Positions 1 to 64,000 of a stretch of 64,000 nt of DNA are shown one piece after another. The first letter of the stretch is position 1. Each line of letters starts with the position of its first letter. The notes beneath the pieces were generated by a model. It made no database searches and was not told where the DNA came from. It saw nothing but the letters and a program-made list of their open reading frames with translations. A program made the translations under genes and the position numbers. This DNA comes from Verrucomicrobiota bacterium JB022 (GTDB lineage: Bacteria; Verrucomicrobiota; Verrucomicrobiia; Opitutales; Oceanipulchritudinaceae): contig JAUTCQ010000001.1 of NCBI GenBank assembly GCA_030673845.1, positions 62,001 through 126,000 of the forward strand. Direction: 5' to 3'.

Positions 1-1
1 C

Positions 2-289
2 GTCCACCACCTCCTGCGCGGCCCCAATCCCGACAAGGTGGCCTTTTACGCCAAGGAATGGGTCAAGCACATCGAGCAAGAGCTGCTGCCGCACGACCCA
101 ACGCTGGAGATCCGCGGGCCCGCGCCCTGCCCGGTGGAGAAGATCAAGGACCACTACCGCTTCCAGATCTGGTATTTCACCCCCAGCGCCGCCCGCCTCG
201 TGCCCAAGCTCAACGCCCTGCGCCAGTCCTTCAAGTGGGACTCCGAGGTGATCGAGATCCTCGACGTGGACGCGGTGAACCTGATTTAG
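2..289 (+). CDS. priA: Primosomal protein N' (PriA helicase), C-terminal fragment
   Basis: The frame is open from the left edge and ends at TAG 287-289, leaving the last 95 residues. The tail contains IRGPAPCPVEKIKDHYRFQI and ends in DVDAVNLI, which is the typical closing stretch of PriA. In PriA this stretch follows the helicase core and makes up the C-terminal domain. PriA is a 3'-5' DNA helicase that reloads the replisome at stalled forks. Helicase motifs and zinc-binding cysteines lie outside the window, so the call rests on the tail alone. No promoter can be seen. Confidence 0.85.
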   Translation, partial: VHHLLRGPNPDKVAFYAKEWVKHIEQELLPHDPTLEIRGPAPCPVEKIKDHYRFQIWYFTPSAARLVPKLNALRQSFKWDSEVIEILDVDAVNLI

Positions 290-315
290 TATCCAGTTGA
301 TTGGACCTTTTCCCA

Positions 316-535
316 GTGGCACCCCTCCAGGGTGCAGACTCTAGCTCGGTCCTATCCGGTGGTGTCGGACGCCAAGCGTCCTCGACCACCGGCTATGTCG
401 TTGGCATCCCGCCGGGATGCTGCATCATCCAGCAAGCCAGAGGCTTGCTAGCTCGTAGCCTGGGGTTGAGGTCCGCATCAGCGGACCGACACCCCAGGTT
501 ATCAAGGTCAAGAAAGCACCCTGGAGGGGTACCAC
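316..535. repeat. Nested-palindrome repeat element, copy A (220 bp)
   Basis: The element is bounded by inverted repeats at 316-335 and 516-535 that match at 19 of 20 positions. Inside are four hairpins. The first has outer stem CCGGTGGT (356-363) with 385-392 and inner stem GACGC (368-372) with 376-380. The second is GCATCCC (404-410) with 414-420. The third is AGCAAGCC (431-438) with 442-449. The fourth has outer stem CCTGGGGT (459-466) with 491-498 and inner stem GGTCCGC (470-476) with 481-487. It lies between priA and the terminator of the first PEP-CTERM gene. A second copy at 44975-45196 has the same parts in reverse orientation. No target duplication is evident. The element is REP/BIME-like in design, but the family is unknown to me. 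Confidence 0.85.
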
Positions 536-610
536 CAAAGAATTGGCAAACGGTCAGATGGGTAAGACCTGTTTCCGTCTTTATCCACTCAACGAGACAC
601 GAGCGGACAC

Positions 611-641
611 AAAAAAGCCGCTCCCGAAGCACGGAAGCGGC
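611..641 (-). terminator. Rho-independent terminator of the first PEP-CTERM gene
   Basis: The stem is GCCGCTCCCG (617-626) with CGGAAGCGGC (632-641), carrying one mismatch. A run of six A at 611-616 reads as U on the minus strand. It lies just past the stop of the gene at 670-1296. Almost the same hairpin follows the next two PEP-CTERM genes. Confidence 0.85.
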
Positions 642-669
642 CGATCTTGAAAATCGAATCGTCGAGCTT

Positions 670-1296
670 TTACGCCTTGCGACGACGCCAGAAGGCGAAG
701 CCGAGCGTGGCGAGGCCGGCGAGCGCGGCATAGGTGCTGGGCTCGGGCACGACAGGGGTGGGTTCGGGTGCCCCGTTGGCGCTGATATTGCCGCTCATGC
801 GGGATGCAAACATGCTGGCCAGAAAAACATCACCCGTAAACTCACCGATGCCGGCGGGATTGAACTCGGGTTCAGGATCAAATTCAATGCTGGTGGCGAA
901 GAAGGTGAGGGTGTCGCCGACGCTGACAAAAATGCTGTCGATCGCAAGAATGCCGTCGTATGCGCTCAGGTCGTTCCAATCGCTGTACACGCTGTCATAG
1001 AGATAGTAGGCGCCGGCTGAGAGGACGGGTCCGTCGTTGATCTGATAGGAGATCGAACCGGAGGAGTAAGCCAACCTCTGGGTGGTATAGCTTGCTGACC
1101 ATTCATCGAAAGCGATGTAATCGACCGTGCCATCGGTCGAGATGGTGAAAGTCAGGTCGTTGGTGAACTCGAGCGTGCCTCCGGTGGTGAGAATCTCGGG
1201 GCTGAGGTTGATGGCGCCATAGGCAGTCGAAGCCGCGACAGCGGCGAGTGAGACAGCGGCAACGACCGCGATGCGTGTTTGGAGCGACATGGACAT
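670..1296 (-). CDS. PEP-CTERM sorting domain protein
   Basis: This is a 208-residue exported protein. It has an N-terminal signal peptide (Met, a few polar residues with an Arg, then a hydrophobic Ala/Val-rich stretch to about residue 27). The last 26 residues form a PEP-CTERM anchor: VPEPSTYAALAG, a hydrophobic span, then WRRRKA. In PEP-CTERM systems this tail is recognised and cleaved by an exosortase at the inner membrane, usually on surface or biofilm proteins. The body is low in Cys and rich in Thr, Ser, Asp and Tyr, and has no domain I recognise. It resembles the third PEP-CTERM protein at 2343-2972 (both share an LTTGG stretch and an F-D-[EQ]-W segment), so the two are probably paralogues. 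A second ATG six bases in (1288-1290) is an equally good start. Confidence 0.85.
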   Translation of the reverse strand: MSMSLQTRIAVVAAVSLAAVAASTAYGAINLSPEILTTGGTLEFTNDLTFTISTDGTVDYIAFDEWSASYTTQRLAYSSGSISYQINDGPVLSAGAYYLYDSVYSDWNDLSAYDGILAIDSIFVSVGDTLTFFATSIEFDPEPEFNPAGIGEFTGDVFLASMFASRMSGNISANGAPEPTPVVPEPSTYAALAGLATLGFAFWRRRKA

Positions 1297-1516
1297 ATTG
1301 GTTTATGAGATGCGGGCTCTCGCCAAGACAACGGCTAATTGTCTTGATGCCCTTGGAGCTAGATCGGTCAATGTCCCTTACGCCTCGGCAGACTTATTGT
1401 TATTTACAATTTTTTGCTTCTATTTACCACGTAAGGGCGGATGTCCGCTGCGTCGTGAAGCCGACGTGGGTCTTTTCCGGATTATCGTTCTCCCTTGCAG
1501 GCCTTAGGTGGAGCGC

Positions 1517-1547
1517 AAAAAAGCCGCTCCCGAATTACGGAAGCGGC
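1517..1547 (-). terminator. Rho-independent terminator of the second PEP-CTERM gene
   Basis: The stem is GCCGCTCCCG (1523-1532) with CGGAAGCGGC (1538-1547), with six A at 1517-1522 giving the U tract on the minus strand. It is nearly identical to the terminator at 611-641, including the bases between terminator and stop codon. Confidence 0.85.
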
Positions 1548-1575
1548 TGTTCTTGAAAATCGAATCGCCGACCTT

Positions 1576-2145
1576 TTACGCCTTGCGACGACGCCAGAAG
1601 ACGAGGCCAAGGGTGGCGAGGCCGGCGAGAGCAGCGTAGGTGCTGGGCTCGGGCACGGCGACGGTCGCAACTTCCCAGGTGCCGATGATTTCGCTGCCAG
1701 CATTGTCGGTCGTGATGTTGCCGCTGTCACCCCAGGTCGGCAGGAATGACTCGATGGAGGACAGGTCGAAAATGGCGTAGCCGGTGAAGGCGGTGCTGGT
1801 CGTGCTGAAGGTTTCGACCTTGCCGGAACCGGTACGCAGGATCGCGGTGGTCTGCGACGGGCCGGAACGGCCGCCCAGGATGCTGTCGAGGATATCGCCG
1901 GAGGAGGGGCCTTGCAGCGTGGTTTCGAGCGCGCTGTAGGTCGTCGTGCCGGGGTCGACCGTGAAGAAGCCCTTCAATTGGACGGGGAAGTTGGCGGCAT
2001 CGCTCGTGGCATTGATATCGGCAAAATTACCGGTGGCGGTGATCACGACCGCGCTGATGTCGGTCATGTCGATGGTCAGCAGGACAGCTGCCTGTGTTTG
2101 GATCGCAGCAGCGAATAGTGCGAGGAGGGTCAGGAATTTTTTCAT
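1576..2145 (-). CDS. PEP-CTERM sorting domain protein
   Basis: This is a 189-residue exported protein with a signal peptide (MKKFLTLLALFAAAIQTQA, cleavage probably after about residue 19). The C-terminal PEP-CTERM anchor reads VPEPSTYAALAG, then a hydrophobic span, then WRRRKA. The body is unlike the two neighbouring PEP-CTERM proteins, yet the last 27 codons and the 3' untranslated stretch are close to those of the gene at 670-1296. The likely fate is exosortase processing and surface display. The function of the body is unknown. No exosortase gene is in the window. Confidence 0.85.
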   Translation of the reverse strand: MKKFLTLLALFAAAIQTQAAVLLTIDMTDISAVVITATGNFADINATSDAANFPVQLKGFFTVDPGTTTYSALETTLQGPSSGDILDSILGGRSGPSQTTAILRTGSGKVETFSTTSTAFTGYAIFDLSSIESFLPTWGDSGNITTDNAGSEIIGTWEVATVAVPEPSTYAALAGLATLGLVFWRRRKA

Positions 2146-2282
2146 AGTAAAATGGATCAGGCCGTCTACTATGGGTAATTATCCCCAGGGTGCAAGATTT
2201 AGAATAAGGCTGATGTTCACATTGCGTTTATAGTCATAGGTTTAACATTGTTTTTAATTGCTATGCCCCCGTTTTTGTCCGC

Positions 2283-2316
2283 AAAAAAAAAACCGCTTCC
2301 GATTTTCGGAAGCGGC
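2283..2316 (-). terminator. Rho-independent terminator of the third PEP-CTERM gene
   Basis: The stem is CCGCTTCCG (2293-2301) with CGGAAGCGG (2307-2315). About ten A at 2283-2292 give a long U tract on the minus strand. It is the same stem core as at 617 and 1523, here with perfect pairing. Confidence 0.85.
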
Positions 2317-2342
2317 TGGTAAAAACGAACCGTAAGACGCCC

Positions 2343-2972
2343 TTACGCCTTGCGACGATTCCAGAAGGCAAACCCGAGCGTGGCAAGGCCGGCAAGCGCG
2401 GCGTAGGCCCCGGGTTCGGGCACGGCGGGGGGAGCGTCGACGCTGACGATAGAAGAGACGCGTTGCGCGGTGTTGATATCCACCAGGAAGACTTCGCCCG
2501 TAAAGGTCTGAACCGCTTCAGGGTTAAAATCTTCGGTGGCTGCGTAAGTCTCCCAACTGCCGGCCAGGACCATAAAGGTATCGCCCGCGACAAGATCATA
2601 CGCATCGAGGGCGAGGTAGCCGCTATTTAGTGACATGTCCAAGAGCGAAAAGGGCAGGTCGTCTACAATATAAGGGTTGGAGAGTGCCTGCAAAGGACCG
2701 TTGTTGATTTGAACGTAGATAGGGTCGGCCTGATAAATATCCAGACTGCCGTAGCCACCATCACTGTTAACCCACTGGTCGAAAGACAGGATCAAGTTCT
2801 GCGTGCCGCTGGTATTGATCTCCAGCGTGATGTCTTGCGTGATCGTGAAGACGCCTCCGGTCGTAAGAACATCACCTGTAAGGCTGATTGCTGCATTGGC
2901 AGTCGATAAGGGTGCCAGCACGGCCAAAGGAGTTGAGAGGAAAGCGCGTAAGATTAGATTCATGAGAGACAT
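2343..2972 (-). CDS. PEP-CTERM sorting domain protein
   Basis: This is a 209-residue exported protein with a signal peptide ending near STANA (about residue 27). A C-terminal PEP-CTERM anchor begins VPEPGAYAALAG and ends WNRRKA, so one Arg of the usual basic tail is replaced by Asn. The body shares LTTGG and FDQW segments with the protein at 670-1296, suggesting a paralogue. All three PEP-CTERM genes point the same way and each has its own terminator, so they look like separate transcription units and not an operon. The substrate or role is not known. Confidence 0.85.
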   Translation of the reverse strand: MSLMNLILRAFLSTPLAVLAPLSTANAAISLTGDVLTTGGVFTITQDITLEINTSGTQNLILSFDQWVNSDGGYGSLDIYQADPIYVQINNGPLQALSNPYIVDDLPFSLLDMSLNSGYLALDAYDLVAGDTFMVLAGSWETYAATEDFNPEAVQTFTGEVFLVDINTAQRVSSIVSVDAPPAVPEPGAYAALAGLATLGFAFWNRRKA

Positions 2973-3266
2973 AACTTTTGATTTTATCAGGTGGTTCGCT
3001 CGTTAGCGAAGGGCGCTGCTGGAGGTGTGTCAAGGCTGTTTGCCCCATCTGATTCATGGGGTTCTGTCTGCGTTTTCTGACGCGCGGAGATGGAAAAAGC
3101 TATCCCCCGGAGTTTTCTAGCGGCAAATGCCGAGCGGAGTGAGGGCCCCCATAGGTTCCCAGGTACGGGCAGGAAAGTGCGGTCGTGTCAGCGGAGCTCG
3201 GATGGCGTTCGGGCGAGCGTCTTTTGCGCTAGCGCTCTCCGCTGGTTCGCCCTAGCTTGCAGAGCG

Positions 3267-4181
3267 ATGTGTCGCCCATATCGCTGTCTGGTGGTCCTCT
3301 GGAGCCTGCTCTGCTTTGCCGGCTGCAAGCAGACCAACGACGACACGATGCTCGAGCTGGCCAACGTGCTCGTCTACTACATGCCGCCCAAAACGACCGG
3401 CGATGCGCTGCTGGCCCTGGAGCGCGACGAGTTCGGCGCTTACGACGAGGCAGTGCGGAAATTCCTGGGCCCCCGGCGCGTCGTTTCCACCCGAGCCCAG
3501 TTGGGCCGTGTCTATTACTTCTACGGCTACTACCCGGAGGCGGTGGCGTGGCTCGACGACCCCTCCGTCTGGGAAGGCGGGAGCCGGATCGAGCTGGAAG
3601 GCGCGCGGCTCTGCCTCTTCAGCGCGGTGCTGACCGGCCAAAGTGGCTCCGAACTCGCCCCTATGGCCGCACTTTTCGAGCGGGGAGACCCAATGCCGGC
3701 CTTGGTGCGCCGCCTGGCCGCTGGCGAGGCAACCGTTTTCCGCCGCATCCTCGACGAGGCAGCCATGATGACGTGGACGCCGCGGGAGCGGGGCAGGACT
3801 TTGCCCGTGCCGCTTTCTTACCACGATTTTCTGGCGCGCTACACTTTACAGCGGGGGCTGACGCTTTCCGCCACCGAGGCCCGGATGCTGTTCGACGATG
3901 CGCTCAAGTTTTACCTGAAGGATGAAAGCTGGGAGGCGCACGTGCGCAAGATTCCGCTACAGGCAGACGATCCCAGCCAGCGGCAGGCGCGCCCTTACCT
4001 GCTGTCTTTGCTCGCTTCGGCCGCGCTCTATTATCAAGCGCAGGGAGACGAGGCCCAGCGGGAGCAATGGCTGGAATTGCTCCGCGAACTCGGTGAGCTC
4101 AACGTGCGCGAGCTGCCGCTGGAGACGTGGAATCAGATCCAGTGGGCGCAAAAGCAGGCCGAGCCTTCGCCTTCGCACTAA
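3267..4181 (+). CDS. Predicted lipoprotein, alpha-helical (TPR-like)
   Basis: This is a 304-residue protein starting at ATG 3267. The signal peptide ends in a lipobox (LLCFAGC), so Cys19 is the probable lipid-attachment site. The frame is open further upstream to 3090, but the signal peptide fixes this start. The rest is rich in Leu, Ala, Arg and Glu, with repeated helix pairs such as GRVYYFYGYYPEAVAWL and LLSLLASAALYYQAQGDEAQ, which look like tetratricopeptide units. It probably sits on the inner face of the outer membrane or the periplasmic face of the inner membrane. No enzyme motif is seen. The 294 bases upstream (2973-3266) hold no other gene. Confidence 0.65.
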   Translation: MCRPYRCLVVLWSLLCFAGCKQTNDDTMLELANVLVYYMPPKTTGDALLALERDEFGAYDEAVRKFLGPRRVVSTRAQLGRVYYFYGYYPEAVAWLDDPSVWEGGSRIELEGARLCLFSAVLTGQSGSELAPMAALFERGDPMPALVRRLAAGEATVFRRILDEAAMMTWTPRERGRTLPVPLSYHDFLARYTLQRGLTLSATEARMLFDDALKFYLKDESWEAHVRKIPLQADDPSQRQARPYLLSLLASAALYYQAQGDEAQREQWLELLRELGELNVRELPLETWNQIQWAQKQAEPSPSH

Positions 4182-4418
4182 AAGCTGCGCATCGAGCAAA
4201 AGGCTGCAGAATGTATTCGGTATTTTGTTACGACGCACCAGCCATTCTAATACGGGCTGCCATCTCCTACGTTCTGAGGCCCCACGGGTTGATCCGCGAC
4301 GGGCAATTCGTCAAATGAGGGGCGCGTTGGCTGGGTTTGAACCGGTCGTGTTGCCAACGATTAGCAACAGTTCTTGACCACCCCGTTTTGTGCTGACCAG
4401 AATGAATGCGCTCCGACG

Positions 4419-5570
4419 ATGAAATTGTTTACCCAGGATTTCGATCCCACCACCGAACCCCGTTGCGCCGTCACCCCCGACACCGCCCGTAAGCTGATCG
4501 CGCTCGGGCTGGACGTCAGCCTGGCGGCCGATACGGGCCACGCTTCCATGCACCCCGACCGGCAGTTTACCGACGCCGGTGCTTCCATTGCCCCCGATGC
4601 CTCCGCTGCGCTTGCCGCCGCCGACATCGTGGCTGCGGTGGACAAACCCACGCCCGAGACCATCGCCCGCCTCAAGCCCGGCTCGTGGTTCCTCGGCATG
4701 ATCGACCCCTTCAACCGACGAGACCTCTTGCAAGCCTTCGCGGCGGCACAGGTCAAGGCCGTGAGCCTCGAGATGATCCCACGCACCACGCTGGCGCAAA
4801 AGATGGACGTGATCAGCTCGCAGGCCAACCTCGCCGGCTATGAAGCCATCATCGAGGCCGCCAAGGTCAGCCGCAAGCTCCTGCCGATGATGATGACCCC
4901 CGCCGGCACGATCTCGCCCGCCCGGGTCTTCGTCATCGGGGTAGGGGTGGCCGGCCTGCAGGCGATCGCCACCGCCAAGCGCCTCGGCGCGCGCGTGGAA
5001 GCCTTCGACACGCGCCCGGTGGTGGAAGAGCAGGTCAAGTCCCTCGGCGCCAAGTTCATCAAGATCGACCTTGGCGAGATGGGCCAGACGGATCAGGGCT
5101 ACGCCAAGGAGTTGACGCCCGAGCAGCTCGAAAAGCAGCGGCAGGCTCAAGGCGACATCTGCGCCCGCAGCGACATCGTCGTCACCACCGCCAAGCTCTT
5201 CGGCCGCCCCGCGCCCAAGCTCATCCTGCCCGATGTGGTGGCCAGGATGCAGCCCGGCAGCGTCATCGTCGACCTCGCGGCGGAAACGGGCGGCAACGTC
5301 AGCTGGACCGACAACGAAGCCGAGCTGAAGGCGGCTGGCGACATCGTCTTGACGGACAACGGCGTGACGATTCTGCGTTACGCGAAGTTCGAAAACCTCG
5401 TGCCCACCCACGCCAGCCAGGTCTACGCGACCAATATCTACAACTTCATCGAGCACTTTTGGGACAAGGAGGCGAAGACCCTCAAGCTCAACCTCGACGA
5501 CGAGATCCTCAAGGGCTGCCTGATGACGAACGACGGGCAGATCATCCATCCCAAATTCCAGCAAGCCTAA
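4419..5570 (+). CDS. pntAA: NAD(P) transhydrogenase subunit alpha, part 1 (NAD-binding)
   Basis: This 383-residue protein is the NAD(H)-binding domain I of proton-translocating transhydrogenase. It shows the dinucleotide-binding turn VIGVGVAGLQAIATAKRLGA and the following acidic strand segment VEAFDTRP. The length matches the separate PntAA of Rhodospirillum-type three-gene enzymes. ATG 4419 is chosen. A TTG at 4374 would add 15 unlikely residues. It heads a pntAA-pntAB-pntB operon: pntAB follows after 3 bases. The complex uses the proton gradient to drive hydride transfer from NADH to NADP+. Confidence 0.95.
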   Translation: MKLFTQDFDPTTEPRCAVTPDTARKLIALGLDVSLAADTGHASMHPDRQFTDAGASIAPDASAALAAADIVAAVDKPTPETIARLKPGSWFLGMIDPFNRRDLLQAFAAAQVKAVSLEMIPRTTLAQKMDVISSQANLAGYEAIIEAAKVSRKLLPMMMTPAGTISPARVFVIGVGVAGLQAIATAKRLGARVEAFDTRPVVEEQVKSLGAKFIKIDLGEMGQTDQGYAKELTPEQLEKQRQAQGDICARSDIVVTTAKLFGRPAPKLILPDVVARMQPGSVIVDLAAETGGNVSWTDNEAELKAAGDIVLTDNGVTILRYAKFENLVPTHASQVYATNIYNFIEHFWDKEAKTLKLNLDDEILKGCLMTNDGQIIHPKFQQA

Positions 5571-5573
5571 GCC

Positions 5574-5876
<303 letters not shown>

Positions 5877-5912
5877 CCCCCTTCGCATCAACCCCTTTCC
5901 GGTTACGCTTCC

Positions 5913-7361
5913 ATGGAAGTCATCATCAACCTTTCTTATATCGCCGCCTCGATCCTCTTCATCTTCGGGATCAAGATGCTGGGCAAGGCCGACACGGCCA
6001 AGCGCGGCAACCTCGTCTCTGCCTGGGGCATGGGGCTGGCCATCGTGGTCACCTGCATCCACCCGGCTTTTGCCGACAAGATCCTCTGGATCGTGCTCGC
6101 CTTCGCCATCGGCGGGGCCATCGGTGCCGTCGCGGCCAAGAAAGTGCCCATGACGGGCATGCCCGAGATGGTCGCGCTCTTCAACGGCGTCGGCGGTCTC
6201 TCCTCCGTGCTCGTCGGCTGGGCCGAATACGTGCGGTTGGCTAAACCCTATTGGGATCAGGCTCGCTTCAACGAACAGACCGATACGGCGCTCCTGCCGC
6301 CGCTCGACCTGCTCCCCCCGCTCAGCGGGTTTACCATGGCGGTGATCTTCCTCGCCGTGTTCATCGGCGCGGTGACGTTTACGGGCTCGATTTACGCTTG
6401 GGGCAAGCTGAGCGGTAAGCTCGGCGGCGCGGCCAAGACGTTCCCGGCGCAAAAGGCCTGCAACGCCCTGCTGCTGGCCGTCACCGTCCTCTGCGGCGTG
6501 CTCTTCCCGCTCATGCCGGAGGGTGAAGTCGGCCTGCTGCTGCTCACCGGTGCCACCCTTGGCGCGCTGCTGCTCGGTATCTTCGGCGTCATGCCTATCG
6601 GCGGCGGCGACATGCCGGTGGTGATCTCGCTGCTCAATTCGCTCTCGGGCCTCGCGGCGGCTGCCGCCGGCTTTGTCATCGTGAACAACGTGCTGATCGT
6701 CGCGGGCTGCCTTGTCGGTTGCTCGGGCCTGATTCTCACCGTGATCATGTGCAAGGCGATGAACCGCACCCTCACGAATGTGCTCTTCAGCGGTTTCGGC
6801 TCCACCCAGAGCAGCCAGCAGGTGGAGGGCGAAATGAAGGCCCTGAGCGTCGAGGATGCCTATTACGTGCTCGAATCGGCCCGCAACGTCGTCTTCGTGC
6901 CAGGCTATGGGATGGCCGTCGCGCAGGCCCAGCACGTCGTGAAAGAGCTGGCGGAATTGCTCGAAGAAAACGGCGCGGAAGTGCGATTTGCCATTCACCC
7001 GGTGGCGGGCCGCATGCCCGGCCACATGAACGTGCTACTCGCCGAGGCCGACGTACCCTACGAGCAGCTCTGCGAAATGGACGCGGTGAACCCCACGATG
7101 GAGATGGTCGACGTGGCCATCGTGATCGGCGCCAACGACGTGGTGAACCCGGCGGCGGGAGAGGACCCAAGCAGCCCCATCTACGGCATGCCGATCATCA
7201 ACGTGCACCACGCCCGCACCGTCTTCGCGCTCAAGCGGGGCAAGGGCGCGGGCTTCAGTGGCCTCGTCAATACGCTCTTCTTCCGCGAAAACACCCGCAT
7301 GATCTACGGCGACGCCAAGGCGACCATCGCCGGCCTCGTCGGCCAGTTCAAGGAGAAGTAG
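5913..7361 (+). CDS. pntB: NAD(P) transhydrogenase subunit beta (membrane and NADP-binding)
   Basis: This 482-residue protein has an N-terminal membrane part with eight or nine helices (to about residue 285), including GMPEMVALFNGVGGLSS and the MPIGGGDMPVVISLLNS segment. The C-terminal NADP(H)-binding domain III carries PGYGMAVAQAQ, a GRMPGHMNVLLAEA stretch and VIGANDVVNPAA. These match PntB. With the two preceding genes it forms a complete proton-pumping transhydrogenase that supplies NADPH. A terminator hairpin follows at 7388. Confidence 0.95.
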   Translation: MEVIINLSYIAASILFIFGIKMLGKADTAKRGNLVSAWGMGLAIVVTCIHPAFADKILWIVLAFAIGGAIGAVAAKKVPMTGMPEMVALFNGVGGLSSVLVGWAEYVRLAKPYWDQARFNEQTDTALLPPLDLLPPLSGFTMAVIFLAVFIGAVTFTGSIYAWGKLSGKLGGAAKTFPAQKACNALLLAVTVLCGVLFPLMPEGEVGLLLLTGATLGALLLGIFGVMPIGGGDMPVVISLLNSLSGLAAAAAGFVIVNNVLIVAGCLVGCSGLILTVIMCKAMNRTLTNVLFSGFGSTQSSQQVEGEMKALSVEDAYYVLESARNVVFVPGYGMAVAQAQHVVKELAELLEENGAEVRFAIHPVAGRMPGHMNVLLAEADVPYEQLCEMDAVNPTMEMVDVAIVIGANDVVNPAAGEDPSSPIYGMPIINVHHARTVFALKRGKGAGFSGLVNTLFFRENTRMIYGDAKATIAGLVGQFKEK

Positions 7362-7387
7362 GCACTGCCTCCAAGACTTGCATTAAC

Positions 7388-7418
7388 AAAAGGGCGACCC
7401 GTAAACGGTCGCCCTTTT
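7388..7418. terminator. Terminator after pntB
   Basis: The stem is GGGCGACC (7392-7399) with GGTCGCCC (7407-7414), flanked by AAAA on the left and TTTT on the right. It closes the pnt operon. The U tract is short. The same stem recurs at 8919 and 9259. Confidence 0.75.
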
Positions 7419-7605
7419 GGTTCGAAACGCCTTCCGTGCGGTGGAGTAGGGCGGCAATAATCGCTTGACCAAATGGATTGCCGGCCCCAAGTAGTATGCC
7501 GCGATGTCCGGTTCTAGCTTCCCGGCTGGCCGGACGTTCTTGATAAGATGTTGCTCAGGAAGCGGGTGTGACTTTTAGGCTCTGCAATATAAACTCTGTC
7601 TCTTC

Positions 7606-8904
7606 ATGATTCTATATCTAGCCGATAACCGCTCGCGCCCCAATTGGGGATGTCGTGCGACCAGCATGGCCCTTGGTGCGCTCCTGCAACAAGTCGGACC
7701 GATTAGCGATATTATCAATGGAGTTGAGACTTCGGCTTCAACTATGACCCCACTGAGGAGCGGGATCGCCCTGCCCAAAGGAGTGCGGCGTTTTTTCCGA
7801 GGTACTAGAAGAATCAGTTGGAGTGTGTTTTACGCGTTGGATTCTTTTCTGGATCTCTCTCATGACTTTCTGGAGGTAGACACTCAACGCTCAGTTGAAA
7901 GTTTTCTTCGTCTGAAAGGACGCTTTCCAGTTTTGGAAGGAATCTACCAGAAGTTTGTGCGATGCGAAATGCTCGTAATAAACGGAGAGGGGACTTACAT
8001 TTTTACCGATCGACCACGGCGAGATACCCTGTACTATAACTTCGCGATTGCGCTTGCCAAGAAGATGGGCAAAAAAGCATGCGTCGTGAACGCGATGTTT
8101 TCCGACGAGCCGGAATTCGGTAAAAACAAGAAGCTTTATGACGAAACGGTTCGCGTCCTGCGCCAAACAGATTTGATTACCACTCGGGATCCAGAGTCTT
8201 ATGATTACTTGATGCCCGACCTCGAGGGGCACAACGTGAAGTATGTCCCGGACGCACTTTTCACTTGGTCAGCGCATATGGCCGAATGGAAAGAGCACAT
8301 GCGGGGTGGCGTTGAGGCTTTTGAATCTTTTGGATATGAGACGCACAAGAGGGTTCCTGATGTGGACCTTTCGAAGCCATACATTGCTGTGAGTGGCAGT
8401 TCGTGGGCCGCTCGTGATCAAGATAGGGCCTACAACACCTACAAAGGTCTCATAAGCGAACTCCAGAAATTGGGACTTCCGTTGTTGATCGTCCCGACTT
8501 GTGGAGGTGATGTCTTTCTGAATCGTCTGGCAGAAGATCTTTCCCTTCCAAGCGTGCCGGTTGGTATCCCGATCCGAATTGGCGCCGCTATCCTTGGTAA
8601 TGCAGAAGTATTCGTCTCGGGAAGATTTCACCCGGCGGTTATGGCTTCGTGTGGTGGTACACCTTGCGTGTTCCTCAGTTCCAACTCCCATAAAACTCGG
8701 AGTCTGCAGAACGTTCTGGAGTATGATAATGTGGTGGAGCATCATGCAATGCCAGACGCTGCAGCAAGTGCTCTGATCCGCCAACAGTGTGAAGATTACC
8801 TTGCGGTCTCACGGAGAGAGCGGATCGCCGAAGTCACGCGGCGCTTGGGGCAACGATCTTCCACGGTCGTGGACCTCCTCTCACAAATGAGGGACGCGCG
8901 CTAG
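7606..8904 (+). CDS. Polysaccharide pyruvyl transferase family protein
   Basis: This is a 432-residue protein starting at ATG 7606. It shows the usual layout of the family: an N-terminal NWGCRATSMAL segment, VINGEGT near residue 125, and a C-terminal VSGRFHPAVMASCGGTPCVFLSS segment, which resembles the conserved SxRxH-type motif. Members move a ketal pyruvate onto surface polysaccharide sugars, or act in related polysaccharide modification. The acceptor cannot be told from sequence. The gene stands alone between two terminators. Its codon use is visibly more AT-rich than the surrounding GC-rich genes (many GAT, GAA, TTT and CTT codons), which points to horizontal transfer. No other capsule genes flank it. 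Confidence 0.8.
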   Translation: MILYLADNRSRPNWGCRATSMALGALLQQVGPISDIINGVETSASTMTPLRSGIALPKGVRRFFRGTRRISWSVFYALDSFLDLSHDFLEVDTQRSVESFLRLKGRFPVLEGIYQKFVRCEMLVINGEGTYIFTDRPRRDTLYYNFAIALAKKMGKKACVVNAMFSDEPEFGKNKKLYDETVRVLRQTDLITTRDPESYDYLMPDLEGHNVKYVPDALFTWSAHMAEWKEHMRGGVEAFESFGYETHKRVPDVDLSKPYIAVSGSSWAARDQDRAYNTYKGLISELQKLGLPLLIVPTCGGDVFLNRLAEDLSLPSVPVGIPIRIGAAILGNAEVFVSGRFHPAVMASCGGTPCVFLSSNSHKTRSLQNVLEYDNVVEHHAMPDAAASALIRQQCEDYLAVSRRERIAEVTRRLGQRSSTVVDLLSQMRDAR

Positions 8905-8912
8905 TTTCAAAC

Positions 8913-8950
8913 AAAAAAGGGCGACCCGCAAATGGTCGCCCTTCGTTTTT
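8913..8950. terminator. Bidirectional terminator between the pyruvyl transferase and a CsbD gene
   Basis: The stem is GGGCGACC (8919-8926) with GGTCGCCC (8934-8941). There are six A before it and TTCGTTTTT after it, so it can stop the plus-strand gene ending at 8904 and the minus-strand gene ending at 8972. Confidence 0.85.
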
Positions 8951-8971
8951 CAGGATACGAAAGTCGTTCCG

Positions 8972-9151
8972 CTAGCTGTTGAAGACCTTCTGGACTTCGC
9001 CGGCTTTCTTCTGGGCCTTGCCCTCGGCCTTCTCGGCGGCGCCCTTGGCTTCCAGATTGCGGTTACCCACCACGCGGCCGACAGTTTCCTTCACTTGGCC
9101 GGTTACCTTCTTGGTGTTGCCTTCGGTCTTGTTCTTGTCGCTGGGTTTCAT
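8972..9151 (-). CDS. CsbD-like stress protein, copy 1
   Basis: This is a small, very hydrophilic 59-residue protein starting MKPSDKNKTEGNTKKVTGQ, with the CsbD-family pattern of Lys, Glu and Gly: VKETVGRVVGN, then AKGAAEKAEGKAQKKAGEV. CsbD-like proteins are abundant general-stress proteins of unknown molecular function. The start at 9151 is the only ATG that gives the family N-terminus. The second copy at 9311-9490 lies upstream on the same strand, with a terminator between them, so each is its own transcript. Confidence 0.85.
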   Translation of the reverse strand: MKPSDKNKTEGNTKKVTGQVKETVGRVVGNRNLEAKGAAEKAEGKAQKKAGEVQKVFNS

Positions 9152-9252
9152 GAGTATGAGGGGTTTGAGTTGTTTGGATCAATGTCCTCTTCCCCTCTTG
9201 CATAACCCGTGCCAGCGACGCACGGCTTCCATGTGCAGCGCGTGCGCCCAAA

Positions 9253-9282
9253 GAAAAAGGGCGACCGTTTAGCCGGTCGCCC
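9253..9282 (-). terminator. Terminator of CsbD copy 2
   Basis: The stem is GGGCGACCG (9259-9267) with CGGTCGCCC (9274-9282). Six bases, AGAAAAA-like (9252-9258), give a U-rich tract on the minus strand. It follows the stop of the gene at 9311-9490. Confidence 0.8.
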
Positions 9283-9310
9283 TCGTGGGAGTGAAAAGGG
9301 AATGGCAATC

Positions 9311-9490
9311 CTACTTGCCCAAGACCTTCTTGACTTCGCCGGCCTTCTTTTGGCCTTTGCCTTCGGCCTTTTCAGCCTTGCCCTTGGCCTCCATGTCTCG
9401 GTTGCCGACGACGCGGCCAGCGGTTTCCTTTACCTGGCCGGTTACCTTCTTGGTGTTGCCTTCGGACTTGTCTTTATCGCTGGGTTTCAT
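9311..9490 (-). CDS. CsbD-like stress protein, copy 2
   Basis: This 59-residue protein is nearly the same as copy 1. It starts MKPSDKDKSEGNTKKVTGQ and ends AGEVKKVLGK. About ten substitutions separate the two, most of them conservative, so this is a recent tandem duplication kept at exactly equal length. It is probably cytoplasmic and induced by stress, by family analogy. The upstream bases 9491-9545 show no obvious strong promoter. Confidence 0.85.
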   Translation of the reverse strand: MKPSDKDKSEGNTKKVTGQVKETAGRVVGNRDMEAKGKAEKAEGKGQKKAGEVKKVLGK

Positions 9491-9764
9491 GGTTCTCAGG
9501 GGTTGAGGTTGTTAAACTGTTTCCGCCCTAACCATCGCAATTCATATGCCAGTCCATGGCGCGTGGGTTGCTGCACCTACCCGCGTGAAGCCCCGTAATC
9601 GCCTCCCATCGCCCAGAAACCGCGCTGAACCGCCTACCCGGCGCAATCGTGCCGCAAATCGCAACCGTGCACGACGCAAGGCGGCTTTGGGCCGCCGGGC
9701 AGAGCGCACGAGCGCATATGCCGCCGGTGCTCAACGTCGCCTCGCGCGATTTCGGGCCGGTTCG

Positions 9765-10853
9765 ATGCTGGCGGTGACATTCACCGCCCTCCTGCTGCTC
9801 GTCTTCGGGTTGTCTCCTGTCGATCTCTCGGCGCAAGACGAGCCGGAGGCACCCGTGGTGGAGCAACCGACCGGGGACGCGGAGGCTCTGGATGCCAGCG
9901 AATCCATCCGGCAGGCAGGCTCCACTCTCAGCGATCTGGGCGACAGCCTCGTGCACCTGCTGCCCCGCATCGGGGTGGGGCTGGCCGTTATTCTGATCGG
10001 GGCGCTGCTGGCGCGGCTCTTTGCCTATATCCTGCGCCGTAGCCTGCACAACTGGCGGCGTGCCGATGCGGTGGCGGCCTTGACGAGTATTGCCGTCTAC
10101 CTCCTGGCGGTCGGGGCGGCGTTGAGCGTGATCGCGGGGGACGCTCGGGCGCTGGTGGGCTCGGTCGGGCTGGCGGGCCTCGCCCTGTCGTGGGCCTTAC
10201 AGACGCCCATCGAGAGCTTCAGCGGCTGGCTGCTCAATTCCTTCAAGGGCTATTACCGCCCGGGAGATCGCATCGCAATCGGGGATGTCGTGGGCGATGT
10301 CTACGAGATCGACATCCTCACGACCACCGTGTGGGAGATCGGCGGCCCCGACAAGCCGGTGCAGGGCGCACAGCCGACGGGCGCCTTGATCACCTTCCCC
10401 AACGGCGAGATCCTCCGCAGCAGCATCGTGAACTACACCCGCGATTTCCCTTACGTGTGGGACGAGGTGACGGTGGGCATCGCCAACGAGTCGGACTTGC
10501 CTTACGCTGCCCGCATTTTGCGCGAAGTAGCCGTGCGTGAGCTGGGGAACAGCATGGCGCAGTCGGCCGCTGCCTACGCCGAGTTGCTCAAGCGTCGCCG
10601 CCTCGATAGCGATGTATCGCTGGAGCCGCAAAGCTACGTGACGCCGACCGATGCGTGGACCAATGTCACCGTGCGCTATCTGGTGGAGGTGCGCTCGCGT
10701 CGTCGGGCGTCGAGCAACCTCTTTATCGCCCTGTCCGAAGAGATGAACAAGGCTGAGCACCGGGGGAAGATCGTGCCTTCGCTGCCGCGTCAGCAATTGG
10801 ACGTATTGCCACCCCCGGAGGATTACCCCCCTCGTGGGCGCAGCTCCCAGTAG
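9765..10853 (+). CDS. MscS-family mechanosensitive channel
   Basis: This is a 362-residue protein from ATG 9765. It starts with a signal peptide or first membrane helix (MLAVTFTALLLLVFGL) and has further helices near residues 65-95 and 105-150. The MscS pore-side and beta-domain region reads LLNSFKGYYRPGDRIAIGDVVGDVYEIDILTTT, broken here only for description. MscS channels open under membrane tension to release solutes during osmotic downshock. An in-frame ATG at 9546 would add 73 residues dominated by Arg, Ala and Pro, which looks like non-coding translation, so the later start is preferred. The next gene, 136 bases on, is another MscS-type channel. Confidence 0.85.
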   Translation: MLAVTFTALLLLVFGLSPVDLSAQDEPEAPVVEQPTGDAEALDASESIRQAGSTLSDLGDSLVHLLPRIGVGLAVILIGALLARLFAYILRRSLHNWRRADAVAALTSIAVYLLAVGAALSVIAGDARALVGSVGLAGLALSWALQTPIESFSGWLLNSFKGYYRPGDRIAIGDVVGDVYEIDILTTTVWEIGGPDKPVQGAQPTGALITFPNGEILRSSIVNYTRDFPYVWDEVTVGIANESDLPYAARILREVAVRELGNSMAQSAAAYAELLKRRRLDSDVSLEPQSYVTPTDAWTNVTVRYLVEVRSRRRASSNLFIALSEEMNKAEHRGKIVPSLPRQQLDVLPPPEDYPPRGRSSQ

Positions 10854-10989
10854 GCTTACGGCGTTTTGGGCCCTAGGCTTTATGTCTGCTTTAGGGTCGT
10901 TTGCTTGTTTCTGGGCGTCTGGGTGAAAGGGGCTTGCCGCGTTGGGCGGTCCGGCTCAGAACGCAAGAGACGTCTCTCGGCCCGCCTCC

Positions 10990-12498
10990 ATGACACTTAC
11001 GGCTGCCTCCGCCCGCCCGGTCTCTCTCTTGCGTGCGCTCGTACCTCCCACGATCGCGCTGGCTTTGCTGTTAATCGCCACTTTGACGGTCCAGCCCTGG
11101 CTCGAATCCCTTTGGGGTTTCGAGCATCCTCGCTGGGTGGAGCGTCTGCATCGGGGCATCTTGGCCGCCTATGCCGCTGTCGGCGTCTGGTTTGCCTTCG
11201 CGCTCGTCTGGATCGTGGGGTTGGAGTGGATCCTCAGCCGGGCGACCAAGAAGGCGGTGCCGCGTATCATCAAAGACTTCTGCGGCGTCATCTTCTTCTT
11301 CGTCGCGGTGGCGATCTGCATCGCGATCCTCTTCGACGGGGTCTTCGGTTCGCTGCTCACGCTGTCGAGTATCTTCGGTATCGTGATCGGCCTCGCGCTG
11401 CGCCCGATCATCCTCGATGTTTTTTCCGGGCTCAGCAGCAACCTCGAATCGGCCTACCAGATTGGCGACTGGATCACGCTCGAGAGCGCCAAGGGTAACC
11501 ACACCGGCTGGGTGATGGAGGTAAACTGGCGCACTACGCTCCTGCGCACCCGTGCCGGGACGATCGTCGTCTGCCCCAACAGCCTTTTCAGCACCTCCGT
11601 GGTCCTCAACCACACCCGCCCACACATCGAGAGCCGGATCGACTTTCGCCTGCGCCTGCCCCCGGAAGTGCCCTGCGAGCGCGCCATCGAGCTGATCATG
11701 CGTGGGGTGATGGCGGAGACCACGCACCCGGAAGGCCCGCGGGTGCATCCGGCCCCGGAGGTGCTGGTGTCCGACCTTTCGCACACCGGCGTCGAATACT
11801 GGGTCCGCTTCTGGATGGACAACACCGCATATTCGCAGAATACAGTCATGAGCCGGGTGCAGCAGAGCGTGATGCGGCACCTGCGCATGGCGGGCATCCG
11901 CCTCTCGTCGGGCCGGCAGGAGATCTATCTAGGCCGTCTGCAAAACGGCAGCGCCCACCTCGACGATGTGGCCGACCGCATTGCGGTGCTGGAGGGGGTG
12001 GCACTCTTCCTCGGGCTGGGCCGTGATAGCCTGCGCACCCTGGCCTCCAACGTCCAGCTGCGGCGCTTTGGGGCAGGAGAGGTGCTGGTAAAGGAGCACG
12101 CCCATACTACGGAGATGTACGTGGTGCTGGAAGGTCATTTGCAGGCTTATACCGACAAGGGTGGGCGGCGCATCCAGTTTGGCCGCCTGCTGCCGGGCGA
12201 CTTTTTTGGCGAAATGGCGATGCTCACCGGCGATCCACGCTCCGCCTCCGTCGCGACCACCACACCCGTCGTGCTGTTCGAGATCGAGCGCGGGACGATC
12301 ATGAAGCTCGTGGAAGAAGAGCCGGCACTGCTGGAGACATTGAGCCGCAACCTCGCCAACCGCCGTCGGCAACAGGAGCAGGCCATCGAAAGTGCGGAGG
12401 CCGACCGCCTTGGCTCGGCGGAGCCGCTGCAGTTGACGCTCCTGCGGCGCATGCAGCTGATCTTCCGCTCCAGCCGCATCCCTTGGAACTCCCGCTAG
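10990..12498 (+). CDS. MscS-type channel with cyclic-nucleotide-binding domain
   Basis: This is a 502-residue protein. About three membrane helices lie in residues 15-165, with an MscS core around residues 125-320 (LSSNLESAYQIGDWITLES, then RTRAGTIVVCPNSLF). The C-terminal cyclic-nucleotide-binding domain spans about residues 350-450, with the phosphate-binding cassette FFGEMAMLTGDPRSASV. This layout matches the bacterial cyclic-nucleotide-gated channels of the MscS superfamily, in which ligand binding and not tension gates the pore. ATG 10990 is chosen over a TTG at 10942. The ligand (cAMP or another) is not decided by sequence. Confidence 0.9.
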   Translation: MTLTAASARPVSLLRALVPPTIALALLLIATLTVQPWLESLWGFEHPRWVERLHRGILAAYAAVGVWFAFALVWIVGLEWILSRATKKAVPRIIKDFCGVIFFFVAVAICIAILFDGVFGSLLTLSSIFGIVIGLALRPIILDVFSGLSSNLESAYQIGDWITLESAKGNHTGWVMEVNWRTTLLRTRAGTIVVCPNSLFSTSVVLNHTRPHIESRIDFRLRLPPEVPCERAIELIMRGVMAETTHPEGPRVHPAPEVLVSDLSHTGVEYWVRFWMDNTAYSQNTVMSRVQQSVMRHLRMAGIRLSSGRQEIYLGRLQNGSAHLDDVADRIAVLEGVALFLGLGRDSLRTLASNVQLRRFGAGEVLVKEHAHTTEMYVVLEGHLQAYTDKGGRRIQFGRLLPGDFFGEMAMLTGDPRSASVATTTPVVLFEIERGTIMKLVEEEPALLETLSRNLANRRRQQEQAIESAEADRLGSAEPLQLTLLRRMQLIFRSSRIPWNSR

Positions 12499-12543
12499 CC
12501 CATAACGATGATTCTGGTACGTCACCTGCGAAGGTAGACGGCT

Positions 12544-13701
12544 ATGAAGCGCTCGATGATCTACCCCTTCGCCGTGCTGGCCGGCACGGCCATGCTCACG
12601 GCCCAGCAGCCCGTCTTTTCGTCCGACGATGAAGTCGAATCCGTCCTGACCGAAGCCGGCCCGGTCTCGGTCAAGGAAATTGCCAAAGGCCTGAATCACC
12701 CGTGGGGGCTCGCCTTTTTGCCCGATGGACGCCTGTTGGTGACGGAACGCGCCGGAGACCTGCGCGTGCTGGAAGGCAACGGCAAGCTCTCCCGCCCGGT
12801 GCGCGGCGTGCCCAAAGTCTTTGCCGACGGGCAGGGGGGCTTGCTCGACGTGGCGCTCGACCCGGATTTTGAGCAAAATGGCTGGGTCTACCTGTCCTAC
12901 GCCGAATCCGGGCAGGGTGGGGCGTCGACCGCTCTCGGGCGAGGCAAGTGGCAGGACGGCCGCATTCAGGACTTTGAGGTGCTCTTCCGTCAGGAGCCGC
13001 GCATCGACGGTAACAAGCACTTCGGTGGGCGGATCGTCTTCGACGAGGAAGGCCACCTCTTCCTCACCCTGGGCGAGCGGTTCCAGTTCGACCCGGCGCA
13101 AGACCTCTCCAACCACCTGGGCACGGTGGTGCGCCTCAACGCCGATGGCTCGGTGCCAGATGACAACCCCTTTGTCGGCGAAGCAGGCAAGCGCGAAGAA
13201 ATCTGGTCTTACGGGCACCGCAACGTGCAAGCTGCGGCCGTGCATCCCGACACGGGCGACTTGTGGATTGTCGAAATGGGGCCCTTGGGCGGGGACGAGC
13301 TCAACCAGCCCCAAAAAGGCCATAACTACGGCTGGCCGGTCGTCAGCGCGGGTTATCACTACAACGGCTCGGAGATCGCCAAGCCTGAAACGCATCCAGA
13401 GTTCACCGGCGCGGTCAAATACTACTCGCCCGTTATATCCCCCTCCGGCATGGCCTATTATACGGGCGAGAGCTTCCCGGAGTGGCAAGACAGCTTCTTT
13501 GTCGGCGGCCTTTCCAGCCGCCAGCTCGTGCGCATCGAGATCGACGGGCAGGAAGTCGCCCACGAGGAGCGGATCCCGCTGCCGGAGCGGATTCGCGATG
13601 TCGAACAAGGCCCCGACGGGATGCTCTACGTCATTACGGATACCAAAGACGGGGCGATCTGGCGGCTGGAGCCTCTGCGCCCCAGCGGTCAGGACAGTTA
13701 A
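12544..13701 (+). CDS. Soluble PQQ-dependent sugar dehydrogenase (aldose dehydrogenase family)
   Basis: This 385-residue periplasmic protein has a signal peptide (residues about 1-21). It carries the six-bladed propeller signatures of the soluble glucose/aldose dehydrogenases: LNHPWGLAFLPDGRLLVTER, GGLLDVALDPDF, YGHRNVQAAAVHP, EMGPLGGDELN and YGWPVVSAG. His and Arg residues in these motifs form the PQQ site in relatives. It oxidises sugars to lactones, with electrons passing to an acceptor. No PQQ synthesis genes are seen here. It starts 45 bases after the channel gene and ends in a strong terminator. Confidence 0.9.
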   Translation: MKRSMIYPFAVLAGTAMLTAQQPVFSSDDEVESVLTEAGPVSVKEIAKGLNHPWGLAFLPDGRLLVTERAGDLRVLEGNGKLSRPVRGVPKVFADGQGGLLDVALDPDFEQNGWVYLSYAESGQGGASTALGRGKWQDGRIQDFEVLFRQEPRIDGNKHFGGRIVFDEEGHLFLTLGERFQFDPAQDLSNHLGTVVRLNADGSVPDDNPFVGEAGKREEIWSYGHRNVQAAAVHPDTGDLWIVEMGPLGGDELNQPQKGHNYGWPVVSAGYHYNGSEIAKPETHPEFTGAVKYYSPVISPSGMAYYTGESFPEWQDSFFVGGLSSRQLVRIEIDGQEVAHEERIPLPERIRDVEQGPDGMLYVITDTKDGAIWRLEPLRPSGQDS

Positions 13702-13729
13702 CGCCGCCTTTTAGTTCCGCAACCTGCCC

Positions 13730-13755
13730 AGCCTTCCGCCACGGAAGGCTTTTTT
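13730..13755 (+). terminator. Terminator after the PQQ sugar dehydrogenase
   Basis: The stem is AGCCTTCCG (13730-13738) with CGGAAGGCT (13742-13750), followed by a T run. It is a strong plus-strand terminator. Confidence 0.9.
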
Positions 13756-13859
13756 GTGCGATAAAACTCGGCTAAGGCGGCTCTCCTTGCTCACAGCCAT
13801 CAGGTAATCTCGTTTGAGAATAAGCGCTAGTGATGACCGCGGAATCCCGAAGTATTCCC

Positions 13860-13890
13860 TTGTCCTCAAGTTAACTTGAGGTCGTATAAA
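13860..13890 (+). promoter_or_regulatory. Canonical sox box in a SoxR-type promoter, reading towards the 3' end of soxR
   Basis: The 18-bp palindrome CCTCAAGTTAACTTGAGG (13864-13881) equals the classic SoxR operator. It sits in the spacer between TTGTCC (13860-13865) and TATAAA (13885-13890), exactly 19 bases apart. That overlong spacing is the hallmark of MerR/SoxR-activated promoters. The orientation is rightward. The only thing downstream before the convergent soxR gene is an ATG at 13899, opening a 74-codon frame antisense to soxR. With this -10 the transcript would start at or next to that ATG. Confidence 0.85.
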
Positions 13891-13977
13891 CCTCGGCCAT
13901 GACACCGGAAACACCTCCCACGGCCATGGCTGCACCTCGGGCCAAGCGACGCAAGACACGGGCGATCCGCGTGGCGG

Positions 13978-14415
13978 CTAGAGCAGCCGAGGCCCCGCGC
14001 CCTGCAGCCCCAGCTCGTCGTCGGGGTTGCGCAGCGGGCAGTCCTTCGTCGACAGGCAGCCACAGCCAATGCAACGGCCCAGTTGGTCCTTCATTCTGTT
14101 CGCTAATTCAATTTTTTCTGTGAGCGCCAGCTGCCAGTTGCGGCTGACTTTTTGCCAGTCTGCCTTCGTCGGCACGCGGCTGGGCGGCAGGTCGCGAAAG
14201 GCCTCCTTGATCTCTTCCAGCGTGAAGCCGAGCCGCTGCGCCACCTTGATGAAGGCGAGGATTCGCAGCTCGCGGCGGGAAAAGAGCCGCTGGTTCTGCC
14301 CATTGCGCACGCTCCGGACCAGCTGCTTCGACTCGTAAAAATGGATCGCCGACACCGCAATACCGCTACGGCGGGAGATCTCGCCCACGGTCAGCAACGA
14401 CTCTTTTTTGGACAT
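13978..14415 (-). CDS. soxR: Redox-sensing transcriptional activator SoxR
   Basis: This 145-residue MerR-family protein has an N-terminal winged helix (LTVGEISRRSGIAVSAIHFY), a coiled-coil dimerisation helix and the [2Fe-2S] signature CIGCGCLSTKDCPLRNPDDE (four Cys). This is characteristic of SoxR and distinguishes it from other MerR proteins. In relatives the cluster is oxidised by redox-cycling drugs or nitric oxide, and SoxR then activates promoters with 19-base spacers. ATG 14415 is chosen on the family N-terminus. One sox box lies in its own promoter and another faces its 3' end. No soxS is seen. Confidence 0.95.
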   Translation of the reverse strand: MSKKESLLTVGEISRRSGIAVSAIHFYESKQLVRSVRNGQNQRLFSRRELRILAFIKVAQRLGFTLEEIKEAFRDLPPSRVPTKADWQKVSRNWQLALTEKIELANRMKDQLGRCIGCGCLSTKDCPLRNPDDELGLQGAGPRLL

Positions 14416-14429
14416 GTCACGCAGCGTGG

Positions 14430-14447
14430 CCTCAAGCGAACTTGAGG
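14430..14447. promoter_or_regulatory. Sox box between soxR and the short-chain dehydrogenase gene
   Basis: The palindrome CCTCAAGCGAACTTGAGG differs from the canonical box only in its four central bases. It is 14 bases upstream of the soxR start. On the minus strand a TTGACC (14451-14446) fits a -35, with a poor -10 19 bases on. It probably serves soxR autoregulation and may also control the divergent gene at 14512. Confidence 0.8.
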
Positions 14448-14511
14448 TCAAGCGCAGGCCCGTCCTCTCTCCGAACCGACTTAACTCGAATCCCAGAAAG
14501 ATACACAGCTC

Positions 14512-15243
14512 ATGAACAAGGAAAACGAGCGTATCGCTCTCGTCACCGGCGCGACCGATGGCATTGGCAAGGAAGTGGCCCGGCAGCTCTGCCTGCAGGA
14601 CATCAAAGTCGTGATCGGCGCGCGTAACGTGGAAAAAGGGCGGGGCGTCGCCGCCGAATTCCGCCGCGACGGCCTTGAAATCGACATCGTCCAACTCGAT
14701 GTGACAGTGCAGGAAACCGTGCAACGTGCGGCGGAAGAGCTGGAAAGCCGCTACGGGCGCCTCGACATCCTCGTCAACAACGCGGGCATTGCGCTTGATC
14801 GCGGCCCCTGGAGCACGGCGCCCTTCGAAGACGTAATCGCCACCTACGAGACCAACCTTTTCGGTATGATCCGCGTCACCCAGGCCTTCCTGCCGCTCTT
14901 GCGCCGCTCCGCCCACGGGCGCATCGTCAACGTCTCCAGCAGCCTGGCCTCCTTCGCCGGCATGACGGACGAGAAGAGCCCCTACTACAACGTCCTGCTG
15001 CCCGTGTATGCCTCCAGCAAGGCTGCCATCAACGTGCTGACTGTGCACCTCGCGCGCGAGCTGGAAGGTACCGGCATCAAGGTCAATGCCGTCGAGCCGG
15101 GTCTGACGGCCACCCGCGCGGTCAAGATCCCCGGTGCGCAGCCGGTCGAAGTGGGCGCAGAAGCCCCCGTGCACTACGCGTTGATCGACGACGACGGCCC
15201 CACCGGCCAGTTCTTCGACCGCTTCGGCACCTACAAGTGGTAG
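14512..15243 (+). CDS. Short-chain dehydrogenase/reductase
   Basis: This 243-residue classical SDR has the Rossmann motif TGATDGIGKEVA (TGxxxGxG), NNAG at about residue 89, the catalytic Ser in NVSSSLASF and the YASSK catalytic Tyr-Lys pair. The R of IGARN suggests preference for NADP(H). Close in style to plant and bacterial carbonyl reductases, it likely reduces reactive carbonyls or quinones. It is divergent from soxR with a sox box between, which fits a role in redox-stress defence (inference). A terminator follows at 15300. Confidence 0.85.
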   Translation: MNKENERIALVTGATDGIGKEVARQLCLQDIKVVIGARNVEKGRGVAAEFRRDGLEIDIVQLDVTVQETVQRAAEELESRYGRLDILVNNAGIALDRGPWSTAPFEDVIATYETNLFGMIRVTQAFLPLLRRSAHGRIVNVSSSLASFAGMTDEKSPYYNVLLPVYASSKAAINVLTVHLARELEGTGIKVNAVEPGLTATRAVKIPGAQPVEVGAEAPVHYALIDDDGPTGQFFDRFGTYKW

Positions 15244-15298
15244 GGCGGGCCGCTCTCTTTTTTTGGAGAACACCAGCTAATAGAAGCCAGCCTCAAGT

Positions 15299-15340
15299 AA
15301 AGGCCCGTTTCCCTTGTGGAGACGGGCCTTCGTGTTTTTA
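15299..15340 (+). terminator. Terminator after the SDR gene
   Basis: The stem is AGGCCCGT (15301-15308) with ACGGGCCT (15322-15329) around a 13-base loop, followed by TCGTGTTTTT. Confidence 0.8.
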
Positions 15341-15459
15341 GTGAGGCGGAAGGATCAACGGTCGGTAACTTCCATTTCAGGAAAGATTTTTCGCTGAATG
15401 GTTTTCACCTGCTTGATGGAAACGGTTACTGCTGCTAGTTTCTCCCGCTCCCGTCTCAC

Positions 15460-17370
15460 ATGTCCAAATTTCGCTCGCTCCTTTTTGTCTCGGTAGTTCT
15501 GTCCCCCTCGCTTTTCGCCCAGGACGTCGGCTCTCCGCCCGATGCCTCGTTTGGCGAGCTCGATATCGAGGAGCTGCTCAGCATCCCCGTCTCTTCAGCG
15601 TCTCGCAAGGATGAGGTGCTCTTCGAGACGGCAGCCGCGGTCGACGTGCTCTCGGCCTCCCAGATCCGGCAGACGGGAGCGCTGCGCTTGCCCGATGTGC
15701 TACGTTATGCGACGGGGGTCCAGGTGTCTCAACACACCAGCCGAGCCTGGGCGATCAGCATTCGGGGCTTCAACCTCGATACGTCGAACAAGCTGGAAGT
15801 GTTGATGGACGGCCGCAGCCTCTACAGCCCGCTCTTCTCGGGCGTGATCTGGGACGGGCCCGACTACATCCTCGGCGATCTCGACCGGATCGAAGTCATT
15901 CGCGGGCCCGGGGCCACCATGTGGGGCGCCAATGCCGTCAACGGCGTGATCAACATCTACACCAAGCCGGCGGAGGATACGCAGGGCGTGCGGCTGGAGA
16001 CGACCTGGGGCGCACCGGAGACTTTTGTGCAGTCGGGCCGCGTGGGCTTCCAGCCTTCGAAGAACTTCTACGCCCGCGTCTACTCCAAGTATTACACCGA
16101 AAACGCCACCTGGTTCCAGGGCGGCGACAAAAGCCCTTACGACCGCACGGAAATGGCGCGCTTCGGCTTCCGCACCGACTACCTGCCCACCGAGCGCGGT
16201 CGCCTGGTGACAACTGGCGAGTATTTTACCGACAAGCTCGGCCTCCACTACGACGATTACCAGACCTACGAAGGCGGGCACCTGCTCGCCCGTTGGGAGC
16301 AGGCGCTGGCCGACGATTCGACCCTGCACGTGCAAACCTGGTACGACCGCTACGACCGCCTGCACCTCGGCGCGCTGGACGAGTTTCGCGAGACGGCAGA
16401 GCTGAGCCTGCGCCACCACGTCGGCCATCTGGAGCGGCACGACATGGTGTGGGGCGGCGGTTACCGCTATTCCTGGGACGAGACCCGGCAGGTTTCGATC
16501 CCCTACCTGCAGCCGGAAGACGAAGGCTTTGGCGTGGCCAACCTCTACCTGCAGGACGAGTGGACGATCCACCCGGCCTTCCGCCTCGTGCTCGGCAGCA
16601 AGTACGAATACAACGGCCTCGTCGATCGGGCGGAAGTGCAGCCCAGTGCCCGCTTCAAATGGCTGCCCGACGATCGCTACATGTTCTGGGCCGCCATCTC
16701 CCGCGCGGTGCGCACCCCCGCCCGGGCCGATACCGACTTGCGCTGGGTCACGCCGCTCTTCTCGATCGAAGGCAACGACGACTATAAATCCGAAAAGCTC
16801 GTTGCCTACGAGCTGGGCCACCGCTTTCGCACCAACGACACCTTTTCGATCGAGCTTTCGCTCTTTTACCACGACTACGACGACCTCGCGACGGTCGAGC
16901 CGCTGGGCGGCAGCCGCTACGTCTATGCCAACGGCCAGCGGGGCGAAACGTGGGGTGGGGAGGCGCAGGTGGAATACCGCCCCCTCTACTGGGTGCGCCT
17001 GCAGGCCAGCTACAGCTACCTGGGGCAGGATTACGACCTCAAGCCGGGCAGCCGGGCCGCCCTCGCCAGTTCGGAACAGCTGCTGGGCAACGACGCGCGA
17101 CACCTCGCCTCCTTCGTCGCGCATTTTGAGCTGCCCCGCGCCACGGAATTGACCACGCATCTTCGTTATGTTGGAGACTTGCCCGCGCCGGCCGTACCCG
17201 ATTATCTGGAAATGGACGTGCGTCTCGCCTGGGCACCCCGCCCAGGGATCGAGCTTGCGTTGATCGGGCGAAACCTGCTCGATCGCTACCATCCGGAATA
17301 TCGTCAGGCGTCTCCCGTGCGCCGCGAGATCAGCCGGATGGTGGCAGCACAGGCTGCGTTCACTTTTTAG
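15460..17370 (+). CDS. TonB-dependent outer-membrane receptor
   Basis: This 636-residue protein has a signal peptide (to about residue 20), then LDIEELLSIPVSSASRK, which is common at the start of this receptor group. A plug domain covers about residues 45-165 (LPDVLRYATGVQV, SIRGF, VEVLMDGRS-like KLEVLMDGRS, VIRGPGATMWGANAVNG). The 22-strand-type barrel ends in the aromatic residue Phe. Size and plug motif place it among the smaller receptors of the YfiR/CHASE8-linked type, not large SusC proteins. The YfiR-like gene follows after 6 bases. It may act as a sensor or transporter feeding the downstream kinase. Confidence 0.9.
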   Translation: MSKFRSLLFVSVVLSPSLFAQDVGSPPDASFGELDIEELLSIPVSSASRKDEVLFETAAAVDVLSASQIRQTGALRLPDVLRYATGVQVSQHTSRAWAISIRGFNLDTSNKLEVLMDGRSLYSPLFSGVIWDGPDYILGDLDRIEVIRGPGATMWGANAVNGVINIYTKPAEDTQGVRLETTWGAPETFVQSGRVGFQPSKNFYARVYSKYYTENATWFQGGDKSPYDRTEMARFGFRTDYLPTERGRLVTTGEYFTDKLGLHYDDYQTYEGGHLLARWEQALADDSTLHVQTWYDRYDRLHLGALDEFRETAELSLRHHVGHLERHDMVWGGGYRYSWDETRQVSIPYLQPEDEGFGVANLYLQDEWTIHPAFRLVLGSKYEYNGLVDRAEVQPSARFKWLPDDRYMFWAAISRAVRTPARADTDLRWVTPLFSIEGNDDYKSEKLVAYELGHRFRTNDTFSIELSLFYHDYDDLATVEPLGGSRYVYANGQRGETWGGEAQVEYRPLYWVRLQASYSYLGQDYDLKPGSRAALASSEQLLGNDARHLASFVAHFELPRATELTTHLRYVGDLPAPAVPDYLEMDVRLAWAPRPGIELALIGRNLLDRYHPEYRQASPVRREISRMVAAQAAFTF

Positions 17371-17376
17371 GGGTAC

Positions 17377-17937
17377 ATGCTGCGCTCTCGTTTCTCACGC
17401 CTCTTCAGTGTGTTTTTGGCCATCCTGCTGGCAGGGTGCGGCACTGCTTACGCGCAGCACGACGACGAGCAGATCCCGGTGGCGGCCGAAAAGCTCAAGG
17501 CCGCCTTCCTCTTCCGCCTCTGCTTCTTTGTCGACTGGGAAGAGCTCCCGGCCGACCGCCCCTTCGTCTTTCTGGTGATCGGCGCGAACGAGATTGCCGA
17601 GGAGTTGACGGAACTGGTGCGGGGCAAGGACGTGGAGGGCCATGCCATCGAAGTCCGCACCACCGATTCCCTCGACGTAGTCGACGACGCCCACGTAGTA
17701 TTCGTCAGCCGCTCCTTCCGCCGCTGGACCGAGCGGATCGTAAAGGACTATGAAGGGCGGCCCGTCCTCACCGTAGCGGATTATCGAGACTTTCCCAAAC
17801 GCGGAGGCATGGTAGGGCTCTTTTATGAGCGCGACCGCATTGCCTTGGCTGTCAACCCATCCAAATGCCAAGACGCCCGTCTGCAACTGAGCGCCCGCCT
17901 GCTGGCCGTGGCGCGGGAGGTGATCGAAGCGCCATGA
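17377..17937 (+). CDS. YfiR-like periplasmic protein (DUF4154)
   Basis: This 186-residue protein has a signal peptide (residues about 1-25; a Cys in LLAGC could make it a lipoprotein, but family members are usually soluble). It carries the YfiR/DUF4154 pattern: KLKAAFLFRLCFFVDWEE, VFLVIGANEIAEEL, VVFVSRSF, VLTVAD and the closing GGMVGLFYERDRIALAVNP. YfiR in Pseudomonas is a periplasmic repressor of the membrane diguanylate cyclase YfiN, working through its CHASE8 domain. Here its stop overlaps the start of a CHASE8 kinase, so it probably controls that kinase. Confidence 0.88.
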   Translation: MLRSRFSRLFSVFLAILLAGCGTAYAQHDDEQIPVAAEKLKAAFLFRLCFFVDWEELPADRPFVFLVIGANEIAEELTELVRGKDVEGHAIEVRTTDSLDVVDDAHVVFVSRSFRRWTERIVKDYEGRPVLTVADYRDFPKRGGMVGLFYERDRIALAVNPSKCQDARLQLSARLLAVAREVIEAP

Positions 17938-20546
17938 TGAAGCTTCCCGGCAAGTCGATCCGGATGAAAGTGACCCTGGCCCTCCTCATGACCAGCGTCC
18001 TGAGCCTCGTCGTCTCCTTTACCATCCTGCTCATCTTCGAATGGCGCTCGGCCGAGCGGGAACTCGTCGACAAGCTGCATACGGAGGCCCGGATCGTGCG
18101 CGACAACCTGAGTGCGGCGGTCGCCTTCCGCTCCGCGCCCGATGCTCGCCGCATGATGAACGGTCTCAAGTCGGACCGCGAAGTCAATGCCGCTGCCGTC
18201 TACCTGGATACGGGCGAGCTGATCGCCAACTTCGTCCAGCCCGGTTCCTCCTTCGAAATCCCCCCGGCGGCACCCCCGATCGGCGTCAAGACAGGGGCCG
18301 ATGCCATCGAGATCGTCCTGCCCATCGAAGTGGGAGGCAGCGAAGTCGGTCGGTTGCTGTTGGTTGCCGGTTACGATGCGCGCGACGAGCGCTTCGTGCT
18401 CTACCTGATCACGGCCGCCTGCGCCTTCCTGCTGGCGGCGGCCAGTTCGCTGCTGGCAGCCCGAATGCTGGAGCGCCGCCTGTCCACGCCGGTGCTGGCT
18501 CTGGCCGATCTGGCCCGCCGCGTCACACGCGACCGCGATTACTCCGTCTACGTGCCCGACGAAGGCTCCGACGAGATGGCCCAGCTCGCGCAAGCCCTTG
18601 CGCTCATGCTCCGCGAAGTCAACCAGCGCGAAGAAGAGCTGAAGCAAGCCGTGGACCGCCTGCACCTGGCGCTGGAAGCCTCCCGCACCTTTATCTGGGA
18701 GTGGGATCACGAGCGCGACGCCCTCTACTGGCAGTCGGTCGAGGGGCTCCCCATCGCGCTGGAAAGCCTGCAAGGCATCAGCGTGGTCGACCTGCTGGAG
18801 CGCGTCCACCCCAACGAACGGGCTCGCCTCGTCAATGCCTTCCACACCGCTGCGACTACGCAGGACGAGTTTTCGGTGGAGTTTTCCGTGCTCGAAGGCG
18901 AGCAGCGCGTCTACGTATCCTGCCGCGGCAAAGGCTTTCGCGATGCGGAGGGCAACCTGACCCGCGCCATCGGCGTCGCACACGACATCAGCCAGCGCCG
19001 CCAGGCCGAGCGTGCCCTCCACTGGCGCGAGCAGGAGTTCCGCGCCCTCGTCGAGCACTCGCCCGACGTCATCGCCCGCTACAACCGCGAGCTGCGCATC
19101 ATTTACATCAACAGCGCCGTGTTGGACCTCACAGGGCTCACCTCCGATTACTTTACGGGCAAGACGCTGAACGAACTGCAGGTCGCTCCCGAGCGTCTGG
19201 AAGCCTGGCGTATCGCGATCGAACGCATCTACGAAGGGGCGCAGCATGCCGAGCTGGAGTTTGACTACCCACACCAGGACGGCACCCTTCGCACCTTTCA
19301 CACCCGCCTTGCGCCCGAGCTGGCGCCAACGGGCGAAGTCGCGCAAGTCCTCGCCGTCTCGCGCGAGATCACCGAGCGCAAGCGGACCGAGCAGGAGCTG
19401 CGGCGGGCCAAAGACCGGGCCGAAGAAGCCGCCCGCGCCAAGTCCGTCTTCCTCGCCAACATGAGCCACGACATCCGCACCCCGCTCACCGCCATCCTCG
19501 GCTTTGCGGAAGTGCTCGACCTGCACGGTAATGGCGAGATCAAGGAGATTACCGCCATGATCCGCAGCGGCGGCAAACGCCTGATGGATACGCTCAACTC
19601 CGTGCTCGACCTCGCCCGCCTCGAAGGCGGCGAATCCCCGCTCAAGCGCGAGCCGATCGACATCCGCGGCGAGCTGGAGGAGCTGGTCGACCTCTTCCGC
19701 TCGCAGGCGAACGAAAAAGGCATCGAATTTAGCTACACCTACTGCCGCGAGCCCGTCTCCGGCATGGTCGACCGCGCCGCCTTCACTCGTGTGATGATGA
19801 ACCTGATCGGCAACGCCCTCAAGTTCACCGCCGAAGGCAGCGTATCCGTCCGCCTCTGGGAGCAGTCCGACCGCTTTTACGTGGCAGTGGAAGACACCGG
19901 GCTCGGTATCCCCAAGCACGTCATCCCGCACATCTTCGACGCCTTCACCCGCTCGCGCCAGAGCGAAACCCGCCAGATCGAAGGCAGCGGCCTCGGCCTC
20001 ACCATCACCCGTCAGCTGGTCCGCCTCATGGGAGGCGAAATCCACGTCGAAAGTGAGGAAGGCAAAGGCAGTTCCTTTACCGTTTCATTAATGAAAAGCC
20101 CGAAACCGCTCACCTCCGACCCGCGCCAGACCGAGCCGCAGCAAGCAGCGGAAGGCAGCGATGCCCGGCGCTCGATCCTCGCCGTGGAAGACAACCCCAG
20201 CACCCAGCGCCTGCTCGGGATGCTGCTCAAAGACCAGTACGACGTCGCCCTCGCTTCCACCGGCGCCGAATCGCTCGAACTGGCCAAGCAACGCCCGTTC
20301 GACCTCGTGCTCATGGACCTGAGCCTCGAAACCAGCGAAGCCGGCATCCAATACATGCAGGAAATGCGAGAGATCGAGCCCTACCAAAGCGTCCCCATCC
20401 TCGCCTTCACCGCGCATGCCCTGCCGGGCGAGTCCGAGCGGTTCCAGCGCCTCGGCTTCGACGGCTATCTGGGCAAGCCCTTCTCGATCGACGTCTTGCG
20501 CAAGACCCTGGCCGACGCCCTCGCCAACGGCCGCCAAGAGCTTTGA
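17934..20546 (+). CDS. Hybrid sensor histidine kinase (CHASE8-HAMP-PAS-PAS-HisKA-HATPase-REC)
   Basis: This is an 870-residue inner-membrane kinase. TM1 is at residues about 13-35. A CHASE8-like periplasmic domain follows (VRDNLSAAVAFRSAPDA). TM2 lies near 158-180. After it come a HAMP domain, two PAS domains (about 245-365 and 375-490), HisKA with phospho-acceptor His512 in NMSHDIRTPL, an ATPase domain with DTGLGIPKH and GSGLGL boxes, and a receiver with Asp795 in LVLMDLSL. ATG 17934 overlaps the YfiR-like stop. The output stops at the receiver, so a separate phosphotransfer or regulator is needed. None lies next to it. Confidence 0.93.
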   Translation: MMKLPGKSIRMKVTLALLMTSVLSLVVSFTILLIFEWRSAERELVDKLHTEARIVRDNLSAAVAFRSAPDARRMMNGLKSDREVNAAAVYLDTGELIANFVQPGSSFEIPPAAPPIGVKTGADAIEIVLPIEVGGSEVGRLLLVAGYDARDERFVLYLITAACAFLLAAASSLLAARMLERRLSTPVLALADLARRVTRDRDYSVYVPDEGSDEMAQLAQALALMLREVNQREEELKQAVDRLHLALEASRTFIWEWDHERDALYWQSVEGLPIALESLQGISVVDLLERVHPNERARLVNAFHTAATTQDEFSVEFSVLEGEQRVYVSCRGKGFRDAEGNLTRAIGVAHDISQRRQAERALHWREQEFRALVEHSPDVIARYNRELRIIYINSAVLDLTGLTSDYFTGKTLNELQVAPERLEAWRIAIERIYEGAQHAELEFDYPHQDGTLRTFHTRLAPELAPTGEVAQVLAVSREITERKRTEQELRRAKDRAEEAARAKSVFLANMSHDIRTPLTAILGFAEVLDLHGNGEIKEITAMIRSGGKRLMDTLNSVLDLARLEGGESPLKREPIDIRGELEELVDLFRSQANEKGIEFSYTYCREPVSGMVDRAAFTRVMMNLIGNALKFTAEGSVSVRLWEQSDRFYVAVEDTGLGIPKHVIPHIFDAFTRSRQSETRQIEGSGLGLTITRQLVRLMGGEIHVESEEGKGSSFTVSLMKSPKPLTSDPRQTEPQQAAEGSDARRSILAVEDNPSTQRLLGMLLKDQYDVALASTGAESLELAKQRPFDLVLMDLSLETSEAGIQYMQEMREIEPYQSVPILAFTAHALPGESERFQRLGFDGYLGKPFSIDVLRKTLADALANGRQEL

Positions 20547-20709
20547 AGCTGCCATCGCTTGCGTTAGAACCAGGCCAGAAGGGGCAAGTTTACCCTCGGG
20601 CCGACTTTTCGCTTGCCACCCCGCGCGCGGGCGGTTGTCTTTTCACCTTTTCGCGCACGGAATTCCCGGGCTGGAAAAGAACGAAACCACCAATAACCAA
20701 CGAAAAATA

Positions 20710-20740
20710 AAGCTGGCACCGCCCCCCCCTGCGCCAGCTT
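20710..20740 (+). promoter_or_regulatory. Hairpin in the rpsB leader
   Basis: AAGCTGGC (20710-20717) pairs with GCCAGCTT (20733-20740) around a C-rich loop, 30 bases upstream of rpsB and with no T run. It may be a ribosomal-protein leader fold. The rest of 20547-20709 shows no gene. Function is inferred from position only. Confidence 0.4.
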
Positions 20741-20770
20741 GTCCCGAGAGGGATGGGGCAAGTACGACAC

Positions 20771-21589
20771 ATGAATATCACGATCCGAGACCTCCTGGAC
20801 GCCGGCGTTCACTTTGGCCACCAAGTGCGCCGCTACAACCCGAAGGCGAAGAAGTTCGTCTACGACAATCGCCACGGCATCTCCATCATCGACCTCGAGA
20901 AGACCTACGCTCAGCTCGAGAAGGCCACCGCGTTTGTCGAAGACCTCGTCGCCAGCGGCAAGGATATCCTCTTTGTCGGCTCCAAGAAGCAAGCCCAGGA
21001 AATCGTCCGCGAAGCCGCCAACTCTTGCGGCATGCCCTACGCCGCAGCCCGCTGGCTCGGCGGTACCCTGACCAACTTCACCACCGTGCGCCGCTCGATG
21101 GACAAGTATCAGAAGTACCAGAAGTGGGAAGCTGACGGCACCTTCGACAAGATGCACAACAAGGAAGTGGCCGCGATCCGTCGCGAAATGGTCCGCATGA
21201 CCCGCAACTTCGAAGGCATCGCCAACGTGCGCGAAATGCCCGGCGCCATGTTCATCATCGACACCAAGAATGAACACATCGCCGTCGAAGAAGCCCGCCG
21301 CCTCCAGATCCCCCTCGTCGCCCTCGTCGATACCAACAGCGACCCGACGGTGATCAACTACCCGATCCCGGGTAACGACGACTCCATCAAGTCGATCCGC
21401 ATCGTCGTCGAGACGATCGTCGACGCGATCCAGGCCGGCCTCGCCCGCCGCGAAAGCCCCGAGACGATCCAGCCCCGCAATGTGGGCAACGTCATCGCCG
21501 CTCCCGCGACCGAAGAGCAAGTCGTGCCCGTGAACCCGCGTGGCGCGTCCGAAGAAGTGCCCCAGTCCTACAGCAGCGACAACGAGTAA
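20771..21589 (+). CDS. rpsB: 30S ribosomal protein S2
   Basis: This 272-residue protein has the S2 signatures IRDLLDAGVHFGHQVRRYNPK near the start (shown in part), FVGSKKQAQEIV, RWLGGTLTNF and the PLVALVDTNSDP segment. A variable acidic tail of about 40 residues (EEVPQSYSSDNE) extends beyond the E. coli end. It is an assembly protein on the back of the 30S head, holding S1 in many bacteria. ATG 20771 gives the family start MNITIRDLL. The tsf gene follows 44 bases on, the usual rpsB-tsf pair. Confidence 0.97.
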   Translation: MNITIRDLLDAGVHFGHQVRRYNPKAKKFVYDNRHGISIIDLEKTYAQLEKATAFVEDLVASGKDILFVGSKKQAQEIVREAANSCGMPYAAARWLGGTLTNFTTVRRSMDKYQKYQKWEADGTFDKMHNKEVAAIRREMVRMTRNFEGIANVREMPGAMFIIDTKNEHIAVEEARRLQIPLVALVDTNSDPTVINYPIPGNDDSIKSIRIVVETIVDAIQAGLARRESPETIQPRNVGNVIAAPATEEQVVPVNPRGASEEVPQSYSSDNE

Positions 21590-21633
21590 AGACTGCTCTT
21601 TCCTCCTCCGACTTATCCTCTCCGTAACGACTT

Positions 21634-22224
21634 ATGAGCCAAATCACCGCTAAGATGGTCTCCGACCTCCGCGCCCAGACCGGCGCGGGCATGATGGATT
21701 GCAAGAAAGCCCTTCTCGAAACCAACGGTAACGTAGAAGAGGCGATTACCTACCTGCGCAAGAAGGGCATCGCCAGCGCCGACAAGAAGTCGGGCCGCGA
21801 AGCCGGTGACGGCCTGGTGGAATCCTACATCCACATGGGTGGCAAGGTGGGCGTGCTCGTGGAGCTCAACTGCGAGACGGACTTCGTGGCCAAGACCGAC
21901 GACTTCAAGGCCCTCGTGCGCGACATCGCCATGCACATCGCCGCCGCCAGCCCCGTCTGTGTGAGCCGCGAAGAAGTGCCGGCCGAACTCCTCGAAAAGG
22001 AGCGCGAAATCGCCGCCGGTCAAGTCGAAGGTAAGCCCGCGAACATCGTCCAGAAGATCGTCGAAGGCAAGATCGAGAAGGTCTATCAACAGATCTGCCT
22101 CATGGAGCAGCCCTTCGTCAAGAACCCGGACATCACCATCACCGAGCTGATCAAGCAACAGATCTCCAAGATGGGCGAAAACATCGTTGTGAAGCGTTTC
22201 GCCCGCTTCCAGATCGGCGCCTAA
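21634..22224 (+). CDS. tsf: Elongation factor Ts
   Basis: This 196-residue protein starts MSQITAKMVSDLRAQTGAG. It contains GMMDCKKALLE and the family motif VELNCETDFVAKTDDF. It is the nucleotide exchange factor for EF-Tu. The length is that of the short form (about 200 residues, as in Thermus and cyanobacteria). The second core half of the 283-residue E. coli protein is missing, which is normal for this group. It is co-transcribed with rpsB and ends at a strong terminator. Confidence 0.97.
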   Translation: MSQITAKMVSDLRAQTGAGMMDCKKALLETNGNVEEAITYLRKKGIASADKKSGREAGDGLVESYIHMGGKVGVLVELNCETDFVAKTDDFKALVRDIAMHIAAASPVCVSREEVPAELLEKEREIAAGQVEGKPANIVQKIVEGKIEKVYQQICLMEQPFVKNPDITITELIKQQISKMGENIVVKRFARFQIGA

Positions 22225-22258
22225 GCGCTGCTGGTCCCAGGATTCGCAAAACACCTTT

Positions 22259-22292
22259 CAGCCTGATCCGCGCACCGGATCAGGCTTTTTTT
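22259..22292 (+). terminator. Terminator after tsf
   Basis: The stem is GCCTGATCCG (22261-22270) with CGGATCAGGC (22276-22285) and a run of seven T. It is a very strong terminator. Confidence 0.93.
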
Positions 22293-22319
22293 GTGCTCGT
22301 GCGGGAGGGGCAGGAGCAT

Positions 22320-22799
22320 ATGCTAAAACCTGTCATTACTATGAAATCCTCAAATCGAAGCCCTTGGGGTGCGGCAGGTTGTATGGTGGGATGGATTGCA
22401 CTGACCGGCGCCCTGCTGCTGCCATGGATTCGCGGCAGCATTGAGCTGCCTGGGGTCGAGGAAAAGGAAAAGAAGCACTCTACGGTGGTTACGCTGGGTG
22501 AGCAGAAAGATCCCCTCCTTTCGTTTACTTTCAGAAAGCAGGAAGAGCCTGAGCCTGAATCGGAGCCGAAGGAAAAGCAGAAGACGCAGTACCTATATAT
22601 GGGCGTTATTGGTTTGGGCATGATCGGATCGGCATGTGGCCTGGCTTCTCTGATTCGGGGGGAAGAGCGGCGCATCTCGGAAACCGCGCTGCTACTTGGC
22701 CTTTCGGCGGCCATGTTCCATTATCTCCTGTGGGTGATTGCGATATTGCTCTTGATCTGGATCGTCAGCCACTTCTTCGCTGGTATGGCAAGTTCATGA
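22320..22799 (+). CDS. Small membrane protein of unknown function
   Basis: This 159-residue protein has a helix near residues 17-40 (GCMVGWIALTGALLLPW) and a charged middle (SEPKEKQKTQ region). Two or three C-terminal helices follow: YLYMGVIGLGMIGSACGLASL, LLGLSAAMFHYLLWVIAILLLIWIVSHF (both in part). An AGGAG at 22312 lies only 3 bases before the chosen ATG. ATG 22341 is an alternative start. The stop overlaps the start of the next gene (ATGA), so the two are probably translated together. No family is recognised. Confidence 0.6.
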   Translation: MLKPVITMKSSNRSPWGAAGCMVGWIALTGALLLPWIRGSIELPGVEEKEKKHSTVVTLGEQKDPLLSFTFRKQEEPEPESEPKEKQKTQYLYMGVIGLGMIGSACGLASLIRGEERRISETALLLGLSAAMFHYLLWVIAILLLIWIVSHFFAGMASS

Positions 22800-23683
22800 C
22801 TCTCATGGCTGGATACATCGACTGGCATACTCACCGCTACCCGACGGAGGTCGCGCAGGCCCCGGCTCAATGGGCGGCCGAGCAGGGGGAGCACTATTGG
22901 GGCCTGCTCGTGACGCGCGGGCCGCAGGGCTGGGCCGACCACGAAACCATGGTCGCCGCGATGGATGCCGGGGGCGTCGAGAAGAGCGTGCTGCAAGGCT
23001 GGTACTGGATCCACCAGCGCACCTGCCACTGGCAAAACGAGCTGTTTCTGGAGTGGGCACGGCAGGACCCCGAGCATTTCGTCCCCTTTGCCACCGTTCA
23101 ACCTGCCGCCGGCGAACTGGCCTACGAGCAACTCGTCTGGGCGCTCGACCAAGGCTGCAAGGGCATCGGTGAGATGATGCCCACCGTGCAGGGCTTCAAC
23201 GTGCGAACCGATGCCACCTGGCTGAAAATCTGCGCCCTCGCGCAAGAGCGGCACGTCCCGATCACCCTGCACGTGACCGAGCCGGTAGGGCACGACTACC
23301 CGGGCCGCATCGAGACCCCGCTGGCCGACTACTTCTGGCTGGCCGAGCAGTTTCCGGAGCTGCCGCTGGTCTTCGCCCACTGGGGTGGGGGGCTGCCCTT
23401 TTACTTCCTCAACCGCCATGTGCGCAAGGTGCTCCACAATGTTTACTTCGACACCGCCGCCAGTCCGCTGCTCTACGACCGCCGCGTCTGGCAGACCGTG
23501 CTCGGCCTCGTCGGCCCCGAGCGGATCCTTTTCGGCACCGATTACCCCCTGCGCGTCTACCCCCGCACGGAGAAGGAGCCTTCCTTTGCCCACCTCGTGC
23601 AGGAGGCCGAAGCCGAGATCACCGATCTCGAAGCGCGTTCGCTGGTGATGCAAGGCAACGCCCGTCGCCTGCTGGGGCTCTAA
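22796..23683 (+). CDS. Amidohydrolase family protein
   Basis: This 295-residue protein looks like the amidohydrolase-2 group (aminocarboxymuconate decarboxylase-like). It has a DWHTH metal motif at the start, a mid-chain His in PITLHVTEPVGHDYPG, LVFAHWGGGLPF and the closing metal Asp in RILFGTDYPLRVYPR. A TIM barrel hydrolase or decarboxylase is expected. The substrate is unknown. ATG 22796 overlaps the preceding stop. ATG 22805 would also fit. It is convergent with the next gene, with a 4-base overlap of stops. Confidence 0.8.
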   Translation: MTLMAGYIDWHTHRYPTEVAQAPAQWAAEQGEHYWGLLVTRGPQGWADHETMVAAMDAGGVEKSVLQGWYWIHQRTCHWQNELFLEWARQDPEHFVPFATVQPAAGELAYEQLVWALDQGCKGIGEMMPTVQGFNVRTDATWLKICALAQERHVPITLHVTEPVGHDYPGRIETPLADYFWLAEQFPELPLVFAHWGGGLPFYFLNRHVRKVLHNVYFDTAASPLLYDRRVWQTVLGLVGPERILFGTDYPLRVYPRTEKEPSFAHLVQEAEAEITDLEARSLVMQGNARRLLGL

Positions 23684-24411
23684 AACACGATCCGCATCGG
23701 CAGCCCGGTGGCGTCGTGCGGCGTGGGGCCCCACGGCAACGTGCCCCGCTCTTGCCTCGGGCGTCGGGCCACCCGCCAGCAGAGCAAGGCGTCGATCAAG
23801 TCGTCCGGCTGAGCTGCGCCCCGGATCAAAGGTCGCCAGGTCGCATAGAGCTCCCTTGCGCGCGGGATGACCGCCTCCAGCACCTGTAGCCGCCGCTCAA
23901 AACCGGCGCTCTCCTTCTTCGGCGGCAGCGGCACCCCGCCGTTCAGCCTTGCGGCCGCGATCTCCGGATGCGCTTCGACAATTCGCTCCCGGGCGTCTGG
24001 GACAGCCTGGAGCAGGGCATCGAGTTCGCGAATTTTCGGCAAGATGTGATAAGCCTGCTGGCTGAGCCCGCGCCCACCCACCTGCCGGTGCAGCTTCAAC
24101 ACCTCTGCGTACGGCGCATCCACCGTCAGCGCCAGCACCTCGCGCACCGGCACCGGGAAGACGCGACTCGGCGCGCCCCGTCGCAAGCGCAAGGCTACAT
24201 GGGCCGCGCGGTCGCAGGCCCTCCGCTGGCGCCCGCTGGCCATGCCGATGGGCATGTCGATCGCGATGGTAGAGGCGTCGCTGTAAGCCTCCCATAGCTC
24301 CTGCACGGAGCCGAAGACCCGCATCGTCGTCGGCTCCGCGCCACCTGCCACCGCGATCCAGCCGCTGCGGCACCCGTCGACTCCCACCACCTGATTTGGC
24401 TCGGCACTCAT
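23680..24411 (-). CDS. DUF429 family protein (predicted RNase H-fold nuclease)
   Basis: This 243-residue protein starts with VVGVDGCRSGWIAVA and has IAIDMPIGM, then RRACDRAAH, HPEIAAARL and a PDDLIDALLCW segment near the end. The order and the conserved acidic residues (Asp in VGVDG, Asp in IDMP, Glu in HPE, Asp in DDLIDA) match the DUF429 family, thought to fold like RNase H. Biological role is unknown. It is divergent from the membrane protein gene at 24438 across a 26-base gap. Confidence 0.8.
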   Translation of the reverse strand: MSAEPNQVVGVDGCRSGWIAVAGGAEPTTMRVFGSVQELWEAYSDASTIAIDMPIGMASGRQRRACDRAAHVALRLRRGAPSRVFPVPVREVLALTVDAPYAEVLKLHRQVGGRGLSQQAYHILPKIRELDALLQAVPDARERIVEAHPEIAAARLNGGVPLPPKKESAGFERRLQVLEAVIPRARELYATWRPLIRGAAQPDDLIDALLCWRVARRPRQERGTLPWGPTPHDATGLPMRIVF

Positions 24412-24437
24412 GCGTGATCAGGGTTAAAGGATCGAGG

Positions 24438-24857
24438 ATGAACTGGGCATGGCAGATTTCAAGCGCAAGCGGCCTCTTCCTGCTGGGCCTGATCTGGACG
24501 GTGCACCTCGCGCTCTACCCGCTCTTTCGGCAGGTGGCCGCCGAGTGCTGGCCGGCCTACCACGCCCAACATGCGCGTCGCATGGGCTGGGTTGTCGCGC
24601 CCGTTATGCTGGCCGAACTGATCGCAACCGTAGCATTGTGCTTCGACGGTAGCCTTCCGCTAGCTCTCCGCCTCATGCTGATCGGCCTGGTGGTGACGAA
24701 TTGGCTGACGACCGGGTTGGGCGCAGTCCCCCTGCATCAGAAATTGGAGCAACGCCCCGAGCCTGCCCTGATCGGCCGCCTGCTCGTGGTGAACCGTGGC
24801 CGCCTCGTCGCGTGGAGCCTCAAAGCCCTCCTGATGCTGGGGTGGGGAGCCCTGTAG
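24438..24857 (+). CDS. Small integral membrane protein, unknown function
   Basis: This 139-residue protein has four predicted helices: SGLFLLGLIWTVHLALYPLF, VVAPVMLAELIATVALCF, LALRLMLIGLVVTNWLTTG, and a final one in LVAWSLKALLMLGWGAL. Conserved-looking polar residues are a His in the first helix (VHLALYP) and an NW in the third. AAAGG at 24426-24430 is a fair ribosome binding site 7 bases before ATG 24438, so this start is preferred over one at 24396. The family is not identified. Confidence 0.65.
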   Translation: MNWAWQISSASGLFLLGLIWTVHLALYPLFRQVAAECWPAYHAQHARRMGWVVAPVMLAELIATVALCFDGSLPLALRLMLIGLVVTNWLTTGLGAVPLHQKLEQRPEPALIGRLLVVNRGRLVAWSLKALLMLGWGAL

Positions 24858-24878
24858 ATGCGGGCGACGCCAGGCTGC

Positions 24879-24913
24879 AAAAAAAAACGCAGCATCCGGG
24901 AGCGGATGCTGCG
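24879..24913 (-). terminator. Terminator of carA
   Basis: The stem is CGCAGCATCCG (24888-24898) with CGGATGCTGCG (24903-24913). Nine A at 24879-24887 read as the U tract on the minus strand. Confidence 0.93.
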
Positions 24914-24937
24914 CTGAAAGTCGATCTAAGATCTTGC

Positions 24938-26107
24938 TTACTTGTCGCCCTTGACCTTGGCCACCAGTTGGTGGAACTCGTCGAAGAGCGGGTCGCTGTC
25001 GTGCGGGCCCGGGGAGGCTTCCGGGTGATACTGCACCGAGAAGCAGGGCAGGTCCTTGTGGCGGAGGCCTTCGACGGTCCCGTCGTTCAGGTTGATCTCC
25101 GTCACGATGCCGCCGCGCTGCTCCACTTCCTGTGGGCTGGCCGCAAAGCCGTGGTTTTGCGAGGTGATCGAGACCTTGCCCGTTTCGAGGTTCTTGACCG
25201 GCTGGTTGGCGCCGCGGTGGCCAAACTTCAGCTTGTAGGTCTTGCCGCCGAGGGCGTGGGTCAGGATCTGGTTGCCCATGCAGATGCCGAAGGTCGGGTA
25301 TTCCTGGATCAGCTTGGCCACGGTCTGGTGCACGTAGGTCAGCGGCGCGGGGTCGCCCGGGCCGTTGCTGAGGAAGACGCCGTCGGGCTGGAGGTCCTTC
25401 ACCTGTTCGGCGCTCATCGTGGCCGGGACCACCGTCACGTCGAAGCCATGGTAGGCCAGCTTGCGGAAAATATTGTACTTCGCGCCGAGGTCGAAGGCGA
25501 CGACCTTGTAACGCTTGCGGCCTTCCATGCTCGGGGCGATCAGCTGGGTGCCGGGCACCGTAAACGGCGTGGCATCCACCTGGCGGCTGTTCCAGTCGAA
25601 CGCCTCCTTGGTGGTCACTTCGCGCACATAGTCGGCCCCGACGAGGCCGGTCCACTCGCGCGCGCGCTTGACGGCCTCCTCATCGGAGATGCCCTCTGTG
25701 CTGATGCAGGCCTTGAGGGCGCCGTGCACGCGCAGGCGCTTGGTGATCGCGCGAGTGTCGACGCCGCTGACGCCGGGCACGCCGTGGGCTTGCAACCAGC
25801 CGTCGAGCGTCTCCGACGCGCGCCAACTGCTCGAAACGCGGCTGAGCTCGCGGACGACGAAGCCAAAGACTTGCGGCCGATCGCTCTCGTTGTCGTCGAG
25901 GCTGATGCCGTAGTTACCGATCTGCGGGGCCGTCATGGTGACGATCTGCCCGTAGTAGGAGGGGTCCGTAATGGTCTCCTGGTAACCCGTCATCGCAGTA
26001 TTAAAAACCGCTTCGCCCACCGCGGTGGTGGTAGCCCCGAAGGCCCGACCGCGGAACACACTTCCGTCCTCCAGCGCGAGAACGCCCATCTTGAAAGCAT
26101 CCGTCAT
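24938..26107 (-). CDS. carA: Carbamoyl-phosphate synthase small subunit
   Basis: This 389-residue glutamine amidotransferase subunit passes ammonia to CarB for carbamoyl phosphate, which feeds pyrimidines and arginine. It has the CarA start (ALEDGSVFRGRAFGA, FNTAMTGYQE), GNYGISLDD, SGVDTRAITKRLR, then the class I amidotransferase core: LSNGPGDP, nucleophile Cys in FGICMGNQ, and the His-Glu pair in VQYHPEASPGP. The usual GHQ after the Cys is GNQ here. carB is not adjacent. It is divergent from the P-ATPase gene over 140 bases, and no attenuator is seen. Confidence 0.96.
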   Translation of the reverse strand: MTDAFKMGVLALEDGSVFRGRAFGATTTAVGEAVFNTAMTGYQETITDPSYYGQIVTMTAPQIGNYGISLDDNESDRPQVFGFVVRELSRVSSSWRASETLDGWLQAHGVPGVSGVDTRAITKRLRVHGALKACISTEGISDEEAVKRAREWTGLVGADYVREVTTKEAFDWNSRQVDATPFTVPGTQLIAPSMEGRKRYKVVAFDLGAKYNIFRKLAYHGFDVTVVPATMSAEQVKDLQPDGVFLSNGPGDPAPLTYVHQTVAKLIQEYPTFGICMGNQILTHALGGKTYKLKFGHRGANQPVKNLETGKVSITSQNHGFAASPQEVEQRGGIVTEINLNDGTVEGLRHKDLPCFSVQYHPEASPGPHDSDPLFDEFHQLVAKVKGDK

Positions 26108-26247
26108 GATTAACCGGTGGACTAAAGGCCCGCACGCGCCTCTCGGCAAACGAAAAACCCATTGTTTACCGAAATTTAAGACGGGAGTCCTTCCGCAGCT
26201 CGACCAGAAGAGTTGTCGAACCGCCTTGGATCGCCCACATTGGGAGC

Positions 26248-28275
26248 ATGTCCGGACGATCCGCCTCGGCCTCATCCCTGCGTCCCACCGTGATTGGCTG
26301 CGCCTGCGCCAGCCCGACGGCTGCCGGCCTGCTCGACCCGGTCAGCGACCGCGACCAGTCGGGCGAATGGTTCAAGCTGGCCATCGCCCTCGTCTTCGTG
26401 GGGCAGGGGATGACCTTCGGCCTCGGTTATAATAATGCTCGGCTGGCTGGGGAGGCCCCCGCCTTCGGCAGCCCGATGTATTGGTGTATTCACGGGGGGC
26501 TGCTCTTTTCGGCGCTCATCCCGCTGGCCCTGCTCGGGCGTCCGCTGCTTCGTGCCACCTGGGTGGCTCTCACGCGCGGGCAAGTCACCATCGAGTCGCT
26601 CTTTACGCTGAGCATGATGGGCGCGCTGGGCGGCTCTCTCGTCTCGACCTTCACCGGGCAGACGAGTGTCTATTACGAGATCGTGGCCGTAGTACTCTCT
26701 ATATACACCATCGGGCGCCTCGTGGGGGCGCGGCAGCGGCGCAAGATCGAGCAAGAGCTCGCCGCCCTGCGCGATGCCTTTTCGACCACGTGGGTGGCTA
26801 CCGATGGGGGAGGGCGCCGCGAAGTGGCCGTCGGCCTGGTCGACCCGGAGACCGACCGCGTGGTGGTGCACCCGGGCGAACCCATCGCGGTAGATGGCGA
26901 GGTCGTGGGCGGGCGGGGCTACGTGCAAGAGACCAGCCTCACCGGCGAGCCCGATGCGGTCGTGCGCCAAAAAGGCGATACGGTGCTGGCAGGTACCTAT
27001 TCCGTCGACGGCCATTTCATTATTCGCCCCCGTGCTACGCGGTCTCGTCAGCTCGACGAAATCCTCACATTGGTCGAGCAAGCGGGTGAGCGCCCCTCGC
27101 GGCTGCAGGCCCAGGCCGACCGCCTGATGCGCTATTTTGTGCCCATCGTAGTGTGCGTCTCGCTACTGACTTTTGTGGGCTGGACCCTCGCCGGGGCCGT
27201 CTGGTGGCAAGGGCTCTTCAACGCCATGGCGGTGCTGCTGGTTGCCTGCCCCTGTGCCCTGGGCCTCGCAACGCCTCTGGCAGTGTGGCGTGCGCTGTAT
27301 GGTCTGAGCCAGCTCGGGCTCGTCGCGCGCTCTGCCACGGTGATCGACGGTCTGGCGCTCTCCGAGGGCGTCGTCTGGGACAAGACGGGCACCCTGAGCG
27401 AAGGCGTCTTGCAGGTGACGAACTGGCAGTTCGCCCCCGCCGCCGAAGCCGAACGAGCTTGGATCACCACTGCCGTGGCCTCGGTCGAAGCCCTCTGGCC
27501 GCACCCGGTCGCGCGAGCCCTTGCCACCGCCTCCGAGCAGCGCCTGTCGGTGGAGGACACGCAGCTCCTGCCCGGGCTCGGCGTGCAGGCAAGCGTGGAA
27601 GGCCGCACGGTGTCGATCGGCAGCTTCGAACTGCTCGCGCAACGCCCAGCCTGGGCCACGGCGAGCGAGCACCGCGAGATCTGGGTGCTGGTCGATGGCC
27701 AGTCGGTGGCACAGATCCATCTGGTGGAAGGTCTTCGGGCCGATGCGGCCGAAGCCATGACCGCGATGCAAGCCCTCGGGCTCTCCGGGCGGGTGCTGAC
27801 GGGTGACCCGCAGCCGCGCTGGCAGGAGATCGGCGGGGCCCCGGTCGAAGCAGGGCTCGACCCGCTGGAGAAAGAGCGCCGGGTGCGCGCGCTGGTGGGG
27901 GAGGGGGCCTGGCTCTACGTGGGCGACGGCATCAACGACGCGGCCGCGATGACGGCAGGCGTCACGGCCATCGCGATGGGGAGCGGCTCAGCTCTTACGC
28001 GCTCCACCGCCGAGGCCGTCTTGCTGGGCGACTCGCTGGCCGCGCTCCCTCAGGCGGTGCAGCTCTCGCGCCACGTGCGCAAGGTCGTCCATTGGAATCT
28101 CCGCTTTGCCGCCAGCTATAATATAGTCGGTATGGGCTTGGCCGCGATGGGGTGGCTGCACCCAGTGGCGGCGGCCCTGCTGATGGTCGTTTCCAGTTTC
28201 CTCGTCTCAGCCCGTGCGCTGGCGGCAGCCAATCCCTACCTGCCTGCAGCCGCCTCTCGGGTAAAGACGAAGTAA
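26248..28275 (+). CDS. Heavy-metal P1B-type ATPase, copper type (possible CcoI)
   Basis: This is a 675-residue ATPase. Metal-path motif CPC is at residues 334-336. The phosphorylation motif is DKTGT, with Asp378. It also has the TGE loop (SLTGEPD), the HP motif in WPHPVARAL, TGDPQ and the hinge GDGINDAAA. CPC with these motifs indicates Cu(I)/Ag(I) transport. The N-terminus of about 45 residues has no GMTCxxC metal-binding domain, only a CAC, so the protein is shorter than typical CopA or CcoI. It lies just upstream of the Act/cbb3 operon on the same strand, so loading copper into the oxidase (CcoI/FixI role) is plausible. Confidence 0.85.
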   Translation: MSGRSASASSLRPTVIGCACASPTAAGLLDPVSDRDQSGEWFKLAIALVFVGQGMTFGLGYNNARLAGEAPAFGSPMYWCIHGGLLFSALIPLALLGRPLLRATWVALTRGQVTIESLFTLSMMGALGGSLVSTFTGQTSVYYEIVAVVLSIYTIGRLVGARQRRKIEQELAALRDAFSTTWVATDGGGRREVAVGLVDPETDRVVVHPGEPIAVDGEVVGGRGYVQETSLTGEPDAVVRQKGDTVLAGTYSVDGHFIIRPRATRSRQLDEILTLVEQAGERPSRLQAQADRLMRYFVPIVVCVSLLTFVGWTLAGAVWWQGLFNAMAVLLVACPCALGLATPLAVWRALYGLSQLGLVARSATVIDGLALSEGVVWDKTGTLSEGVLQVTNWQFAPAAEAERAWITTAVASVEALWPHPVARALATASEQRLSVEDTQLLPGLGVQASVEGRTVSIGSFELLAQRPAWATASEHREIWVLVDGQSVAQIHLVEGLRADAAEAMTAMQALGLSGRVLTGDPQPRWQEIGGAPVEAGLDPLEKERRVRALVGEGAWLYVGDGINDAAAMTAGVTAIAMGSGSALTRSTAEAVLLGDSLAALPQAVQLSRHVRKVVHWNLRFAASYNIVGMGLAAMGWLHPVAAALLMVVSSFLVSARALAAANPYLPAAASRVKTK

Positions 28276-28624
28276 AACCGTGGCTGATTTTTAGCATTAG
28301 CTCCGGTTATTTGGGAAAACTTGACCATACCCTGTGCAATATTTTCCACCCTGATGGGCTGCTTAAGCGCCATAAATGCAGGGTCTGCGACCTCCTTGAC
28401 AGAATTTGCCCAGTGGGGCCAGTAGCCGAGCGGCCTCCGGTAGGATGCAGATAACTACCGAGTAGTGAGCGCCTTGTGTGAGATTCTGTCGCAATAGAAG
28501 TTCTCCCCATCTCGTTCATTTTTTTCTGTTGCCTTGATCCCGGGATACACACGTAATTCCGGCTTTCAATCGCGATGCGAGGTCGGCGTCGCAGCTTCGA
28601 CATTCTCACGTCTCACCATCAACC
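28276..28624 (+). other. Non-coding stretch before the Act operon
   Basis: No gene is seen in these 349 bases. A TTGACA (28397-28402) is the best -35-like match, but no good -10 follows at 16-18 bases. There is no terminator with a T run after the ATPase gene, so read-through into the Act operon is possible. The promoter of the respiratory operon is expected here but cannot be fixed by eye. Confidence 0.4.
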
Positions 28625-28810
28625 ATGGCACAAGAGCGAATTTCGCGTAAAAGTTTCCTGCTGTCGGCTGGTGCACTTCTCGCCGGGGTCTCCCTGGTGA
28701 AAGGTCAAACGCCGCAGAAAGAGCCCACACGATCGACTGAAGCGTCGGATTTGCCGCGCCAGTTGGAGCGCGACAAGCGGTCGGTCCCTTACCAGGCCGA
28801 TCAACGGTAA
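28625..28810 (+). CDS. Small exported protein with Tat-like leader, first gene of the Act run
   Basis: This 61-residue protein begins MAQERISRKSFLLSAGALLA. The signal has a single Arg-Lys in SRKSFL, like a weak twin-arginine motif, then a hydrophobic core and a possible cleavage in VKGQ. The mature part would be only about 35 residues, charged, ending VPYQADQR. It lies 19 bases upstream of actA on the same strand. It may be an assembly factor or small subunit of the complex (inference). Similar short Tat-like peptides exist near respiratory complexes, but I recognise no family. Confidence 0.55.
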   Translation: MAQERISRKSFLLSAGALLAGVSLVKGQTPQKEPTRSTEASDLPRQLERDKRSVPYQADQR

Positions 28811-28829
28811 GCCATTTTTCGGAGATCTC

Positions 28830-29483
28830 ATGCCCAACATCTTTTCGCGCTCCGCTAACAGTGTGCCGCTCCAGGTCATTATGGTCCTGGTTGTACTGGC
28901 CTGCACGGTAGCTGCAGCGGTTTGGTATTACTACCCGCCGCAATACACCCGTGTCGGCTACATGCCGCACCAGCCGGTCTATTACAGCCACAAGATCCAC
29001 GTCGATCAGCTTGGCCTGGATTGCCGCTACTGCCACTCTTATGTCGACCAGTCGGGCCATGCCAATGTGCCGGATTCGCAGACGTGCATGAACTGCCACT
29101 CGCAGGTGCGTCGCGACAGTCCCGCCCTGGCCCCGATCCGCGAAAGCTTCGAGAGCGGCGAGCCGGTCGAGTGGGTCCGCATCCACGAGATGCCCGACTA
29201 CGTTTACTTTAACCACTCCGTGCACGTAAACCGTGGCGTGAGCTGCGTGGAATGCCACGGCCAGATCAACGAGATGACGGAAGTCTGGCACGACAAGCCC
29301 CTCTCGATGGGCTTCTGCCTCGATTGCCACCGCAATGCCGACCAACACGTCCGCCCGCTCGACAAGGTTTACGACCTGACCTGGCAACCGGAAAACCGTG
29401 AAGCGTTCCTGGAACAGGCGCACGAACGGGTCGTCGACTGGAACATTAATCCTCCCCAAAGCTGCTCGGGTTGTCACCGATGA
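28830..29483 (+). CDS. actA: Alternative complex III subunit A, pentahaem cytochrome c
   Basis: This 217-residue protein is anchored by one N-terminal helix (residues about 14-34). It carries five CxxCH haem sites: CRYCH, CMNCH, CVECH, CLDCH and CSGCH. This is the usual pentahaem ActA. It receives electrons from the ActB iron-sulphur chain and passes them towards ActE or the oxidase on the periplasmic side. GGAG at 28821 is a good ribosome binding site 5 bases before ATG 28830. Its stop overlaps the actB start. Confidence 0.95.
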   Translation: MPNIFSRSANSVPLQVIMVLVVLACTVAAAVWYYYPPQYTRVGYMPHQPVYYSHKIHVDQLGLDCRYCHSYVDQSGHANVPDSQTCMNCHSQVRRDSPALAPIRESFESGEPVEWVRIHEMPDYVYFNHSVHVNRGVSCVECHGQINEMTEVWHDKPLSMGFCLDCHRNADQHVRPLDKVYDLTWQPENREAFLEQAHERVVDWNINPPQSCSGCHR

Positions 29484-32400
29484 TTCAGGACTTCCAAAAC
29501 TCTTCCGCCTCCGGGGCGGGCACGACGGGCAAGAGCTACTGGCGTAGCCTTGACGAACTCGCCGACACCCAAGGTTTCCGCAACTGGCTCCACCGCGAAT
29601 TCCCGGAAGGCGCCTCGGAAGCCACCGGCGTGAACCGTCGCCACTTCCTCAAGATCATGGCGGCCTCCTTCGGTGCCGCCGGCATCGGTCTTGCCGGTTG
29701 CCGCCGCCCGGAAGCCAACATCCTTCCCTATTCCCGCCAGCCGGAGAATAGCATCCCGGGCCTGCCGGTTTTCTACACCACCTCCTTCCCGGACGCTGTC
29801 GACAGCATTCCGCTGGTGGTCGAAACCCACCAGAATCGCCCGACGCACCTCGAAGGCAATCGCGGCTACCAGCTCTACGGCGGCGGCATGAACGCCTTCG
29901 CTCAGGCTTCGGTGCTCAACCTTTACGATCCCGACCGCATGACGGCCTCTTCCGGCGCGAACAATCGCCGGATCAGCAGCGCCGAAGTCGCGGACGTGCT
30001 CAAAGCAGTGGGTGACAAGTTTGGCCAGACGGGCGGCCAAGGCCTCGCGATCCTCGCCGAGCCCAGCAGCTCGCCGACCCGCCGCCGCCTCGCCCAGCAG
30101 CTCAAGCAAAAGATGCCGCGCCTGCGCTGGGCCGAATACGCCCCCGCCGGCCGCACGAATCCCGACAAGGCTCTCAGTCAGGCCCTCGGTCGTTCGGCCC
30201 GTGCGCTCTACAGCCTCGAGCAGGCCAAGGTCATCCTCGCCGTCGATAGCGATTTCACGACCCAGGAGCCCGGCTCCCTCGGCCTCGCGCGTGCTTACGC
30301 CAAGGGCCGCAAGGTCGAGAACAAGGCCGACGCGAAGAACATGAACCGCCTCTACCTCGCCGAGAGCGCCTTTACGGCGACCGGTGCTATGGCGGATCAC
30401 CGTCTGCGTCTGCCCACCTCCCACATGCCGGCCTTCGTCGCCCTGATTGCGGCGGAAGTGCTCAGCCAAAAGGGTGGGGACGCTGGCCTCGTCCAGCAAC
30501 TCCGCGAACAAGGCGCCAGCGCCGGTATCGACGCCTCCTGGATCAAGGAATGTGCGGCCGACCTGCTCGCCAACGCCGGCCACGCCGTTGTCCACCCAGG
30601 TGCCCACCTGCCGGCTCCGGTGCACCAGCTCGTCCAGCTGATCAACGCCCAGCTCGGCGCAGTCGGCCACACCGTCCAGTATGTCGAGCTGCCCGCCGAT
30701 GAAGCCCTGACCATTCAGGAGCTTGGGCAGGCGATGGACGCTGGCGAAGTCGAGACGCTGATCATCCTCGGCGGCAACCCCGTTTACAATGCCCCGGCCA
30801 ACCTCGGTTGGGAAGCCCTGCAAAAGAAGGTCAAGCAGGTCATCCGTCACGGTTACTACTACGACGAGACCTCCCTCCTCTCGCAGGTCAACATCGCCAG
30901 CACGCACTACCTCGAAAGCTGGAGCGACGGCCTCAGCTACTACGGTGCCCTGCTGCCGGTGCAGCCGATGATCCTCCCGCTCTTCGAAGGTATCTCGGAG
31001 CTGGAAGTCGTGGCCCGCCTCGGCGGCCAGCAGACCTCCGACACCTACGCCCTCGTCGTCGAGACCTTCGGTGCCTTTACCCAGGAAGCCGACAGGGCCA
31101 AAGCCTTCAACCGCTTCCTGGCCGACGGTGGTCTGCTCGATCGCCGTTTCCCGGCCATCAACGCCACGGTCACGGCTGGCGCCATTCGCAGCCGCCTCGG
31201 CGGGTTCGACTTCAGCGCCCCGCGCCTCGGCAAGGACGCCCTCGAAGTCCGCATCAAGCCCAGCGACAGCGTCGGCGACGGCTTCTGGAACAACAACGGT
31301 TGGCTCCAGGAAGTGCCCGACACGATGACCAAGCTCACTTGGGACAACGCCATCCTCATCAGCCCCAAGCTGGCGGAGGAAAGCGGTTACAGCACCAAGG
31401 ACGGCAAGTTCCTCATCGGCGGCGTTGCCAAGCAGCAAAACTCCTTTACCAAGGACACCCAGACCAGCCCGGTGGCTGAGCTGAGCCTCGATGGCACCAC
31501 CATCCGCGGCCCGCTCTACATCATGCCCGGTCTGCCCGACTACAGCGTGGTCATCACCCTCGGCTACGGCCGCAGCAAGGTGGGCCGCGTGGGCAAGGGC
31601 ACAGGCTTCAACGCCTACCCGCTGACCCATAGCGATTCGCCCGGCGCCCGCATCGGTGCCAAGATGACCGTCCTCGCCGAGCGCTACCCGCTGGCCAACA
31701 CCAGCCAGCACTGGTCGATGGAAGGCCGCGCCATCGTGCGCGAAGCCAACGCCTCGCACCACGCCGAGCATCCAGACTGGGTCGACCACGTGGGCATGGA
31801 ATCGCACTCGCCGCCCATCTACGGCACGGCGAAAGACATGTCGCTGCAAGAGAAGTCCCTCAAGCAGCCCCGCGGTAACAGCCTTTACGAGCACCCCGAG
31901 TTCGGTGCCCCGCCGCCCAACGTCTCCGCCTGGAAGAAGGAAGGCGCGATGGAAAAGTTCATCCCCGAGCAACAGTGGGGGATGAGCATCGACCTGAACA
32001 CCTGCACCGGCTGCAACGCCTGCATCATTGCCTGCCAATCGGAAAACAACATCCCGATCGTCGGCAAGGAGCAGACCGCCATGGGCCGCGAAATGCACTG
32101 GCTGCGCCTCGACCGCTACTTCAGCTCCGGCGACATGGAGCAGAACCGCGTCTCGCTCCCGGCCAACCCGCAGGCCTCGTTCATGCCCATGGGCTGCGTG
32201 CACTGCGAAAGCGCCCCCTGCGAGCAGGTCTGCCCCGTCAATGCGACCGTCCACGACAGCCAGGGCCTCAACGTGATGGCCTATAACCGCTGCGTCGGCA
32301 CCCGCTATTGCGCGAACAACTGCCCGTATAAGGTCCGCCGCTTCAACTTCTTCGATTACAACAAGCGCAATGTCGACGAGCTGTATGCTGGGCCGCTCGG

Positions 32401-32932
32401 CACCGACAAGTACAAGACCGAAGGCGGCACCCTCGCAGCCATGCAGCGCAACCCGGACGTGACCGTCCGTATGCGCGGGGTGATGGAAAAGTGCACCTAT
32501 TGCGTCCAGCGCATCCAGCAGGCCAAGATCGCCCAAAAGGTGAAGGCCAAGGATAGCAACAACATTCACATCCCCGACGGCCTCGTGCGCGTCGCCTGCC
32601 AAAACGCCTGCCCGACGGAGTGCATCACCTTTGGTGACATCTCCGACGCCAACACGGCGGTTTCCAAGGCCAAGGCGAATGACCGCGACTACGCGCTGCT
32701 CGGCTACCTCAACGTCCGCCCGCGCACCACTTACATGGCGCGCCTCCGCAACCCCAACCCGAAGATGCCCGACTATTCCGAGCCGCTGAGCTACAAGGAA
32801 TACAAAGGTGCCAGCGGCGGGGACCACGGAGCCCATGGCGATGAGGCACATGCCGCCCACGGCCACGACGCCGAAGCGCACGACAGCCACGACAACCATG
32901 ACCACGCCGCCGGCGATGAGCATCACCACTAA
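29480..32932 (+). CDS. actB: Alternative complex III subunit B, fused molybdopterin-like and iron-sulphur protein
   Basis: This 1150-residue protein has a Tat signal (VNRRHFLKIMAASFGAAG) followed by a Cys in GLAGC. A large domain related to molybdopterin oxidoreductases (to about residue 800) has probably lost its cofactor, as in known ActB. A ferredoxin-like domain from residue about 835 carries the cysteine groups CTGCNACIIAC, CVHCESAPCEQVCP, CVGTRYCANNCP and CTYC...ACQNACP. The last 40 residues are very rich in His, Asp and Glu (about 14 His). ATG 29480 overlaps the actA stop. Confidence 0.95.
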   Translation: MIQDFQNSSASGAGTTGKSYWRSLDELADTQGFRNWLHREFPEGASEATGVNRRHFLKIMAASFGAAGIGLAGCRRPEANILPYSRQPENSIPGLPVFYTTSFPDAVDSIPLVVETHQNRPTHLEGNRGYQLYGGGMNAFAQASVLNLYDPDRMTASSGANNRRISSAEVADVLKAVGDKFGQTGGQGLAILAEPSSSPTRRRLAQQLKQKMPRLRWAEYAPAGRTNPDKALSQALGRSARALYSLEQAKVILAVDSDFTTQEPGSLGLARAYAKGRKVENKADAKNMNRLYLAESAFTATGAMADHRLRLPTSHMPAFVALIAAEVLSQKGGDAGLVQQLREQGASAGIDASWIKECAADLLANAGHAVVHPGAHLPAPVHQLVQLINAQLGAVGHTVQYVELPADEALTIQELGQAMDAGEVETLIILGGNPVYNAPANLGWEALQKKVKQVIRHGYYYDETSLLSQVNIASTHYLESWSDGLSYYGALLPVQPMILPLFEGISELEVVARLGGQQTSDTYALVVETFGAFTQEADRAKAFNRFLADGGLLDRRFPAINATVTAGAIRSRLGGFDFSAPRLGKDALEVRIKPSDSVGDGFWNNNGWLQEVPDTMTKLTWDNAILISPKLAEESGYSTKDGKFLIGGVAKQQNSFTKDTQTSPVAELSLDGTTIRGPLYIMPGLPDYSVVITLGYGRSKVGRVGKGTGFNAYPLTHSDSPGARIGAKMTVLAERYPLANTSQHWSMEGRAIVREANASHHAEHPDWVDHVGMESHSPPIYGTAKDMSLQEKSLKQPRGNSLYEHPEFGAPPPNVSAWKKEGAMEKFIPEQQWGMSIDLNTCTGCNACIIACQSENNIPIVGKEQTAMGREMHWLRLDRYFSSGDMEQNRVSLPANPQASFMPMGCVHCESAPCEQVCPVNATVHDSQGLNVMAYNRCVGTRYCANNCPYKVRRFNFFDYNKRNVDELYAGPLGTDKYKTEGGTLAAMQRNPDVTVRMRGVMEKCTYCVQRIQQAKIAQKVKAKDSNNIHIPDGLVRVACQNACPTECITFGDISDANTAVSKAKANDRDYALLGYLNVRPRTTYMARLRNPNPKMPDYSEPLSYKEYKGASGGDHGAHGDEAHAAHGHDAEAHDSHDNHDHAAGDEHHH

Positions 32933-32962
32933 ACCGACGCTAACCTTTAACGATCGATAACC

Positions 32963-34480
32963 TTGAGCAGCGCACACAGTACAGCTCATGCCTCCGCCAA
33001 GGAGCCGGCCGTCCTCAAAGAGGTACGCCCGGCCAACATGCCCCGGCGTGAGATCATTGAGAACCAGCGCGACTACGGCTGGATCACTCAGAAGATCTGC
33101 GGCATCGTCGAAGGAAACGCGCCCACCTGGTGGTGGACCGCCTTCATTTTGGCATGCCTCATGGCGAGCTTCACGCTCGCCGGCCTGATCTACCTCGTCT
33201 CCACCGGCACCGGTGTCTGGGGCTTGCGCAATCCCGTCTTCTGGGGTTGGGCCATCGTCAACTTCGTGTTCTGGATCGGTATCGGCCACGCCGGCACCCT
33301 GATTTCCGCCATTCTATGCCTCCTGAAGCAGAAATGGCGGACGTCGATCAACCGGGCCGCCGAGGCCATGACCATCTTCGCGGTGGTCTGCGCCGGCATC
33401 TTCCCGCTCTTCCACGTCGGCCGCGTCTGGTTCGCCTGGTTCCTCACGCCCTTCCACAATTACCAGTGGGTATGGCCCAACTTCCGCTCCCCGCTGGAGT
33501 GGGACGTGTTTGCGGTCTCGACCTACGGCACCGTCTCCGTGCTCTTCTGGTACATGGGCATGATCCCCGACCTGGCGGCGATCCGCGACCGCGCCCACGG
33601 CGTCCACGCCGAGCGCATGAAGCTGATCACCGGCAAATTTGCCCAAGGCTGGGAACGCGGCTGGTATACCTTCCGCAAGTATTTCTACGGCGTGCTGGCC
33701 ATGGGATGGCGCGGTAGCCACCGCCACTGGAACAACTACGAAATGGCCTACCTCCTCCTGGCAGGCCTCAGCACACCGCTCGTGCTCTCCGTGCACACCG
33801 TGGTGTCGTTCGACTTCGCAGCTTCCAACCTCCCCGGCTGGCACACCACGATCTTCCCGCCCTACTTCGTCGCCGGCGCTATCTTCTCCGGCTTCGGAAT
33901 GGTGCTTACGCTGATGCTCCCCTTGCGCGCCATCTTCGGCCTGCAAGACCTCATCACCCAGAGCCACATCGACTGCATGGCCAAGATCTGTTTGGCCACC
34001 GGCACGATGGTCGGTTACGCCTACGGCATGGAGTTCTTCATCGCCTGGTACGGTGCGAACCCCTATGAAGGCTTTGCCTTCGTCAACCGTGCGTTTGGTC
34101 AATACGCCTGGGCCTACTGGATCATGATCTCCTGCAACGTGATCACGCCGCAGTTCTTCTGGTTCAAGGCCGTGCGTGAAAACCTCTGGCTGGTCTGGAT
34201 CCTCTCCTGCATCATCAACGTCGGCATGTGGTTCGAGCGCTTTGTGATCACCGTCACCTCGCTCGCCAACGACTTCCTGCCGGCCAACTGGGACTACTAT
34301 AGCCCAACCGTGGTCGACATCTTCACCTTCTTTGGCACCTTCGGCCTGTTCAGCGTCCTGTTCCTGCTCTTCATCCGCTTCCTGCCTCTCATGGCCTTTG
34401 CGGAAATCAAGGCAGTGTCGCCTCAAGCCGATGTGCACGGTCACGCTCACGAACACCACATTACGCCTCCGACGGAATGA
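32963..34480 (+). CDS. actC: Alternative complex III subunit C, NrfD-like quinol-binding membrane protein
   Basis: This 505-residue membrane protein has about ten helices and resembles NrfD/PsrC. Key stretches are [33 protein letters not shown] and [17 protein letters not shown]. In the Act complex this subunit holds the quinol site. The listed start is TTG 32963 with no clear ribosome binding site. ATG 33038 would give a protein 25 residues shorter beginning MPRREII and is an open alternative. It overlaps actD by 4 bases. Confidence 0.93.
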
Positions 34481-35025
34481 GCAAGCCCTACGGAATTCTA
34501 GCTCTTTTTGATACCGCCCAGGAGATCTACCACGCGGCCGAAGCCGTTCGGGACGCGGGATACAAGCGCTGGGACTGCATCACGCCGTTCCCCATTCACG
34601 GGATGAACGAAGCGATGGGCCTGCGCCGCTCCCTTGTCGGCGCCTTCACGCTCGTGGGTGGCATCACCGGCTTTACCACGGGTATGACGATCGCCTGGTT
34701 CATGGGGCAGGTCAACTACCCCCTGATCGTGCAGGGCAAGCCGTACTTCAGCTTCGTGTTCCCCTTCCCGGTGGCCTACGAGCTGACGATCTTGCTGTCG
34801 GCCTTCGGCACCCTGCTCGGCATGTTCCTCATCAATCGCCTGCCGCGCCACCACCACCCGGTGATGGACTATTCGAAATTTCACCGCCTGATGGACGACA
34901 AGTTTGCCGTCGTAATCGAAGTGGACGATCCCCTGTATGACGAAGCTCGCACCCGCTCCCTCCTCGAAGGGCTGCACCCGAGCGAAGTCGTGCTGCTTGA
35001 AGATGTAGAGGAGGTGAAGGCCTGA
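34477..35025 (+). CDS. actD: Alternative complex III subunit D (DUF3341)
   Basis: This 182-residue protein has two helices: about residues 50-72 ([20 protein letters not shown]) and 95-117. The N-terminal part reads [25 protein letters not shown] and is followed by the family phrase TPFPIHGM. The Act complex uses ActD as a membrane-peripheral bridge to ActC. The start overlaps the actC stop by 4 bases and the stop shares its last base with the actE start. Confidence 0.93.
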
Positions 35026-35687
35026 TGAAACAGTTCCTCGTCATCTACGTCTTCGGCCTCATCGCCTTCATCTCGCTGATGGGCTTCCGCGGCTGCAAGT
35101 TCCGCCAGGCTCCGCTGGAGATCTTCCCGGACATGGACCGTCAGGCCAAGTTCCTCGAACAGGCTGGCAATGGCTACTTCGCCGACGGCCGCAACGACCG
35201 CCCGGCGGTGCCCGGCACCATGCCGCACCTGACCGCCTTCCAGGAAAACTACGTGCACACCCAGCCCGACGGTCACTTCCGCGAGGATGACTACCTGGCC
35301 ACCGGCGCTGGCAACCTGGGCACCAACAACGCTTTCGGCGACGGCATCCCGGTCGACTTAACCCAGGAAAACATGGACCGCGGCCAGGAGCTCTTCAACA
35401 TCTACTGCATCGCCTGCCACGGCGAAGTGGGCAACGGCAAAGGCGTCGTCGCGGCCGAGCGTTACGGCTTCGCCACGATCGTCAGCCTGCTGGACACCCG
35501 CATCATGGAACAGCCCGACGGTGAGATCTTCAACACCATCACCCACGGCAAGAACACGATGTATGCCTACGGCAGCAAGATCCGCGTTGAGGATCGCTGG
35601 AAGGTCGTGATGTATGTGCGCGCCCTGCAGCGTGCCTCCGCCTCGACCATCGACGATGTCCCCCCCGAACACCGCGAAGACCTTTAA
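35025..35687 (+). CDS. actE: Alternative complex III subunit E, monohaem cytochrome c lipoprotein
   Basis: This 220-residue protein has an N-terminal hydrophobic leader ending in GFRGC, a likely lipid-attachment site. One haem site, CIACH, follows near residue 127 in the usual GQELFNIYCIACHGEVGNGKG region. Act complexes carry one such monohaem subunit, which hands electrons to a cytochrome c or directly to the oxidase. The tail continues with the family phrase YGSKIRVEDRWKVVMYVRAL. Confidence 0.93.
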   Translation: MKQFLVIYVFGLIAFISLMGFRGCKFRQAPLEIFPDMDRQAKFLEQAGNGYFADGRNDRPAVPGTMPHLTAFQENYVHTQPDGHFREDDYLATGAGNLGTNNAFGDGIPVDLTQENMDRGQELFNIYCIACHGEVGNGKGVVAAERYGFATIVSLLDTRIMEQPDGEIFNTITHGKNTMYAYGSKIRVEDRWKVVMYVRALQRASASTIDDVPPEHREDL

Positions 35688-35692
35688 GGACC

Positions 35693-36994
35693 ATGAGCAG
35701 CAGCTCGGATACATACTCTCCCTCCATTGCCGCCAGTGCGGGCGGCCGCAAAGAGCCCTCGACGATCTTCCTGATCGCGGGCGCCATCCTGCTGGCCCTC
35801 AGCACCATCCTCCTGTTCGTCACGGGCAGCGAGGTGGACCCGGCTCGCAGCTTCTCCGGCTGGCTCGTGGGCGCCTCCTTCTGGGTGTCCATCGTTATCG
35901 GCACCCTTTTCCTCACGATGATCTGGTATCTCTTTGATGCCGGTTGGTCCATCGTGGTGCGTCGCCAGATCGAGCACTTTTTCGCCGCCACCCCGTGGCT
36001 CCTCGTTTGCTTCCTCCCCCTGATCGCCCTGGTGATCATGAACCCGGAAGGCGGCAAAGTGGCCTGGACGTGGCTCGGCGCTGCCAAGGAAGCCCCCGGC
36101 GGCCACGGCACCGTCGCTGACGACGTGCTGTATCAGGCCAAGTCGGGCTACCTCAACCTCGCCTTCCTGCTCATCCGCTTCTTCGGCGTGTTCGCCGTGT
36201 GGATCGGCCTGACGCACCTCTTCCGCAAGTGGTCGCTCAAGATGGACGAGACGGGTGACCACAAATACGTGCACTGGGCTCGCAAGCTCTCCGCCGCCGG
36301 CATCCCACTGTGTGCGTTCGCGACCACCTTTGCCGCGATCGACTGGTTCAAGTCCATGAACTACCACTGGTTCTCGACCATGTATGGTGTCTGGTTCTTT
36401 GCTGCCAGCATGCGCGCCGGCCTCGCCGCCACGGTGCTTGCCCTCTTCTGGCAATCCCGCCGCAACGGCAGCCTGGAAGGCATCGTCAAGCGCCCGCACT
36501 TTTACCTGATGGGCTGCATCATGTTGGCCTTCACGATCTTCTGGGCCTATATCAGCTTCTCGCAGTTCTTCCTCATCTACAGCGCCAACATCCCGGAAGA
36601 AACCTTCTGGTACAACATGCGCGAGTTTGCCGCCGATGGCTCGAAGAACAGCTGGTACATCATCAGCCGCCTGCTGATCTACGGCTACTTCTTCATCCCG
36701 TTCTTCTGGCTCTTGTTCTACACCAACAAGTTTGGCTGGCGCATCCTGGCCGCAGCGGTCTACATCCTGGCCTTCCACATTGTCGACCTCTACTGGAACA
36801 TCATGCCGCAGGAGCTGGTGGGTGATCACCACGAGACCTTCACCCGTCCGTTTTCCATCATGCCGGTCGACGTGCTGACGTTCCTCGGCACCGGGTGCAT
36901 CTTCATCTGGGCCTACCTCCGCAGCAGCAACCAGTATCGGGCCGTCCCGATCCGCGACCCGCGCATCCTCGAATCGCTGAACCCCAATGAGTAA
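35693..36994 (+). CDS. actF: Alternative complex III subunit F, membrane protein
   Basis: This 433-residue membrane protein has about ten helices, is related to ActC and is in the usual actF position. Typical segments are KSGYLNLAFLLIRFFGVFAV, IDWFKSMNYHWFSTMYGVWFF, FTIFWAYISFSQFFLIY and the late HIVDLYWNIMPQ. ActF is thought to help form the proton-translocating part of the complex. It starts 6 bases after actE and overlaps the next small gene by 8 bases. Confidence 0.93.
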   Translation: MSSSSDTYSPSIAASAGGRKEPSTIFLIAGAILLALSTILLFVTGSEVDPARSFSGWLVGASFWVSIVIGTLFLTMIWYLFDAGWSIVVRRQIEHFFAATPWLLVCFLPLIALVIMNPEGGKVAWTWLGAAKEAPGGHGTVADDVLYQAKSGYLNLAFLLIRFFGVFAVWIGLTHLFRKWSLKMDETGDHKYVHWARKLSAAGIPLCAFATTFAAIDWFKSMNYHWFSTMYGVWFFAASMRAGLAATVLALFWQSRRNGSLEGIVKRPHFYLMGCIMLAFTIFWAYISFSQFFLIYSANIPEETFWYNMREFAADGSKNSWYIISRLLIYGYFFIPFFWLLFYTNKFGWRILAAAVYILAFHIVDLYWNIMPQELVGDHHETFTRPFSIMPVDVLTFLGTGCIFIWAYLRSSNQYRAVPIRDPRILESLNPNE

Positions 36995-37328
36995 CGCACA
37001 CACTGATATCCATCAGCCGGAGCCCTCCGATCGCAAGATTCTGTTTTCCGCGATCGGTTGGGTAGGGGTTATCCTGCTCTTCGGCGTCATCGTGCTGATC
37101 GCCTACGGCCCCAATCAAGGGACCAACTCCATCGAGGCCGGTGGCGACGCCCGCCTGCAGATCAAGCGAGAAGTCTTCGCCGCCCAGAACAAGCTCGCCA
37201 CGGGCTACGTGTGGGTCGACCAGGCCAACGGCCAAGTCCGCGTGCCCATCGAGCGCGCCAAGGCTTTGACGCTGCAGCAACTGCAGGCCGAAAACCAGCA
37301 AAAGCTGGAGGGTAACGCGGCTCAATGA
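36987..37328 (+). CDS. Single-helix membrane protein between Act and the oxidase genes
   Basis: This 113-residue protein has one helix at about residues 23-42 (GWVGVILLFGVIVLIAYG) with the rest outside the membrane. The C-terminal part (AGYVWVDQANGQVRVPIERA-like TGYVWVDQANGQVRVPIERA) resembles the short conserved segment VDxxxGxVxIPI seen in small proteins encoded next to oxidase clusters. It overlaps actF by 8 bases and ccoS by 4, so it is translationally embedded in the operon. A linker or assembly role between complex III and oxidase is inferred. Confidence 0.75.
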   Translation: MSNAHTDIHQPEPSDRKILFSAIGWVGVILLFGVIVLIAYGPNQGTNSIEAGGDARLQIKREVFAAQNKLATGYVWVDQANGQVRVPIERAKALTLQQLQAENQQKLEGNAAQ

Positions 37329-37513
37329 GCTGGCCGGAATACATCGGCATAGGTGCGGTATTCGCCAGCCTCTTTTTCTTTGGCGGCGTGTTCGCGCTCT
37401 ATTGGGCGAAGAAGAACAACCAGTTCGATAATTTAGAAGAAAGTGCCCGGGTCATCTTCGATGAGGATGAGCCGGAAGGCACTCAAACCGACTTTTTCCC
37501 GGGCAAGAAGTAA
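37325..37513 (+). CDS. ccoS: CcoS-like cbb3 oxidase assembly protein
   Basis: This 62-residue protein has one helix (residues about 7-27, GIGAVFASLFFFGGVFALYW) followed at once by the CcoS-type stretch WAKKNNQFDNLEESARVIFDED, cited here as a pattern of aromatic, basic NQFD and acidic residues. CcoS is needed for cofactor insertion in cbb3 oxidases. Its start overlaps the preceding stop and ccoN follows 24 bases on. The match is by motif only, but the context is strong. Confidence 0.75.
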   Translation: MSWPEYIGIGAVFASLFFFGGVFALYWAKKNNQFDNLEESARVIFDEDEPEGTQTDFFPGKK

Positions 37514-37537
37514 TCTACCCTGCCTGCCAATTTTGCC

Positions 37538-39043
37538 ATGAGCAGCCAATCTCCTACTTTGCTGGAATCCCTCAGCCCCACCGCGCCGGAGCAGCATGAG
37601 CAACTCCGCGCTCGGTTGAGCGAGGTAGACCGCTCCATGCGTCTGCCCGGGACCTTCTTTGTGGTCGCCTCCGTGCTGTGGCTGATGGTGGGCACGCTCT
37701 TCGCGCTGCTGACCGCCATCAAGTTCACCAACCCGGGGTTCCTCGGCGATCTCGAAGCCTTTACTTTCGGCCGCGTTCGTGCCGCTCACCTTAATAGCGT
37801 CATCTACGGTTGGGCCACCAACGCCGGCTTTGGCGTAGCGCTGTGGATCATGGCCCGCCTCTGCCGTACCCGCGTCCGCCACATCAACATCCTGATGACG
37901 GGCGGCGTGTTCTGGAACCTCGGCGTGACGGTCGGGGTCTTGGGCATCCTGCGCGGCGACATGATTGCGGTAGAGTGGCTCGAAATGCCGGCCTACGTGA
38001 CGCCGCTGCTGGCCATCTCCTTTGCCATGATCGGCGTTTGGGCGATCATCGCCTTCCGCTGGCGCCAGTCGGACCACGTCTACGTCTCGCAGTGGTATAT
38101 CCTGGCGGCCTTCTTCTGGCTGCCCTGGCTCTACTGCGCCGCCCAGATCCTGCTCGTGTTCGAGCCCGCCAAGGGCGTCGTGCAAGCGCTGACCAACTGG
38201 TGGTTCGCGCACAACGTGCTCGGCCTCTGGCTGACTCCGATCGGCCTTGGCACGGCTTATTACCTGATTCCCAAGGTGCTCGGCCGCCCGATCTACAGCT
38301 ATTATCTTTCCGTCTACGGTTTCTGGACGCTGGCCCTCTTCTACAACTGGGCTGGTGTGCACCACTTGATCGGTGGCCCCGTTCCCGCCTGGGTTATCTC
38401 CTGCGGCACGGTCGCCAGTGTGATGATGGTGATCCCGGTCGTTGTGGTGGCATTGAATCACCACATGACGGTCGTGGGCCTGCACCGCCAAGGCTGGGCC
38501 AGCCCGACTATCCGCTTTATCGTGTTTGGGGCCATCAACTATACGGTGGTGAGCCTCATCGGCTCGGCCATGGCGTTGCGCGATGTGAACCTGAATACCC
38601 ACTTCACGGACTTCACCGTTGGGCACGCGCACCACGGCCTGTATGCCTTCTACACGATGATCATGTTTGGCGGCATCTACTTCATGCTGCCCCGCCTGCT
38701 CAACCGTGAATGGCCGAGCGCCTTCCTGATCAAGACCCACTTCTGGATGACCGCAATCGGTATCCTGTTGATGGTGAATGCGCTGCAGATCGGTGGCTGG
38801 CTCTTTGGCGAGCACATGAACGCGCTGACGCCCGATGGCTCCAGCTATGCCTATGCGTTCCAACAACTGGTGGAAGACCGCATTCCGTGGCACTGGCTGC
38901 GCTCGATCTCGGGCTTCCTGATCACGATCGGCCACTTTGCCTTCTTCATCAACGTGATGTGGATGTTGTTCCGTCCGTCGCAGGCTGGCCGAGCCTCCGA
39001 ACCTACTTTGTTGACGCGCCCTACTGCTGAAGCCAATGCGTAG
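37538..39043 (+). CDS. ccoN: cbb3-type cytochrome c oxidase subunit I
   Basis: This 501-residue haem-copper oxidase catalytic subunit has 12 or more helices. Candidate metal and haem ligands are the His in HLNSVIYGWATN, in WWFAHNVLGLW, the pair in WAGVHHLIGG, and the His cluster in VGHAHHGLYAFYTMIMFGG. The RPIYSYYLSVYGFW stretch is typical of CcoN. It reduces oxygen to water with high affinity and pumps protons. Length and motifs fit the C-family. Its last 8 bases overlap the ccoO start. Confidence 0.93.
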   Translation: MSSQSPTLLESLSPTAPEQHEQLRARLSEVDRSMRLPGTFFVVASVLWLMVGTLFALLTAIKFTNPGFLGDLEAFTFGRVRAAHLNSVIYGWATNAGFGVALWIMARLCRTRVRHINILMTGGVFWNLGVTVGVLGILRGDMIAVEWLEMPAYVTPLLAISFAMIGVWAIIAFRWRQSDHVYVSQWYILAAFFWLPWLYCAAQILLVFEPAKGVVQALTNWWFAHNVLGLWLTPIGLGTAYYLIPKVLGRPIYSYYLSVYGFWTLALFYNWAGVHHLIGGPVPAWVISCGTVASVMMVIPVVVVALNHHMTVVGLHRQGWASPTIRFIVFGAINYTVVSLIGSAMALRDVNLNTHFTDFTVGHAHHGLYAFYTMIMFGGIYFMLPRLLNREWPSAFLIKTHFWMTAIGILLMVNALQIGGWLFGEHMNALTPDGSSYAYAFQQLVEDRIPWHWLRSISGFLITIGHFAFFINVMWMLFRPSQAGRASEPTLLTRPTAEANA

Positions 39044-39743
39044 TCTACCTTTACTCTTTTTGGGGATCTTCTTCACCCTCGCGTTCTCCTGGACGGGGAT
39101 CGTGTTGGTTACGAATCGCCAGCTGAATGATTTGGACCCTGTCAGCTCCACGCTGACGGACGCCACGGAGACGCCCATTTCTGGCGTCACTTACGAGGAC
39201 CCGGATACCGGCGTAGTTCTCCCCGGCCTGAACCAGGCCAACGAGCCTCTCTACCCGCAGATGGTCTCGGGCAGCGCGCTGCGAGGTCAGCGTGTCTACG
39301 AAGAGATGGGCTGCCTCTACTGCCATAGCCAGCAGGTGCGCCGCAAGGGCTTCGGTTCCGACTTTGAACGGGGCTGGGGGCAACGCCAGTCCGTCGCACG
39401 CGACTACATCATGCAGAGCCGCGTGATGCTCGGCACAATGCGGACGGGGCCAGACCTCGCCAATGTGGGCATTCGCTACGACGCTACCTGGCAGTTCCAG
39501 CACCTTTACAACCCCAAGATCACTTCGCCTTACTCGATCATGCCGCCTTACGCGTTCCTGTTCGAAGAGCAGAAGATCTCGGAAACGCGCGGGCCCAGCC
39601 CTGAAGCCATCGTCCTGCCGGGCGATTGGGCGCTGGAGGACGGCTACGAGCTGGTTCCCACGCAGCGGGCGAAAGACTTGGTGGCGTATCTGCTGAGCCT
39701 TCAGCAGGAGTACGAACTCCCCGAAATGAAATTTGAGCAATAA
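39036..39743 (+). CDS. ccoO: cbb3-type oxidase subunit II, monohaem cytochrome c
   Basis: This 235-residue protein has an N-terminal helix (residues about 1-22). A single haem site sits in the CcoO signature GCLYCHSQQVR, and the later Met ligand region is LGTMRTGPDLANVG. The family phrase MPPYAFLFE follows. It carries electrons from the donor cytochrome to CcoN. It overlaps ccoN by 8 bases and is followed after 6 bases by the cytochrome gene. Confidence 0.93.
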   Translation: MRSLPLLFLGIFFTLAFSWTGIVLVTNRQLNDLDPVSSTLTDATETPISGVTYEDPDTGVVLPGLNQANEPLYPQMVSGSALRGQRVYEEMGCLYCHSQQVRRKGFGSDFERGWGQRQSVARDYIMQSRVMLGTMRTGPDLANVGIRYDATWQFQHLYNPKITSPYSIMPPYAFLFEEQKISETRGPSPEAIVLPGDWALEDGYELVPTQRAKDLVAYLLSLQQEYELPEMKFEQ

Positions 39744-39749
39744 AGCCGC

Positions 39750-40442
39750 ATGAGCGACGACATTCGCAAACAGTATCCACCGGACGGTGAGTCGCGCGAC
39801 ACCTTCGAAGGCAACCGCTTCGAGGATGCCCGCATGCAGCGCGTGCACAACCAGCTGTTGCGCGAGCGTCCGGAGCCGACCGAGAGCTTTGCGCCTCTGC
39901 CGCTCGTCCTGACCGCCATGGTCATGTTCCTTTGCGTGTGGGCTGGCCTCTACCTGGCGAAGTACACCTTCAGCTTCGACCCCTTCCACTATAATGAAGA
40001 CAAGGTGGCGGGCGCGGCGGCCGACGAAGGCCCCGTGGAGGTCGATATGATGGCGCTGGGCAAGCGCACGTTTGCGCAAAACTGCGTCGCCTGCCACCAG
40101 ACCAACGGCCAGGGTATCCCGGGCACTTATCCGCCTCTCGCCGGCTCGGACTGGGTCCAGGGTGCTCCGGAGCGCCTGATCGCCGTCGTGCTGCACGGCC
40201 TGGCGGGCGAAGTGACGGTGAACGGCAATACCTACAACAATGCGATGACGCCCTTCGAGCGCTTGAAGGACCAGCAAGTCGCGGCCGTGCTCACCTACAT
40301 CCGTACCACGCCCGACTTCAACAACAACGCGGCTGAAGTGACGGAAGAAATGGTTGCCGAAGTCCGCTCGCAAACGGCGGACCAGGGCCAGCAGTGGACG
40401 GCGGCCGAGCTCGACGAGCTTTTCGGCCCGGTCGGCGGCTGA
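39750..40442 (+). CDS. Membrane-anchored monohaem cytochrome c (CcoP position)
   Basis: This 230-residue protein has a long charged N-terminus, one helix at about residues 50-70 (PLVLTAMVMFLCVWAGLYL) and a C-terminal cytochrome domain. That domain has one haem site, CVACHQTNGQGIPG, and a Met ligand in the NNAMTPF region. It sits where ccoP normally lies, but classic CcoP has two haem sites and this protein has one. It may act as oxidase subunit III or as the link between complex III and the oxidase. A terminator follows at 40471. Confidence 0.88.
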   Translation: MSDDIRKQYPPDGESRDTFEGNRFEDARMQRVHNQLLRERPEPTESFAPLPLVLTAMVMFLCVWAGLYLAKYTFSFDPFHYNEDKVAGAAADEGPVEVDMMALGKRTFAQNCVACHQTNGQGIPGTYPPLAGSDWVQGAPERLIAVVLHGLAGEVTVNGNTYNNAMTPFERLKDQQVAAVLTYIRTTPDFNNNAAEVTEEMVAEVRSQTADQGQQWTAAELDELFGPVGG

Positions 40443-40470
40443 TTTCCGGGCCTTCAGAGACAGCTTTACC

Positions 40471-40499
40471 GCCAGCCCTGCCATCGGGGCTGGCTTTTT
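40471..40499 (+). terminator. Terminator of the Act/cbb3 operon
   Basis: GCCAGCCC (40471-40478) pairs with GGGCTGGC (40487-40494) around a loop of eight bases, followed by TTTTT. Confidence 0.9.
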
Positions 40500-40585
40500 C
40501 ATGCCCAAATGTCGAAAATGAGTTGCAGGAAGGGACTCATACTTTAGTCTCTTAGGTAGCATACCCAATTAACCCCTTTGCACCT

Positions 40586-41551
40586 ATGGCACTGCGCGCA
40601 GACAACATCATCCGCACGGTGGGCAATACCCCGCTGATCAAGGTAAACCGCATGGCGGCCGGTCTCGAAGCCGACGTCTACATCAAGGCCGAATGGTTCA
40701 ACCCGCTTAGCAGCGTGAAAGACCGAATCGGCCTGGCGATGATCGAGACGGCTGAGAAGGATGGCCGCCTGAAGCCCGGCAGCCTCGTGATCGAGCCCAC
40801 CTCGGGCAACACGGGCATCGCACTGGCCTTCGTTTGCGCCGCCAAGGGCTACAAATGCGTGCTCACGATGCCGGAGACGATGTCGATGGAGCGCCGCATC
40901 CTCCTCACCCTGCTGGGTGCCGAGATCGTGCTGACCCCGGGGCCGAAGGGCATGCCGGGCGCGATCGCCAAGGCCCGCGAGATGGTGGAGAGCGAGGGCA
41001 AGGCTTTCATGCCGAGCCAGTTCGACAATCCGGCCAACCCGGAAGTCCACCGCCGCACGACGGCTGAGGAAATCTGGGCCGCGACCGAAGGCAAGATCGA
41101 CATCTTTGTGGCTGGGGTAGGCACCGGCGGCACCATCACGGGGGTCTCTGAAGTGCTGAAGGATCGCAAGCCCGGCCTGAAGACGGTGGCCGTCGAGCCG
41201 GAAAACAGCCCGGTGATCAGCGGCGGCCAGCCCGGCCCGCACAAGATTCAGGGCATCGGCGCCGGCTTCATCCCCGGTAACCTTAACGTCAACATCATCG
41301 ACGAGGTGATCAAGGTGACGAACGAAGCCGCTTTCGACACCGCCCGTGCCGCCTCGATCAACGACGGCTTGCCGCTCGGCATTTCCTCGGGGGCCAACCT
41401 GTGGGCCGCGCTCGAGCTGGCCAAGCGCCCGGAGAATGCCGGCAAGACGATTGTCACGGTGGGCTGCAGCCCTTCCGAGCGCTACCTCAGCACCCCGCTG
41501 GCCGAAGCCGCGCGCGAAAAGGCCGCCGGTCTGGTCACGGTCGAGCTGTAG
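40586..41551 (+). CDS. cysK: Cysteine synthase A (O-acetylserine sulfhydrylase)
   Basis: This 321-residue PLP enzyme makes cysteine from O-acetylserine and sulphide. It has the CysK start ([15 protein letters not shown]), the PLP Lys45 in [20 protein letters not shown], the phosphate loop GTGGTITGV and the substrate-region motif [14 protein letters not shown]. Its own promoter lies in 40500-40585. An imperfect GACT/AGTC inverted repeat there might be an operator, but I cannot name the regulator. A terminator follows at 41580. Confidence 0.95.
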
Positions 41552-41579
41552 ACCGCCTACCGCTTGCCGTTCAGTTTTC

Positions 41580-41610
41580 GCCGCTCATCTGCCCGATGCG
41601 CGGCTTTTTT
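41580..41610 (+). terminator. Terminator after cysK
   Basis: GCCGC (41580-41584) pairs with GCGGC (41600-41604), with a 15-base loop and then TTTTTT. The stem is short but the T run is good. Confidence 0.6.
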
Positions 41611-41654
41611 GTGCTCGGGCTGGTGAAGCTCGGCGACTGCCCTATGGTGGGGCC

Positions 41655-43082
41655 ATGTCTGCACCTACCATCGTCTGGTTTCGCCAGGATCTGCGTCTGG
41701 ATGACAATGTGGCCTTGGCGGCGGCGCTTGAGCAAAGCCGCAACGTCGTACCGCTCTTTATCTGGAGCCCGGACGAAGAGGGTGGGCGCGCGCCCGGTGG
41801 GGCAGGGCGGTGGTGGCTACACCATGCCTTATGCGACCTGCAACAACAGCTCGCCGGTTGCAACCTGCGTCTGACGATTCGCCAGGGTACGGCTGAGCAG
41901 GTGCTGCGCGATGTGGCCAAGGACACCGGCGCGGAGCGGATTTACTGGAGCCGCCGCTATGAGCCAGAGGCAATCCAGCGCGACAGCCGTCTCAAGACTA
42001 CGCTGAAGGACGCCGGTTTCGACGTCGATTCCTTCAACTCCAGTCTGCTGGTCGAGCCGTGGAAGGTCGCGAAGCAGGACGGCGGTCCCTACAAAGTCTA
42101 CACGCCCTACTCGAAGGAGGTGCTGAAGCACGCGTTGCCCGAGCCGGTAAAGGTCGACATGCAGCAGGCGATCGGGCCGGGCAAGTGGCCGCAAAGCCTG
42201 AAGGTGGACGAGCTGGGGTTGTTGCCTAAGATCTCGTGGGATGCGGGCTTTAACGCTGCCTGGGACCCTACGCGCGAGGGCGGGTTGAAGCGGCTGAACG
42301 ACTTCGTGCAGCATTCCGCCAGTGATTACGCCGACGCGCGCAACCTGCCGGCGGAGGACGGCACCTCACGCCTCTCGCCCTACCTGCACTGGGGGCAGAT
42401 CGGGCCGCGCGAGGTGGTGGCGGCGCTGGGCAAGCGGGCGGAGAAAGGGGGAGGGCATACCTTCCTCAAAGAGCTGATTTGGCGGGAATTCGGCTACCAC
42501 ATCCTCTACCACTTCCCCAAGACGGTGATTGAGCCGATGAACGACCGCTTCCGTGCCTTCCCGTGGACGCAGGACGAAAAGGCGTTGCAGGCCTGGCAAC
42601 GCGGTCAGACCGGCTATCCCATCGTGGATGCCGGCATGCGGCAGCTCTGGGCGACAGGCTGGATGCACAACCGCGTGCGCATGATCGTGGGCTCGCTGCT
42701 GGTCAAGCACCTGCTGCTGCCGTGGCAGGAGGGCGAGCAGTGGTTTTGGGACACCTTGGTCGATGCCGATCTGGCCTCGAATATCTTGGGCTGGCAGTGG
42801 ATCGCTGGCTGCGGGGCCGACGCCGCGCCCTACTTCCGCATCTTCAACCCCATGACGCAGGCCGAGAAGTTCGATCCCGACGGGGCCTACATCCGCCAAT
42901 GGGTGCCGGAACTGGTCAAGTTACCCACCAAGTATCTTTCTGCGCCCTGGGAAGCCCCCGAAAATGTGCGCGAGTATGCCAAGGTGGAGCTGGGTGAAAC
43001 GTATCCGTGGCCGATCATCGACCACCAGAAGGGCCGCGAGCGGGCACTGAAGGCTTTCGAGAAGGTGAAGACGAAGGACTGA
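41655..43082 (+). CDS. phr: Deoxyribodipyrimidine photolyase (CPD class I)
   Basis: This 475-residue flavoprotein uses blue light to split cyclobutane pyrimidine dimers. The antenna-domain start is IVWFRQDLRLDDNVALAAAL. The FAD region shows GTSRLSPYLHWGQIGPREV, FLKELIWREFGYHILYHFP, GYPIVDAGMRQLW and the FAD/DNA-binding MHNRVRMIVGSLLVKHL, then the closing Trp-rich ILGWQWIAGCGADAAPYFRIF (cited in part). GTGGGG lies just upstream of ATG 41655. The length is normal for the class. Confidence 0.95.
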   Translation: MSAPTIVWFRQDLRLDDNVALAAALEQSRNVVPLFIWSPDEEGGRAPGGAGRWWLHHALCDLQQQLAGCNLRLTIRQGTAEQVLRDVAKDTGAERIYWSRRYEPEAIQRDSRLKTTLKDAGFDVDSFNSSLLVEPWKVAKQDGGPYKVYTPYSKEVLKHALPEPVKVDMQQAIGPGKWPQSLKVDELGLLPKISWDAGFNAAWDPTREGGLKRLNDFVQHSASDYADARNLPAEDGTSRLSPYLHWGQIGPREVVAALGKRAEKGGGHTFLKELIWREFGYHILYHFPKTVIEPMNDRFRAFPWTQDEKALQAWQRGQTGYPIVDAGMRQLWATGWMHNRVRMIVGSLLVKHLLLPWQEGEQWFWDTLVDADLASNILGWQWIAGCGADAAPYFRIFNPMTQAEKFDPDGAYIRQWVPELVKLPTKYLSAPWEAPENVREYAKVELGETYPWPIIDHQKGRERALKAFEKVKTKD

Positions 43083-43122
43083 AGGGCTTGCCACACGACA
43101 CGTTTGGTATAAGTTAATCAGC

Positions 43123-43548
43123 GTGATACCTTCGTCGTTAAAGTGGCTTTTGATCTTGGTAAGCCTGGCGTTAGCTGGGACTCCTGGCCACCTCCTGGCA
43201 GAGGCGGAAACCGCCAGCTGCGCTTTCGGCGACGCCGCTACAATGGACAAGCTGGAACTGCTTTACTCTGTCGCCGACTACTATGTGAAAACAGGGGTTT
43301 GGCCGGAGAGTCAGGAGCCCCTTGTCCAGCACATGCGGCAAAAGTCTGAGGCTGCTTCCGCTCGGATTTCATCGATCGCAATCAGGATGGAGCAGCGGGG
43401 CACCGGGCTGGTCGTATGGCGCCTTTCTCCATCTGGTGAGTCGGATTGGGGCTTCCACGTTAAGCCCGGCACATCCGTGGAAGCAATTATCCAAGGCGCG
43501 AAGGCGGTGAAAGCACGCCCGACGACATTTTCCCGCGCTCGCCGCTGA
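43123..43548 (+). CDS. Secreted protein of unknown function
   Basis: This 141-residue protein has a GTG start at 43123 and a signal peptide (SLKWLLILVSLALAGTPGHLLA, cleavage near residue 26). The mature part has two Cys-poor helical segments (MDKLELLYSVADYYVKTGVWP) and a beta-rich stretch (SSIAIRMEQRGTGLVVWRLS). No family is recognised. It ends 2 bases before the convergent stop of the ACT-domain gene. Confidence 0.5.
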   Translation: MIPSSLKWLLILVSLALAGTPGHLLAEAETASCAFGDAATMDKLELLYSVADYYVKTGVWPESQEPLVQHMRQKSEAASARISSIAIRMEQRGTGLVVWRLSPSGESDWGFHVKPGTSVEAIIQGAKAVKARPTTFSRARR

Positions 43549-43550
43549 AA

Positions 43551-44009
43551 CTAGCGCGCGATATCCGCCTGATCGAGGATCTTGAGCCCCTTGGAGATCA
43601 GCACCTGGGCTGCCAGGTCCATATCTTCGAGGTGCAGGGCGAGGGCGGTGCGCTCCATCGGGCGGGTGAGGAAGGCGTAGAGGTAGTGGATATTGATCTC
43701 TGCCTCTACCAGCCCGCAAGTCACCTCGCGCAGGGCGTCGGCGGAGGGCAGCTCGACCACGAGGATGGGGGTGACGCTGAAGGTGTAGTTGAACTCCTCC
43801 AGTAGCGCCTTGGCTTCGTCGTGGTAATTCACGATCAGCCGCATGATCGAGCACTCCGTGGAATCCACCTGGCTGAGAGCCGCGATGTGGATGTTGCGGG
43901 AGGCAAAACGGCCGATCAAGTCGTTGAGACGGCCCACCTTGTTGTCGGCGAAGACCGAGAGCTGGTGGACCTGTTGGCGGTTAGAGCGCGCTGCCACTTC
44001 CGTAGGCAT
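43551..44009 (-). CDS. ACT-domain protein (acetolactate synthase small-subunit-like)
   Basis: This 152-residue protein has two ACT-like units: residues about 12-80 (VHQLSVFADNKVGRLNDLIGRFASRNIHI, in part) and about 85-150 (VVELPSADALREVTCGLVEAEINIHYLYAF). ACT pairs bind amino acids and regulate enzymes. The protein resembles stand-alone ACT proteins and IlvH, but no ilvB is nearby, so its partner is unknown. Start MPTEVAARS at 44009 is preferred over an upstream Met. Confidence 0.75.
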   Translation of the reverse strand: MPTEVAARSNRQQVHQLSVFADNKVGRLNDLIGRFASRNIHIAALSQVDSTECSIMRLIVNYHDEAKALLEEFNYTFSVTPILVVELPSADALREVTCGLVEAEINIHYLYAFLTRPMERTALALHLEDMDLAAQVLISKGLKILDQADIAR

Positions 44010-44144
44010 AAGCACGTATTGTTTTCGATTGCACGAGATTCGCAACGCAAAAGATCATTTAGATCCCTCTCTGCGAGCGAGTTGCAAGGAGCCCGATCAA
44101 CGGGAAAAAGGATACCCCGGCTACGTTGGCCGTGAGTAAGAAAG

Positions 44145-44229
44145 TGGTGCTCAGGAAGGGACTCGAACCCTTACACCTTGCGGCACTGCCGCCTGAAGAC
44201 AGCGTGTCTACCAATTCCACCACCTGAGC
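44145..44229 (-). tRNA. tRNA-Leu (CAG)
   Basis: The 85-base gene reads GCTCAGGTGGTGGAATTGG at the 5' end on the minus strand. It has D-loop GGTAGACACGC and an anticodon stem CTGTC/GGCAG around loop TTCAGGC, giving anticodon CAG. The long variable arm is TGCCGCAAGGTGT, the T-arm is GGGTTCGAGTCCC, and the acceptor pairs GCTCAGG with CCTGAGC. The CCA end is encoded (44145-44147). The long variable arm confirms the Leu class. Confidence 0.95.
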
Positions 44230-44331
44230 AAGAACACTTCAGCATCAAATGACTCAATGCTGGAAAGTTGAAGATCGTGCGGAAATCTCCCTGAGCGTCA
44301 AGCGCATTTGCGGAGAATTTCGCAGGTCGGC

Positions 44332-44472
44332 TCAGCGTCCGCTGAAAAAAACGAGGTAAGCCATCTGCAACAGGATGTAGATGAGGATCGAGATCAGCAC
44401 CCAGGGCAGGGGGAAGAGGTCTTTGCGCTCCTGCTTGGCAGGGGCGGGTTTGTCGGAGGGCATTTCGGCCAT
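44332..44472 (-). CDS. Very small membrane protein (46 residues)
   Basis: The minus-strand frame starts at ATG 44472-44470 and stops at 44334-44332. The peptide opens MAEMPSDKPAPAKQERKDLF, then carries one helix (PLPWVLISILIYILLQMAYL) and ends VFFSGR. The layout of a charged, proline-rich head and a single C-terminal helix is that of a real small membrane protein. It lies upstream of tRNA-Leu on the same strand. Function is unknown. Confidence 0.55.
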   Translation of the reverse strand: MAEMPSDKPAPAKQERKDLFPLPWVLISILIYILLQMAYLVFFSGR

Positions 44473-44825
44473 CGAGGCACATTGAGCAAAAACCCCGGCG
44501 CGAGCAAGCGATGTGAAAGCCGATATGGGCAGCTTTTTACCTGCTTTAGGGTGAAATCGGCATCTGCCCCTTTTCTTGTAAACTGCGGGTTGACGCCGGG
44601 GGCCGTTTGCGTATGTTCACGGTTCCTTTGGCCCTCTGCGGTGTTCGGAAGATTTTCGAAGCGCTCTTCCCTGATAAGCTTAATAAGGGAGCCTAAAGCC
44701 GCGAGTCCCTGTCATGCCGTCCATCGGAAGACAATCGCTCGTGCGCAGGGCACCCACCTATAACACAACATAGGAAATGAGCTCGTTTTTCTTCACGGCA
44801 CAGGCGGAGGGCCATTGCTTGTACT
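44473..44825. other. Non-coding stretch upstream of the MITE-like element
   Basis: I see no gene in these 353 bases. The one positive signal is TTGACG (44590-44595) and TATGTT (44612-44617), 16 bases apart, which fits a plus-strand promoter. An imperfect inverted repeat around AAGCTT lies near 44668-44693. Whether an RNA is made from here cannot be told. Confidence 0.35.
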
Positions 44826-44909
44826 TAGAGCATTTCAAAATCCTGTTGCCGCGCTTGCTTGGTGCTTTGAACAGCGCAAAACGCGGCCACTTGCTCTTGA
44901 AATGCTCTA
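44826..44909. mobile_element. MITE-like element with 13-bp terminal inverted repeats
   Basis: TAGAGCATTTCAA (44826-44838) is exactly reverse-complementary to TTGAAATGCTCTA (44897-44909). The two close an 84-bp unit with no coding capacity. A second inner stem, CCGCG near 44850 with CGCGG near 44882, extends the fold. The ends begin with TA, as in elements moved by IS630/Tc1-type transposases, but no target duplication can be proven and no transposase is in the window. Confidence 0.55.
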
Positions 44910-44974
44910 GTGTCATATTGAGTGAACAGTGCCGGATGCGAGTGCTCTTGATCCGGGTCTTGGTAGGCCCTATG

Positions 44975-45196
44975 GTGGCACCCCGCCGGGGTGCATTCTT
45001 GATCCTGAAGAACCCGGGGTGTCGGTCCGCTACTGCGGACCTTAACCCCGGGCTAAGAGCTGGTAAGCCTCTGGCTTGCTACAAGTTGCAGCATCCCTAA
45101 GGGATGCCATCACTTAGCCTGCAGTTGAGGTTCGCAATGCGAACCGACACTGCAGGTAACCGTCCAAAGAAAGGATGCACCCTGGAAGGGTGCCAC
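44975..45196. repeat. Nested-palindrome repeat element, copy B (222 bp)
   Basis: The terminal inverted repeats are 44975-44994 and 45177-45196 (17 of 20 matched). The first internal hairpin is CCCGGGGT (45013-45020) with 45045-45052 and inner GGTCCGC (45024-45030) with 45035-45041. The second is GTAAGCC (45063-45069) with 45073-45079, with one G-T pair. The third is GCATCCC (45091-45097) with 45101-45107. The fourth is CCTGCAGT (45118-45125) with 45149-45156 and inner GGTTCGC (45129-45135) with 45139-45145. The order is the mirror of copy A at 316-535, so the two are in opposite orientation. It lies between the MITE-like element and an acetyltransferase gene. Confidence 0.85.
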
Positions 45197-45222
45197 TACG
45201 GAAAGGTTCATTTAATAAGACT

Positions 45223-45861
45223 TTAGGCTGATGCGGCCTGCTCCAGGGCGGCGATGTCTCCGCCGACGATCAGCGGCAGGTGCGCGGTAACCTTTTCGAT
45301 GGGCCAGCTCCACCAGGCAATGGCTTCGAGGCGGGCGATGTCTTCAGGCGCAAAGCGGGCCTTGATGGGCTGGGCCGGGTTGCCGCCCACGATGGTGTAG
45401 GCTGGGACGTCGCGGGTCACGACCGAGCGGGCGGCGACGATGGCGCCGTTGCCGATCTTGACGCCGGGCATGATCAGGCTGTCGTAGCCGATCCACACGT
45501 CGTGCCCGATCACCGTGTCGCCCTTGTAGGGCAGCTCGTCCATCGCGGGCATCACCTTTTCCCAGCCGTGGCCGAAGATCTGGAAGGGGTAGGTGGAGAG
45601 GCCCGCCATCTTGTGGTTGGCCCCGTTCATGATGAATTTCACGCCGCGAGCGAGCGCACAGAAGCGCCCGATCACCAGTTTGTCGCCGATGAAGGGATAA
45701 TGGTAGAGCACGTTGCGCTCGAAGTCTTCCGCGCCATCGGGGTCGTCGTAGTAGGTATACTCGCCGATCTCGATGTTGGGGTTGCGCACGGTGTTGCGGA
45801 TGTAGCACACCTGCGGGAAGCCTTCCATCGGGTGGACGTTCCGGGGATCGGGGCCGTGCAT
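45223..45861 (-). CDS. CatB/Vat-type hexapeptide O-acetyltransferase
   Basis: This 212-residue left-handed beta-helix acetyltransferase has NIEIGEYTYYDDPDGAEDFE near the start. The catalytic His region is MNGANHKMAGLSTYPF, followed by IGHDVWIGYDSLIMPGVKIG, GAIVAARSVVTRDVPAY and IVGGNPAQPIKARF. These are hallmarks of xenobiotic acyltransferases (chloramphenicol CatB, streptogramin Vat), which use acetyl-CoA. Many chromosomal members have no drug activity. AAGGA before ATG 45861 supports this start. It follows the aldo/keto reductase gene by 10 bases. Confidence 0.88.
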   Translation of the reverse strand: MHGPDPRNVHPMEGFPQVCYIRNTVRNPNIEIGEYTYYDDPDGAEDFERNVLYHYPFIGDKLVIGRFCALARGVKFIMNGANHKMAGLSTYPFQIFGHGWEKVMPAMDELPYKGDTVIGHDVWIGYDSLIMPGVKIGNGAIVAARSVVTRDVPAYTIVGGNPAQPIKARFAPEDIARLEAIAWWSWPIEKVTAHLPLIVGGDIAALEQAASA

Positions 45862-45871
45862 CGCAGTTCCT

Positions 45872-46891
45872 TTAGCCAAGCGGGTAGGGGTGGCGGCGCG
45901 TGATTTCGTCGATCCGCTCCAGCACATCGGCGGGCAGCGTGGCGTCGGCGGCGGCGAGGGAGGGCTCGAGCTGCTCGACGGTGTTGGCGCCGACGATGGT
46001 GGAGGCGACAAAATCGTGCTGCTTGCTCCAGGCGAGGGCGAGCGTCACGGGGTGGAGGTCGATCTCGCGGGCCAGCTCGATCAGCTCGGCCGTGGTGCCG
46101 AGGCTGCGCTCGTTGACGAAGCGCTCCGCCATCTGTTTTTGCCGCTCCAGGCCCATGCTCAGGTAGCGGGAAAAGCGGGCGCCCTCCGGCAGCTCCGAGG
46201 CGTTGTATTTGCCGGAGAGCACGCCGCCGCCCAGCGGGGAAAAGGGCAGGCAGCTCAGCCCCTCGCGGCGACAGATGTCGGCCAGGCTGTCTTCAAAGCG
46301 GCGGTTGATGATGGAGAAGTTGTTCTGGATCGTCTCGTAGCGGCGCACGCCGTTGTCTTTCGCCACCTGCAGGGCCTTCATGGTGCCCCACGGGGTTTCG
46401 TTGCTGCTGCCGATCACGCGCACGAGGCCCTCTTCATGCAGCTCGTGCAATACTTCGAGGGTCTCTTCGTAGCCGAAGTCATGGTCGGGCCAGTGCGTCT
46501 GGTAGAGGTCGATGTAGTCTGTCTGCAGGCGGCGCAGGCTGCCTTCGATCGCGGCACGGATGTGGTGGCGGTCGAGGGCCGTCTTGCCGTGGCGCACAGG
46601 CGGCGTAAACCACGCGTGCGCGGCACCGGCCACCTTGGTGGCGAGGATGATCGACTCGCGGGGCTGGTTCTTCAGCCAGCGCCCGACGATTTCTTCCGTG
46701 CGGTGCACATAGCTGATGTCGGGCGGCACGGGGTAGATCTCCGCCGTGTCAAAAAAGTCGATCCCGGCGTCGAGGGCGCGGTCCAGGATCCGGTGGGCTT
46801 CCGCCTCGTCGCAGGTCGACCCGAAGGTCATGGTGCCGAGGCAGATTTCAGAGACGGTGATGCTCGATGAGCCGAGGCGTCGCTTTTGCAT
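45872..46891 (-). CDS. Aldo/keto reductase (Tas-like)
   Basis: This 339-residue NADPH-dependent oxidoreductase has the start [19 protein letters not shown], catalytic Asp and Tyr in [13 protein letters not shown], and Lys in LATKV. It also has [46 protein letters not shown] and the cofactor tail [16 protein letters not shown]. The Tas/YdhF-type layout, with a long loop after the active Tyr ([14 protein letters not shown]), suggests a Tas relative. The substrate is unknown. It probably forms a two-gene unit with the acetyltransferase downstream. Confidence 0.9.
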
Positions 46892-46941
46892 CCCCGAAAG
46901 GTGTCACGGGGAGGACGGTCTGGCAAACCAGAACAGACCGA

Positions 46942-47127
46942 TCAGTCTTTGAGGCAGTCTCCGCCGTGAAACTTCTGCAAGGCGGCAAAACGTCCTCGGG
47001 GGTCTACGGCCTTCGCCGGTACCCAGCGCATCATATCTTCGGCAGACGGGCGCGGATACGTGTGTTGTGCCGATGACCCCCGCAGCAGGATCAGGCGATC
47101 CCAGAATTTTGGTGGAAGGGGCATCAT
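46942..47127 (-). CDS. Possible small protein of unknown function
   Basis: This is a 61-residue frame starting MMPLPPKFWDRLILLRG, basic and without a signal or helix, containing YPRPSAEDMMRWVPA. There is no clear ribosome binding site and no family. The composition (Trp, Pro, aromatic residues evenly spread) is more protein-like than the usual shadow frames, but support is thin. It lies between the aldo/keto reductase and glycosyltransferase genes. Confidence 0.3.
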   Translation of the reverse strand: MMPLPPKFWDRLILLRGSSAQHTYPRPSAEDMMRWVPAKAVDPRGRFAALQKFHGGDCLKD

Positions 47128-47317
47128 GGTGAGGATTGGGTTTATGTCCCTATATATCGGCAGTTCAGTTAACAAGTTTAGGCGGGTGGGGCGGGGGTGC
47201 CCTTTGGGCTTGCCTCGGTGAGGGCTTCATGCAAAACAGGCGAATCTTGTCGCTCGACCATGGGCAGGCCTGTTTTGGCGGGTCGGCCCTTGCCCTGTTG
47301 CTCATCGAATCTGCCGG

Positions 47318-48535
47318 ATGTCCCTCGACCATATCATTGTCATCACCGATACCGGGGTGGTGAATGGCGGCCTCGCCTATGTGGCGGTCGAGAGTGCGCT
47401 CGGCCTCGCCCGGCAGGGCCACCGCGTCACCTTTATCTCCGGCACCGAGGCGGTCGATCCGCGCCTGGAAGAGGCCAGTGGCCTGGAGGTGGTCAAGCTG
47501 GGCCGCGAAGCCTTCCTGGACCGGCCGGATCGCAAGCAGGCGGCCATCGACGGCATCCACGACCGCGAGGTGCAGCGCCGACTGGAGGCGCTCCTGCAAT
47601 CGCGCCCCAAGGAGGGCACCGTCGTCCACCTGCACGGTTGGGTAAAAGTCTTTTCGCCCTCCGCCATCTCTGCGATCGAGCACGCCGGCCTGCCCTGGAT
47701 CTTCACCGCGCACGACTACTTCGGCGCCTGCCCCAACGGTGCTTTTTACCAATACCCGGCGCAAAAGATCTGCACGCTGTCGCCGCTGGGCGCGCGCTGT
47801 CTGACCACCAACTGCGACAGCCGCTCGTACCCGATGAAGCTCTGGCGCTCGGTGCGGTCGTTCTCGCAGGCGCACATCCTGGGCAAGGCTCGCCATCTGC
47901 GCGCGATCGTCTACCCGTCGGACTTTACGCGCAAGGTGCTCGCCCCGCATCTGCCCAAGGTGGCGGCAGAGGTCCCCACCTCGCCCATGCGCATCGAGCA
48001 GCGCCCGCTCGCGCCCTGGAGTGAAGACGGGCCGATTGTCTTTGCCGGTCGCATCTCCCCGGAAAAGGGCTGCCACTTGCTGGCGGAGGCCGGGCGACTG
48101 CTGGGGCGTTCCGTCACGCTGATCGGCGACGGCCCGGCGCTGGCAGAGCTGCAGGAGCGTTACCCTGAGCATAGCTTTCTCGGCTGGCAGCCGCAGAGCT
48201 TTGTCTGGGATTTCCTGCCTACCGCCGGCTGCCTCGTGTTCCCCTCTGTTTGGTATGAGACGGCGGGGCTGACTGCGCTGGAGGCGATGGCGCTCGGCTG
48301 CCCCGTCATCGTGCCCAATGGCATTGCGACGACCGAATACGTGCAGGATGGCGTTACGGGGACGATCTTTGAGCGCGGCGATGCGGCCTCCCTCGCCGAG
48401 GCCATCAAGAAGACCTTGCCGCGGGGGGAGGAGCTGCGCCGCACCGCTTACAGCCGCTACTGGGCCGCCCCGTGGACGGTCGAGCGCCATTGCCGGGAGC
48501 TGATCCGGATCTACGGACAGGCGTTGGTGGATTAG
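47318..48535 (+). CDS. Glycosyltransferase family 4 protein
   Basis: This 405-residue GT-B fold enzyme has an N-terminal domain with GGLAYVAVESALGLARQGH and the middle HLHGWVKVF and FTAHDYFGACPNGAFY segments. The C-terminal donor domain has VFAGRISPEKGCHLLAEAG, IGDGPALAELQE and the EX7E-type region VWYETAGLTALEAMALGCPVI (in part). It transfers a sugar from a nucleotide donor to a surface glycan, or similar. Donor and acceptor are unknown. It stands alone, with no other cell-surface glycan gene within 10 kb. Confidence 0.88.
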   Translation: MSLDHIIVITDTGVVNGGLAYVAVESALGLARQGHRVTFISGTEAVDPRLEEASGLEVVKLGREAFLDRPDRKQAAIDGIHDREVQRRLEALLQSRPKEGTVVHLHGWVKVFSPSAISAIEHAGLPWIFTAHDYFGACPNGAFYQYPAQKICTLSPLGARCLTTNCDSRSYPMKLWRSVRSFSQAHILGKARHLRAIVYPSDFTRKVLAPHLPKVAAEVPTSPMRIEQRPLAPWSEDGPIVFAGRISPEKGCHLLAEAGRLLGRSVTLIGDGPALAELQERYPEHSFLGWQPQSFVWDFLPTAGCLVFPSVWYETAGLTALEAMALGCPVIVPNGIATTEYVQDGVTGTIFERGDAASLAEAIKKTLPRGEELRRTAYSRYWAAPWTVERHCRELIRIYGQALVD

Positions 48536-48600
48536 AGGAAGGCGATTGCGCCTTCAGTAATTCTGATAATAAGGGCTCAATTTGTGCATTTGCCCTTTAC

Positions 48601-48616
48601 TTGACCAGTTGGTCAA
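48601..48616. promoter_or_regulatory. Operator in the tetR promoter (site 1)
   Basis: TTGACCAGTTGGTCAA is a palindrome 15 bases before the regulator start. It is followed at once by CTATATT, in which TATATT (48618-48623) fits a -10, with TTTACT (48596-48601) as -35. The operator thus fills the spacer, as for autorepressed TetR genes. It shares the TTGAC-N6-GTCAA form with 49271-49286. Confidence 0.8.
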
Positions 48617-48631
48617 CTATATTGCGAGATA

Positions 48632-49249
48632 ATGGGACGTACCAGCGACGCGAAGGAACGCCTTTTGGAGGCCATCTACGACCTGATGTGGGAGCGCAGC
48701 TACTCCTCGCTGACGATCGACCAGATCTGCAAGGCGGCCGACGTGAAGAAGGGCTCGTTCTACTACTACTTCAAGTCGAAGACGGAGCTGGCGATCGAAT
48801 CGCTCGACGTTTCCTGGCAGGAGATGCGGGCCAAGCTCGACACCATCTACTCTGCATCCAAAGACCCGCTGCAACGCCTCTTCGACCATGCGGACTACGC
48901 GCTGGAGAAAGTGCGCAAGATCCAGAAGGACAAAGGGCGCGCGCTCGGTTGTCCCTTCACCAGCATGTCCAACGAGTGCGCCTGCGTGGAGCCCGAATTG
49001 GCGGAAAAGATCGAAGAGATCAACCAGCGCTACCTCCGCTACATCGGCAACGCCATCCGCGAAGCGATTGCCGAAAAGCAGATCGACGAGATCGACCCCG
49101 ATGAGGCCGTGCGCCTGATCGACTGCCTCTATGACGGTATGATGAGCCAGGCCCGGATGCGGAACGACCCGGAAATCCTGCGCGACCTCAAGCCGGGCTT
49201 CCAGCGTATCCTCGGCCTCAAGCAGGATGGCCAGTTGGTGGGCAAATGA
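48632..49249 (+). CDS. TetR/AcrR-family transcriptional repressor
   Basis: This 205-residue protein has an N-terminal helix-turn-helix at about residues 10-55 (AIYDLMWERSYSSLTIDQIC, KKGSFYYYFKSKTELAIESL, in part). The C-terminal ligand-binding domain contains Cys in GCPFTSMSNECACVE. TetR proteins leave DNA when a ligand binds. Given the three matching palindromes in its own promoter and before the RND pump genes, it very likely represses both itself and the pump. The inducer is unknown. Confidence 0.9.
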   Translation: MGRTSDAKERLLEAIYDLMWERSYSSLTIDQICKAADVKKGSFYYYFKSKTELAIESLDVSWQEMRAKLDTIYSASKDPLQRLFDHADYALEKVRKIQKDKGRALGCPFTSMSNECACVEPELAEKIEEINQRYLRYIGNAIREAIAEKQIDEIDPDEAVRLIDCLYDGMMSQARMRNDPEILRDLKPGFQRILGLKQDGQLVGK

Positions 49250-49270
49250 TTCTTTTGCCTTTCTCGATTT

Positions 49271-49286
49271 TTGACTAGACAGTCAA
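49271..49286. promoter_or_regulatory. Operator before the RND pump genes (site 2)
   Basis: TTGACTAGACAGTCAA is followed by CTATTCT, the same arrangement as site 1, where the -10-like hexamer starts one base after the palindrome. It lies 264 bases upstream of the chosen pump start and just after the tetR stop. Confidence 0.8.
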
Positions 49287-49299
49287 CTATTCTGTGGTA

Positions 49300-49533
49300 G
49301 GGTGCATCTCATACTCGCCGTCATTCAAACGCAACCATCCTATTGACGCAGGTGAGGCTGTTCAGCCCAAGGCCCTGCAGCTCGTCCAAGTGATTATCGG
49401 GAGACCGCCGTTTGGCGGGTGATCTCCCCATTTGTGCCCTAACGGGCATTGCCTGTCCTCTTGACGCACTTTTTTCAAAAAATGTGCGCCTTCATGTCCT
49501 ATTTCGAGACGCTCAATCGTCATTTCTTAGTAG
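49300..49533 (+). promoter_or_regulatory. Structured leader of the RND pump operon
   Basis: This stretch holds three inverted repeats in a row. First is GGGAGA with TCTCCC (about 49400-49429), with an inner CCGCC/GGCGG. Second is GCCC/GGGC (about 49437-49448). Third is CGCAC with GTGCG around T6-C-A6 (about 49465-49488). No gene is seen. If transcription starts at site 2, this is a 230-base folded 5' leader. Confidence 0.45.
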
Positions 49534-49549
49534 ATGACCATCTAGTCAA
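49534..49549. promoter_or_regulatory. Operator abutting the pump start codon (site 3)
   Basis: ATGACCATCTAGTCAA is a near match to the TTGAC-N6-GTCAA palindrome, with one half-site base changed. It ends one base before ATG 49551. It may block elongation or mark a second, very short-leader promoter. Confidence 0.55.
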
Positions 49550-49550
49550 A

Positions 49551-50726
49551 ATGAAACACCTTCAAGCTCTTCTTCCTCTGGCTACCGCCACCACGCTCGC
49601 TCTTCTTCCTACGCAGGGCTGGGCTCAATCGGCCACCGTTTTGGCGGCTCCGATCCGGCAGGTGCCGCTTCAGCCGCACGATTACGTGACCGGCTCGCTC
49701 CGGGCCGTGGCCCGGGCCGAACTGGCCGCCCGCGAAAGCGCCGCCGTCGATGCGATCCTCGTGAACGAAGGCGATACGGTCGAGCAGGGCGCGGTGATCG
49801 CCCGCCTCGACGGCCGCCGCCTGCAGGCCCTGCTCGCCGAGCAAAAGGCCCTCCGTTCCACGACCGACTCGCTGATCGCCCAGCGCGAGGCCGAGCTGGA
49901 CCGTGCGCGGCAGGACTTCGAGACCAAGCGCACCTTGCGCGAGCGCGATGCGATCTCGCAAAGTGAGTTCCTCGACGCCCAGCGCGAATTCCGCGTCGCC
50001 GAGACCCGCCTCAACTCCGCCAAGGTCTCCCTGCAGGAGGTCGACAGCCGCATCGAGCACCTCGACGTCCGCCTGTCGGACTTGACGGTGCGCGCGCCCT
50101 TTGCCGGCCGCGTCGTCGCCCGCCACGTGGAGCTTGGCGAGTGGGTTACGCCCGGTGAATCCATCGCCACGCTCGTCTCGACGGGCAAGATCGAGGCCTG
50201 GCTGACGGTGCCCGAGCGCTTCGCCGCCGATGTGTCTGCCCATGCGCAGGAGATCAGCGTGCAAGTCCGCGGCCTCCAGCTCGACGTCGATTCCGAGAGC
50301 GTCGTGGTGGTGCCCGAAGTGCACCCGCGCGCCCGCACCTTCAACGTGGTGGTGGAGCTCGACGACCCGCAGGGGCGCCTCTCGCCCGGCATGTCCGTCA
50401 CTGCCTGGATCCCGACCGGCGAGCGCCGCCCGTATTTCGCGGTGGATGTCGACTCGGTCATTCGTAGCCAGGAGTCGACCTATATCTACGTCGTCGACGC
50501 CGGGGGCGAAGGCTCCCAGGCCACGCGCAAGGAAGTGAAGGTACTCTTCACCGAAGGCAAGTGGCTCGCGATCGAAGGCGAAGGCCTGAAGGCCGGTCAA
50601 CTCGTCGTCGTCGAAGGCAATGAGCGCCTGCTGCCTGGCCAGCCCGTGGTGGTGGAGCGTGTGCCCACCGGCGAACCCGAAATGGAAGTGGCGGCTACGA
50701 CCCGCCCGCAGCCCAACACGCTGTAA
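49551..50726 (+). CDS. RND efflux periplasmic adaptor (membrane fusion protein)
   Basis: This 391-residue HlyD/AcrA-type adaptor has a signal peptide (residues about 1-26) and a lipoyl-like half (AAVDAILVNEGDTVEQGAVIARLD, in part). A long coiled-coil hairpin spans about residues 85-165 (LLAEQKALRSTTDSLIAQRE). The second lipoyl half reads LTVRAPFAGRVVARHVELGEWV, and a beta-barrel domain follows. It joins the inner-membrane pump to the outer-membrane channel. ATG 49551 is chosen because the signal peptide starts there. It has no ribosome binding site. Confidence 0.92.
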   Translation: MKHLQALLPLATATTLALLPTQGWAQSATVLAAPIRQVPLQPHDYVTGSLRAVARAELAARESAAVDAILVNEGDTVEQGAVIARLDGRRLQALLAEQKALRSTTDSLIAQREAELDRARQDFETKRTLRERDAISQSEFLDAQREFRVAETRLNSAKVSLQEVDSRIEHLDVRLSDLTVRAPFAGRVVARHVELGEWVTPGESIATLVSTGKIEAWLTVPERFAADVSAHAQEISVQVRGLQLDVDSESVVVVPEVHPRARTFNVVVELDDPQGRLSPGMSVTAWIPTGERRPYFAVDVDSVIRSQESTYIYVVDAGGEGSQATRKEVKVLFTEGKWLAIEGEGLKAGQLVVVEGNERLLPGQPVVVERVPTGEPEMEVAATTRPQPNTL

Positions 50727-50775
50727 GACTTACCAGACGCTCACATTCTAGTTTTCCCGTCAGGGAATTGAGGCC

Positions 50776-53700
50776 ATGAACTCTTTGATTCAGTTGGCTA
50801 TACGCCAACCTATAACCGTCGCCGTGGGGATGATCCTCTCTCTGCTGGCCGGCTTTATGGCGCTGCAAAGCGTTTCGGTGCAGATGGCACCCGAAGTGGA
50901 TTCCGTCGTGATCTCCGTCACGACCCATTGGGAAGCCGCTTCGCCGCAAGAGATTGAAACCGACGTCGTCGAGCCCCAGGAAGAACGCCTGGGCAACGTG
51001 GGCGGCCTGCTCTCGCTCACCAGCATCAGCTCGGCCGGGCAGGGGCAGTTGCGCCTCGAATTCCGCACCGGCACCGACATCAACAAGGCGATGGCCGAAG
51101 TCGTCCAGAAGCTCGACGAAGTCCCCGGCTACCCGGCAGGCGTCGACGAGCCGGTGGTGGAAGACGTCGACCCCGAATCGGTCGACTACATCGCCTGGAT
51201 CGGCCTCTCGTCCTCCGACCCGAACTTTGATGCCACGACGCTCTACGACTTCATCGAGCGCCGGCTTAACCCCCGCTTCGAGCGCATCCCGGGCGTCAGC
51301 CAGGTCGGCCTCGTCGGCGCGCGTGAGTCGGAGCTGCAGGTGCACGTCGATCCGCTCGCCCTGGCGCAGCGCGGCATCACCTACAGCCAGTTGATGGATG
51401 CTTTCCAACTCTCCAACGGCAACTTCTCCGGCGGGCAGTTGGAGGAGGGGAAGAACAACATCCGCATCCGCTCGGTCGGTCGCTTCCCGGATGTCGATGC
51501 GGTGGAAAACATGATCATCCGCCGCGACGAATACGGCCCCGTTTTCGTCAAAGACGTTGCCTCCGTCACGCAGCATTACAAGGAGATGACCGACTGGGTG
51601 CGCGCTCGCGGCGTGCTCATGCCCTTCATCAACTTCCAGCTCGAGAGCGGGGCCAACCTGCTCGATACGATGGCCGCGATCCAGCACGAGGTGGACCGCC
51701 TGAACGCCCCCGGCGGGCTGTTGGAGCAACAGGCCGCCCGCCTGGGCATCGACGGCAAGCTGGAGCTGGTGCAGACCTACGACTCCACCGAATACGTCCA
51801 CGCCGCGCTCGAGCTCGTGCAGAGCAACATCATGGTGGGCGGTGTGTTGGCGGTGATCACGCTGCTGCTCTTCCTGCGCTCGCTGCGCACGATCGGCATC
51901 ATCGCGCTCGCGATCCCCGTCTCCGTCATCGGCTCCATCGTGATCCTCGTGGCACTGGGCCGCTCGATCAACATCATCTCGCTGGCCGGGATGGCCTTTG
52001 CGGTGGGCATGGTGGTAGACAACGCCATCGTGGTGATCGAGAACGTGTTCCGCCACCTGGAGATGGGCAAGTCGCCCAAACAGGCCTCGCTCGACGGCGC
52101 GAAAGAAGTCGGTGGGGCCGTGGTGGCCTCGACGCTGACGACGCTCGTCGTGTTCCTCCCGATCCTTCTGATCCAGGAGCAGGCGGGACAGCTCTTCCGC
52201 GATATTTCGCTGGCGATCATGGCGGCGGTGGGCCTTAGCCTCATCGTGTCCGTCACCGTCATCCCGGCGGCCGCGTCCGTCCTGCTCAAGCGTGCTCCTT
52301 CGGCTGAGGAGCGGGAGGCCAAGGCACGCAACGCCAAGCCGCAAGGCCGCCTGCAGCGCCTCGGGGCCAAGCTCGGCTCGTTGCCGGATGTGATGGAGCG
52401 CTTTATTTACCGCCTCAACGGCAGTTGGGCCGCGCGCCTGGGGGTGATCGGCGGCTTTGCCCTCGTCACCATCGTGGGCACGGCTCTGCTGATGCCGCCG
52501 CTCGACTACCTGCCCAAGGGCAACCGTAATATCGTCTTCGGCATCCTCTTCCCGCCTCCGGGCTACAGCGCCGCGCAAATGTCCGTCATTGGGGACCGCA
52601 TGGAAGCCCGCGTCCGCCCTTCCTGGGAAGCGACGGAAGACAAGTTTGCCGCCGAAGCCGTCTTGCGCGGCCACGCCTCGAACGGTGAAGACAACCGCAC
52701 GGAAGTGCCCGTCGGTGACGGCTCGGGCGCGACCGTGCTGCCGCCCGAGATCGAACACTACTTCCTCGTGTCGTGGCAGGGCCGCATGTTCCAGGTTGCG
52801 ATCACATCCGACCACCACCGCATCGTCGACGCGCTTCCGCTGCTCAACCACGCCGCTGGCGACACGGCTGCGCCCGACATCATGAGCTTCGCCTTCCAGT
52901 TCCCGCTCTTCCAGACCGGCGGCACCACGGGCTCGGCCATCAAGATCGACCTCGTGGGCGACGAACTGGAGCAGGTGAGCGGCGGTGCCATGGCGCTGAT
53001 GATGAAGCTGATCGAAAACTTCGGGCCCTATTCCGTCACGCCCGAGCCGGCCAACTTCCTCCTGCCCACGCCCGAACTGCGCATCGTACCCAACGACGAA
53101 CGCCTGCGCGAGCTGGGCATGACCCGCCGCGACGTAGGCCTCGCCGTGCAGGCCAATGGCGACGGCCTTCTCTTGCCGCGCCAATACCAGATGCAGGGCG
53201 AGCTGAAGGACATCAAGCTGGTCTCGGTCGATGCCTTGGCCGAAGATCCGATCGAGGCCCTGCTGAGCCTGCCGGTGGCGACGCCGGACGGTGAGGTGGT
53301 AGACTTGCGCAGCCTGGCCACAGTCGAGCGCATCCGTTCGCCGGAGCAGATCAAGCACGTGGATCGCCAGCGCGCCGTGACGTTGCAGTTCACGCCGCCG
53401 CCGAATCTGCCGCTCGAAGACGCCATCGCCTACCTGGAGCAAGCCGAGCAAGACTTGCGGGCCTCCGGCGCCATCGCTCCGGTCATCGAGATGAACCTCG
53501 CCGGTTCCGCCGGTGCGCTCAACCAGATCAAGGAAGTGTTGCTGGGCGACGGCAGCCTCATGGGCACGATCACCAGCTCGCTCTTCCTCGCCTTCCTCGT
53601 GGTCTACCTCGTGATGGTCGTGCTCTTCCAGAGCTGGGCCTACCCGCTGGTCATCATGACGAGTGTGCCGCTGGCGACGTTTGGCGGCTTCCTCGGGCTG

Positions 53701-54174
53701 GCGCTCGTGCACTGGTGGAGCCTCGTCGACCCCTACATGCCGATCCAGAACCTCGACGTACTCACGATCCTGGGCTTCGTCATCCTGGCCGGGGTAGTGG
53801 TCAATAACGCGATCCTCATCGTGCACCAGTCGCTCAACTTCCTGCGCGGCGAAGACGAAAACGGCGACAAGATCGAAGTCATGACGCCGCGTGCCGCCAT
53901 CGCTGCCGCCGTGAAGAGCCGGGTGCGCCCCATTCTCATGAGCACGTTGACCTCAGTCGGTGGCATGTTGCCGCTGGTGCTGATGCCCGGCTCGGGTTCG
54001 GAGCTCTACCGTGGCCTCGGCGCCGTGGTGACGGGGGGCCTCGTCGTCTCGACCGTCTTCACGCTCGTGCTCGTGCCGCTCACCCTCTCCGTGCTGATCG
54101 ACGTGCAGACCCGCTTTGGCGTCCGCCAGAGCACCGAAGCTGCGCCGGCCGATGCCGTGCCGTCGCGCGGCTAA
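50776..54174 (+). CDS. RND-family efflux pump permease (AcrB-like)
   Basis: This 1132-residue inner-membrane pump has 12 helices and two large periplasmic loops. N-terminal motif: MNSLIQLAIRQPITVAVGMI. The proton-relay Asp pair region is GMAFAVGMVVDNAIVVIENV in TM4. Later motifs are FLALVVYLVMVVLFQSWAYP-like, and VVNNAILIVHQSLNF in the second half. It is longer than AcrB (about 1050). The extra length lies in the second periplasmic loop. It exports drugs or toxic organics using proton entry. The substrate cannot be told. Confidence 0.93.
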   Translation: MNSLIQLAIRQPITVAVGMILSLLAGFMALQSVSVQMAPEVDSVVISVTTHWEAASPQEIETDVVEPQEERLGNVGGLLSLTSISSAGQGQLRLEFRTGTDINKAMAEVVQKLDEVPGYPAGVDEPVVEDVDPESVDYIAWIGLSSSDPNFDATTLYDFIERRLNPRFERIPGVSQVGLVGARESELQVHVDPLALAQRGITYSQLMDAFQLSNGNFSGGQLEEGKNNIRIRSVGRFPDVDAVENMIIRRDEYGPVFVKDVASVTQHYKEMTDWVRARGVLMPFINFQLESGANLLDTMAAIQHEVDRLNAPGGLLEQQAARLGIDGKLELVQTYDSTEYVHAALELVQSNIMVGGVLAVITLLLFLRSLRTIGIIALAIPVSVIGSIVILVALGRSINIISLAGMAFAVGMVVDNAIVVIENVFRHLEMGKSPKQASLDGAKEVGGAVVASTLTTLVVFLPILLIQEQAGQLFRDISLAIMAAVGLSLIVSVTVIPAAASVLLKRAPSAEEREAKARNAKPQGRLQRLGAKLGSLPDVMERFIYRLNGSWAARLGVIGGFALVTIVGTALLMPPLDYLPKGNRNIVFGILFPPPGYSAAQMSVIGDRMEARVRPSWEATEDKFAAEAVLRGHASNGEDNRTEVPVGDGSGATVLPPEIEHYFLVSWQGRMFQVAITSDHHRIVDALPLLNHAAGDTAAPDIMSFAFQFPLFQTGGTTGSAIKIDLVGDELEQVSGGAMALMMKLIENFGPYSVTPEPANFLLPTPELRIVPNDERLRELGMTRRDVGLAVQANGDGLLLPRQYQMQGELKDIKLVSVDALAEDPIEALLSLPVATPDGEVVDLRSLATVERIRSPEQIKHVDRQRAVTLQFTPPPNLPLEDAIAYLEQAEQDLRASGAIAPVIEMNLAGSAGALNQIKEVLLGDGSLMGTITSSLFLAFLVVYLVMVVLFQSWAYPLVIMTSVPLATFGGFLGLALVHWWSLVDPYMPIQNLDVLTILGFVILAGVVVNNAILIVHQSLNFLRGEDENGDKIEVMTPRAAIAAAVKSRVRPILMSTLTSVGGMLPLVLMPGSGSELYRGLGAVVTGGLVVSTVFTLVLVPLTLSVLIDVQTRFGVRQSTEAAPADAVPSRG

Positions 54175-54193
54175 TCCCACCCGTCCAAAGACC

Positions 54194-55624
54194 ATGAAAG
54201 CACTTCCTTTGCTCAGCGCTCCCTTGCTGCTCGCCATCCTGACCGGTTGCAGCATCGGCAGCAAATATCAGGCGCCCGACGATTCTGCGGCGGCCGCCGC
54301 CACCTTCAAGCACGCCCCGGCCTCGCCCGTCGAGGCCGACTATATCGCAGACCAGTGGTGGACCGCCTATGGCGACCCACGCCTGAACGGCCTCGTGGCG
54401 ACCTTTGTGCAGCGTAACCAGGACTTGGCCGCCGCTGCCGCCCGCATGGACCAGGCGATTGCCCGGCTGGGGCTCTCGCGGGCGGATAAGTGGCCGCAGC
54501 TCGACGTAGAGGGTAACTACACCCGCGACCGCCGTCAGCGTCTCTTCGGCCAGAACGAGACCCAGAACACCTTCGACGCCCGCGCCGTCGCGAGTTACGA
54601 GGTGGACCTGTGGGGCAGGGTGCGCGGCCTCGTGGACTCCGCCAAGGCCGAGGCCCAGGCCGAGACTGCCAGTTACGATGCCACGCGGCTCGCGCTCCTG
54701 GCCGAAGTGGTGCGCACTTACCTGACGCTGCGTACCGTCGATGCCGAGATCGCCTTGCTCGACCGCACGGTGGAGCTGCGCGAGGGCGGTTTTGAGCGGA
54801 TCCAGAGCCTGCACGAGGCGGGTGATGCGGACGGGCTCGCCTTGGCTCAGGCCCGGACCGAGCTGGAGCTGACCAATGCCGAAGCCATCGGTCTGCGCAA
54901 CCTGCGGGGCTCGTTGGAAAACGCGCTGGCGGTGCTCGTGGGGGTGTCGCCCAGCGGCTTCCGCCTCGATGCGGAGACGGCGGCGATCTTGCCGCCCCTC
55001 CCGGCCGTGCCGGTAGGCCTGCCGCTGGATGCGCTCCGGCAGCGGCCCGACGTGTTTGCAGCGGAGCGGCGCCTGCAGGCCGCGCACGAGCGCATCGGTG
55101 TGGCGCAGGCGGATTACCTGCCGCGCATCCAGTTGGTCGGCACGGCAGGCTACGCCAGCACCCAGGCGGAAGACTTCGCCGAGTGGAGCACCCGCGCGTG
55201 GTCGATCATGCCCAGCGTGACGCTGCCGATCTTCAATGCCGGGCGCATCGGGGCCAATGTCGACCGCGCTCGCGCCGAAGCCGAAGCGGCCCAAGCCGAC
55301 TACCGCCAGACGGTGCTCGTCGCCATCCGTGAAGTCGAAGACGCGCTCAACGCCAATGCGGTCCTGGCCCGCCAGATGGACGCCCAGCAGCGTGCGGTGG
55401 CGGCGGCGGAAAACGCTTCGGAGATCTCGCACCTGCGCTACGACAGCGGCCTTGTCAGCTACCTGGAGGTGGTCGATACCGAGCGCACGCACCTCGACGC
55501 CCAGCGCCAACTGACCGATCTGCAGCGCCAGCGCTATGCCGCGCAAGTGGAGCTGGTCCGCGCTCTGGGCGGTGGCTGGGGCAATGCCTCGGAGCACGCC
55601 CGTGACTACGTGGCCGCCAACTGA
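54194..55624 (+). CDS. Outer-membrane efflux lipoprotein (NodT/OprM family)
   Basis: This 476-residue TolC-type channel has a lipoprotein signal (LLAILTGC) with lipidated Cys18. The usual QWWTAYGDPRLNGLV opening is followed by two repeated helical units (about residues 60-260 and 265-465). The closing part is LRYDSGLVSYLEVVDTERT. With the adaptor and permease it completes a tripartite pump. The start is ATG 54194, 19 bases after the permease stop. A terminator follows at 55699. Confidence 0.92.
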   Translation: MKALPLLSAPLLLAILTGCSIGSKYQAPDDSAAAAATFKHAPASPVEADYIADQWWTAYGDPRLNGLVATFVQRNQDLAAAAARMDQAIARLGLSRADKWPQLDVEGNYTRDRRQRLFGQNETQNTFDARAVASYEVDLWGRVRGLVDSAKAEAQAETASYDATRLALLAEVVRTYLTLRTVDAEIALLDRTVELREGGFERIQSLHEAGDADGLALAQARTELELTNAEAIGLRNLRGSLENALAVLVGVSPSGFRLDAETAAILPPLPAVPVGLPLDALRQRPDVFAAERRLQAAHERIGVAQADYLPRIQLVGTAGYASTQAEDFAEWSTRAWSIMPSVTLPIFNAGRIGANVDRARAEAEAAQADYRQTVLVAIREVEDALNANAVLARQMDAQQRAVAAAENASEISHLRYDSGLVSYLEVVDTERTHLDAQRQLTDLQRQRYAAQVELVRALGGGWGNASEHARDYVAAN

Positions 55625-55655
55625 CCTATTTTGCCGATAATCAGAGAGTCAGTAG

Positions 55656-55682
55656 GATAGATACAGATACAGATAGATAGAT
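55656..55682. repeat. GATA/GATACA simple tandem repeat
   Basis: A 27-base stretch is built from GATA, GATACA, GATACA, GATA, GATA and GAT units in the short gap after the pump operon. Such low-complexity tracts are rare in this GC-rich sequence. It is probably prone to slippage. No function is seen. Confidence 0.75.
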
Positions 55683-55698
55683 CGTGAACCAACCAAGA

Positions 55699-55727
55699 GG
55701 GCCGTCCTGCGGGGCGGCCCTTTCTTT
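55699..55727 (+). terminator. Terminator after the RND pump operon
   Basis: GGGCCG (55699-55704) pairs with CGGCCC (55715-55720), followed by TTTCTTT. The stem can be extended inwards by CC/GG. Confidence 0.8.
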
Positions 55728-55737
55728 GTGAAGGGAT

Positions 55738-56907
55738 TCAGGAACGCCGGGTGAAAGAGGCGCCGGGCCAGGGCAGGCGAATGATAAAGGTCACCCCGTC
55801 GTCTTCCTGCTCTGCGGAGATGGTGCCGTCGAAAAGCGCGAGGATGCGCGAGGCGAGGGCGGGCCCGAGGCCGAGGTGGACCCCTGCCGTCTGGATTTCG
55901 GAGATGGCGAAGGGCTCGAACATGCGCAGCCGCACCTCCTCGTCGAGATAGGTTTCGATGCTGACGAGCCGTAGCTCGAAGTGGTCGTTCAGCTGGATCA
56001 CGGCGCGGCACTCGCGGTGGGGAGCCATGTTGCGGCAGGCGCGCATCAGCGATTCAAGCGCGCGGCGCAGGCTGGCAACGTCGGCCAACAGCAGGTGGGT
56101 AGGCGTCAACTGATCGAAGCCTTCCAGCTGCCACTCGCTGAAGGGGAGGGTGCGCATCAGCTCGTCGATCCGCAGGGGGCTTTTGGCGAGGCTCTCCGGG
56201 CGCACCTCCACTTCGCTCAACATCAAGGCATCGTTCAGGATGTCGAGCAGGCGCCGCTCGGCATTCTCGAAAACCGGTTGCAGGTCCTGCACCTGTGGGT
56301 CGTCGGGGAAGCTGTCGAAAAGAATCCCCGCCACGCCCAGAATGCCGTTGAGCGGTGTGCGCAGCTCGTGCGCGATCAGGTGCAAAAATTCGTCTTTCGC
56401 ATGGTCGAGCATCTTGAGCCGGTCGTTGGCCAGCTCAAGCTGTTCGGTGCGCACAGAGACGAGGCGCTCCAGCTCGTGGTTGACGGCTTCGAGCTGCCGT
56501 CGGGTTTCGCGGAGCTGGAGGTGGGTGCGCACACGGGCTTCGACTTCTTCCAGCTCGAACGGTTTGGTGATGTAGTCGACTCCGCCCACGCGAAAGGCCG
56601 TCACCTTGTCGAGCGTTTCCGACAGGGCACTGATGAAAATAACGGGAACGTGGGCCAGATCTGGAATCGCCTTCAACCGCCGACAGACTTCGTAGCCGTC
56701 CATGTCAGGCATGTTCACGTCGAGCAGGATCAGGTCGGGGCAGCGGGCGAGGGCGGCCTGCAGGGCAATTTCGCCGTTAGGGGCAGGGCGAACGCGATAT
56801 CCCCAGCGTTTAAGCGCCTGGCTCAACACCCTCAGATTCGCGGGGGTATCGTCTACTGCCAAGATATCGAGGGGCTCCCCGTTATGCTGACCCGTGGGTG
56901 TTTGCAT
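55738..56907 (-). CDS. Receiver-histidine kinase protein
   Basis: This 389-residue soluble protein has an N-terminal receiver (LAVDDTPANLRVL, phospho-acceptor Asp63 in LILLDVNMPD, Lys115 in ITKPFE). A coiled coil covers residues 120-170, then HisKA with His180 in IAHELRTPLNGILG. The ATPase domain is weak: the G boxes are poorly kept (GVHLGLGPALASRIL), so kinase activity may be reduced. The start is Met 56907 or one six codons earlier. It is divergent from the hybrid kinase at 57143. Confidence 0.85.
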   Translation of the reverse strand: MQTPTGQHNGEPLDILAVDDTPANLRVLSQALKRWGYRVRPAPNGEIALQAALARCPDLILLDVNMPDMDGYEVCRRLKAIPDLAHVPVIFISALSETLDKVTAFRVGGVDYITKPFELEEVEARVRTHLQLRETRRQLEAVNHELERLVSVRTEQLELANDRLKMLDHAKDEFLHLIAHELRTPLNGILGVAGILFDSFPDDPQVQDLQPVFENAERRLLDILNDALMLSEVEVRPESLAKSPLRIDELMRTLPFSEWQLEGFDQLTPTHLLLADVASLRRALESLMRACRNMAPHRECRAVIQLNDHFELRLVSIETYLDEEVRLRMFEPFAISEIQTAGVHLGLGPALASRILALFDGTISAEQEDDGVTFIIRLPWPGASFTRRS

Positions 56908-56967
56908 GAAGATATATGAAGACAAAACCTCTGATTTAGCGCAAGGTAAAGCTGGATGAAGCCTCTG

Positions 56968-56991
56968 TTTTACAGCAAAAATATTGTAAAA
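56968..56991. promoter_or_regulatory. Inverted repeat in the divergent kinase promoter region
   Basis: TTTTACA (56968-56974) and TGTAAAA (56985-56991) are separated by 10 bases. It is in the AT-rich gap between two divergent sensor genes, so an operator is plausible. No regulator is identified. Confidence 0.35.
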
Positions 56992-57142
56992 TTACGTAGC
57001 TTTTGTTGGTATTATGCTTTAGTTTTTTACTCTTGGCGAGCAAAGTCGGAAGTTCATCGCTTTCTGGAAGATACAGAAGTAAAAATACGGTCGACATCTG
57101 GGGGTAAATCAGTCATGGATTGCAGGGTTATCCCCTGTGTCT

Positions 57143-61182
<4,040 letters not shown>

Positions 61183-61199
61183 CCCCCCGTTCTCCCGCC

Positions 61200-61577
61200 A
61201 TGCCCCCCACCACCAAGGTTTTCATCCTTGACGACGACCCAGCCGTCACCGGCTTGCTGAAGGCGAAGCTCGGCAAGGTCGACGGCTTTGAAGTGCGCGC
61301 CACCAATCTCCCGCGCCAGGCCGCCAGCCTCATTGCCCAGTTCCAGCCCCACATCGTGATCTGCGACATCGACATGGGCGACTTCGACGGCGGCATGGTC
61401 GCGCGTCAGCTCAAGGACCAGCCTGAAACGGCCAACATCCCGGTGCTGTTCCTGACCTCGCTCGTCAGCGCCAATCAGGTGCGCCAGAGCGAAGGCGTGA
61501 TCGGTGGTCGCCAGATGATCTCCAAAGACGCCACCGTGCCCGACTTGCTCCAGCGCATCCGCACGATGCTGGGGTAG
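61200..61577 (+). CDS. Single-domain response regulator (CheY-like)
   Basis: This 125-residue receiver has the acidic pair in FILDDDPAV, phospho-acceptor Asp56 in IVICDIDMGD, Thr in LFLTSL and the last-strand Lys in MISKDAT. It has no DNA-binding or enzymatic output, so it probably ends the local phosphorelay by binding a partner protein. It is third in the operon with the two hybrid kinases and convergent with glpK. Confidence 0.9.
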   Translation: MPPTTKVFILDDDPAVTGLLKAKLGKVDGFEVRATNLPRQAASLIAQFQPHIVICDIDMGDFDGGMVARQLKDQPETANIPVLFLTSLVSANQVRQSEGVIGGRQMISKDATVPDLLQRIRTMLG

Positions 61578-61583
61578 GGCGGC

Positions 61584-63080
61584 TCAACCCTGCGCCCAAG
61601 CCTTGGCGCGACCCAGGGCCCGGGCCCAGTCGGCTTTCAAGGGTTCGATGGGGGCGAGCGGAGCCGGGGTGAATACGCGATCTTCCTGCCAGCAGTGGGC
61701 AATGTCTGCCCGGTCTTCCCAGTAGCCGACGGCGAGCCCGGCGAGAAACGCGGCCCCGAGCGCGGTCGTTTCGATCGACTTGGGCCGCACTACGGGCACG
61801 CCCAGCAAGTCGGCCTGAAACTGCAGGAGCAGCTCGCTGCGCGACGCCCCGCCGTCGACCGCCAGCCGCTTGAGCGGCATGCCCGAGTCGGCCTCCATAC
61901 AGCGGATAAGGTCGGCGCTCTGGAAGGCGATCGACTCCAGCGCGGCCCGGCAGAGATGCCCCCGATTGGCCCCACGCGTCAGACCCAGAATCGTGCCGCG
62001 CGCGTTCGGGTCCCAATGCGGCGCGCCCAGCCCCACGAAGGCAGGCACGAGATAGACGCCCCCGTTGTCGGGCACACTGGCGGCGAGCACGTCGCATTCG
62101 GGCGCGCTCTGGATGATTTTCAACTCGTCGCGCAGCCACTGGATTACGGCCCCTGCGATGAAGACCGAGCCCTCCAAGGCGTATTCCGTGCGTTGGCCGA
62201 GCCTCCAGGCCACTGTGGTCAACAGGTTGTTCTGCGAGGCGATGGGCACTTCGCCGGTGTGCATGAGCAGGAAGCAGCCGGTGCCGTAGGTGTTCTTGGC
62301 CATGCCCAGCTCAAAGCAGTTCTGGCCAAAAAGGGCGGCCTGCTGGTCTCCGGCGGCCCCGGCAATCGGCACCTCGCCCGGGTAATAGTGCCGCGAGATG
62401 TGCCCGTAGACTTCGCTGCACGATTTGATCTCGGGCAGCATGGCGCGCGGAATGCGCAGGATCTCCAGCAGCTCGTCGTCCCAGTCGCCCGTTTCGAGGT
62501 TGTAGAGGAGGGTGCGGGAGGCGTTGGACGCATCCGTCACGTGCGCCTTGCCGTCGGTAAATTTCCAGATCAGCCAGGTATCGACCGTGCCGAAGAGCAA
62601 GTCTCCGTTCTCGGCCTTCTGGCGTGCGCCGTCCACGTGGTCGAGGATCCAGGCGATCTTGGTGCCCGAGAAGTAAGGGTCGAGCCGCAGGCCCGTTTTG
62701 GTGGCAAAGGTTTCTTCCAGCCCCTGCTCGATCAGCTGCCTGCACGCGCCGGCGGTGCGGCGGTCTTGCCAGACGATGGCGCGATAGACGGGGCGGCCGG
62801 TGTGGCGGTCCCATACAAGGGTCGTTTCGCGCTGGTTGGTGATGCCCACGGCGGCGATGTGCTCCGCATCGAGGTTGGCGCGCGAGACGGCTTCGGCGGC
62901 GACGCTGCTCTGGCTCGACCAGATGTCGAGCGGGTCGTGCTCCACCCAGCCAGGTTGGGGATAGTGCTGGGGAAACTCCCGCTGCGCCATGCTGATCGCG
63001 TTGCCGGAGCGGTCGAAGACGATAGCGCGGGAACTGGTCGTCCCCTGGTCGATGGCCAGAACGTATTGGGGTTTCTTCAT
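61584..63080 (-). CDS. glpK: Glycerol kinase
   Basis: This 498-residue FGGY kinase phosphorylates glycerol to glycerol 3-phosphate. It starts [18 protein letters not shown] and has [14 protein letters not shown] and [19 protein letters not shown]-like [19 protein letters not shown]. The ATP-site motifs are [10 protein letters not shown] and [15 protein letters not shown], and [18 protein letters not shown] is near the end. The length is normal for GlpK. It stands alone: no glpF or glpD is within view. It ends 7 bases from the convergent response-regulator gene. Confidence 0.96.
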
Positions 63081-63382
63081 GGGGCTTTCGACCGCGACAT
63101 TATACGATTTTCGCTTCGCGAGAAAGGTCGGAGTGGAGAAAGACCCTTAAAAACAGCGTCCAGGATCGCAAAAAGCACCCTGAGAGCGCTTCGCAGGCCC
63201 AATGTTCCCTAACCTCGCATTGATCGAGCATGGATCGCATTCCTGCCAGTGCGGCAGAGCGTCGTGCCCATGGGAAGAATCGTGCGCCGCATCAATCGAC
63301 CGAACCTTCGGGCACAGCTTTCCTATCGCTGGATGAGGAAAAAGATGGCGTGCAACCCGCACCGCCGTAGTTTCTTCTGAAA
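63081..63382. other. Non-coding stretch upstream of glpK
   Basis: No supported gene is seen in these 302 bases. A plus-strand frame of 46 codons (63230-63370) exists but has no family, signal or ribosome binding site. The glpK promoter must lie near 63081-63150, where no clear -35/-10 pair stands out. Confidence 0.4.
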
Positions 63383-63459
63383 TGGTGGGAGATGGCAGAG
63401 TTGAACTGCCGACCTCCAGTGTGTCATACTGGCGCTCTAACCAACTGAGCTAATCCCCC
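63383..63459 (-). tRNA. tRNA-Val (GAC)
   Basis: The 77-base gene begins GGGGGATTAGCTCAG on the minus strand. The anticodon stem is CCAGT/ACTGG around loop ATGACAC, giving anticodon GAC. The T-arm is CAGTTCAACTCTG and the acceptor pairs GGGGGAT with ATCTCCC (one G-T pair). CCA is encoded (63383-63385). Confidence 0.95.
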
Positions 63460-63528
63460 GTAAGAAGAAAAACATTGATAAAACCACCTCGCGTGGTTGT
63501 TTCAAGATAAAAATACGCCTTTTCTCAA

Positions 63529-64000
63529 ATGCTCCACTATTTGCGGATCCGAAACCTCGCCTTGATCGACGAAATTGAGCTGGAGTTCGCCTCGGGACTC
63601 ACGGCGGTCACGGGTGAGACCGGGGCCGGTAAGTCCATCTTGCTCGGTGCTTTAAAGCTGCTTTCAGGCTCGCGGTCGGACAAATCGGTGATCCGTCAGG
63701 GGCAGGAGCGTTGCGAAGTGGAGGCCGTCCTGCACTTTGCCGACTCCAAGGAGCTGGATGCCCGCCTTGAAGGCTTGGGCCTCCCCCCGACCGAAGAGGG
63801 TAACCTGGTGCTGCAACGCACGATCCACCGCAGCAAGCCGGCCAAGGTGCAGATCAATGGCAGCCTGAGCACGGTTGCGCTCCTGCAGGAGCTGGGTACG
63901 GAGTGGATCGACTTTCACGGCCCGGGCGAGCCGCAGAAGCTGCATCACGAACGCTGGCAGTTGTCGCTGCTCGATGCTTTTGCCCAAAACGAGAGCCTGC
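63529..64000 (+). CDS. recN: DNA repair protein RecN, N-terminal fragment
   Basis: Starting at ATG 63529 and running off the right edge, 157 residues are visible. They open MLHYLRIRNLALIDEIELEF and hold the Walker A motif GETGAGKSILLGALKLL, then the RecN-specific SDKSVIRQG and a WIDFHGPGE segment, where HGQ is more usual. RecN is an SMC-like ATPase acting early in double-strand break repair. It sits 69 bases beyond the divergently oriented tRNA-Val. Confidence 0.93.
   Translation, partial: MLHYLRIRNLALIDEIELEFASGLTAVTGETGAGKSILLGALKLLSGSRSDKSVIRQGQERCEVEAVLHFADSKELDARLEGLGLPPTEEGNLVLQRTIHRSKPAKVQINGSLSTVALLQELGTEWIDFHGPGEPQKLHHERWQLSLLDAFAQNESL

Follow-up and report, generated by a model that had tools for sequence, protein, structure and literature searches.

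In E. coli, the soxS promoter carries a sox box between its -35 and -10 elements, which are separated by an overlong spacer, and transcription from such promoters is activated when oxidised SoxR distorts this spacer. The same organization, a box between the two hexamers and an overlong spacer, characterizes the SoxR-activated promoter of mfsA in S. maltophilia, for which spacer distortion is outlined as the mechanism; SoxR of this species also binds next to the start of its own gene and thereby represses it (PMC4411124). In the loci of both species, a single box located between divergent genes serves both of them. Two further arrangements are relevant. In an excludon, a long transcript acts as the mRNA of one gene and as antisense RNA to its neighbour, and in a noncontiguous operon, such as menE-menC-MW1733-ytkD-MW1731 of S. 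aureus, a gene of opposite orientation is embedded within the transcription unit (PMC7154746).

The locus described here belongs to a 64,000-nucleotide stretch of DNA from Verrucomicrobiota bacterium JB022 (hereafter the window), and its features are listed in Table 1. Like soxS and mfsA, it has a sox box between promoter hexamers with an overlong spacer, as well as a box by the start of soxR. It differs from both in that a second box is found past the 3′ end of soxR, within a promoter (P2) that is antisense to the gene, and in that the intergenic box (P1) is reversed. The original prediction of a canonical sox box within TTGTCC-N19-TATAAA was borne out: the palindrome is perfect, lies between recognisable -35 and -10 hexamers and occupies a 19-nt overlong spacer. 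A SoxR protein scoring above the family cut-off is encoded in the same genome, and the cysteine motif of this product presumably holds the iron-sulphur cluster. The gene upstream of P2, which is codirectional with it, resembles by eye a PQQ-dependent aldose sugar dehydrogenase and ends in a strong terminator.

Table 1. Features of the soxR locus in the window (positions are those of the window)
Feature	Position	Strand	Details
Intrinsic terminator of the upstream gene (12544-13701, +)	13730..13750	+	9-pair hairpin followed by a T run; insulates P2
P2, SoxR-type promoter	13860..13890	+	-35 TTGTCC 13860-13865, N19, -10 TATAAA 13885-13890; antisense to soxR, codirectional with the SDR gene
P2 sox box	13864..13881	.	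CCTCAAGTTAACTTGAGG, 18 nt, perfect palindrome; from sequence and pattern search
ATG at the predicted transcription start, with 74-codon ORF	13899..14123	+	start position conserved, product not
soxR	13978..14415	-	145 aa, cysteine motif CIGCGCLSTKDC; TIGR01950 (NCBIfam SoxR), 186 bits (cut-off 116.9)
Terminator-like hairpin in the antisense RNA	14128..14146	+	-9.6 kcal/mol, 4 nt after the ORF stop, then ACTTTTTG
P1, soxR-directed	14430..14451	-	second sox box 14430-14447, 14 nt before the soxR ATG; -35 TTGACC 14451-14446; weak -10
SDR gene (short-chain dehydrogenase/reductase)	14512..15243	+	PF00106, E = 4e-49; divergent from soxR; nearest gene ahead of P2 on its strand

We compared 31 SoxR loci, namely the window, four relatives that form one clade with it (L009, L023, L024 and L106) and 26 comparators. 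The comparators include 12 plasmid loci chosen for diversity from 60 among 130 records, and L025-L029, which were the next five of 80 loci after L023 and L024 and were taken without a check against the SoxR cut-off; L008 and L023 are the same locus and were counted once. The SoxR clade with P2 has a support of 100/98, and a single gain of P2 suffices to explain its distribution. Its five members, two of which are congeners, span three families of the window's order as well as NAT23 (L024). The P2 box lies 96 nt past the soxR stop in the window, 85 in L023, 93 in L024, 90 in L009 and 139 in L106, and is perfect in four loci and carries one mismatch in L023. A box past soxR, searched for with up to three mismatches within 600 nt, is absent from all 25 comparators with 3′ sequence (L134, with 38 bases 3′ of soxR only, was omitted from this count); 21 of these 25 have a recognisable box 5′ of soxR, and the others (L157, L027, L028 and L029) are less informative since they lack a recognisable 5′ box as well. 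The claim of a SoxR-type promoter antisense to soxR thus gains sequence support, with five of five sampled clade members against none of the 25 other loci, and a search for loss of the box in close relatives found it kept in all five.

Within the 4.35-Mb genome of the window, the only places that match the box pattern with zero or one mismatch are those of P2 and P1, both flanking soxR. When up to three mismatches were allowed, the pattern gave 24 + 20 matches and its backward control 19 + 23, so that these looser matches are at chance level. The perfect boxes in the genomes of L106 and L024 are likewise only the two that flank soxR, with one additional single-mismatch place in the latter (G872). 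Each of the flanking boxes has one mismatch in the genome of L023 (G001), and in that of L009 (G036) the P2 box is perfect and the P1 box has two mismatches. Among the 73 more distant matches (L030-L102), a scan allowing two mismatches returned one box, in L031, 5′ of its match. In a genome of the same family (G002:C98, L010), a SoxR-like protein is represented by its C-terminal part only (48% identity over query residues 82-145, in a 95-aa open frame), the fetched stretch of this locus holds no sox box with up to four mismatches, and L010 is possibly a decayed soxR.

The orientation of the boxes was assessed with a matrix built from the box-aligned hexamers that face away from soxR at the intergenic boxes of 20 of the 26 comparators (all except L025-L029 and L157), a construction that assumes away-facing boxes. 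Like the clade of five, these 20 loci of Opitutales and proteobacteria (L103-L105, L110, L133-L137, L148-L156, L158 and L159) have a box 5′ of soxR and, among those whose neighbours were inspected, mostly a divergent gene beyond it. Unlike it, they have a single box, with no 3′ box in the 19 that have 3′ sequence, and TTGACC is directed away from soxR in all of them but L151 (19 of 20) and toward it in none. The clade is reversed in this respect: the TTGACC of P1 faces soxR in all five loci, with weak -10 elements, and the TTGT outside the P2 box faces the SDR gene in all five. Toward the SDR gene, P2 scores 6.0 in the window, 7.1 in L009, 2.2 in L023, 2.7 in L024 and 3.6 in L106 (random-sequence P of 0.0004-0.007); scores in the opposite direction range from -12.1 in the window to -20.9, and the idea that P2 fires away from soxR was rejected on these scores. 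Among the other promoters, scored by leave-one-out, 18 of 20 reach 8.7-15.7, above all five P2 scores, and L105 and L151 reach 2.6 and -5.4. P2 thus has the look of a genuine promoter that is not strong. Three loci have a good -10; that of L024 (TAGCGG) and that of L106 (GAGGAT) are poor.

According to the original prediction, antisense soxR was the only thing that P2 could transcribe. This proved wrong, as the SDR gene is next in the direction of P2, with its start 613 nt past ATG 13899. It is divergent from soxR in all five loci, directly so in the window, L009, L023 and L106; in L024, soxR lies at the end of one contig and a related SDR gene (68% identity) at the end of another, the two contigs being identical over 99 overlapping bases, and the adjacency of the genes is taken from this overlap. 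Relatives of the window SDR thus adjoin soxR throughout the clade, at 62-75% identity. No SDR match was present in the fetched stretches of nine further soxR regions from the order (L103-L105, L110 and L133-L137), and searches of the complete G149 and G188 genomes gave none at E <= 1e-30; by eye, the divergent gene beside soxR is FMN reductase-like in L103, L104 and L110 and of HlyD type in L105. Because the same five loci that carry P2 have the divergent SDR gene, P2 points at it. A scan of the five loci between soxR and the SDR gene found no ordinary sigma-70-like site directed at the latter; in L106, a promoter-like site occurs on the SDR strand just upstream of P2. The intergenic box was considered as a direct activator of the SDR gene and rejected, as P1 scores toward this gene are negative in four of five loci (-7.4 in the window, -7.3 in L023, -5.5 in L024 and -16.0 in L106); at 0.1, direct activation is possible in L009. 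The soxR-SDR pair has a counterpart on a Methylosinus plasmid (L154), where an SDR gene (40% identity) divergent from soxR is faced by TTGACC-N19-TATACA. Judged from its layout, this locus is the plain version of the pair, and as such a natural control for the displaced arrangement.

The reading that we consider modestly probable is that P2 is a SoxR-activated promoter of the SDR gene that has been displaced beyond soxR, and that a single RNA serves as the SDR message and as an antisense RNA that damps soxR. On this reading, which is the simplest, the SDR promoter has come to stand behind soxR, and SDR transcription would have to cross soxR in antisense. Redox-active compounds would oxidise SoxR, the overlong 19-bp spacer would be distorted and P2 would fire; RNA polymerase would then traverse the whole of soxR in antisense before reaching the SDR gene, such that induction of the enzyme would damp the synthesis of new SoxR. 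Activation of P2, read-through into the SDR gene, the effect on soxR and the role of leader translation are what we infer from this layout, and antisense feedback on soxR from P2 appears plausible.

P1, aimed at soxR, would serve autoregulation. Its scores toward soxR are -2.3 in the window, -0.3 in L009, -1.2 in L023, 5.5 in L024 and 3.3 in L106, so that P1 too may be an activated promoter, the value in L024 exceeding that of P2 in the same locus (2.7). In L009, P1 also fits an ordinary soxR promoter with a 17-nt spacer. In its position next to the soxR start, P1 resembles the S. maltophilia site, and an activating or a repressing role would both be compatible with it.

This arrangement corresponds to a promoter and a codirectional gene that flank a gene of opposite orientation, P2-soxR(-)-SDR(+), in all five loci (in L024 through the contig overlap). 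As predicted from the sequence, the layout matches an excludon or a noncontiguous operon, except that the antisense RNA would here cover the gene of its presumed activator. Its likeness to the excludon (PMC7154746) lies in the predicted double function of the P2 RNA, mRNA for the SDR gene and antisense to soxR; the difference is that the covered gene here encodes the protein presumed to activate the transcript, so that a feedback loop would be closed, and that the overlap is itself a prediction. As in the S. aureus noncontiguous operon outlined there, soxR lies in opposite orientation inside the predicted transcription unit, but no conserved coding gene precedes it, only an unconserved leaderless ORF. 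Among the titles and abstract beginnings listed by searches of open-licence papers, a corpus that leaves subscription journals mostly outside, there was no SoxR promoter antisense to soxR.

In the first of the alternatives, P2 makes only a short antisense RNA for negative feedback on soxR, which in the window would stop at the hairpin 14128-14154 after about 250 nt, and the SDR gene has its own promoter. This alternative is unlikely, if by no means negligible. It draws on the hairpin and the run of five T right after the stop of the window ORF, and on the fact that P2 is aimed at the soxR complement in all five loci; together with a second, weaker terminator candidate (-8.4), this hairpin could end the P2 RNA of the window before the SDR gene. 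However, the T run at this position is interrupted in L009, L023 and L024, and L106 has five T there with no preceding hairpin in either of two scans. On the SDR strand, our own scan gave two candidates in L106 (-7.5 and -6.5), one in L024 (-9.2) and no terminator-like site in either L009 or L023, and the tool scan found one each in L009 and L106 and none in L023, L024 or the SDR contig of L024; L023 is therefore free of such a site by either scan, and the candidate in L024 is seen by one of the two. A short RNA would also leave unexplained why P2 co-occurs with the SDR neighbour, an association that could, given that the five loci form one clade, stem from descent rather than function. A search of 13650-14600 against Rfam at gathering scores found no known structured RNA, and 13899-14155 folds no better than its shuffles (z of -0.17).

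Alternatively, P2 could be a high-affinity SoxR site that acts as a roadblock, as a loop partner of P1 or as a titration site, and not as a promoter. The perfect palindrome in four of five loci, the two poor -10 hexamers and the presence, in all five, of two sites 553-617 bp apart that flank soxR are in keeping with this idea. Mere binding would, however, need neither the conserved four bases outside the box on the SDR-directed side, which are TTGT in five of five loci, against four bases on the other side that agree in only three of five, nor the conserved ATG 15-17 nt beyond the box, and we regard it as distinctly improbable that P2 is a binding site only.

This ATG had been taken in the original prediction for the start of a leaderless message, and a start at or near it finds support in the relatives: an ATG stands 6-8 nt after the P2 -10 in all five loci, followed by a frame that is open to the soxR stop (in L106, the second of two in-frame ATGs was used, the first overlapping the -10). 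In the 14 nt after the -10 of the 20 other promoters, no ATG was found. In dinucleotide shuffles, the probability of the ATG is 0.019-0.14 per locus, with a product of 1.2e-7, or 7e-9 for the ATG and the open frame together; these figures are a guide, as the test was post hoc and made on related loci, two of which, the window and L023, have bases in common near the ATG. The conserved start and open frame are what speaks for a leaderless mRNA encoding a small SoxR-induced protein, as does the rarity of Shine-Dalgarno-like motifs before the ORFs of the window: such 4-mers precede 4 of 36 long ORFs and occur in 5 of 36 cases when a control stretch is taken instead, with crude gene calls, and initiation without a Shine-Dalgarno sequence may be usual in this organism. 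Against it stand the reading frames. Relative to soxR (gap length minus ATG offset, modulo 3), these are 1 in the window, 2 in L009, 1 in L023, 0 in L024 and 0 in L106, and the parts that overlap soxR are accordingly not all homologous; the ORFs read its complement in three frames and hence cannot be one protein. Their lengths are 74, 144, 71, 262 and 229 codons in the same order, their N-termini have little in common beyond MT in three, and the window ORF, the one searched, has no match in Pfam or NCBIfam. Of the two conservations compared among relatives, that of the promoter held in all five loci and that of the 13899-14123 frame did not. A conserved small protein gene is thus rejected on the comparison of frames and sequences, the predicted SoxR-induced small protein is left without support, and that P2 drives such a message is very doubtful.

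If P2 is the displaced promoter of the SDR gene, the AUG at the 5′ end of its RNA would load ribosomes on the antisense leader without any need for a conserved product. That the start codon is conserved and the product is not fits, as we infer, a role of translation itself, perhaps in shielding the long RNA from Rho. The ORF of L024, with its contigs joined over the 99-base overlap, stops 23 nt short of the SDR start, and that of L106 extends 31 nt into the SDR gene, so that translation of the leader and of the SDR gene may be coupled there. GC-rich genes often have open in-phase frames on their antisense strand, for which reason these two long ORFs are just suggestive. A more specific version of the preferred reading, in which soxR is embedded in the 5′ leader of its own target, the SDR message is a full-length soxR antisense RNA and ribosomes from the leaderless AUG carry it across, is a candidate that stops somewhat short of being probable.

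The soxR-SDR intergenic region of the NAT23 MAG measures 287 nt after contig joining (L024 1-180, L144 2230-2397). It seems to hold an inserted, perhaps mobile element with similar ends, recognized by eye (TAGGGAGTGTTCGAAAATCAGG and CCTGATTTTCTAACACACCCTA); a repeat search covered one of these two ends. The insertion may have broken the assembly at this place, and the P2 frame remains open through it.

The boxes, their orientation, the conserved ATG and the conservation of the unit can be read directly from the compared loci, and P2-soxR-P1-SDR appears to be kept as a unit in several Verrucomicrobiota lineages. That P2 is a relic retained by common descent without present function is the least probable of the alternatives: its limitation to one clade agrees with this view, but P2 is nearly invariant (five loci) while its flanks are largely unalignable (four loci), across three families of the window's order plus NAT23. 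Within overlapping draws of genomes, SoxR was found in 7 of 387 for the phylum, 7 of 384 for the class, 9 of 372 for the order (8 above the cut-off) and 10 of 252 for the family of G141; NAT23 is the only carrier in the draw of its order (1/288), and G036 the only one in its family (1/10). A layout that is conserved and yet so patchily distributed hints that the unit moves as a unit. A scan of viral contigs for relatives of the window SoxR found none.

In the examples of excludons and noncontiguous operons described in PMC7154746, antisense covers a gene other than the one that activates the transcript. If the preferred reading is true, in which P2 is the promoter of the SDR gene displaced beyond soxR, the transcript of the activator's target would be antisense to the activator gene itself, a compact loop in which response and damping would be hard-wired in one RNA. 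It would also be an example on which to test why a leaderless start persists on an antisense RNA whose peptide does not.
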